From a virus, in IMG/VR virus record IMGVR_UViG_3300027782_000260, positions 1 to 30,421 of that record: 30,421 nt of DNA; one strand, given 5' to 3'. Shown here in pieces: positions 1 through 30,421 of the stretch. How positions within the stretch are numbered: the stretch's first letter is position 1; each line of letters starts with the position of its first letter. The translations under genes were made by a program, and so were the position numbers. The notes below the pieces were generated by a model. The model was not told where the DNA came from. It made no database searches and saw nothing but the letters and a program-made list of their open reading frames with translations.

Positions 1-300
1 ATACGAACATCAACTGTCACTCTAAACAATCAAGTGGCGGGTAGCGGTGGAACGTATCAAGGCGGTTTGTATATTGTCACAAACACAACCGATTTCACTT
101 ACGCAATTTTTGCTTATACGAGTTTTGTGCCAAGTGCAGGATACTCAATACTTGCGTCAACGGGTGCAAATTGGTCTACAACGTACAACGCCGCTAGCAA
201 AGAAGGATTGGCATTAAATGCCGCCGGAGATGGCCCGTTTATATTTAGCAATTTGGGCGCTTCAAAAGGCTATCAAATTTTGGCTTTCGGCGGCGCGTAA
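1..300 (+). CDS. C-terminal end of a tail/fibre-type protein (5'-truncated)
   Basis: The frame is open from the first base, so this is the last 99 codons of a longer gene whose start lies outside the window. A GTG at 34 could be read as a start, but no ribosome site precedes it. The fragment is rich in Gly, Ser, Thr, Asn and aromatic residues with alternating hydrophobics (for example GGLYIVTNTTDFTYAIFAYT), which suits a beta-structured virion protein, and it has almost no charged residues. It lies 23 bases before the tailspike gene, so a tail or fibre role is inferred from position and composition only. I do not recognise the family. Confidence 0.6.
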   Translation: MRTSTVTLNNQVAGSGGTYQGGLYIVTNTTDFTYAIFAYTSFVPSAGYSILASTGANWSTTYNAASKEGLALNAAGDGPFIFSNLGASKGYQILAFGGA

Positions 301-323
301 AATTAACACTTGATGGAGTAATT

Positions 324-2174
324 ATGAGCGTAAATCTTTCTCTTTTCGCCGGTGCTGGATGGCAATTCTTTGATAACAACGGGGTGCCTTTGGCGGGGGG
401 ATTGCTCTATACCTATGCTGCTGGCACGACAACGCCGCAGACAACCTACACCACCAGTGCGGGGAACATTGCTAATTCAAACCCGATTGTGTTGGATTCG
501 GCTGGCCGCGTGCCCAATGAAATTTGGTTGACCTCAACACTGTTGTATAAATTTTTGCTTAAAACATCTGTTGGCACTCAAATTGCGTCTTACGACAATA
601 TTGCGCCAGCGGCAGACTCCGCATCGCTTGCTGCTTCTGGAGGGTCGGCGTTGGTGGGATACATTGGCGGTGGTTCTGGTGCAGTAGCCACCACAGTGCA
701 AGCTAAATTGCGTCAATCAGTAAGTGTTTTTGACTTTATGACCGCTGCTCAAATTGCAGCAGTACAAGCCCACACAGCAAATGATGTAACTGCGGCGATC
801 CAAGCCTGTTGGAGCTATTGCACAGATAATGGATTTGAAGCGTTTCATCCTGATGGGTGGTATACCATTACTTCCCAACTAGTCTGGAATGGTGCTGGCA
901 GCATCGTGTCTGAATCAGCGGGTTCAGTGATTTACCCCACTGGAACAGGGTACACCGCAGTCCTAATCAATGGAACTCTCACTCGATGTTCCTTGTATCT
1001 CAATGGTGCAAATAACACATTGAACGGGATTCAGATTGGGTCGGAAACGGATGTAATGATTCTGTCAAGATTTGAATACCTTTCCGCAGTGGATTTTGAT
1101 GGGTTTGCGATTAAAGTGATTGATACTTTTGATTGCACATTTGATAGCATCAATATCACTGGATCGGGAAATGCCAGTACGTATGCTTTCTACGTAACAA
1201 ACAGCACAGGCAACACAACAAACGAGTGTGTGTTTAATCACATTCAAGTGGAGACTGCAATTCAAAAGGCAATCTACATCAACCCAAATACATTTCATTG
1301 CGTGTTTAACCACATCCACAATGAACGGATTAATTCCACTACTACAACGCAAGCGTCAGTATTTGGTGGGCAAAGCTGCACCTACAACGCTATTCGTTGT
1401 AATTTTCTAACCGCAAGTAATGGTACTGTTTATTTTGAAAATAGCGGTTGCACGATTACAAACTTCCGCTGTGAAACAAACAATGATGTGCTGGTTAATG
1501 CTGCAACAAGTAGCCTGCCAGTTACATTCATCACCCCTATTACCACGGGAAAATTTACAGTCAATGTTAATTCAACAGGCTCAGTGTCTATTGTAAATTC
1601 GTATTGCAACGAATTAAATCTTGGGAATGCTGGCAAAACAGTAGTTACTGGAGGGTATGCAGGAACATTGACTTTGCAATTTCAACCGTCAGCTAGCAAT
1701 GCCAACGCATTTAACACCCAATTCTACGGAACCAATATTGGCACTTTGACCAGAGACAGCGCGTTTGCTTGCGGTGTATTCAACGGCTGCACCATTGCAG
1801 CACTTGGGTCAATCCTCGGGTACATGATTGCAAACAACACAACAATTGCGGGAAGCGCAACCTGGTCAGACATTGGTATTGAATGGGATGGTGTGACTTA
1901 TACCGGCAATGTCACCTTAGCCGGAACAACGGCAATATCTCCAAGTATAAAAAACTCAACGATTGTAGGAAACCTTGTTGGGGGCGCAACAAACAATTGC
2001 AGAATTGTCAACACCACCGTATCAGGAACGGTAACAGCAATATTTAACGCCGCGCCAAATAGTGGGGCATTTCAAAAGGGTGCTAGGCATGACATTATTA
2101 CCGCTGCTTCTGGCTCACCTAGTGGCTGGAGATATAGTGGTTCAGCTTGGATCGCAGATGCAAACGCAACCTAA
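324..2174 (+). CDS. Tailspike / tail fibre with beta-helix domain
   Basis: A 616-residue protein. Residues about 1-100 form an N-terminal domain common in phage fibres (motifs AGAGWQFFDNNGVPLAGGLLYTY and SAGRVPNEIW), which normally attaches the fibre to the tail. Residues about 125-160 (QAKLRQSVSVFDFMTAAQIA, then DVTAAIQA) form the linker typical before right-handed beta-helix spikes. The rest is rich in Asn, Thr and Gly with repeating short strands such as NTTNECVFNHIQVE and FHCVFNHIHNE, as in pectate-lyase-like helices. The likely role is host surface binding, perhaps with polysaccharide cleavage, but I cannot assign catalytic residues. The ATG at 324 follows a TGGAG ribosome site. Confidence 0.85.
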   Translation: MSVNLSLFAGAGWQFFDNNGVPLAGGLLYTYAAGTTTPQTTYTTSAGNIANSNPIVLDSAGRVPNEIWLTSTLLYKFLLKTSVGTQIASYDNIAPAADSASLAASGGSALVGYIGGGSGAVATTVQAKLRQSVSVFDFMTAAQIAAVQAHTANDVTAAIQACWSYCTDNGFEAFHPDGWYTITSQLVWNGAGSIVSESAGSVIYPTGTGYTAVLINGTLTRCSLYLNGANNTLNGIQIGSETDVMILSRFEYLSAVDFDGFAIKVIDTFDCTFDSINITGSGNASTYAFYVTNSTGNTTNECVFNHIQVETAIQKAIYINPNTFHCVFNHIHNERINSTTTTQASVFGGQSCTYNAIRCNFLTASNGTVYFENSGCTITNFRCETNNDVLVNAATSSLPVTFITPITTGKFTVNVNSTGSVSIVNSYCNELNLGNAGKTVVTGGYAGTLTLQFQPSASNANAFNTQFYGTNIGTLTRDSAFACGVFNGCTIAALGSILGYMIANNTTIAGSATWSDIGIEWDGVTYTGNVTLAGTTAISPSIKNSTIVGNLVGGATNNCRIVNTTVSGTVTAIFNAAPNSGAFQKGARHDIITAASGSPSGWRYSGSAWIADANAT

Positions 2175-2206
2175 CATATGAATAAAACAATTAGGAGTAT
2201 GTAAAC

Positions 2207-2395
2207 ATGATAATCCAACTGCTCAAATCCAAGACTGTCTGGTTCGCCATCCTGATCGCGGTGCTGTCGGTCGTGCAGGGCTATGTCGCGCTGCTGCCGA
2301 TCACGCCAGTGCAGCAGATGGTCGTCGGCATGGTCATCTCGGTGGCGGTGCTGATCTTGCGGCTTATTACGACGCAGCCTATCTCGCAGAAATGA
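2207..2395 (+). CDS. Small membrane protein, holin-like
   Basis: A 62-residue protein with two hydrophobic stretches (about residues 9-32 and 37-55) separated by a short Pro/Gln-containing turn, ending in a short polar tail. Such proteins are common between tail and lysis genes of phages and are often annotated as holins, but the function is not shown. An AGGAG site lies 9 bases before the ATG. The stop codon overlaps the start of the next gene (ATGA). The main holin candidate is elsewhere (8340-8738), so this could be a second holin, an antiholin or an unrelated membrane peptide. Its base composition is GC-richer than the genes on either side. Confidence 0.7.
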   Translation: MIIQLLKSKTVWFAILIAVLSVVQGYVALLPITPVQQMVVGMVISVAVLILRLITTQPISQK

Positions 2396-2775
2396 ACTCA
2401 GATAATCGAAAACAGGCTATGAAGATGCTGTATGAGTCTGTTAAAACGCGTGTTGATATGAGTTTTGATTCATTTGAAAATGCTTTAAAAGATTGGGATG
2501 TTGTGCCTTTAGAGCAGAAAAATGAAATAATTGGTGCGGTCATTTTAAAGAAAAATGAAATTCATGTTGGATATGGAAAGAAACCAACAGCATCAATTAT
2601 TCGACATATTCGTAAAACTCTGGCAAATATCATTAATCAATTTGGTTCAGCAATAACAATTATTGATTCAAAAAATGAAAAAGGTTTGAATTTCTGCCAA
2701 CGGCTAGGATTTGTCACAACTGAAATCAATGGCGGTCTGGTTCATATGAAATGTGAAAGGTGCAATTATGTATAA
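2392..2775 (+). CDS. GNAT-like acetyltransferase-fold protein
   Basis: A 127-residue protein. The central part (about residues 44-60) contains IIGAVILKKNEIHVGYGKKP, resembling the strand and CoA-binding approach of GNAT proteins, and residues 95-115 (KNEKGLNFCQRLGFVTTEINGG) match the late GNAT motif usually written as 'FYeklGF'. The classic Q/RxxGxG/A pyrophosphate loop is not clearly present, so catalytic activity is doubtful. The start overlaps the preceding stop (ATGA), and the 3' end overlaps the next gene's start. It sits directly before the ejection-type genes, so it may be a virion or morphogenesis factor. It is strongly AT-rich compared with the preceding gene, which suggests a different origin. 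Confidence 0.6.
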   Translation: MNSDNRKQAMKMLYESVKTRVDMSFDSFENALKDWDVVPLEQKNEIIGAVILKKNEIHVGYGKKPTASIIRHIRKTLANIINQFGSAITIIDSKNEKGLNFCQRLGFVTTEINGGLVHMKCERCNYV

Positions 2776-3739
2776 GCCAAGAATGTCTTTTGATGAAGAT
2801 AAGATTTATTTTAGCCGAGCGCAATCTCGGGCAATGGCGTCTGAATATCCGGTCGGCGATCCTACCGGCGGCGCAGCTTATGGCGAACGGCGCGATCCTG
2901 TTACTGCAGCAATCGGCGGGGCAGCAGTTTTAGGGTACATGGGCAGTCAAAACCAAGCAGATGCAGCTACACAGTCGGCACAGCTGCAAGCAAATGCAGC
3001 AAATCAAGCATCTGCTCAACAACTGGCGATGTTTAACACGATCAACGCACAGCAGGCGCCCTACCGCGGCGTTGGATATGGGGCGCTGAATACAATCAGC
3101 GGCATGTTGCCGGGTCAGCAGATGCAATACGATGCCCAGGGCAATCCAATCGGTTCAATGACTGGCACTGGCTACCTGACCAAGCCATTCACCTCTGCGG
3201 ATCTGATCGCAAACCTAGATCCGTCGTATCAATTCATGCGCGAGCAGGGTCTAGGCGCCACTGGTCAGGCGATGAATGTCGGTGGCGGCGGCTCTAACGT
3301 TAATCTCGCACAAACCAAGTTTGCTGAGGATTACGCCAAAACAGGCGCACAGCAGGCATTCAACAACTTCTCAGCGCAACAGAGCAACATCTACAACCGG
3401 CTGGCCGGCATTGCCGGTATCGGTCAGGCTGGGCAGACGCAAGCGAATACGGCAGGCACGAACGCAGCAAATGCAATGGGCCAACTCGGTGTAGGCGCCG
3501 CGGGTGCTATAGGCGCCGGTCAGGTCGGGGCGGCTAATGCGTATGCAGGCGGGTTGCAGGGCATTGGCAGCGCAGGCACACTGGCAAGCCTGCTAGGGGG
3601 TGGCGGTGGCAATGTAAATCAATTTGGCAGTGTTGGCGGCGGTTCTAGCATTATGGGCAGTCAAAGCCCGTTGTATGGCGGTGGCGCTGGAACTGGCTAT
3701 TATGGCGGCCAAATGGGTCAAACTTTCTTGCTTGATTAG
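2768..3739 (+). CDS. DNA transfer (ejection-type) virion protein, p32-like
   Basis: A 323-residue protein resembling phage 'DNA transfer protein p32'-type proteins: an Ala/Gln-rich helical stretch (about residues 55-85), the segment NLDPSYQFMREQGLGATGQA, then TKFAEDYAKTGAQQAFNNFS, and a Gly-rich C-terminus with runs such as LLGGGGGN. In podoviruses such proteins are packed in the capsid and leave with the DNA. I chose the ATG at 2768 because GAAAGG lies 7 bases before it. The in-frame GTG at 2753 starts inside the preceding gene with no such site. It is the first of three consecutive genes that look like an ejection set, comparable in position and number to P22 gp7/gp20/gp16. Confidence 0.75.
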   Translation: MYKPRMSFDEDKIYFSRAQSRAMASEYPVGDPTGGAAYGERRDPVTAAIGGAAVLGYMGSQNQADAATQSAQLQANAANQASAQQLAMFNTINAQQAPYRGVGYGALNTISGMLPGQQMQYDAQGNPIGSMTGTGYLTKPFTSADLIANLDPSYQFMREQGLGATGQAMNVGGGGSNVNLAQTKFAEDYAKTGAQQAFNNFSAQQSNIYNRLAGIAGIGQAGQTQANTAGTNAANAMGQLGVGAAGAIGAGQVGAANAYAGGLQGIGSAGTLASLLGGGGGNVNQFGSVGGGSSIMGSQSPLYGGGAGTGYYGGQMGQTFLLD

Positions 3740-3748
3740 GAATTCAAA

Positions 3749-5134
3749 ATGGCTGACTTCTCATTTACTCCCGCAGCGGCTGGCATTCGACCAGTGCCGC
3801 AAACCTCGCTGGCTGACATGATCGGCGTTGCTCGCGGCGCCCAAGCCTATCAGCAGGCGCAGCAGATTAACCCTCTGGCAGTGCAACAGGCGCAAACTGA
3901 ATTGCAACGTATTCAAGCATTAACGCCGCTTGAAATTGAACGTGGCGAGATTGCAACGCGTATTGCAAAAGGCACTGAACAAGCCGCAACTCAAAGACCA
4001 ATCAGCGAAGCAGGAACTGCTGCTGCACAAATGAGCACCGCACAACTTGAAAATTTAAGATTGCAACAAGGAAATGCCAGTAGAGAAGCATTAAAACTTT
4101 TAAATAGAGAAAATTTAACTTCTCAAGATGTGACAGATAGTATTACAAAAGTTATAAAAAATGCTGGCGGTTCTGATGCTGCTATCAATCAAGCAATTTC
4201 TGAAATTCCACGTAACGCAACAACATTACAATTGAAAGCATTTATTGCTCGTCATGCAACAAATGCTTTAACAGCAGAATCACAATTAGAAAAACTGTTT
4301 CCATCTGCAGCAATGCAAAACGTTGGCGGCGGTATTGCGCCGTTCACAATGGGCAGTCCATATCTCGCAGTGCAACCGCCTGGCACGCAAGTCGGCGAAG
4401 GAACTGCGCTTTCGTTGCCGCCGGCAACTCCGACTGTAGATAGAGCAACGGGCGAACAAACTTATCTTGGCAAACCATTTTCACCACAAACAAGCGCACC
4501 TGTTGTGGCGCCTAAACCAGTGATCTCCGCTGTTGGCGCACCACAGCAGGCAATGCTTACGGCAACCGGCAATGTTGTCGGTCCTGACTGGGTTCAAACC
4601 GTTCAAGACGCATCAACCGCACAATCTAGAATTGGTCTTTTTCAAGACATTAAAAAATACTCGTCAGAAGCATTTACAGGCGTTGGTGGCACGCGCAAAG
4701 AATTGGCAGCAGGCATAGCTCGTTTGGTTGGAATTGATGCTTATACCGCAGAACAAACGGCAACCGAGCAACTGGCAAAAAATGCCAATCTGTTGGCACT
4801 TGCTGGCGGCAATACCGATGCGGCTCGATCACTTGCTGAAGCGGCAAACCCAAACAAAAAACTCAATGAAGAATCAATCAAGAAAATTGCCGATCAGCTA
4901 ATTGGCATTGAAAAAATGAAACTGGCAAAACAGCAGTATTTGCAGCCATTCACCACTGATGCCCAAGAATATCAAAAACGCAAACTGCAATTTGATAATG
5001 TTGCAGATCCTCGGTTGTTCCAAGAAATGACGCCCGACTCGGTGGCCAAACTCAAGGCATCTATGTCGCCGGCGGCTATCAAGGAATTGAGCGATAAAAT
5101 ACAAGCAGCACGCGCTTTAGGGATACTCAGATAA
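3749..5134 (+). CDS. Putative ejection / internal virion protein (461 aa)
   Basis: A 461-residue, Ala/Gln-rich, mostly helical protein with no enzymatic motif that I recognise. The N-terminal SLADMIGVARGAQAYQQAQQ followed by a long helical segment (residues about 25-115) is typical of phage structural proteins next to ejection genes. The middle (about 200-270) is Pro/Gly-rich and probably flexible, and the C-terminal third is helical again. An AGGAATTCAAA context precedes the ATG. The stop and the next start overlap (TAATG), so translation is coupled. The part at about 4010-4310 is distinctly AT-rich and Lys/Asn/Leu-rich compared with its flanks, suggesting mosaic origin. An ejection role is inferred from position. 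Confidence 0.65.
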   Translation: MADFSFTPAAAGIRPVPQTSLADMIGVARGAQAYQQAQQINPLAVQQAQTELQRIQALTPLEIERGEIATRIAKGTEQAATQRPISEAGTAAAQMSTAQLENLRLQQGNASREALKLLNRENLTSQDVTDSITKVIKNAGGSDAAINQAISEIPRNATTLQLKAFIARHATNALTAESQLEKLFPSAAMQNVGGGIAPFTMGSPYLAVQPPGTQVGEGTALSLPPATPTVDRATGEQTYLGKPFSPQTSAPVVAPKPVISAVGAPQQAMLTATGNVVGPDWVQTVQDASTAQSRIGLFQDIKKYSSEAFTGVGGTRKELAAGIARLVGIDAYTAEQTATEQLAKNANLLALAGGNTDAARSLAEAANPNKKLNEESIKKIADQLIGIEKMKLAKQQYLQPFTTDAQEYQKRKLQFDNVADPRLFQEMTPDSVAKLKASMSPAAIKELSDKIQAARALGILR

Positions 5135-7479
5135 TGGCGACTCTTGCTGAATTGTGGGGCGAAGCGCCAGCGGCGCCTGCACCTGTGCGGGCGGCTGGTT
5201 TTCCTGTCGTTACACCAGAAGTGCAACGCACGCGTGATGCTGGTCGGCAAAAAATACTTGGGCAAGAACTGGCACAAAATCAAGCGGCACTTGCCAGCGC
5301 CACAACGCCGGAAACTCGTCAGCTGGCGCAATCGAATATTGACAGCTTAAACCGCGAAATGGGCGGCAGAACGTCTGCGCCGGTATCGGCGCCCACAACA
5401 ATGGCAACGCCAGCAGGCAACACGCTTGCGGATCTGTGGGAATCTACGCCGACCACAGCTGCGCCTAAAGCAGCTTCGGCGATTGCTGTGCCGACAGCCA
5501 AAAGTGAAGAACAACAACTTGCAGAAGCGCAGACTGGCATGGCCGTCAATCCGATGATCGCAAGGCAGGGCGCGAAAATACGCCAGCGCGTGCAGGATAC
5601 CGGATACACCACAGAGAAGTTATCGGTCGGCGATATTGCTAAGAAGATTTTGCAGCCTACTGCTGCGCTCGCGGATATTGCAATTGGCGCTGTTCCTGCT
5701 GCCGTTGGGCAGGCCGCTTATGCGGTTGCTCGACCATTTACAACGCCAGAAGGCGCACAGGAAATACAGAAAAAGATCACCGAACCGTATCAGAACGTGA
5801 TCGGTCGCGCTGCCGGCATTACCCAAGAACCCGGCTATACCGGCGAGGCAACAACCCGTTTGATGAATTTTGTTAGCGAGAACATGAGCAAGGGCGCTCA
5901 GTGGATCTCTGAAAAGACGGGTGCGCCGTTGTCTGACGTTGAAAACATGATGCAAACGGCATCACTGGCGGTGCCAGGCGGTGCGCGTGCTGGCGCCAAG
6001 CTCGCAACGCAGGCCGGCAAAGGCGCAATCGAATTTGTGCAGGATGTGGCCACTACGCGCCAGCAGCTGGCCGATCAGTTTGCACAGAAACGAGCGCCTG
6101 TGGTTGTTGAGGGTCAACCTTCAACCGGTATGGTCAGCGCAGGCGCAGCTGCGGCGCCTAATGAAGCGATCATTTCGCAAGCTCTAAGCGTAGCAACGCC
6201 AGAACTGCGGGAATCAATTAAAAATATTCCTGTAAACAAAGTTAATGTGCCGACTTTGCAACGCCACATCGAGGCCGATAGTTTGCCTATTCCGGTCAGA
6301 CTAACAGAAGGTCAAGCCACTGGCGATATTGTGAAATTGTCAAACGAACAAAACCGCCGCGGTCAAGATCCTGCACTTGCTCAACGATTCAATGAGCAAA
6401 ACAATCAACTGGTTGAAAATCTTGGCGCTATTCGTGAAACCGCGGCACCTGATGTTTATGGCACAAAAACTATTGAAAACAGCCAGAGCATCATAGATTC
6501 TTATAAAAAAATTGATGATGCAAGAAACACAGACATAAGAACTGCTTATAAAGCATTGGAAGATGCAAACGGCGGTCAATTTCCTGTTGATGGCAAAACC
6601 CTTGCAACTAATGCAGAAACAATGCTGCGTAAAAAATTAAAAACAGAATTTTTGCCATCTTCAATTAAAGCTCAATTAGATCGTTTCAAAGCTGGCGAAC
6701 AAATGACGTTTGAGCAGTTTGAATCACTTAGAACCAATTTGGCATCAGAAATTCGAAAGGCAGAACGAGCAGAAGATGGCAATGCTGCAATGGCATCTAG
6801 TCTAGTCCGTAAGGCGTTAGAAGATTTACCAATGCCAGAAGGCGCTGCAACTAATTTAAAAACAATTGCAGACAATGCTAGAAATCTTGCAAAACAACGT
6901 TTTGATATGTTGAGAAAAGATCCTGCTTATAAAGCTGCTGTTGATGATACTGTTTCAGCAGATAAATTTATAAACAAGTTTGTGATTAATGGCGTAAACA
7001 AAAATATAAAAACAATGGCCGATCATCTTGGCCGCAATTCAGAAGCTCATCAACATATGGCGGCTGGAACTATAAACTGGTTAAAAGATAAAGCAGGCAT
7101 TGTTGATGAAACTGGCAATTTTTCACAAGCCGGATATAACAAAGCATTAAAACAACTTGATGCAACAAACAATTTAAACGAAATATTTAATACAGAAGCA
7201 AAAACACATTTAAAAAGTTTGGGCAATGTTGCCAGATACACACAAGCGCAACCTCGTGGTGCATTTGTCAATAACTCCAATACGCTTGTCGGCGCATTAG
7301 CAGAAAGAGCAAAACAATTAAGTGGTAAAGTTGTTGAGCAAGGATTAAATATTGCTGTGCCATACGTGCAATTAGGCACCAGTCTTATGGAGATGCGAGC
7401 ACGTCGAGCATCTGCTGCAGAATCAAAGAAAGCATTAGAAGTCGGCGCAGGAACCAAACTTAAGGACATCGGCAAATAA
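5134..7479 (+). CDS. Large putative ejection / internal virion protein (781 aa)
   Basis: A 781-residue protein, the third and largest of the putative ejection set, as P22 gp16 is in its group. The N-terminus carries a short motif twice: TLAELWGEAP at residues 3-12 and TLADLWESTP about 90 residues later, joined by Ala/Pro-rich linker. A hydrophobic Ala-rich segment (about 170-195, ADIAIGAVPAAVGQAAYAVA) could interact with membranes. The rest is helical. Residues after about 350 are encoded in AT-rich DNA with many Lys and Asn codons, unlike the GC-rich first part. No lytic transglycosylase motif was seen, so a role in passing DNA across the envelope is inferred from length and position. Confidence 0.65.
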   Translation: MATLAELWGEAPAAPAPVRAAGFPVVTPEVQRTRDAGRQKILGQELAQNQAALASATTPETRQLAQSNIDSLNREMGGRTSAPVSAPTTMATPAGNTLADLWESTPTTAAPKAASAIAVPTAKSEEQQLAEAQTGMAVNPMIARQGAKIRQRVQDTGYTTEKLSVGDIAKKILQPTAALADIAIGAVPAAVGQAAYAVARPFTTPEGAQEIQKKITEPYQNVIGRAAGITQEPGYTGEATTRLMNFVSENMSKGAQWISEKTGAPLSDVENMMQTASLAVPGGARAGAKLATQAGKGAIEFVQDVATTRQQLADQFAQKRAPVVVEGQPSTGMVSAGAAAAPNEAIISQALSVATPELRESIKNIPVNKVNVPTLQRHIEADSLPIPVRLTEGQATGDIVKLSNEQNRRGQDPALAQRFNEQNNQLVENLGAIRETAAPDVYGTKTIENSQSIIDSYKKIDDARNTDIRTAYKALEDANGGQFPVDGKTLATNAETMLRKKLKTEFLPSSIKAQLDRFKAGEQMTFEQFESLRTNLASEIRKAERAEDGNAAMASSLVRKALEDLPMPEGAATNLKTIADNARNLAKQRFDMLRKDPAYKAAVDDTVSADKFINKFVINGVNKNIKTMADHLGRNSEAHQHMAAGTINWLKDKAGIVDETGNFSQAGYNKALKQLDATNNLNEIFNTEAKTHLKSLGNVARYTQAQPRGAFVNNSNTLVGALAERAKQLSGKVVEQGLNIAVPYVQLGTSLMEMRARRASAAESKKALEVGAGTKLKDIGK

Positions 7480-7646
7480 TGGCAACTTCTATCGAACTCG
7501 ACGTTCGTTTGACCTCGCACGAAGCGGTGTGCGATCTGCGCTACGACAGCATCAACGCCAGATTAAAACGCATTGAGATGATCGGCATTACTGCGGCTGG
7601 TGCCATCATTATGTTGCTGCTGCACTTGGTAACGAAAGCTGGATGA
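7479..7646 (+). CDS. XhlA-like small membrane protein
   Basis: A 55-residue protein: a polar, charged N-terminal part (residues 1-33, with the amphipathic segment DLRYDSINARLKRIEM) followed by one hydrophobic helix (about 35-51, IGITAAGAIIMLLLHLV) and a very short tail. This is the layout of XhlA/haemolysin-type lysis accessory proteins. The start overlaps the preceding stop (TAATG), and the next gene starts within its last codons. With the following membrane proteins and the endolysin it opens the lysis region. It could act as a holin partner or antiholin; the family match is by layout only. Confidence 0.65.
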   Translation: MATSIELDVRLTSHEAVCDLRYDSINARLKRIEMIGITAAGAIIMLLLHLVTKAG

Positions 7647-7801
7647 TGGACACCTTCGACCTGCTCGTAAAAGCATGGCCGATTCTTTTTGCGTTAATCA
7701 CGCTCATTATTGTTTTATCCAAGATCGACCTGCGCGTGGCTGTGCTGGAAGAAAAAATTAGAACGCTGTTTGAGCTTTGGAACAAAAGGGGCGACAAATG
7801 A
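7643..7801 (+). CDS. Small membrane protein with C-terminal charged helix
   Basis: A 52-residue protein beginning MMDTFDLLVKAW, with one hydrophobic helix (about residues 11-28, ending LIIVLSK) followed by a charged, probably coiled helix (VAVLEEKIRTLFELW). The start could be the ATG at 7643 or the adjacent one at 7646; both overlap the preceding stop. Its stop overlaps the next start (ATGA). The layout suits a lysis-region membrane protein such as a holin accessory. I do not recognise a named family, and it is too short and lacks the features to be a convincing i-spanin. Confidence 0.6.
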   Translation: MMDTFDLLVKAWPILFALITLIIVLSKIDLRVAVLEEKIRTLFELWNKRGDK

Positions 7802-8340
7802 AAACGCTAATTCTGTTGGCTTTGCTATCAACAAACGCGCTCGCGGGCGGCGTCAATTTAATGATCTGTAATGGCGAGTTTGCCTTGTGTGCGGCGTCGG
7901 CCAGCGTGCCGACCGGCAAAACAATCCGCGTCGATGGTAAGGAGTTTCAAGAGGGCATGGCGGTCTGTCCAGTGTTGACCGGCAAATCGATCGCCAATTC
8001 CGACTTGATGAAGGGCAGTTGCAAAGCACCGCCGGGTAAGGTCTGGTCGCTGTTCTCGACGGTCACCGAATACCCCCAGGCGCCAAGCTGGGCGGTCGTC
8101 ACCATGACGCCCAGGACGTTCGTCACCACGACCGAGGCCGGTGGCGGCATGAGTAACCAGTGGTCATTCCTCTGCGACAAACAGGCCAAGAAGGTCAACA
8201 ACGTGCAGCTCGCCAACTGCTACGGCCCGATCAACGAGTCGCCGTGGAATAACGGCCATGTGCCTGTGGGCAGCACTTCGTTCACCGCAGCGCCGGTCGG
8301 GGCGGCAAACCCTGTTGGCGGCAATGTGCCGAGCAAATAA
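7798..8340 (+). CDS. Exported Cys-rich protein of unknown function
   Basis: A 180-residue protein with a clear signal peptide: MKTL, hydrophobic LLALLSTN, then ALA before GGVNL, a typical cleavage site after about residue 17. The mature part has several Cys residues spread along it (contexts MICNG, ALCAA, AVCPV, GSCKA, FLCDK, ANCYG), suggesting disulfides in the periplasm. The C-terminus is Gly/Ala/Pro-rich and probably flexible. The ATG at 7798 has AAAAGGGG six bases before it; the in-frame TTG upstream lies inside the previous gene. It sits in the lysis region between small membrane proteins and the holin. The function is unknown; lysis accessory or superinfection exclusion are possibilities. 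Confidence 0.7.
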   Translation: MKTLILLALLSTNALAGGVNLMICNGEFALCAASASVPTGKTIRVDGKEFQEGMAVCPVLTGKSIANSDLMKGSCKAPPGKVWSLFSTVTEYPQAPSWAVVTMTPRTFVTTTEAGGGMSNQWSFLCDKQAKKVNNVQLANCYGPINESPWNNGHVPVGSTSFTAAPVGAANPVGGNVPSK

Positions 8341-8738
8341 TGCTTCCCCTCGGCGCAATCCTAGACATCGGCAGCAAGCTCGTCGATAAGTTTTTCCCCG
8401 ATCCGGCCCAAGCTGAACAGGCCAAACTGAAACTGCTGGAGATGCAACAGAATGGCGAGCTGGCGCAGCTCAACGCCGATGTAGCCGAACAACATGAGCT
8501 GACCGAGCGCCTCAAGGCCGACATGGGCAGCGATTCGTGGCTATCCAAGAACATCCGACCGATGACGCTGATTGCCATCCTCATCGGCTATTTCACGTTT
8601 GCCGGACTGTCAGCGGCTAAGATCGACGTTAATGAGAGCTACGTGCAACTGCTCGGTCAGTGGGGAATGCTAATTATGTCTTTTTATTTTGGCGGTAGAA
8701 CGCTTGAAAAGATCATGGATATGAAGGCCAGAAAATGA
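8340..8738 (+). CDS. Holin of the 3TM (GTA-type) family
   Basis: A 132-residue protein matching the GTA-type 3TM holin layout: N-terminal ILDIGSKLVDKFFPDPAQAE, then a Gln/Glu/Leu-rich amphipathic helix (to about residue 60), then WLSKNIRPMTLIAILIGYFT and a second hydrophobic segment WGMLIMSFYFGGRTLEKIM. Membrane segments lie at about residues 72-92 and 103-118. Proteins of this type are proposed to make membrane lesions that release the endolysin and trigger lysis. The start overlaps the preceding stop (TAATG), and the end overlaps the next start (ATGA). Confidence 0.8.
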   Translation: MLPLGAILDIGSKLVDKFFPDPAQAEQAKLKLLEMQQNGELAQLNADVAEQHELTERLKADMGSDSWLSKNIRPMTLIAILIGYFTFAGLSAAKIDVNESYVQLLGQWGMLIMSFYFGGRTLEKIMDMKARK

Positions 8739-8965
8739 AAGACAAGCTAACCTTTATTGTTACCACAATGGTCAGTTTTACGTTGTGCGTGGTCATCGGC
8801 GGCATGGTGTTTGCGCTGTGCTACGGTCTGTTTGATAAAGACGTAAACAACGACGATATATTTGCGCTGCTCGGGCCAGCGTTTCAAACGATTGTCGGCG
8901 GGTTCATCGGTCTGCTGGCAGGTATAAAATTCTCAAACGCAAACGAGGGCGATGATGCTAAGTAA
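8735..8965 (+). CDS. Small two-helix membrane protein in the lysis region
   Basis: A 76-residue protein with two strongly hydrophobic segments (about residues 7-31 and 44-64) separated by an acidic loop (KDVNNDDIF), and an acidic tail (NEGDDAK). It is translationally coupled to the holin upstream (ATGA) and overlaps the endolysin start. The placement between holin and endolysin suggests an antiholin or second holin, but no named family was recognised. Confidence 0.7.
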   Translation: MKDKLTFIVTTMVSFTLCVVIGGMVFALCYGLFDKDVNNDDIFALLGPAFQTIVGGFIGLLAGIKFSNANEGDDAK

Positions 8966-9467
8966 CTTCCCCGCGTCACTGGCGTTAGTCCTGAAGTCAG
9001 AAGGTGGATTTTCAAATCACCCGGCTGATCCTGGGCAAATGACTATGCTTGGAGTGACAAAAAAGGTCTGGGAAGCGTGGGTAAAACACCCCGTCGATGA
9101 GGCCGAAATGCGGGCGTTGACACCGGAATTGGTGGCGCCGTTATACAAGGCGCAATATTGGGATGCCTGCCACTGTTCGGATTTAATTCGCGGTGTTGAC
9201 TACGCCGTATTCGACGCTGCCGTGAACATGGGCAGCGGCAGGGCCGCAAAGCTCTTACAGGCGGCGCTAGGCGTCACTGCTGATGGTGCTATCGGCAGGG
9301 CCACGATCGCTGCTGCGACCGCTGCCGATCCCGTCGAGCTGCTGGAAGCCTTCAGCCTGGGCAAAGAAGCGTTTTACCAATCCCTGCCGACGTTTGGCGT
9401 GTTCGGCAAGGGGTGGCTTAATCGGGTTGCTCATGTCCAGGATGCGGCAGAGGGGATGATGACTTAA
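8952..9467 (+). CDS. Endolysin, glycoside hydrolase family 108
   Basis: A 171-residue muramidase-type endolysin. Residues 14-34 contain LKSEGGFSNHPADPG then MLGVT, the GH108 signature (usually EGGYVNDPDDPGGATNYGIT); Glu17 is the expected catalytic acid. YWDACHCSDL and VDYAVFDAAVNMGSGRAAKLLQ match the core, and residues about 106-165 (LGVTADGAIGRATIAA) match the C-terminal peptidoglycan-binding part of the family. It has no signal peptide, so it needs the holin to reach the cell wall. Two adjacent ATGs (8952, 8955) follow GAGGGCG; the second has the better spacing. The gene ends 10 bases before the end of the converging leftward operon. Confidence 0.9.
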   Translation: MMLSNFPASLALVLKSEGGFSNHPADPGQMTMLGVTKKVWEAWVKHPVDEAEMRALTPELVAPLYKAQYWDACHCSDLIRGVDYAVFDAAVNMGSGRAAKLLQAALGVTADGAIGRATIAAATAADPVELLEAFSLGKEAFYQSLPTFGVFGKGWLNRVAHVQDAAEGMMT

Positions 9468-9476
9468 CAGCCAACT

Positions 9477-9493
9477 GTTAAGAAATTCTTAAC
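9477..9493. repeat. Palindromic dyad GTTAAGAA-A-TTCTTAAC
   Basis: An 8-base inverted repeat around a single central A, between the converging endolysin gene and the leftward operon, overlapping the stop of the 9478-9540 mini-gene. A related dyad, TTAAGGA-T-TCCTTAA, lies at 9599-9613, and both are preceded by CAACTG. Two similar dyads about 120 bases apart look like operator sites, but their coding overlap means they could also be duplicated coding sequence. Confidence 0.4.
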
Positions 9494-9540
9494 CATTCCA
9501 ACGCAGATTGCGCGGCCTCTCTCAGTTTGTCAGTCATCAT
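9478..9540 (-). CDS. Mini-ORF, short paralogue of the next gene (19-20 aa)
   Basis: A very short frame reading MTDKLREAAQSALEWLRIS. It begins exactly at the stop of the upstream 63-residue gene (GAATGATGA), behind a GGGAGG ribosome site. Its first 15 residues closely match that gene's N-terminus (MTDKLRAAAKAALKL), and 20 bases are identical. It is either a real micro-protein or the remains of a truncated duplicate. Confidence 0.35.
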   Translation of the reverse strand: MMTDKLREAAQSALEWLRIS

Positions 9541-9728
9541 TCTCCCTCCCATTTTTCAATCAACTCAAACTCCGGCACCGGCTTCCGTTCCGCAACTGTT
9601 AAGGATTCCTTAATAGCTGGTTCCGCAAGCGCGGCTCTAAGAATACCTGCGGCAAATGCACAATCGCGGTCATCATCGTCCAGCAATTTCAATGCCGCTT
9701 TTGCGGCGGCTCTCAGTTTGTCAGTCAT
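9537..9728 (-). CDS. Small acidic helical protein (MTDKL family)
   Basis: A 63-residue protein beginning MTDKLRAAAKAALKLLDDDD. Short phage proteins starting this way are common in early operons and are mostly helical with no known function. The start overlaps the preceding stop (ATGCGATGA), showing translational coupling. The C-terminal half (ALAEPAIKESL then KPVPEFELIEKWEG) is polar. Two other mini-genes in this stretch start with closely related residues, so it is one of a local paralogous series. Confidence 0.6.
   Translation of the reverse strand: MTDKLRAAAKAALKLLDDDDRDCAFAAGILRAALAEPAIKESLTVAERKPVPEFELIEKWEGE
9599..9613. repeat. Second dyad TTAAGGA-T-TCCTTAA
   Basis: A 7-base inverted repeat around a central T, inside the 9537-9728 gene. 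It shares the CAACTGTTAAG start and the layout of the dyad at 9477-9493. Its position within coding sequence makes an operator role uncertain. Confidence 0.35.
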
Positions 9729-9841
9729 CGCATCACCAGCACTGTGCAGATGATGACCAGCACAACAATTATTAAGCCGATCCTGCCGCAGTCGGCAAAT
9801 CCTTCTGAATACCCTTCGTCGTAATCATTCCAGTTACCCAT
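9725..9841 (-). CDS. Single-pass membrane micro-protein (38 aa)
   Basis: A 38-residue frame: a polar acidic N-terminus (MGNWNDYDEGYSEGFADCG), then a hydrophobic helix (residues about 21-36, IGLIIVVLVIICTVLV) and MR at the end. A GGAGG ribosome site lies 5 bases before the ATG (GGAGGATTTATG). The stop overlaps the following start and its own start lies within the preceding gene, as in the rest of this packed operon. The clear hydrophobic helix and strong ribosome site favour a real gene. The function is unknown. Confidence 0.6.
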   Translation of the reverse strand: MGNWNDYDEGYSEGFADCGRIGLIIVVLVIICTVLVMR

Positions 9842-9989
9842 AAATCCTCCGATCTTTCACCGCCAGAAAAGATACGCTCTTGCGCTCAAGGCACGACTTG
9901 CACTTCCAAATCCGGCGCGTGCCTCTGGTGATTTTGACCAGCTTGTAACCGGCCTCACGGCGGCAGCTCTGGCACACCGGGGCAATCAT
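9834..9989 (-). CDS. Zinc-ribbon mini-protein (51 aa)
   Basis: A 51-residue basic protein with two CxxC pairs: CQSC at residues 6-9 and CKSC about 25 residues later, with positively charged residues between them. This is the pattern of a small zinc ribbon that binds nucleic acid or protein. It is coupled to the upstream gene by an ATGA-type overlap and overlaps the downstream membrane micro-protein. No named family was recognised. Confidence 0.6.
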   Translation of the reverse strand: MIAPVCQSCRREAGYKLVKITRGTRRIWKCKSCLERKSVSFLAVKDRRIYG

Positions 9990-10156
9990 TTCCGCACCTG
10001 CTTGATGGCAGGCACTCCCTGCACCTGCTGCTTGTAACGCCGGATCGTAGCGGCAACGTCGGTTTTTGCCACATTAGTCGGGATAAAAGGGTATTCGATG
10101 ATGTAGATCTTGCGCTCGCGCAGGTAGGCTATGGCGGCTTCCAGTTTGTCGTTCAT
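9986..10156 (-). CDS. Small early-operon protein (MNDKL, 56 aa)
   Basis: A 56-residue protein beginning MNDKLEAAIAYLRERKIYII, then PFIPTNVAKTDVAATIRRYK. The chosen ATG (10156) has AAGGAAATC just before it; a longer reading from a TTG at 10174 adds six residues but lacks a separate ribosome site. The N-terminus resembles the MTDKL proteins downstream. It is mostly helical and basic toward the C-terminus, compatible with nucleic-acid binding, but the function is unknown. Confidence 0.6.
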   Translation of the reverse strand: MNDKLEAAIAYLRERKIYIIEYPFIPTNVAKTDVAATIRRYKQQVQGVPAIKQVRK

Positions 10157-10416
10157 GATTTCCTTTCGTTCCAACGTTGGATGGCAACCTCAAGGGGCTG
10201 GTCTAGGTCGGCGTGGGGGCCGATCATCTGGCATTCCTCGCAGCAAATTGCGATCACATTGGGTTTAACCTCGTCGACCAAGACATCCTCATTACCGCAG
10301 AATGGGCAGGGCAAAATAACGATCTGGCGTTTCTGGCGCTGCTCTCGGGCTGTTTCCCAGCGGTCCAAGTCTTGGCTAAACTGGCGTTCTATTTCGTCAA
10401 AGGCATCGCGGCTCAT
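10153..10416 (-). CDS. Lar-like zinc protein (restriction alleviation family)
   Basis: An 87-residue protein. Residues about 36-87 follow the Lar-family pattern: ILPCPFCGNEDVLVDE, then ICCEECQMIGPHAD and a C-terminal A..RWNER; two CxxC pairs would bind zinc. Lar of the Rac prophage reduces host type I restriction, but many family members are unstudied, so the activity here is inferred. The ATG at 10416 has AAAAGGGGTG ahead of it; a longer reading from 10467 lies inside the upstream nuclease gene. It overlaps the nuclease's last codon and the next gene. Confidence 0.7.
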   Translation of the reverse strand: MSRDAFDEIERQFSQDLDRWETAREQRQKRQIVILPCPFCGNEDVLVDEVKPNVIAICCEECQMIGPHADLDQPLEVAIQRWNERKS

Positions 10417-11546
10417 TTTTTCACCCCTTTTGCTTTTTTGGACTTTTCTTTTTCTTTTTTTTCCCACGGCAGATCGTCGACCAGATCTTTGAAATGGTCA
10501 ACCGGCTGTGACTGCGTAATGTCGCAATCAAACTCGGTTTTGATGGCAGTCAAGGCAAAGTCTCCCAGCAGGGATTTGTCGGCAAGGTTGGTTATATCCA
10601 AACTGGTATAAACCGGCTGGGCAAACTCGGCGCCGGTGATCTTGTTGCGGTAGGTCAGCAAGTTATTGCTGGTCGCATCCATCAATTCCGCAAACCGGCC
10701 GAGCAAGGTAGGAATGTGGCGGTGCTCACCGCATCCGGCACGCTGGGCGGCTACGTCCATATCAGGTTTAGCCTGTGCACACGACCAGCGGGCTTCTCCG
10801 TCAATCTCAGGGGTGCTGTGGGCGCAGGTTCGGCAGCTCACGTCGGGCGCTTCCGTTTCGTAACATTGCGATTTAAAGCGGCAAAACTTGCAGGTGAAAT
10901 TCGTGGCATCGTCTGCCAGCGTCACCGCGGGTTCCGGCGCCGTGATGATGCGCTCGGCTCGCTGGATAGCCTGGTCAAATGCATCTCTGTCGAATTCGAT
11001 GCGCTCGGCGTGGATCTCGTCGGTGTCTTTGTTGACCATCAGATACATGGCGCGAGTGAGGCCAGCCCAGCCCATGTATACTTGCATCTGCACGTAGTGC
11101 TGCGGCTTGGACTTCTTTACCCCATTTTTCACCATCGCGGCAAAGCTCTTGGCGTTTGCGGTCTTAAATTCGAGCAAATGCGGCGTTTTGGGCGCTTCCG
11201 GCAAACCCAGCCCAACACCGTCAAGACTGCCGGCAAAGTGGCCGCCCACCGCCTTGTAACGCCACTGGTTGCCGTCTGCATCCTTATCCCACACCTCAAC
11301 GCCGATGTTTCTCAAGTCGGCGATCAGGCGCGGTTCCTGGTGGTTGCCGGTGTCAAATAACCTGAGCATCCGGCCGTCAAAGTCGGCCGGTTTTGCCCAG
11401 CGGAAAGACAGCCACAGGTAACGATCACACTCGTGGCCGATCTCAGATGCGCCGAGATGCGGGCGCCCCTGCCGGTCGGCTGTCTGTTCGTAGTGCCGGA
11501 ATATTGCGGATCTGGTGCTGTTCTGCGGTTCTGGTAATTCTGCCAT
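10413..11546 (-). CDS. Cas4-like PD-(D/E)XK nuclease with probable Fe-S cluster
   Basis: A 377-residue RecB/Cas4-type exonuclease. The nuclease core is visible: GGHFAGSLDG (His103, Asp109), LLEFKTA (Glu126, Lys128) and QMQVY (Gln153, Tyr157). One Cys near the N-terminus (GHECDR, Cys40) and three after the core (Cys219, Cys222 and Cys228 in CKFCRFKSQC) make the four-Cys pattern that holds a 4Fe-4S cluster in Cas4 and AddB. A second Cys/His group (CRTC at 238-241, Cys256, Cys272, His275) may bind zinc. With the DUF669 and Sak4-like genes upstream it forms a phage recombination module. The ATG follows GGAGGAATC. Confidence 0.85.
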   Translation of the reverse strand: MAELPEPQNSTRSAIFRHYEQTADRQGRPHLGASEIGHECDRYLWLSFRWAKPADFDGRMLRLFDTGNHQEPRLIADLRNIGVEVWDKDADGNQWRYKAVGGHFAGSLDGVGLGLPEAPKTPHLLEFKTANAKSFAAMVKNGVKKSKPQHYVQMQVYMGWAGLTRAMYLMVNKDTDEIHAERIEFDRDAFDQAIQRAERIITAPEPAVTLADDATNFTCKFCRFKSQCYETEAPDVSCRTCAHSTPEIDGEARWSCAQAKPDMDVAAQRAGCGEHRHIPTLLGRFAELMDATSNNLLTYRNKITGAEFAQPVYTSLDITNLADKSLLGDFALTAIKTEFDCDITQSQPVDHFKDLVDDLPWEKKEKEKSKKAKGVKK

Positions 11547-11563
11547 GATTCCTCCGTAACGCC

Positions 11564-11579
11564 GGGGCGTTGCCGCCCC
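11564..11579 (-). terminator. GNRA-capped hairpin between operon genes
   Basis: On the leftward transcript, GGGGCG-GCAA-CGCCCC forms a 6-bp GC stem with a GCAA tetraloop, between the DUF669 and nuclease genes. There is no U-run after it, so it is more likely an mRNA processing or stability element, or a weak attenuator, than a full terminator. Confidence 0.45.
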
Positions 11580-11588
11580 AGCTTGTGA

Positions 11589-12074
11589 TTACTTCTTCGA
11601 CCAGGGGGCAGCTGCCGCAACCTTGCCAGTGGCAAAAGCGGCCGGTACTGCCGGTTTAGCTTTAGGCGCCGGTGCGCCTGTGGCCGTCGAATAACCCTTG
11701 ATGCGGTTGGTCATCTGGCCTGACTGCGGGTTCAGCTCCTGCACCACATCAACCGTGAGGGGAATGTTGTGCAATTCCTCGCTGTCGCCAGGTTCCATAA
11801 TGCCGACACAGTGACAAATGGCCGACAGCTCGCGCTCGGCGATCTGGACCGCGGTCGCGTTGGGGTTGACCAGGTTAAGTCTCGTCCACAGTTTCCGGCC
11901 GCTGTGCTTGGTGTCGCCGATCACTTCCATTGTGAGCATCAGATACTCGCCGGTGCCTGCTTTTGTTTCCTTCATCTCCGAATCCGTGATGATCACTTCG
12001 AAGCGACCGGCGGGCAGGGCGTCAAACGACTGTTGCGGCTCGATGTTTGCAGCATTGAAATTAAGTGAGGCCAT
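11589..12074 (-). CDS. DUF669 family protein, probable ssDNA-binding protein
   Basis: A 161-residue protein. Residues about 15-95 follow the DUF669 pattern: FDALPAGRFEVIITDSEMKE, then GEYLMLTMEV, GRKLWTRLNLVNPN and AERELSAICHCVG. Family members usually sit beside phage recombinase or annealing genes and are thought to bind single-stranded DNA. The C-terminal 35 residues are Ala/Pro/Lys-rich, probably flexible, and end in APWSKK. AAGGAAAATAAC precedes the ATG. It begins one base after the ATPase gene ends, so the two are co-expressed, and it is followed by the nuclease. Confidence 0.8.
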   Translation of the reverse strand: MASLNFNAANIEPQQSFDALPAGRFEVIITDSEMKETKAGTGEYLMLTMEVIGDTKHSGRKLWTRLNLVNPNATAVQIAERELSAICHCVGIMEPGDSEELHNIPLTVDVVQELNPQSGQMTNRIKGYSTATGAPAPKAKPAVPAAFATGKVAAAAPWSKK

Positions 12075-12075
12075 G

Positions 12076-12828
12076 TTATTTTCCTTTGGTTTGGTTGGGT
12101 GCTGCGGTTGTCATTGCATCTGCTAGGGCCGACCAATCAAGCGGCAGGCTGTCCGGCAGGCTGTAACGATTCTTTGCGAGATAAGCGGGTTTTTCGGACG
12201 TGTAAAGCAGGCGCTCGCCGGTGCTGATGCCGCGGCTCACCTTGTTGTTAAAGCCCACATCTGACGATTTGACGATCGTCTTGTAATTGGCAAATCCAAC
12301 TACATCGCACCATTCCTGCACCAGGGCGCTGCTGCGGGCTTGCAGTTTGGGTTGATAACGCTCATACGGCTCGACTTCGGGGCTGTCGAAACGCTTGATC
12401 TCGCAGTGCGCCAGCAGGATGGACGCCATGCCTTTGCTACGCAGGGCGGTCAGATCGTCTAACACTTTGCGCCACAGGTCGGCCGCGATTACGGCGCCTT
12501 TGCCATAGGCAAGGTCTTTGGCTTCGTATTGCGTGTTGATCTGTTCCCAGATCAGGTTATCCAGCCAGTCTAGGCTGTCGATGACGACTGTTTGGAAGTC
12601 GTGCTCGCCCTGTAATGCTTTAAGGGCATCCTGAACATCACTGAACCTAGTCGCCAGCGGGAAGTGATCCGCTTCAAGGCGCCCCAATCCATCCTCAGTC
12701 AAAATGAATATCGGGTTCGGTGCGCTGGCGCCAAAGGTCGTCTTGCCCAACCCATGCGGGCCGTAGACCATGATGCGCGGTGGCTGGATGCTGGTGTTGC
12801 GGGAAATTGCCTGCAGGTTAATTGCCAT
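12076..12828 (-). CDS. Sak4-like RecA-fold ATPase (AAA_24)
   Basis: A 250-residue ATPase. Walker A is GPHGLGKT at residues 23-30 and Walker B is VVIDSLDWL at 81-89. LLAHCEIKRFD (about 145) and the C-terminal region with VGFANYKT suit AAA_24 proteins, several of which act as Sak4-type recombination ATPases with a partner single-strand binding protein. Its neighbours (DUF669 protein, Cas4-like nuclease) support a role in recombination or repair of phage DNA. GGAGGAATC lies before the ATG. Assignment to Sak4 rather than another small RecA-fold protein is from context. Confidence 0.8.
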   Translation of the reverse strand: MAINLQAISRNTSIQPPRIMVYGPHGLGKTTFGASAPNPIFILTEDGLGRLEADHFPLATRFSDVQDALKALQGEHDFQTVVIDSLDWLDNLIWEQINTQYEAKDLAYGKGAVIAADLWRKVLDDLTALRSKGMASILLAHCEIKRFDSPEVEPYERYQPKLQARSSALVQEWCDVVGFANYKTIVKSSDVGFNNKVSRGISTGERLLYTSEKPAYLAKNRYSLPDSLPLDWSALADAMTTAAPNQTKGK

Positions 12829-12838
12829 GATTCCTCCG

Positions 12839-12928
12839 TTAATTTAATGAGAACAACAGAACAACAAAAATCCATAATGATGCGAACGTCACCAACCCTA
12901 AAACACAATCAAGAATAATCTGTTTCAT
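12839..12928 (-). CDS. Membrane micro-protein (29 aa)
   Basis: A 29-residue frame, almost entirely one hydrophobic helix (residues 5-27, including LVTFASLWIFVVLLF). Its start overlaps the preceding stop (ATGA), and GGAGTGAAAG precedes the ATG. The stop lies 10 bases before the ATPase gene start. Such peptides are easy to over-call, but the ribosome site, coupling and clear helix support it. Confidence 0.5.
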   Translation of the reverse strand: MKQIILDCVLGLVTFASLWIFVVLLFSLN

Positions 12929-13299
12929 CTTTCACTCCGATCGTCACAAATGTCTTGCGCCATCTCATCAACGCAATCCGAATCTTCCAGATGTTTCTTG
13001 AGCATCGCCTGCACTTGGTCGTAGAGGCGCTCGATGCGGGCTTCAAAGGCGGGTTTGTTGGTGCCGAGGGCGGCGACTACCAGCTCGTATGCAAAGCTGC
13101 TGTCTAATTCCTCGGTGACAAATTCATACAGATCGACTTCAGTGCGGCCGAGCTGCGGGAATTTGCCGGTGTCGAGCACTTCCTCGACTATGTCATCAAG
13201 TGCGTCTGCGCGGTCATCGTCTGACACTTCGCGGCTTGTGGCGTTGCGGTAGCACTTGGGGCAGTCTGTGGCACCGCAGAGGCAGGGTTCTGGTGACAT
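12925..13299 (-). CDS. Acidic early protein with N-terminal Cys cluster (124 aa)
   Basis: A 124-residue acidic protein. The N-terminus has CLCGATDCPKC (Cys at 6, 8, 13 and 16), a possible zinc site. The rest is helical and acidic: DDDRADALDDIVEEVLD, ELDSSFAYELVVAALG and IERLYDQVQAMLKKHLEDS. GAAAGGATTTAC precedes the ATG within a 22-base repeated leader shared with the next gene upstream. I do not recognise the family; regulator or anti-host factor are guesses from position only. Confidence 0.65.
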   Translation of the reverse strand: MSPEPCLCGATDCPKCYRNATSREVSDDDRADALDDIVEEVLDTGKFPQLGRTEVDLYEFVTEELDSSFAYELVVAALGTNKPAFEARIERLYDQVQAMLKKHLEDSDCVDEMAQDICDDRSER

Positions 13300-13304
13300 G
13301 TAAA

Positions 13305-13326
13305 TCCTTTCGGTTGGTCGGTTGTT
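13305..13326 (-). repeat. 22-base repeated leader, copy 2
   Basis: The 22 bases here are identical to those at 13529-13550. On the leftward strand they read AACAACCGACCAACCG followed by AAAGGA, which serves as the ribosome site of the 13299 gene. Two first-in-operon genes thus share an identical leader. Confidence 0.75.
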
Positions 13327-13522
13327 AGTTTGCTACGGGTAAATTGTTGAGCACTTCCAGTGCGTCATCAAGGCTGACGTATTCTGATTTTGCAATCAAT
13401 TTGGCTTTGCCGTTTGTGGCGTAAGACACAACAATAAATTGCATTTTGCCGCCCATGATGCGCGTGCCGTAGCCTTTGGCTTTTGCAGCTTTTGAGATTT
13501 GAGTGGCTTCTTGTAAGGTCAT
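13325..13522 (-). CDS. First gene of the leftward operon, unknown (65 aa)
   Basis: A 65-residue protein beginning MTLQEATQISKAAKAKGYGT, then MQFIVVSYATNGKAKLIAKS and DDALEVLNNLPVAN. It alternates short strands and helices with a basic centre, so a small alpha/beta fold is likely. It is the first gene behind the strong leftward promoter (13567-13595) and carries the same ribosome-site leader as the next gene. It is therefore expected to be expressed very early and strongly. The function is unknown. Confidence 0.65.
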   Translation of the reverse strand: MTLQEATQISKAAKAKGYGTRIMGGKMQFIVVSYATNGKAKLIAKSEYVSLDDALEVLNNLPVAN

Positions 13523-13528
13523 GATATT

Positions 13529-13550
13529 TCCTTTCGGTTGGTCGGTTGTT
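13529..13550 (-). repeat. 22-base repeated leader, copy 1
   Basis: Identical to 13305-13326. It lies just downstream of the leftward promoter, and its end supplies the AAAGGA ribosome site of the 65-residue gene. Confidence 0.75.
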
Positions 13551-13566
13551 TTGCTGCGATGTGTGA

Positions 13567-13595
13567 ATAATAGACATGGCTTTACAGCGTGTCAA
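13567..13595 (-). promoter_or_regulatory. Near-consensus sigma70 promoter, leftward
   Basis: On the minus strand, TTGACA (13595-13590), a 17-base spacer and TATTAT (13572-13567). The -35 is perfect, the -10 matches at five of six positions, and spacing is optimal. Transcription would start near 13560, about 40 bases before the first leftward gene. It lies in the only divergent intergenic region of the window. A weaker rightward candidate (TTGCAA at 13603, 16 bases, TAAGAT at 13625) could serve the opposite operon. Confidence 0.8.
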
Positions 13596-13662
13596 TAGAT
13601 TATTGCAATTATTTTTATCTGATGTAAGATGGCGACACGTTATCAACCACAAGGGGGTTCAA

Positions 13663-13836
13663 ATGTATCTCACAGTCACAGACGCTGCCAAGAGGCTAAA
13701 GGTCAGCAGACAATGGACTACAACGCTGATAAATCAAGGAAAAATAGCCACAACTATCCTCGCCGGTCGGCGCGTTGTCATTGCTGACAAGGCATTCCAA
13801 GCGATGGAAAAAGGGCGCCGGAAGGCGGGGAAATGA
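13663..13836 (+). CDS. Excisionase-type helix-turn-helix protein (57 aa)
   Basis: A 57-residue DNA-binding protein: YLTVTDAAKRLKVSRQWTT is a MerR/excisionase-type HTH, followed by LINQGKIATTILAGRRVVIA, the usual wing, and a basic tail. The ATG at 13663 has AAGGGGG six bases ahead; a longer upstream reading lacks a ribosome site. It is the first gene of the rightward operon beside the divergent promoter region, so autoregulation or control of the leftward promoter is plausible. With no integrase in the window, excision is not a necessary role. The stop overlaps the next start (ATGA). Confidence 0.75.
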   Translation: MYLTVTDAAKRLKVSRQWTTTLINQGKIATTILAGRRVVIADKAFQAMEKGRRKAGK

Positions 13837-15350
13837 ATTATTTGTCAGTTTGTAGTGGGATTGAGGCGGCTACAGTAGGCTGGCATTCTTTAGGCTGGCA
13901 ACCTGTTGCTTTTTCTGAGATTGAAAAATTCCCATGTTCTGCATTGGCGCACCATTATCCTGATGTGCCTAACTGGGGCGATATGACTAAATTTAAGGAG
14001 TGGCCAGATGCAAATGTCAATGTTCTCGTTGGAGGAACCCCCTGCCAATCTTTCAGTGTCGCAGGACTCCGAAAAGGATTGGCAGACCCGCGTGGCAACC
14101 TCATGCTTACGTATCTTGCCATTGCTGCAAAGTATAGCCCCGAGTGGTTGGTTTGGGAAAACGTGCCCGGCGTCTTGTCCAGTAACGGAGGACGAGATTT
14201 TGCCAGCCTCCTTCGAGGGATGGGGCAACTCGGGTATGGGTTCGCCTACCGAATTCTTGACGCTCAATACTTTGGAGTTCCCCAGCGGCGCAGACGCGTG
14301 TTCGTTGTCGGATGTGCTGGAGGTTGGCAACGTGCCGCAGCGGTTCTTTTTGAGCGCCACAGCTTGCAAAGGCATATTGCGCCGCGCAGAGAAGCGGGGC
14401 AAAGAGTTGCCAAAACAGTTACAGCAAGCCTTAAAACAGGTGGCGCAGACTACGATACAAAAGAATTGATCGGCGGGATTGATTACGAGAACAACGGTCA
14501 TGGCCCTACTGGCCCTACTGGCCCTTTGCTGAAAGGTTCGCCGACCGGTGGCGGCAGACCGTTACCTGCTATCGCTTATGGCGTAGCTGGGGCATTGGAT
14601 ACGCAATGCGGTGGAGAAAAACTTACCCATCAATCGGTTGTCAACGGGCACGTTTTGCCGGTTATGGGAACGCTAACGACGCGCACATTTACGGCACTTG
14701 GCGCGCGTGATATCAAGGAAGGCGCACTCGTTCCGATGATTTCCCACTCCTTGCGTGGCGAAGGCTTCGACGCTAGCGAGGACGGGACGGGGCGCGGGAC
14801 GCCGTTGGTGCCGATCCAGAACGCGCTGCGCGGCAAGTCGCAGAACGGGTTAGGCATTGGCGAAGGTGGGGAGCCGATGTACACGCTGGACAAGGCGAGT
14901 CAGCACGCGGTTGCCTTTGCCCATCAAGCAGGCGGCGCGCAGACCACGTTAGGCTACGACCAGGAGCGCGGAACCGCGCCTACGCTGCCGAAATGTCAGA
15001 CGCTGGCAGTGGCGATTTTTAAAAGCGGCCAAAGCGCGGCCGCGCGTAGCATCGGATACAGCGAACACTTGGCGCCAACACTGTCATCGTCTGACGAAGA
15101 TAATCGCATACCTAAGCTTTTGCAAGCCATGCAAGTACGCCGCCTGACCCCGCGAGAGTGCGAGAGGCTACAGGGCTTCCCCGACGATTACACGCTCGTC
15201 CAGTACCGCAACAAGCCAGCCGCTGATGGGCCGCGCTACAAGGCACTCGGCAACAGCATGGCAGTGCCAGTGATGGCATGGATCGGCAAAAGAATTCAAC
15301 AAGTGGAGGAAATAACATGCACCACAAAGCAAAAATACCATTCAGCATAG
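13833..15350 (+). CDS. C5-cytosine DNA methyltransferase (Dcm family)
   Basis: A 505-residue methyltransferase. Visible motifs: I (LSVCSGIEAATVGW, residues 4-17), IV with catalytic Cys (GGTPCQSFS, Pro70-Cys71), VI (ENV, 109-111), VIII (QRRRRVFVVG, 151-160), IX (RRLTPRECERLQGFP) and X (GNSMAVPV). About 250 residues between VIII and IX form an unusually long target-recognition region containing GPTGPTGP and recurring segments such as SHSLRG, QNALRG and APTL. It methylates cytosine in phage DNA, probably against host restriction; the target is unknown. Its frame also encloses a second gene at 14008-14469. Confidence 0.92.
   Translation: MNYLSVCSGIEAATVGWHSLGWQPVAFSEIEKFPCSALAHHYPDVPNWGDMTKFKEWPDANVNVLVGGTPCQSFSVAGLRKGLADPRGNLMLTYLAIAAKYSPEWLVWENVPGVLSSNGGRDFASLLRGMGQLGYGFAYRILDAQYFGVPQRRRRVFVVGCAGGWQRAAAVLFERHSLQRHIAPRREAGQRVAKTVTASLKTGGADYDTKELIGGIDYENNGHGPTGPTGPLLKGSPTGGGRPLPAIAYGVAGALDTQCGGEKLTHQSVVNGHVLPVMGTLTTRTFTALGARDIKEGALVPMISHSLRGEGFDASEDGTGRGTPLVPIQNALRGKSQNGLGIGEGGEPMYTLDKASQHAVAFAHQAGGAQTTLGYDQERGTAPTLPKCQTLAVAIFKSGQSAAARSIGYSEHLAPTLSSSDEDNRIPKLLQAMQVRRLTPRECERLQGFPDDYTLVQYRNKPAADGPRYKALGNSMAVPVMAWIGKRIQQVEEITCTTKQKYHSA
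14008..14469 (+). CDS. Overprinted gene inside the methyltransferase (153 aa)
   Basis: A 153-codon frame shifted by one base and wholly inside the methyltransferase gene, covering its codons 59-212. It has its own ribosome site: AAGGAG at 13995-14000, seven bases before the ATG. The product looks protein-like rather than random: MQMSMFSLEEPPANLSVS, SGWFGKTCPASCP, GWGNSGMGSPTEF, ADACSLSDVLEVGNVPQRFF and LSATACKGILRRAEKRGKEL. I recall similar sequences (SDVLE..VPQRYFLS..AC.GILRRAEKRGK) as hypothetical phage proteins accompanying such methyltransferases. The function is unknown; a partner or regulator of the enzyme is conceivable. The two proteins share DNA that also codes for motifs IV, VI and VIII. 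Confidence 0.7.
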   Translation: MQMSMFSLEEPPANLSVSQDSEKDWQTRVATSCLRILPLLQSIAPSGWFGKTCPASCPVTEDEILPASFEGWGNSGMGSPTEFLTLNTLEFPSGADACSLSDVLEVGNVPQRFFLSATACKGILRRAEKRGKELPKQLQQALKQVAQTTIQKN

Positions 15351-15475
15351 TGCAGGAAGCCCGCCACCAGCGGCAGCGGTTTGGCAGGGCATACTCGGTC
15401 ATCGCTGCTTTTTACGATGTCAGCATATGGACTGTGCGCGATTGGTGCGAGTATCGAACAAGGGTGGCAAGATGA
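15317..15475 (+). CDS. Small HTH-type DNA-binding protein (52 aa)
   Basis: A 52-residue basic protein: MHHKAKIPFSIVQEARHQRQ, then YSVIAAFYDVSIWTVRDWCE. The second part matches a helix-turn-helix (helix, turn at YDVS, recognition helix WTVRDWCEY). GGAGGA lies six bases before the ATG at 15317, inside the end of the methyltransferase gene. The stop overlaps the next start (ATGA). It is probably a small transcription or replication regulator. Confidence 0.65.
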   Translation: MHHKAKIPFSIVQEARHQRQRFGRAYSVIAAFYDVSIWTVRDWCEYRTRVAR

Positions 15476-15666
15476 ACGTCAAAAACGTAATACGCCCACC
15501 GGACATGACCTGTTCTTTCTGCGGCGGCAAGGGGTTTCAGACAATTGAACGGGCCGCTGGGCAAAGTTTTGTGTGCAAGGACTGCCGCAAGACATATAAG
15601 CGCAAGTCAACGAGTGGATCCGGCGTTATTGCGGGGCCGGTTTATCATCGGACGCAGGAATTATAG
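15472..15666 (+). CDS. Zinc-ribbon protein (64 aa)
   Basis: A 64-residue basic protein with CSFC (about residues 13-16) and CKDC (about 34-37) separated by 17 residues, a standard zinc ribbon, followed by a Lys/Arg/Ser-rich tail. The start is coupled to the HTH gene upstream (ATGA) behind AGGGTGG. It lies just before the primase-helicase gene, so a role in replication or transcription is likely, but the family is not identified. Confidence 0.65.
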   Translation: MNVKNVIRPPDMTCSFCGGKGFQTIERAAGQSFVCKDCRKTYKRKSTSGSGVIAGPVYHRTQEL

Positions 15667-15675
15667 GGGTGCGAC

Positions 15676-17646
15676 ATGGTTGAGAATGATTCTGTAGTCG
15701 AGCTGCATCCAAAGGTCTTGCTGGATGCTGCACTGAAATACGCGCTGCGGGGATTCCGTGTGCTGCCACTGAACAGCATCCGGCAAGGCGTCTGCACTTG
15801 CGGCGATTCCGATTGTCGCTCGCCTGGCAAACATCCGCTGACCGCACACGGGGCGACCGAGGCCAGCAGCGACGAAATGACGATCCGCGGCTGGTGGTCT
15901 AAGTGGCCGACTGCCAATATCGGGCTGGCGATGGGTGACGCGGGATGCGTGGCGCTAGATGTGGACACGCGCAATAACGGCCACCTGAGTTGGGAGGCGC
16001 TGATACAGGCTAACGGGGCCCTACCAGAGACTCCTACGCAGCGCAGCGGTAACGGGTGGCACTACCTAGTCAGGATCGACACTGCGGCCGTCAAACGCTG
16101 CCGTGGCAAGCTGGCGCAGGGGATTGACGTCAAGGCCAACGGCTATATCGTGGCCGAGCCATCCATCCATCATTCTGGGCGCCGGTATGCTTGGGATGAC
16201 GGGCTGGATCTGCTGGCCGGATTCACCCCGGCACGCGCCCCTGTCTGGCTCGAACGCATGTTGATGGAACCGGCAGCGGAAGCGGGTGCGGCGCCCAGCT
16301 CGCCAAACTTAGGCAATTACACACTGCCGGCACAACTCGCAGAGGCCGCAGACGCGCTGACAGTGCTGGATGCCGAGGATTATCACCAGTGGATCGAGGC
16401 AGGCATGGCGCTACACGCGACCGGCTTGGGCGATCTGGCATATCAAGTCTGGGTGGACTGGTCCGGCCGGTCGGGGAAGTTTGACCACAAGGTGCAGCGG
16501 GCAAAATGGTTGTCGTTTTCAACCAATCGGGCCGCAGGCGTGACGATCAAAACCTTATTTTCTCGCGCCCAGTCGGCAGGATGGATAAACCCCATGTCAG
16601 GCACCAGCTCTGCACCGAAGGCATCCGCACCAGTTTCCAAGCTGATTGCAGAAACCGGAGAAACCTTCGTTGCCGGGTTCAAACCGCCGGAATACACCAT
16701 TGAGGGCGTGCTGCTGCGCGGCTATCTCTACGGTATCACAGGAAAGAGCAACGCCGGTAAAACCGCCATTGCCGTCAGCCTGGCGGCGTGCGTCGGCGCC
16801 GGTAAGTCATTTGGCCGGCACCAGTCGGTTGTCGGCCGCGTGCTCTATCTAGCCGGCGAGAATCCAGAGGATATTCGGTTACGCATTAAAGCCTACTGCG
16901 TTTCCATGTTTATGCCGGACGCCTTTAATAATGTCACCTTTATCAGCCGGTCATTCAGCATTACGCAGCATTTTGAGGAATTAATGGAATTGTCGGAATT
17001 AGTCGGCGGCTTTGATTTGGTGCTGGTGGACGGCAAAACGTCATTTTTTAGCGGTGACGAGGAAAACGACAACACTCAGGCTTACGCACAGGCGCTTGAG
17101 CTGCGCTCATTAACGCGGTTGGTAGGTCTGCCTTCCGTGGCGGTGCTGTGCCACCCAAACCGCGCCGTAGAGGGCGCAGAGGGGCTATTGCCGCGTGGTG
17201 GATCGGCATTTTTGAATGAGCTGGACGGCAACTTGACCGCCTGGAACTCCGGTGGCGTGGTCAGCCTGTCTCAGAACAAAATCCGCGGCGCTGACTTTGA
17301 GCCGGTCAAAATCAAACTCGATGTATTCGTTTTTCCAGACATAAAGACTAATTTCGGCACGCCGATCACCTCGGTTATTGCCAAACCGCTAAACATGAAC
17401 GAATCCGAATTGCTCGAAGAACAGGCCGAATCGGAAGAAAACCGCTTGCTGGCGCTGGTTAATTCCAATTCCAAAGCAACGCTGCGGGAATGGGCTACGC
17501 TGCTCGGCTGGAACGATCGCAACGGTCAGCCGATGGTGTCAAAGGTCAGCCGCACACTCAACCAATTAAAGGCCGATAAAATGGTCAGAAAGGTGCGGAA
17601 GAATTGGAAAATAACGACCGCTGGAAAGGCCGAAATTGGTGGTTAA
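15676..17646 (+). CDS. Bifunctional primase-polymerase / RepA-type helicase
   Basis: A 656-residue replication protein. Residues about 15-185 form an archaeo-eukaryotic-type prim-pol domain: ALDVD (Asp95, Asp97), GWHY (His129) and GIDVK (Asp151) are the expected catalytic residues. A Cys-bearing insert (CTCGDSDC, 40-47) may bind zinc. Residues about 225-305 resemble a primase C-terminal domain (YHQWIEAGMALH). Residues about 340-545 form a RecA-type ATPase with Walker A GKSNAGKT (356-363), Walker B LVLVDG (448-453) and CHPN (492-495). The end (about 580-656) is winged-helix-like. It makes primers and unwinds DNA. GGGGTG precedes the ATG, and the repeat-rich probable origin follows the stop. 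Confidence 0.88.
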   Translation: MVENDSVVELHPKVLLDAALKYALRGFRVLPLNSIRQGVCTCGDSDCRSPGKHPLTAHGATEASSDEMTIRGWWSKWPTANIGLAMGDAGCVALDVDTRNNGHLSWEALIQANGALPETPTQRSGNGWHYLVRIDTAAVKRCRGKLAQGIDVKANGYIVAEPSIHHSGRRYAWDDGLDLLAGFTPARAPVWLERMLMEPAAEAGAAPSSPNLGNYTLPAQLAEAADALTVLDAEDYHQWIEAGMALHATGLGDLAYQVWVDWSGRSGKFDHKVQRAKWLSFSTNRAAGVTIKTLFSRAQSAGWINPMSGTSSAPKASAPVSKLIAETGETFVAGFKPPEYTIEGVLLRGYLYGITGKSNAGKTAIAVSLAACVGAGKSFGRHQSVVGRVLYLAGENPEDIRLRIKAYCVSMFMPDAFNNVTFISRSFSITQHFEELMELSELVGGFDLVLVDGKTSFFSGDEENDNTQAYAQALELRSLTRLVGLPSVAVLCHPNRAVEGAEGLLPRGGSAFLNELDGNLTAWNSGGVVSLSQNKIRGADFEPVKIKLDVFVFPDIKTNFGTPITSVIAKPLNMNESELLEEQAESEENRLLALVNSNSKATLREWATLLGWNDRNGQPMVSKVSRTLNQLKADKMVRKVRKNWKITTAGKAEIGG

Positions 17647-17670
17647 AAAGTGTGTCAAAAAGTGTATTTC

Positions 17671-17890
17671 TTGTTCCGCGTTTGTTCCACGTTATAAAGT
17701 GATTTAAAAAATGGAACAGAACAGGGTGTTTTGTTCCAAAATGGAAATTCAGTAAAATGTAATAGTTTCAAATGTTTAGTGCTGTTTTGTTCCATAAAAA
17801 AGTGCGGAACAAACCATATGGGTTTAGAACAAAAAAGGATGGATTTGTTCCATCCTTTGTTTCCTATAGGTGGAACAAGAAGTGGAACAA
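17671..17890. repeat. TTGTTCC/GGAACAA repeat cluster, probable iteron origin
   Basis: Eight exact copies of one 7-base motif in 220 bases: TTGTTCC starting at 17671, 17682, 17731, 17787 and 17845, and GGAACAA at 17806, 17872 and 17884. Near-copies lie at 17713 (GGAACAG) and 17826 (AGAACAA). The wider consensus is about TTTGTTCCAY. The 280-base block 17647-17926 has no gene, is clearly AT-rich and follows the primase-helicase gene. Spacing is irregular and both orientations occur, so it resembles binding sites for an initiator or regulator, most simply a replication origin. An 8-bp inverted pair is at 17786-17813. Confidence 0.7.
17834..17858 (+). terminator. Hairpin within the repeat block (terminator or origin hairpin)
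   Basis: AAAGGATGG (17834-17842), loop ATTTGTT, CCATCCTTT (17850-17858) make a perfect 9-bp stem followed by GTTTCC. The loop and 3' arm overlap one TTGTTCC copy. It could end transcription of the replication operon, but the downstream T-run is short, so an origin hairpin is equally possible. Confidence 0.5.
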
Positions 17891-17926
17891 GAGCAGTTTT
17901 TATTGATTAAAAAATAGGCAAATGAC

Positions 17927-18235
17927 ATGACACCAACCCAACGCAGCCTAGCAGCTCTCCGCGAACTCGGTTACCTGGTCGAAGTGGTCGAGAAATGGAA
18001 CAGTTTTACCCGAACGCGGAAAGATTTGTGGGGCTGGGCCGATCTGCTGGCCATCCGGCGCGGCGAGGTGCTCGCGGTCCAGGTCACCAGTGAGGGCGTG
18101 GCCAATCGGGTTAAAAAGGTTATGGACTCGGAAACCATCGGTCGGGTGCGCGAGGCTGGGGTGCGGGTTGAAATTCACGGCTGGCGTAAGAACGTAAAAG
18201 GGCGCTACGTGCAGCGAGTGGTCGACCTCTCTTGA
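17927..18235 (+). CDS. PD-(D/E)XK resolvase/VRR-NUC-like protein (102 aa)
   Basis: A 102-residue protein: MTPTQRSLAALRELGYLVEV, then TRKDLWGWADLLAIRRGEVL and AVQVTSEG, followed by IGRVREAGVRVEIHGWRK. This matches a common phage family with the small PD-(D/E)XK resolvase/VRR-NUC core: Asp39 and the AVQ strand stand at the D and (E/Q)xK positions, with Gln52 in place of the acidic residue. It could process branched DNA during replication or packaging. It lies directly after the repeat block and just before the late promoter. No strong ribosome site precedes its ATG. Confidence 0.7.
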   Translation: MTPTQRSLAALRELGYLVEVVEKWNSFTRTRKDLWGWADLLAIRRGEVLAVQVTSEGVANRVKKVMDSETIGRVREAGVRVEIHGWRKNVKGRYVQRVVDLS

Positions 18236-18260
18236 CAGCACATTGTTTAGGCACTAATCT
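18232..18260 (+). promoter_or_regulatory. Candidate sigma70 promoter for the late operon
   Basis: TTGACA (18232-18237), 17 bases, then TAATCT (18255-18260). The -35 is perfect with optimal spacing; the -10 is weak (three of six), which would suit a promoter needing help. It overlaps the end of the resolvase-like gene and lies about 100 bases before the first late gene. Confidence 0.6.
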
Positions 18261-18302
18261 GCTGTTGCGTTGATCTCCTCCGTGATACGCACTCCCCCGC
18301 GA

Positions 18303-18347
18303 AACGGCGACTTGGATGTTGCGGGCATCCTCCCGGCGGTCGCCGTT
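18303..18347 (+). promoter_or_regulatory. Structured leader RNA before the late operon
   Basis: AACGGCGAC (18303-18311) pairs perfectly with GTCGCCGTT (18339-18347), enclosing a second stem GGATG/CATCC (18314-18318 with 18326-18330, 7-base loop) and an unpaired 8-base CCCGG-containing segment. Just downstream GCCT-TGAA-AGGC (18348-18359) forms another small hairpin that holds the AAAGG ribosome site of the 18364 gene. There is no T-run, so it looks like a regulatory or stabilising 5' leader rather than a terminator. Confidence 0.55.
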
Positions 18348-18363
18348 GCCTTGAAAGGCACGC

Positions 18364-18732
18364 ATGGCTGATGTTGCTGATGTTGCTGATTTTGTTCTGG
18401 TGCTACTGCACAGTGGCACCAATGCACATCTATTGCATCTTAAAACCGATAGTTACAGCAAGCACAAAGCCTTGCAAAAATACTACGAAACAATCATCGA
18501 ACGCGTTGATGATTTTGTCGAAAACTATCAAGGTCGATATGATTTAATTACCGGCTATTCATCCGATTATCATCTGCCGATTGACGAGCCAGTTAAATAC
18601 ATGACCGGCTTAAAAGATTTTGTCGAAGAATCACGCAAGCATTTACCGCAAGATTCTGAGCTGGTCCAGTTGGTCGATAATATCGCAGAGCTTATAAACT
18701 CTACACTCTACAAACTTCGTTTTCTTCATTAA
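18364..18732 (+). CDS. DUF5856-like helical protein (122 aa), ferritin/Dps-like look
   Basis: A 122-residue, mainly helical protein. The stretch LLHLKTDSYSKHKALQKYYE followed by IERVDDFVENYQGRYDLITGY matches DUF5856-type phage proteins, whose pattern (H..K..SY..HKAL..FY, then D.. E.YQG) resembles a ferritin/Dps-like bundle. Metal-binding use of these residues is a family-level guess. The first codons are a tandem repeat (GCTGATGTT twice plus GCTGAT, giving ADVADVAD), probably arisen by slippage. AAAGG in a small hairpin precedes the ATG. It is the first gene of the late operon. Confidence 0.65.
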   Translation: MADVADVADFVLVLLHSGTNAHLLHLKTDSYSKHKALQKYYETIIERVDDFVENYQGRYDLITGYSSDYHLPIDEPVKYMTGLKDFVEESRKHLPQDSELVQLVDNIAELINSTLYKLRFLH

Positions 18733-18743
18733 GGAAAATCATC

Positions 18744-18932
18744 ATGGCTTATGGAAATAATGCAAAAATGCCGGCTGGCGTTGTGTCATCCGACAAAACA
18801 ACCGACAAAAAAGAACCGATGCGCAATGATAATGGTATGGGTATGAAAGACAAGACCGGCGCCGACAAGCAATTCAACACCGGCCGCAGCGAGAGCATGT
18901 GCTATACGCACGATCGTAAATCCTGCCAGTAA
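18744..18932 (+). CDS. Small hydrophilic protein (62 aa)
   Basis: A 62-residue, strongly hydrophilic and probably disordered protein rich in Lys, Asp, Gly, Met and Asn (for example KTTDKKEPMRNDNGMGMKDK), ending in CYTHDRKSCQ. AAGGA lies eight bases before the ATG. It is followed immediately by a terminator-type hairpin. No family recognised; a small structural or assembly protein is possible. Confidence 0.6.
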   Translation: MAYGNNAKMPAGVVSSDKTTDKKEPMRNDNGMGMKDKTGADKQFNTGRSESMCYTHDRKSCQ

Positions 18933-18936
18933 AAGC

Positions 18937-18970
18937 GAAAGCCCGACACTTCTGAGATGCCGGGCTTTCT
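18937..18970 (+). terminator. Rho-independent-type terminator (partial)
   Basis: GAAAGCCCG (18937-18945), 15-base loop, CGGGCTTTC (18961-18969), then T. A perfect 9-bp stem directly after the 62-residue gene. The T-run is short and late genes continue downstream, so it probably only reduces read-through. Confidence 0.65.
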
Positions 18971-18996
18971 AACCATGCCAATTGGGAGAAATTGAA

Positions 18997-19233
18997 ATGG
19001 CTGAATCTGACATTATAGAAAATTGTAGCTTTTGTCGATTTTTTAGAAATCATCAAATAATGGGAAACTGCAGACGTTTCCCGCTGATGCAGAACAAGCA
19101 CGAAACCGATTGGTGCGGTGAATTTGTCCGTATTGCCGGTTTGGAACCGATCCACACCAGTGTGCCGACAACCATCACACTCATGCCGCCCCCACAGCGC
19201 AAACGTGGCCGGCCGGTGAAGGTGGCAGCATGA
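18997..19233 (+). CDS. Cys-rich small protein (78 aa)
   Basis: A 78-residue protein: MAESDIIENCSFCRFFRNHQ, then MGNCRRFP and WCGEF, giving four Cys (about 10, 13, 24 and 42) suited to a metal or Fe-S site. The tail is Pro-rich and then basic (PPPQRKRGRPVKVAA), resembling an AT-hook core (RGRP). GGGAG lies eight bases before the ATG; a TTG 15 bases upstream is an alternative. It is coupled to the co-chaperonin gene (ATGA). Confidence 0.65.
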   Translation: MAESDIIENCSFCRFFRNHQIMGNCRRFPLMQNKHETDWCGEFVRIAGLEPIHTSVPTTITLMPPPQRKRGRPVKVAA

Positions 19234-19487
19234 TCCGGCCGATGGGTAACAAGGTCGTTGTCAAGCCACTGGTGCGGCAGCTGTCAAGCGTGTTGATCGT
19301 TAAAAACACGGAACCCTTCAACGAGGGAACTGTGGTGGCGACAGGACCAAAAGCAACCGAAATATCAGTCGGTGATTTTATTAAATATGGTAACGGGGAT
19401 TATCTTAAGTGGCCAACGCATAATATTGACGGTCAGGATTATCAGATCATCTCCGAAATGGACATTTGTGCAGTCGTAACTCAATAA
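19230..19487 (+). CDS. GroES-like co-chaperonin
   Basis: An 85-residue Cpn10 fold: MIRPMGNKVVVKPLVRQLSS is the first strand region, VLIVKNTEPFNEGTVVATGP covers the mobile-loop position and the conserved G.VVA.GP, then VGDFIKYG, DGQDYQIISEMDIC and AVV. This is the GroES order at near-normal length. Phage co-chaperonins (for example T4 gp31) cap host GroEL to fold virion proteins. It lies upstream of the terminase, portal and coat genes, so helping coat folding is a natural inference. The start overlaps the preceding gene by four bases. Confidence 0.8.
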   Translation: MIRPMGNKVVVKPLVRQLSSVLIVKNTEPFNEGTVVATGPKATEISVGDFIKYGNGDYLKWPTHNIDGQDYQIISEMDICAVVTQ

Positions 19488-19496
19488 GGAAAAATC

Positions 19497-19937
19497 ATGG
19501 CAAATTCAATTGCAATAGGCGTGGCGTATCAAGATCAGGATATTATTAACGCAAACAATTCTTTGGTGAATGCCGTCACGGGTCAATTCGGTTACAACAC
19601 CGGCAGCTCGACCGCGGTGCCAACTGCGGTAACGCAAGCAACCAGCAAATCAACCGGTGTGACCGTGAACGCGCCTTGCGGAACAATTACAATGAACAAC
19701 GCCGCACTTGCTGCTGGCGTTGAAGTCGCATTTGTTGTGACGAATTCGATGGTATCAGCATACGATGTGCCGGTTGTTGCCATCAAATCCGGTGCGACTA
19801 CGGCAGGCACTTATTTGTTGTCGATTGCGACGGTTGCTGCCGGATCGTTCACGATTGCTGTGTCAAATGCCAGTGCAGGGTCATTGTCGGAAGCTCTCGT
19901 GATTTCATTTGCTCTTGTTCACGTTGCACAGCAATAA
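19497..19937 (+). CDS. Beta-rich virion protein, paralogous to 28380-28925
   Basis: A 146-residue protein rich in Ala, Val, Thr, Ser and Gly with alternating hydrophobics. From residue 45 (VTQATSKSTGVTVN) to the end (GSLSEALVISFALVHVA) it aligns with the C-terminal half of the 28380-28925 product, sharing GTITMNNAALAA, TAGTYLL and GSLSEA. It is probably a capsid decoration or fibre-type protein. AAGGAAAAATC precedes the ATG. Confidence 0.65.
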   Translation: MANSIAIGVAYQDQDIINANNSLVNAVTGQFGYNTGSSTAVPTAVTQATSKSTGVTVNAPCGTITMNNAALAAGVEVAFVVTNSMVSAYDVPVVAIKSGATTAGTYLLSIATVAAGSFTIAVSNASAGSLSEALVISFALVHVAQQ

Positions 19938-20111
19938 ATGATAACGGTTGACTCGCTTAAAGCGAAAATTACTGCGCTCGAGGCTGAATTGCAAAAGGCA
20001 AACGTCTTTGTGATTCAAGCCCAGGCGACGATCGGCGCTTATCAATCACTCATCATCGACTTAGAGGCACCTCATGCCATTGAAGAAATCAACCAGCCCG
20101 AAAGCGTTTGA
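19938..20111 (+). CDS. Small coiled-coil protein (57 aa)
   Basis: A 57-residue frame: MITVDSLKAKITALEAELQK, then VIQAQATIGAYQSLIIDLE, a clear amphipathic coiled coil. It starts directly after the preceding stop (TAAATG), and its last 38 bases overlap the next gene. It is probably a real coupled gene; the function is unknown (perhaps a small assembly factor). Confidence 0.55.
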   Translation: MITVDSLKAKITALEAELQKANVFVIQAQATIGAYQSLIIDLEAPHAIEEINQPESV

Positions 20112-20211
20112 GAAAAACATCAAGGCAGAAGTGAAAGCCGGAAAGCCCATAAAACAGGCCGTGGCGATCGCTTATTCCGTGAAACGCGAAGCGGCGAAGA
20201 AGAAACGATGA
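20074..20211 (+). CDS. Small basic protein (45 aa)
   Basis: A 45-residue Lys-rich protein, MPLKKSTSPKAFEKNIKAEV followed by GKPIKQAVAIAYSVKREA, a pattern seen often in phage genomes near terminase genes (AVAIAYSVKR). GAGG lies eight bases before the ATG. It overlaps the coiled-coil gene upstream and is coupled to the next (ATGA). The function is unknown; nucleic-acid binding is suggested by charge. Confidence 0.7.
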   Translation: MPLKKSTSPKAFEKNIKAEVKAGKPIKQAVAIAYSVKREAAKKKR

Positions 20212-20501
20212 GCGCAGCCTGGACGAAGAAAGCCGGAAAGAATCCGGCCGGTGGCCTGAATGCAAAAGGTCGCGCCAGCTATCACGCTGAAACCGGCGGC
20301 ACATTGAAGCCGCCGGTCAAGGCTGGCGACAATCCTCGGCGTGCGAGCTTTCTTGCACGCATGGGCAATATGCCGGGTCCGATGGCAAAACCAAATGGGG
20401 AACCGACACGGCTGGCGTTGTCTTTGAAAGCATGGGGCGCCAGTTCTAAGGCTGATGCGAAGAGCAAAGCGGCGGCGATCTCAAAGCGGAACAAGCGTTG
20501 A
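20208..20501 (+). CDS. DUF6321-like basic protein (97 aa)
   Basis: A 97-residue basic protein: AWTKKAGKNPAGGLNAKGRA then GDNPRRASFLARMGNMPGPM, the pattern of DUF6321-type phage proteins found beside terminase genes. It has Gly/Pro turns, no hydrophobic core of note, and a Lys/Ala-rich end. It is coupled to the preceding gene (ATGA). The biochemical role is unknown. Confidence 0.7.
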   Translation: MSAAWTKKAGKNPAGGLNAKGRASYHAETGGTLKPPVKAGDNPRRASFLARMGNMPGPMAKPNGEPTRLALSLKAWGASSKADAKSKAAAISKRNKR

Positions 20502-20522
20502 AACTTGCCCCAATAAAAGAAA

Positions 20523-20873
20523 ATGCCTAATAAATTACACAGACCGACCGAAGAAACGCGCAAACGCGTGCGCGAAATGTCTGGTCTTGGATTGCCGCAC
20601 GAGCAGATCGGGGCGCTGATCGGCATCAGCGATGTGACGCTGCGAAAACACTATCCCGACGATCTGCAGATGGGTAAGGCGCAGGCATCGGCTCGCATTG
20701 CCGACACGCTATTCAACAAAGCACAGGCCGGCGATACCACAGCGATGATCTGGTGGACGAAAGCGCAGATGCGCTGGTCCGAAACCGTTAAGCAAGAGCT
20801 GACCGGTCAGGACGGCGCACCGCTGCTGTCAGGCATTCAAGTATCGTTTGTTAAAAACGATGCTGAAGCCTAA
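20523..20873 (+). CDS. Terminase small subunit (HTH type)
   Basis: A 116-residue protein. Residues about 8-45 (TEETRKRVREMSGLGLPHEQ then IGISDVTLRKHY) make a helix-turn-helix, followed by a helical oligomerisation part (KAQASARIADTLFNKAQAGD then AMIWWTKAQMRW). This is typical of small proteins that start packaging by binding phage DNA. It overlaps the large subunit by 14 bases, the usual terminase gene order. Confidence 0.75.
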   Translation: MPNKLHRPTEETRKRVREMSGLGLPHEQIGALIGISDVTLRKHYPDDLQMGKAQASARIADTLFNKAQAGDTTAMIWWTKAQMRWSETVKQELTGQDGAPLLSGIQVSFVKNDAEA

Positions 20874-22134
20874 AGAAATAATTGCAAAGGCAGAATTCCC
20901 CGAAAAGCTGGAATTCCTGTTTAAGCCAGCGCGGTATAAATGCTGCTGGGGTGGCCGCGGCGGTGCTAAGAGCTGGGGCATTGCCAGGGCGTTACTGATC
21001 CTCGGCGCCAGATCACCGATGCGGATCTTGTGTGCGCGGGAATACCAGACCAGCATCAAGGACAGCGTGCACAAGCTGCTCTGTGATCAGATCGAGGCAC
21101 TTGGCCTGCTGTCGTTCTACGAGATCACGCAGGCCAGCATACGCGGCAAAAACGGCACCGAGTTTGCATTTGCCGGTCTGAAAAACAACATCAGTAATAT
21201 CAAATCATTTGAAGGCGTGGATATAGCGTGGGTTGAGGAAGCGCAGACCGTCAGCCGCATGAGCTGGAACGTGCTTATCCCGACGATCCGCAAGGACAAG
21301 TCAGAAATCTGGGTTTCGTTCAATCCTGAGCTGGAAACCGACGAAACGTATCAACGTTTTGTGCTGCATCCTCCGCCTGACTGCCAGAGCGTAAAGGTCA
21401 ACTGGTCAGATAATCCGTGGTTTCCCGAAGTGCTACGCCTTGAGAAAGACGCATTGCGCGAGCGCGACATGAGCGCCTATAACACCGTCTGGGAAGGCAT
21501 CTGCCGGCAGACAGTTGACGGCGCAATCTTTGCGAACGAGATGCAGATGGCTGAACTTGAAGGCAGGATCTGCCGGGTGGCTTACGATCCGAGCAAGCCA
21601 GTGCACGCGATCTTTGACTTGGGATGGTCCGATGCGACCGCGATCTGGTATCTGCAGTTTGTCGGCATGGAAACACGGTTGATTCGTTACATGGAGGACA
21701 ACCAGAAAACCATCAGCCATTACCTGTCGCAGATGCAGACGCATGGCTACGTCTACGATACTTTGTGGCTACCGCACGACGCCGAGAACAAGACACTGGC
21801 GGCAAACGGTAAAAGCATTGAGGAAATTGTGCGCGGCGCCGGTTACAAGGTGAAGATCATACCGAAGGTGCCAATACCGGACAGCATCAACGCAGCCAGA
21901 ACGATATTCCCGAATTGCTGGTTTGACCGCGAGAACGCCGCCGACGGCATTTCGTGCCTGCGCCATTATCGCTATGATGTCGACGAAGATGGCCGATTCA
22001 GCAAGATGCCGCTGCACGACGGATATAGTCACGGCGCCGACGCATTTCGTTATATCGGCCTGATGGTCAACGAACCGCGCCGAGCGCAGAAGCGCCGGCC
22101 TGAAATGCTGCAAATGGGCAGCTGGATGAATTGA
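20860..22134 (+). CDS. Terminase large subunit
   Basis: A 424-residue packaging ATPase/nuclease. Walker A is GGRGGAKS (residues 31-38), Walker B VDIAWVEEA (120-128), then a probable coupling motif near WVSFNP (151-156). The nuclease domain starts at AIFDLGWSDATAIW (Asp253) and ends with DGYSHGADAFRY. It resembles PBSX-type terminases. The ATG at 20860 starts inside the small-subunit gene without its own ribosome site, so translation is probably coupled; a TTG at 20848 is a less likely start. Confidence 0.9.
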   Translation: MLKPKEIIAKAEFPEKLEFLFKPARYKCCWGGRGGAKSWGIARALLILGARSPMRILCAREYQTSIKDSVHKLLCDQIEALGLLSFYEITQASIRGKNGTEFAFAGLKNNISNIKSFEGVDIAWVEEAQTVSRMSWNVLIPTIRKDKSEIWVSFNPELETDETYQRFVLHPPPDCQSVKVNWSDNPWFPEVLRLEKDALRERDMSAYNTVWEGICRQTVDGAIFANEMQMAELEGRICRVAYDPSKPVHAIFDLGWSDATAIWYLQFVGMETRLIRYMEDNQKTISHYLSQMQTHGYVYDTLWLPHDAENKTLAANGKSIEEIVRGAGYKVKIIPKVPIPDSINAARTIFPNCWFDRENAADGISCLRHYRYDVDEDGRFSKMPLHDGYSHGADAFRYIGLMVNEPRRAQKRRPEMLQMGSWMN

Positions 22135-22146
22135 AAAGGGTAAAAC

Positions 22147-24267
22147 ATGGCCTATCAAAGTGACGATTACGATAAACGGATTACTGATGCGATTGAATTC
22201 CTGCGCCTGGTGTCTACTGCTGAGAGCACGAACCGCAGCGAAGCACTGGAGGATCTGAAGTTTGCCGCCGGTGATCAGTGGCCAGTCGAAACGCAGAACA
22301 GCCGCAATCTGGAATCTCGGCCGTGTCTGACCATCAACAAGCTCGACGCTTACGTTCGCCAGGTCACCAATCAACAGCGCCAGCAGCGACCGCGGATTAA
22401 GGTGCACCCGACGAACACACAGGCCGATAAGAAGGTCGCAGAGGTGCTGGAAGGCATCACACGTCACATCGAGATCAACAGCAACGCAGACACCGCGTAC
22501 GACACCGCATTTGATTACGCGGTTCGCATGGGCTGGGGATATTGGAGAATCGTCACCGACTTTGTGCGAGAGGATTCATTTGATCAAGAGATCTATATCC
22601 GGCAGATCGACAACCCGTTTACCGTTTATTTCGATCCCAACAGCACACAGCCTGATGGATCTGACGCCGAGCGATGCCTGATCACCACGATGATACCGAA
22701 AGCGGTATTCAACAAACAATATCCCGATGCAGATGACGGCGGGCAATTCAAAGCCACTGCGACCGGCGACAGCTGGGCCGAGTGGGTGAGCAAAGAGGAT
22801 ATTCGGATTGCCGAGTATTTTTACACCGAGCGCGTCAAAACCAAGCTGCTGATGCTGTCTGATGGCACGTCTGTATTCAAGGATGAGCTGCCGAGTGCCG
22901 AAGCGATGGCGCTGGCCGGTATCACGGTGATCGACGAGCGCGACAGCTTCAGGAAGCAGATCAAATGGTGCAAAGTCACCGCGATGGAAGTGCTAGACGA
23001 AAAAATCTGGCCTGGTAAGTTTATTCCGGTCGTGCCGGTCTACGGCGCCCAGCTGATCGTCAACGACAAGCGCAAAAAATACGGTCTGGTGCGGTTCGCC
23101 AAAGATCCAAGCAGAATGTATAACTACTGGCGCACCAGCATGACCGAATCGGTTGCTCTGGCGCCGAAAGCCAAATGGTTGCTGGCCGAAGGTCAGGACG
23201 AAGGTCACGAGAACGAGTGGACCAGGGCGAATATTGCCAGTAACCCGGTGCTGCGCTACAAGCAGACCGACATTGACGGCCGGCCGGCGCCGGTGCCTGT
23301 ACGCCTGCAGCCGGAACCGCCACCAGCCGGCGTGATGACCGCAGCCGCTGCGATCAACGAGGATCTGCAGACGGTGCTCGGGATATTTGATCCCAGCAAC
23401 ATACCGGGCAATATCAGCGGCAAAGCATTGAACGGTCAGCAACAGCAGATTGACATGAACAATTACCATTTTTATGACAACCTGACGCGCTCAATACGTC
23501 AGACCGGCCAGATTATTCTGGATTTGGCGCCGCACATTTACAACGAACAGCGCGTGATGCGGATTATTGGCGCTGATGGCCAGCCGGATTTGGTCACGAT
23601 CAACGAGAGCAAGCAGGATGAAATGGGCGTGCTGAAGGTCTTGAACGACGTTACGGTGGGCGAATACGATGTGGTGATGGATACGGGTCCGGGCTACAAC
23701 AGCAAGCGCATCCAGGCGGTTGAGGCGATGATGCCGCTGCTGGCCGGCAAGCCTGAGCTGTTCAACATTGCTGGCGATCTGGTATTCCGCAACATGGATT
23801 TCCCCGGCGCCGAAGTGATTGCCGACCGGCTCGCTGCTGCTAATCCGTTGGCGCAGATTGATGACAAATCACCGGTGCCGCCACAGATCCAGATGCAGCT
23901 GCAACAGAGCAAAAAGGCAATGCTTGATCTGCAGCAAGAGAATGCCGCATTAAAGCTCGATATTCAGCATGGCGCAACGGTCAAAAAGCTGCAGGAAGAT
24001 GGCGCAACCCAACGCAAGCTGATGGATGTGACCGCCCGAGCACACAACACCGAAACAATGGCCGAAGTGCGCGTAAACGACCAAAACACGCGATCCATCA
24101 CCAGCCAGAACAAGTCAGAAATTGAGGGCATTGTGCAGCTTTTGTTGCACAACATGGACACCAGGCGCCTGCAGGATGAAATCGAGCGCAGGAACGCCGA
24201 GCAGCAACGGTCGGCACAGATCGCGGTTGAAGATATTTCGGCAGGTGCTAGCCCATTTATTCAATAA
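22147..24267 (+). CDS. Portal protein, P22 gp1-like
   Basis: A 706-residue portal of P22 type, close to the usual 700-725. The core markers are present: DLKFAAGDQWP (about residues 37-47), RPCLTINKLDAYVRQVTNQQ (58-77), IRQIDNPFTVYFDPNS, AKWLLAEGQDEGHENEWTR and KALNGQQQQIDMNNYHFYDN. The end (about 570-700) is a long helical, Gln-rich part (LQQSKKAMLDLQQENAALKL) like the P22 barrel. It forms the twelve-fold ring for DNA passage. AAAAGGG precedes the ATG. Confidence 0.9.
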   Translation: MAYQSDDYDKRITDAIEFLRLVSTAESTNRSEALEDLKFAAGDQWPVETQNSRNLESRPCLTINKLDAYVRQVTNQQRQQRPRIKVHPTNTQADKKVAEVLEGITRHIEINSNADTAYDTAFDYAVRMGWGYWRIVTDFVREDSFDQEIYIRQIDNPFTVYFDPNSTQPDGSDAERCLITTMIPKAVFNKQYPDADDGGQFKATATGDSWAEWVSKEDIRIAEYFYTERVKTKLLMLSDGTSVFKDELPSAEAMALAGITVIDERDSFRKQIKWCKVTAMEVLDEKIWPGKFIPVVPVYGAQLIVNDKRKKYGLVRFAKDPSRMYNYWRTSMTESVALAPKAKWLLAEGQDEGHENEWTRANIASNPVLRYKQTDIDGRPAPVPVRLQPEPPPAGVMTAAAAINEDLQTVLGIFDPSNIPGNISGKALNGQQQQIDMNNYHFYDNLTRSIRQTGQIILDLAPHIYNEQRVMRIIGADGQPDLVTINESKQDEMGVLKVLNDVTVGEYDVVMDTGPGYNSKRIQAVEAMMPLLAGKPELFNIAGDLVFRNMDFPGAEVIADRLAAANPLAQIDDKSPVPPQIQMQLQQSKKAMLDLQQENAALKLDIQHGATVKKLQEDGATQRKLMDVTARAHNTETMAEVRVNDQNTRSITSQNKSEIEGIVQLLLHNMDTRRLQDEIERRNAEQQRSAQIAVEDISAGASPFIQ

Positions 24268-24296
24268 TTGACAGCAATTTATCAAGGGTTTAGAAG
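24268..24296 (+). promoter_or_regulatory. Candidate promoter before the scaffold gene
   Basis: TTGACA (24268-24273), 17 bases, TAGAAG (24291-24296). A perfect -35 and a moderate -10 (four of six) in the intergenic gap just before scaffold and coat, where extra transcription would help. It is not proven. Confidence 0.5.
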
Positions 24297-24303
24297 TAAC
24301 CTA

Positions 24304-24319
24304 CCAGTGGGTTCACTGG
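24304..24319 (+). terminator. Small hairpin before the scaffold gene
   Basis: CCAGTG-GGTT-CACTGG, a 6-bp stem followed by GCTTATTTCTT. It could be a weak terminator for portal transcripts or a leader hairpin for transcripts from 24268-24296. Confidence 0.4.
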
Positions 24320-24341
24320 GCTTATTTCTTGGAGAAATTCC

Positions 24342-25256
24342 ATGTCAGCATCAGAAACACAAGCAGCGACCGTTTTAACCAGTGAGAATGCAGCCGAATT
24401 TTATGCTCAGCGAATGGGTTTAGCTGCCCAGGACGAACCGACCGAGGCCGCTGAAGCGGAGCCAGTCGAATCGGACGAGGGTCAGAATGAATCTGAGGCA
24501 GACGCCGAACCTGAGCAGAAAGAGGCCGCAGCAGACGAACCGGAAAAGAAAAGCAAGCCCAAGATCGAGAAGCGGATTGGCGAAGTCGTAAAGCAGCGCG
24601 AACAGGCAAAAGCCGAAGCAGCAAAGGAACGCGCAGGCCGCGAGAGCGCCGAAGCAAGGCTACGGGAATATGAGCAAAAGGCAGCGCCCGAAAAGGCAGC
24701 TGATCCTGATGCTGAACCGAAGCCTGAGCAATTCACTGATGCGTTTGAATATGCACGCGCACTGGCTGAATTTTCCGCAGAAAAAGCATTAAAGGATCGT
24801 GACCGGCAAGAGGCAGAAAAGAAAGCCGCAACGGAACGTCAGCAAACCATCAAACAATGGACTGACCGGATCACCGCGGTGAAGGCAGATTTACCGGATT
24901 TTGAGGACGTTGTTGCATCAAGCGATGTCGCTGTTAGCGACCAGGTGCGGGATGCAATACTTGAAAGTGATGTCGGGCCGCAGGTGCTCTATCACTTGGC
25001 CGAGAATCCAGAGTTTGCACAAAAGCTGTCTGAAATGTCCACGATTACTGCACTGCGCGAGATTGGGAAACTGGAAGCGCGATTCGAGAAAAAGGAACCG
25101 GCGAAAGCTGCTGCAACGAAACAAAGAGCGCCAGCACCGATCAGGCCCATTAAGGGCGGTGGAAGTGCAATGGATACGCAGGTCAACTCAGATGGAGTTT
25201 TCCACGGATCTTATCAAGCATGGAAGCAGGCAAGGCTGGCAGGAAAAATTCGATAA
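24342..25256 (+). CDS. Scaffolding protein
   Basis: A 304-residue, highly charged helical protein: an acidic first part (about residues 25-75, EPTEAAEAEPVESDEGQNES), then a Lys/Glu/Arg coiled coil (80-115), a helical middle (FTDAFEYARALAEFSAEKAL) and a C-terminal tail (VFHGSYQAWKQARLAGKIR) basic as in P22 gp8. Composition, length close to 303 for P22, and the portal-scaffold-coat order support the call. It guides procapsid assembly and exits before packaging. GGAGAAATTCC precedes the ATG. Confidence 0.8.
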   Translation: MSASETQAATVLTSENAAEFYAQRMGLAAQDEPTEAAEAEPVESDEGQNESEADAEPEQKEAAADEPEKKSKPKIEKRIGEVVKQREQAKAEAAKERAGRESAEARLREYEQKAAPEKAADPDAEPKPEQFTDAFEYARALAEFSAEKALKDRDRQEAEKKAATERQQTIKQWTDRITAVKADLPDFEDVVASSDVAVSDQVRDAILESDVGPQVLYHLAENPEFAQKLSEMSTITALREIGKLEARFEKKEPAKAAATKQRAPAPIRPIKGGGSAMDTQVNSDGVFHGSYQAWKQARLAGKIR

Positions 25257-25277
25257 TCTTTTATTTAGGAAATAATC

Positions 25278-26516
25278 ATGGCTAATAATCTGCTGACTAT
25301 CAGCAAAATCACGAATGAAGCACTGATGGTGCTTGAAAACGAATTGACCTTTACGAATGAGGTTGATCGTAACTATGATGACCAATTCGCTGTTGTGGGC
25401 GGCAAGATCGGCGCGACCGTGAACGTTCGCCGTCCTGGTCGTTTTATCGGCACCACTGGTCCGGCTCTTAACGTTGAAGATTTCAACGAGACAAGCGTGC
25501 CGGTTACTTTGTCGACTCAGTTCCACGTTGACACCAGCTTTACGACTCAGGATCTGGCGCTGTCGCTTGATATGTTTTCGGACCGCGTGCTGAAACCGGC
25601 CGTGGCCGCTATTGCAAACAAGATTGACCGCGATGGTTTGGTTACCGCTGCTGCCAATACTGCAAACATCGTTGGCACTGCCGGCACGCCGCCGACCAGC
25701 TTGCTGACCTACTTGACCGCTGGTGCCTATTTGGACAGCGAAGGTGCGCCGCGTGATGGCCGTCGTTCGTGCATCGTGGAACCGTTCACCAGCGCGACGA
25801 TCGTTGACTCGCTCAAAGGTCTGTTTGTGCCGAACCAGAAGATTTCTCAGCAATACGAGAAGGGTCTGATGGGTACGGATTCCGCTGGCATGAAGTGGAA
25901 GATGGACCAAAACGTTGTTTCGCAGACGTTTGGTTCGTTTGCTGGTACTGGTGCTGTTGCTACCACAACCGCCACTGGCTTTTTGACAACCGGTTGGGCT
26001 TCGACCTCGACGATCACACTGATTGCAACTGGTGCTGTTTCGCTGAATGCTGGCGACACCTTCCAGATCGCTGGCGTGTATGCGGTCAACCCGCAGAATC
26101 GTCAAGCGTATGGCACGAACAAGCTGCGTAATTTCGTTGTGAAAACTGCCGCTTCCGGCACCAGCACTTCGTTTAGCGTGACTGTTTCGCCTGCCGTTAT
26201 TACTGCTGGTCAGTTCCAAAACGTCAGCATTCCGACCACGAGCGCAACCGCGGCGGTTACATTCTTTAACAGCTCTGGCACCGTGTCACCGCAGAATATT
26301 GTTATGCACCGCAATGCGTTTACCGTTGCGATGGCTGACCTTGAGCTGCCGGAAGGTGTGCACTTCGCTGGTCGTGCGAGCGACAAAGAGCTGGGGATGT
26401 CCATTCGTGTCGTTAGGCAGTACACAATAAATAACGATTCAATCCCGACTCGTTTGGATGTGCTCTACGGCTGGGCGCCGCTGTATCCCGAGCTTGCTTG
26501 CCGCGTTGCTGCGTAA
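25278..26516 (+). CDS. Major capsid protein, P22 gp5-like coat
   Basis: A 412-residue coat (P22 gp5 is 430). Markers: LTISKITNEALMVLENELTF (residues 5-24), VVGGKIGATVNVRRPGRF, the inserted region VSQTFGSFAGTGAVA onward (about 210-330) that corresponds to the P22 I-domain area, then NIVMHRNAFTVAMADLELPE and the end LDVLYGWAPLYPELACRV. HK97-type fold is known for the family. TTTAGGAAATAATC precedes the ATG, and a hairpin follows the stop. Most of the inserted region is Thr/Ser/Ala-rich. Confidence 0.9.
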   Translation: MANNLLTISKITNEALMVLENELTFTNEVDRNYDDQFAVVGGKIGATVNVRRPGRFIGTTGPALNVEDFNETSVPVTLSTQFHVDTSFTTQDLALSLDMFSDRVLKPAVAAIANKIDRDGLVTAAANTANIVGTAGTPPTSLLTYLTAGAYLDSEGAPRDGRRSCIVEPFTSATIVDSLKGLFVPNQKISQQYEKGLMGTDSAGMKWKMDQNVVSQTFGSFAGTGAVATTTATGFLTTGWASTSTITLIATGAVSLNAGDTFQIAGVYAVNPQNRQAYGTNKLRNFVVKTAASGTSTSFSVTVSPAVITAGQFQNVSIPTTSATAAVTFFNSSGTVSPQNIVMHRNAFTVAMADLELPEGVHFAGRASDKELGMSIRVVRQYTINNDSIPTRLDVLYGWAPLYPELACRVAA

Positions 26517-26522
26517 TAACCA

Positions 26523-26543
26523 GGGGCGCAGTCAATGCGCCCC
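26523..26543 (+). terminator. Hairpin after the coat gene (attenuator)
   Basis: GGGGCGC-AGTCAAT-GCGCCCC, a 7-bp all-GC stem starting six bases after the coat stop. It has no T-run, so it may protect coat mRNA or only partly stop transcription. Confidence 0.55.
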
Positions 26544-26570
26544 GTCTAACCTCATTTAAAGGAATTCATC

Positions 26571-26996
26571 ATGGCAAATCCAGGACCGGCCTCGGCCACC
26601 ACGATTCACCCGCAATCCCTCGGCACTAATCAGGCGTATCGTTTGCTTGGTTATGCAACGGGCGTTTCACTCGCTGCCACTGGCGATGCGGCTACTTTTA
26701 ACGTCATTAACAGCGCGACCTACAACATCACCAACGTGGTAATCACCAATGCAAGCGCAGACGTTTCCGGCGGCGCTCTTGCCATCTGGACGGGTCCGGC
26801 TGGCACCGGCACAGAAATCGTGACCAATGCTTCGCTGACCAGCAACACCAGCTCGGCATATGTCACGAAATCCACTGTTGTTGCTGCAACTGGCACTAAA
26901 AATCTGGCAACGCAACAGTTTGTTGTCAAAGTTGGCACCGCTGTTACTGGAACCGTTGACATTTACATCTACGGCACTGATTTCAGCACGTTCTAA
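26571..26996 (+). CDS. Putative capsid decoration protein (141 aa)
   Basis: A 141-residue, Ala/Thr/Val/Gly-rich protein with beta-type patterning (LLGYATGVSLAATGDAATFN, YNITNVVITNASADVSGG, QQFVVKVGTAVTGTVDIYIYG). Position directly after the coat, size and composition suit a head decoration or stabilising protein. AAAGGAATTCATC precedes the ATG, and a strong terminator follows. The family was not identified. Confidence 0.65.
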   Translation: MANPGPASATTIHPQSLGTNQAYRLLGYATGVSLAATGDAATFNVINSATYNITNVVITNASADVSGGALAIWTGPAGTGTEIVTNASLTSNTSSAYVTKSTVVAATGTKNLATQQFVVKVGTAVTGTVDIYIYGTDFSTF

Positions 26997-27004
26997 GCTG
27001 TATC

Positions 27005-27036
27005 GGGAATCGTTCGCAAGGACGGTTCCCATTTTT
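27005..27036 (+). terminator. Rho-independent terminator
   Basis: GGGAATCGT (27005-27013), 8-base loop, ACGGTTCCC (27022-27030), then ATTTTT. A 9-bp stem with one G-T pair and a T-run: the best terminator in the window. It would set off the abundant coat and decoration transcripts from the downstream tail genes. Confidence 0.8.
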
Positions 27037-27048
27037 CGAGGGTAAAAC

Positions 27049-27387
27049 ATGGCCTACGATTCCGCATTTTCTCCGTTTGGGCCGACTCATCTTGTCGGTA
27101 CTAGCTCTGTTCAAATAAAAGCAACCAACAACGACAATCCAACTTCCTATCGAATTCGTAATCTTAAAACAACCGATCAATATTTCTCATGGGCGCCGCC
27201 AGCACCAGGTGATGTTGCAGTAACTTGCGTGACACCAGCCGCACCAACTAACGGATCGCCGGTAACAAATACTCTTGGCATGGCCGGCAGCACAACAATT
27301 GTGATTTCTGGCATTCCTGCAAACGCATGGTTTTTGAGCAACGTTGCCGCAGGTTTTGAAGTCACTGCTGGCGAAGGCAAACTGTAA
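27049..27387 (+). CDS. Small virion-type protein (112 aa)
   Basis: A 112-residue protein: MAYDSAFSPFGPTHLVGTSS, then VQIKATNNDNPTSYRIRNLK, with beta-type pattern to the end (ITVIS-like strands, AAGFEVTAGEGKL). It lies between decoration-type and gp4-like genes, so a head or head-tail role is likely. The start context GGGTAAAACATGGCCTA is identical to that of the portal gene at 22138-22154. Confidence 0.65.
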   Translation: MAYDSAFSPFGPTHLVGTSSVQIKATNNDNPTSYRIRNLKTTDQYFSWAPPAPGDVAVTCVTPAAPTNGSPVTNTLGMAGSTTIVISGIPANAWFLSNVAAGFEVTAGEGKL

Positions 27388-27396
27388 AGGCCGACC

Positions 27397-28371
27397 ATGA
27401 CGCAGCCGATCGACATTGTAAGCCGGGCGCTTAAGGATATTGGCGCACTGGAAGCGGGCGAAACGCCGACTTCGGATGCCGCACAAGACGCGTTTGACAT
27501 GCTCAACGACTTGATTGATCAATGGTCAAACGAGCAAATGATGGTCTTTTACAAGACCGAGATTGTTTGGGCCGTTACGCAGAATGTGACGCAATATACG
27601 ATCGGACCAGGCGGTTCGATTGGCGCCAGCTTTACCGGCTCAATCAGCGGCACCACGTTGACGATTCCGGCCAGCGGTCTGCTGTCAGGCTACATCACGC
27701 TCGGCCAGACGCTAACAGGCACCGGCGTGACCGCGGGAACGACGATCACAGGTTTTAGCACTGGTGCCGGCGGCAGCATCAATTACGCAGGCACCTACAC
27801 CGTCAGCACTTCGCAAACCGTAACCAGCACTACGATCTCGGCCTACTATCAGCGGCCGTTGTCGATCAACTCAGCATTCGTGCGAGTATCAACGACCAGC
27901 AACGGCGTGCCGATTTACGGCGGCGGCTTGGATTACCCGGTCAGCGTGTTAAATCTTGAGCAATACAATTTGATCGGATTAAAAAGTTTAAACGGACCGT
28001 GGCCGAAGGCGGTTTATTATCAGCCGAGCGAGCTGCTCGGAAATGTGACCGTCTGGCCAAATCCGTCACAGGGCGAAATGCACCTATTCGCCGACACCGT
28101 GTTTACCAGATACGGCACGCTCTATGATTCAATAAGCCTGCCGCAAGGCTACACAATGGCCCTACGCTGGTGTCTGGCCGAGCGCCTGTGTCCTATGTAT
28201 GGGAAAGCCTCGCAAACGCAACTGGCGATGATTAACGCGTTTGCAGCGCAATCTAGGGCAACGATCAAGCGCACCAACATGAAGCCGGCTCAGATTGCCA
28301 GTTACGATGATGTGATTGTTTCCGGTCGCCGCAAAGATGCTGGCTGGATTCTTCACGGTGGATTTATTTAA
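27397..28371 (+). CDS. Head-tail adaptor, P22 gp4-like, with inserted domain
   Basis: A 324-residue protein. Residues 1-70 ([40 protein letters not shown]) and 150-320 ([43 protein letters not shown]) match P22 gp4-type adaptors, which bind the portal and start tail assembly. P22 gp4 has 166 residues, so this is much longer; part of the excess is a Thr/Ser/Gly-rich insert at about residues 75-148 ([29 protein letters not shown]). It overlaps no neighbour. Confidence 0.8.
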
Positions 28372-28379
28372 GGATAATC

Positions 28380-28925
28380 ATGTCTAATATCGCAATTTCA
28401 GCATTACCCGTTGCCACTTCGCAAGCTGGCGCCGATGTGTTGCCGATCGTGCAAGCCACGACCAGCACGACTAAACAACTGTCGGTCACCAATCTATTCA
28501 CCAGCCCGACGCTGGTTACGCCTGTATTGGGCGTAGCAACCGGCACCAGCCTTAGCACAACGGGCAACCAGGTTATTAGCAGCACCGGCAAACACGGCTA
28601 CGCAACGGGGGCTGGTGGAACGGTTACTCAAGCTACAAGCAAAGCCACCGGCGTGACGTTGAACAAATCAACCGGCCAAATTACGCTGAACAATGCGGCA
28701 CTTGCCGCAGATACCACGGTCAGCTTTACCTTGACCAACACCGTTATCGAGGCTGGCGACATTCTGATAATGAACCACATCAGCGCAGGCACTGCGGGTT
28801 CTTACCTGCTTAATGCTCAATCTGCTGCGGGCACCGCCAGCATTAACGTGCGGAACATCACTGCGGGGTCGTTGAGTGAAGCCATTGTGATTGCGTTTGC
28901 GGTAATCAAAGCCGTTACTGCCTAA
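28380..28925 (+). CDS. Fibre-like virion protein with shared beta domain
   Basis: A 181-residue protein. The N-terminus (SNIAISALPVATSQAGADVL, then TTKQLSVTNLF) is a common attachment part of phage fibre proteins. From residue 82 (VTQATSKATGVTLN) to GSLSEAIVIAFAV it matches the 19497-19937 product. It lies between gp4-like and gp10-like genes, so it is probably a virion-attached fibre. AAGGATAATC precedes the ATG. Confidence 0.7.
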   Translation: MSNIAISALPVATSQAGADVLPIVQATTSTTKQLSVTNLFTSPTLVTPVLGVATGTSLSTTGNQVISSTGKHGYATGAGGTVTQATSKATGVTLNKSTGQITLNNAALAADTTVSFTLTNTVIEAGDILIMNHISAGTAGSYLLNAQSAAGTASINVRNITAGSLSEAIVIAFAVIKAVTA

Positions 28926-28926
28926 C

Positions 28927-30421
28927 ATGCCAGATTTCGGATTTGTTGGCACATCCTATGAGGCGCCTAGCATCTATCAGGATGCTCAGGAGTGCATTAA
29001 TTTTTACGCTGAAATAGATCCGACGAAACAACCCGGCCAGCGCGGGATTGTGGCGCTGTATCCGACGCCGGGCTTGTTGCTGAAAACGCAGCTTGCAGTT
29101 GCAGAGGTTCGCGGCTTGCATACTATGTCAGGTGGAGAAATCCTGATTGCAGTATCTGGTCAAAATGTGTACTCGGTAAACGCCAGCATGGTGGCAACCT
29201 TAATTGGTACGTTGTTAAGCAGTACTGGCCCGGTATCCATCAGTGACAACATCACGACAAACAACGGTCTAACAGCCTATATCGTTGATGGCAATAACCG
29301 CTACACATGGGTTGCCAGCACAAACACTTTTGCAGTATTGCCAAGCACTGATGGCCCGTGGCAAGGTGCAAGCGTTACAGATCAAGTTGACAATTATTTC
29401 TTGTACAACGAACCAGGCACGCAAAATTGGGCTTGTAGTGATCTTGGACTTGCCACATCATCTTTAGCACTCTACGGATCGGCTGATGGTTACAGCGACC
29501 TTCTGGTAAGCATGATCGTTAATAACAGACAGGTTTATCTGTTGGGAGAGACAACGACCGAGGTTTGGACAGATGTCGGTAATGTAATAACAGGGATTAC
29601 CACTTTCCCATTTCAACGGGTTCCCGGCACATCAACTCAAAGTGGAATTGGCGCACCGTTTTCATTGGCTAGATTTGGTGAGAGTTTTGTTTGCGTTGCA
29701 AGAGACAATCGAGGCGATGGCACGATTGAAATGATGCAGGGCTACACATGGGTCCGAATTTCTACCCATGCGGTTGAGCAAACTCTGATTGACCAATATA
29801 CCGGCGATGCAATCGCTTACAGCTATCAGATTGAAGGCCATGAAATGTACGTTGTGACATTTCCAACCATTAACCTGACTTGGGTATATGACTTATCCAC
29901 TAAAAGCTGGCACAAATGGCTGTCATTTGCTGACGGCGTTTATAACCGGCATCGGTCAAATTGTGGTGCATTTTTTAACAATATGTACATTGTTGGAGAT
30001 TACGAAAACGGCAAGCTGTACAGCATTGAAAACGATGTTTATACTGAAGATGGGGCAACAATCCGCAGGCTACGTCGAGCGCCGCATCTTGTGGCCGACT
30101 TCCAACGGGAATATTTTGACGAGCTGCAGATCCAGTTTCAGCCAGGGGTGGGCTTAAATGGGTATCCTGGCTATGATGGTGAAGATTTAGCCACTGAATC
30201 CAATAACGTAATTGTGGCCGAGTTTGTGCAAGGTTATTTGACCACGCAAGCCGGTGACCAGTTAGTCACTGAGGCCGGTGACGGTAACGAACCGCTGGTT
30301 ACTCAAGTGCAGCCTGCCGTGGATTACAACGGCTATGCCTTAGAAACGGAAGCCTATGAAGCTACGCCTGGCTACGATCCGCAGGCCATGCTGCGCTGGT
30401 CCAACGACGGCGGCAGCACCT
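28927..30421 (+). CDS. Packaged-DNA stabilisation / tail hub protein, P22 gp10-like (3'-truncated)
   Basis: 498 codons are visible and the frame runs off the window. MPDFGFVGTSYEAPSIYQDA then ECINFYAEIDPTKQPGQRGI is the gp10-type start. LLGETTTEVWTDVG, FPFQRVPGTSTQSGIGAPFS, WVYDLSTKSWHKWL and APHLVADFQREYFDELQIQF follow in family order, and DPQAMLRWSNDGGST near the edge suggests that only the end is missing. About 73 residues with acidic repeated segments interrupt GVGL and DPQAML. In P22, gp10 closes the portal below gp4. The ATG follows the preceding stop by one base and has no strong ribosome site. Confidence 0.88.
   Translation, partial: MPDFGFVGTSYEAPSIYQDAQECINFYAEIDPTKQPGQRGIVALYPTPGLLLKTQLAVAEVRGLHTMSGGEILIAVSGQNVYSVNASMVATLIGTLLSSTGPVSISDNITTNNGLTAYIVDGNNRYTWVASTNTFAVLPSTDGPWQGASVTDQVDNYFLYNEPGTQNWACSDLGLATSSLALYGSADGYSDLLVSMIVNNRQVYLLGETTTEVWTDVGNVITGITTFPFQRVPGTSTQSGIGAPFSLARFGESFVCVARDNRGDGTIEMMQGYTWVRISTHAVEQTLIDQYTGDAIAYSYQIEGHEMYVVTFPTINLTWVYDLSTKSWHKWLSFADGVYNRHRSNCGAFFNNMYIVGDYENGKLYSIENDVYTEDGATIRRLRRAPHLVADFQREYFDELQIQFQPGVGLNGYPGYDGEDLATESNNVIVAEFVQGYLTTQAGDQLVTEAGDGNEPLVTQVQPAVDYNGYALETEAYEATPGYDPQAMLRWSNDGGST

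Follow-up and report, generated by a model that had tools for sequence, protein, structure and literature searches.

Replication initiators that carry a C-terminal winged helix (wH) and have iterons 3' of their gene are already known from satellites. For SaPI Rep and SCCmec Cch2, binding of these downstream iterons resides in the C-terminal domain (PMC7581432), and plasmids carrying the PICI rep-ori replicate (PMC6092414). The SaPI/PICI Rep-ori (Ubeda 2007 via PMC7581432; Fillol-Salom 2018, PMC6092414) has multiple short iterons directly 3' of an initiator helicase gene, as does the locus described below; two iteron sets around an AT-rich region and a primase that is fused or adjacent are further shared features. 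However, the SaPIs and PICIs are satellite islands with other helicases (DUF927, D5/Primase_Cterm), whereas the present loci are found on tailed-phage contigs and in cultured phages, encode RepA/AAA_25 RecA-type helicases, and combine several unrelated modules with one Prim-Pol. Rather than representing a satellite island, the window (the whole stretch of DNA analyzed here, 30,421 nt, which is an entire IMG/VR virus record) encodes a terminase, a portal, and a major head protein of its own.

Several other systems share parts of this arrangement. The alpha protein of phage P4 is described (PMC4234260) as a primase-helicase with a C-terminal wH that binds origin repeats, followed by unwinding and priming; the likeness is one of description, and the primase is of the TOPRIM type in P4 but an AEP Prim-Pol here. 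RSF1010 RepA, RepB', and RepC with oriV accomplish the same three steps, iteron binding, unwinding, and priming (PMC4234260), with three separate proteins, whereas a single polypeptide with its own wH is present here. ORF904 of pRN1 and the related prim-pol replicons have an AEP primase, a helicase, a C-terminal wH, and an origin 3' of the gene (PMC4234260), but pRN1 has an SF3 helicase and a large conserved stem-loop (about 100 nt) and lacks the iterons that are present here. In Vibrio cholerae PLE, the DNA-binding domain of the initiator RepA co-varies with the iterons, both being exchanged together as one module (PMC8263062, PMC7145576); the cognate pairing was proven experimentally, and the origin-directed nuclease Odn provides a precedent for selection on iterons (PMC8263062). 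However, the PLE initiator is a RepA_N protein with no predicted helicase or primase activity, its iterons are about 30 bp long, and two specificity groups have been described, compared with many here. The PrimQH AEPs combine a primase, PriCT, diverse ATPases including the RepA type, and a C-terminal WH, which was proposed, from domain order, as a possible origin reader; the cited part of that source gives this domain-order prediction and describes no origins or iterons (PMC5862659), whereas arrays were identified here.

The initiator and the downstream repeat cluster

The initiator gene (15676–17646, plus strand) encodes 656 aa with a Prim-Pol domain (residues 19–190; PF09250, E 7e-38), a PriCT_2 domain (226–297; PF08707, 1e-14), and an AAA_25/RepA-type helicase (331–495; PF13481, 6e-21). 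The best PDB sequence match of the helicase domain is RepA of RSF1010 (1g8y, E 6e-6 with the A6 profile), and its fold is RecA/Rad51/DnaB-like (1nlf, TM-score 0.67 by target). An AlphaFold2 model of residues 311–656, based on 45 sequences, had a pLDDT of 92.6 and ended in a predicted winged helix (residues 574–655; 17395–17640, plus strand), with helices at 264–287, 293–300, and 311–323 and wing strands at 327–330 and 333–336 (numbered from residue 311). The predicted recognition helix comprises residues 621–633 (17536–17574, plus strand) and contains the candidate specificity residues S622 (17539–17541), S625 (17548–17550), and R626 (17551–17553), of which 622 and 625 emerged from the column ranking described below.

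Directly 3' of this gene, eight exact copies of TTGTTCC/GGAACAA, out of 13 in the 30,421-base contig, are clustered within 220 bp (17671–17890), at 17671, 17682, 17731, 17787, and 17845 (plus strand) and at 17806, 17872, and 17884 (minus strand). A one-mismatch search with TGGAACAA added two near-copies, so that altogether ten iterons are located 25–244 bp 3' of the stop codon. They form two sets. The first set consists of CGGAACAA (17671–17678, minus strand), TGGAACAA (17682–17689, minus), the near-copy TGGAACAG (17712–17719, plus), and TGGAACAA (17731–17738, minus). The second consists of TGGAACAA (17787–17794, minus), CGGAACAA (17805–17812, plus), the near-copy TAGAACAA (17825–17832, plus), and three further copies of TGGAACAA (17845–17852, minus; 17871–17878, plus; 17883–17890, plus). 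The four and six iterons are separated by an iteron-free, AT-rich gap of 48 bp (17739–17786; 24% GC), which is a candidate melting region.

In 20,000 mono-nucleotide shuffles of 17647–17926, the motif occurred 0.029 times on average and three times at most. Its density is 28.6/kb inside this stretch versus 0.17/kb (five copies) across the remaining contig. Hexamer repeats counted per 250-bp segment reached nine copies at the array and at most six anywhere else, which makes the array the densest repeat cluster of the 30.4-kb virus contig. The GC content of 17647–17926 is 33%, versus about 52% contig-wide, and the sole ORF is a 59-aa frame with a TTG start. Thus, what a sequence-only reading of this DNA had described, i.e., eight exact copies and two near-copies in 220 gene-free, AT-rich bases directly after the primase-helicase gene, with a chance expectation far below one copy, was confirmed, and the genome-wide count proposed as a check agreed with it. 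That reading had also noted that the mixed orientation and irregular spacing differ from plasmid iterons, and indeed the uniform orientation and regular spacing of plasmid iteron origins are not found here; its suggestion of a new origin type, however, did not stand, because the organization is that of SaPI/PICI (PMC6092414, PMC7581432). The GC skew of the contig, proposed as an origin marker, did not change direction at the array.

When ten distinct close relatives were compared, 4 of the 80 iteron columns (5%) were variable versus 30 of the 200 other columns (15%), and the AT-rich gap holds much of this variation. The GC content of the largest inter-iteron gap was below that of the locus in 32 of 39 relatives, but not always below that of the rest of the array. 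The strand of the array folds better than shuffled sequences (z −6.4), as expected from inverted iterons. A hairpin with a 10-bp stem, AAAGGATGGATTTGTTCCATCCTTT (17834–17858), includes the eighth iteron and is near-invariant among the ten close relatives; it could be terminator-like or could be a single-strand initiation site for the primase. Hairpins within or beside the array are common among relatives, and those in L142, L154, L162, and L171 are G-rich.

Based on the comparison with relatives and on analogy, the cluster is very probably the replication origin of the phage, read by the C-terminal wH of the upstream initiator. From SaPI Rep and SCCmec Cch2 (PMC7581432), the PICI rep-ori (PMC6092414), P4 alpha and RSF1010 (PMC4234260), and PLE (PMC8263062), we infer how such an origin would be active. 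The wH would bind the TGGAACAA iterons as double-stranded DNA. The central GA would be recognized by S622 and S625 of the recognition helix, and the first G probably by R626. Assembly of the RepA-type hexameric helicase by several bound initiators would follow, with melting of the AT-rich gap that separates both iteron sets and unwinding of the DNA, after which the Prim-Pol domain would prime.

Arrays in related loci and the operator alternative

A whole-protein scan yielded 59 loci, wider scans yielded more than 60 loci of the family of the window (A family), and the comparison overall encompassed more than 100 related loci, most of them metagenomic contigs. In an unbiased scan with ties counted, the stretch 3' of the initiator was the top repeat region of the locus in 67 of 82 loci. 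In L154, L155, and L108, the array is located 0.35–1.8 kb further 3', and in the vicinity of the L133, L140, and L152 initiators, it is weak or absent. Nearly all A-family loci, some of them on contigs attributed to genomes of Mesorhizobium, Ancylobacter, Propionivibrio, and Methylotenera, have a significant array within 350 bp after the stop codon. Two cultured phages are also represented, Idiomarinaceae phage 1N2-2 with 11 copies of GGTACA and Roseobacter phage CRP-821 with 10 copies of TTATAC in the corresponding gap, and the environmental genome MW202879 has a weaker array of 5 copies. As a negative control, the primase-helicases of eight other phage records were analyzed (Nocardia, Gordonia, Mycobacterium, one Manatee Spring record, Pseudoalteromonas, Vibrio, Serratia, and Klebsiella), and no comparable array was found. 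When the loci were searched for a non-iteron element common to the origins, only scattered CCTATAGG/CTTTAGGG and G-run hairpins emerged. The related phages, which the sequence-only reading had proposed to inspect, thus have arrays of their own 3' of the initiator in most loci, and its iteron-type origin is strongly supported by these comparisons, with three corrections.

One of the alternatives is that the array is a transcriptional operator, through which the wH controls downstream genes or its own level, while replication starts elsewhere. Although a DNA-bound winged helix is capable of regulation, the array follows the initiator gene instead of preceding it, the DNA immediately before the initiator start is free of iterons, and 17300–18300 yielded no sigma-70-like promoter; therefore, the operator, also considered in the sequence-only reading, is the weaker option. 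The array does lie directly 5' of a flanking gene for a 102-aa protein (17927–18235, plus strand), which is outside the origin, but the downstream gene varies between loci while the array stays. A terminator-like hairpin at the array would also suit an operator, but 8–14 sites over 200–300 bp exceed the usual operator need, and those relatives of this layout that have been examined experimentally proved to be origins (PMC6092414). Altogether, we regard an operator as improbable.

Exchange of cassettes behind one Prim-Pol

At least four helicase-wH types share one Prim-Pol (residues 1–310), and PF13481 (AAA_25) is present in all four of these types. Immediately 3' of the gene, every type carries a distinct array: GGAACAA in A (the window), TTGGCGCA in B (L018–L037), AACCGCAT or CTACCGC in C and GGAACAGCA in D (C/D comprising L038, L041, L044, and others), and CCGGACA in E (L045–L053). 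Prim-Pol domains that are 94–100% identical occur with unrelated helicase-wH modules. Compared with the window, the identity of L018 (B) and L038 (C) is 100% in residues 1–200 and 94–96% in residues 201–310, but falls to 11–34% thereafter, and their arrays differ (TTGGCGCA and AACCGCAT, respectively). On the DNA level, the blastn similarity to the window ends at 16614–16616 and returns at 17903–17927, in B and C types alike, so that one breakpoint is in the linker between primase and helicase and the other shortly after the array. These alignments show that helicase, wH, and array are exchanged together as one cassette (16615–17926, plus strand). Judged from contig names, A and B types co-occur in sample 3300009151. 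A search of genome contigs with the C/D module found nothing, and the AlphaFold2 model of this module was poor (pLDDT 47; 58–78 for the last ~100 residues, with a winged-helix-like order) and was excluded from the conclusions.

L058 is about 54% identical to the window, yet has the same kind of C-terminus and a GGAACAA array. In L017 and L021–L023, a different N-terminal half precedes the same A helicase, wH, and array, and it is joined at the same linker (about 16624 of the window). This half has no Pfam match and is probably another AEP-type primase; from these junctions, the primase half is exchangeable, too. Since this Prim-Pol is also found with other arrays, and this helicase, wH, and array also with another primase half, the array belongs to the helicase-wH module, and not to the prim-pol, to which the sequence-only reading had tied it.

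Within the module, the comparisons indicate that the array is matched to the winged helix and not to the helicase. L079 has a C-type helicase and ~80 C-terminal residues of the D type, and its iterons are of the D type. The helicases of L038, L041, and L044 are 75–97% alike (residues 311–500) and their C-terminal domains 49–59% alike; the layout of their arrays is kept, and the iteron differs.

Recognition helix residues and iteron classes

In the A family, the iterons mostly fit X-NN-AC, X usually being G, and nearly every member has a private iteron of the form G-NN-AC-R. The NN classes found include GA, AT, CT, TT, AA, CA, and GG, with the class assigned by hand in six or seven cases and TT and TA indistinguishable. 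Plain mutual information between alignment columns and iteron class is confounded by relatedness; partial correlation, prediction with relatives left out, and a comparison of independent pairs took its place. In a ranking of 311 columns controlled for helicase identity, NN was best predicted by residue 622, followed by residue 625 (partial r 0.45 and 0.28, respectively; 0 of 500 shuffles, which do not preserve the tree), and residue 626 ranked second for the base preceding NN. When trained solely on sequences with less than 50% helicase identity, residues 622/625 predicted NN correctly in 13 of 19 cases, versus 2 of 19 by the nearest relative. Among non-overlapping close pairs, residue 622 was the best column separating different-NN from same-NN pairs. 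S622 together with H, F, or N goes with GA, A, G, P, or S at 622 together with Q625 goes with AT, and W or Y at 622 together with Q625 usually goes with CT. In L135 and L159, which have lost R626, the first base is T instead of G. The code is imperfect: the combination (S,S) is found with GA in the window and with CA in L173, (R,S) has two outcomes, and L130 versus L168 as well as L157 are among the exceptions. Taken together, the comparison of loci shows a private matching of each array to its winged helix, and the strong co-variation points to probable recognition of the iterons by the C-terminal domain.

Concerted changes of the array

As the cassette is exchanged as a single block, the co-variation might simply reflect linkage of neighbors, with the repeats being read by another protein, e.g., a small HTH protein. 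The L104/L105 pair argues against this. Their helicases are 100% identical and their recognition helices differ (KSKVHR versus KQRVHR, i.e., SK to QR); all eight aligned, in-register iterons are changed from GGAACG to GTTACG, while the intervening DNA is still alignable, and one of the iterons spans the start codon of the next gene (ATGGAACGG versus ATGTTACGG). Similarly, L162 and L171 (92% helicase identity; RMEQI versus RMDQI) differ by CAG to CGG in most, though not all, iterons. The origin alignments of L156/L165 and L129/L163 are too diverged to reveal in-register changes. The concerted changes in the L104/L105 and L162/L171 pairs thus suggest selection on the match of wH and array rather than mere linkage. 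In addition, the association is sharpest at the recognition-helix residues and holds across distant relatives. The small HTH_17 protein, a binder proposed in the sequence-only reading, is near-identical across phages with different iterons, and the 102-aa protein, irrespective of iteron type, retains 87–99% identity across most relatives (69% in L038); therefore, neither is the specificity reader. Cassette linkage as the sole explanation is rejected in view of L104/L105 and the constancy of the neighbors, and a reader other than the wH is highly unlikely. Least probable of all is a mode like that of NrS-1, whose PrimPol depends on an 8-nt motif of the template that occurs twice in the middle of the genome (PMC7102993, PMC8718748), with the primase domain reading the repeats as single-stranded template starts in a priming zone; it does not fit, because the primase half stays nearly unchanged while the repeats change completely, and the same repeats follow a different N-terminal half in L017 and L021–L023.

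Two iteron types are present within one array in L171, L149, and L151 (e.g., CGG with CAG; GCT with GAT), and these mixed arrays have possibly been caught during a change of specificity.

Implications for tailed-phage origins

The lack of a common sequence has, to our knowledge, kept the origins of most tailed phages from being identified. The region directly 3' of a gene for a RepA-type primase-helicase with a C-terminal wH can be inspected instead, and this rule yields candidate origins for dozens of uncultured phages as well as for the two cultured phages CRP-821 and 1N2-2. As far as the open-access papers searched are concerned, the presence of such a system in tailed phages with RepA-type helicases, the cassette exchange behind one Prim-Pol, and the residue-level specificity pattern with its many iteron types are new; the modular exchange of initiator and origin, known from satellites, is thereby extended to tailed phages. 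With relatives that have the same set-up and different matched repeats, one family shows probable origin and reader changing together. It represents a natural experiment, in which near-identical helicases have few winged-helix changes and about ten binding-site copies are changed throughout. The residue-to-base predictions are suited to short oligonucleotides with the iteron variants TGGAACAA, TGATACAG, TGTTACGG, and GCTACG.

More tentatively, and as a possibility that we would not yet favor, the replicon specificities may be open-ended, with a Prim-Pol and swappable helicase-wH-origin cassettes, at least ten iteron types within one cassette family, and diversification by selection. The iteron type would be set largely by two or three recognition-helix residues, the arrays would change in concert, and the mixed arrays could be intermediates. 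Non-interference between co-infecting phages, or escape from origin-targeting parasites or nucleases, might be the driver.

Neighboring genes and other repeats

In a DNA-level search of cultured phages, the matches were confined to the methyltransferase. The C5-cytosine methyltransferase gene (13833–15350 of the window) has an 80% identical DNA stretch in the two cultured Roseobacter phages CRP-821/822, of the same genome size (30.3 kb). The 102-aa protein has no Pfam or PHROG match at 1e-3; by eye, it resembles a VRR-NUC/resolvase-type nuclease, and in MW202879, a protein annotated as vrR-nuc is encoded close to the initiator. A phage-encoded GroES/Cpn10-like protein is located at 19230–19487 of the window. 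About 1.0–1.3 kb 3' of the initiator, L140 contains a coding repeat of about 16 copies of GGGGACGCTGCG-like units, which is unrelated to the origin.
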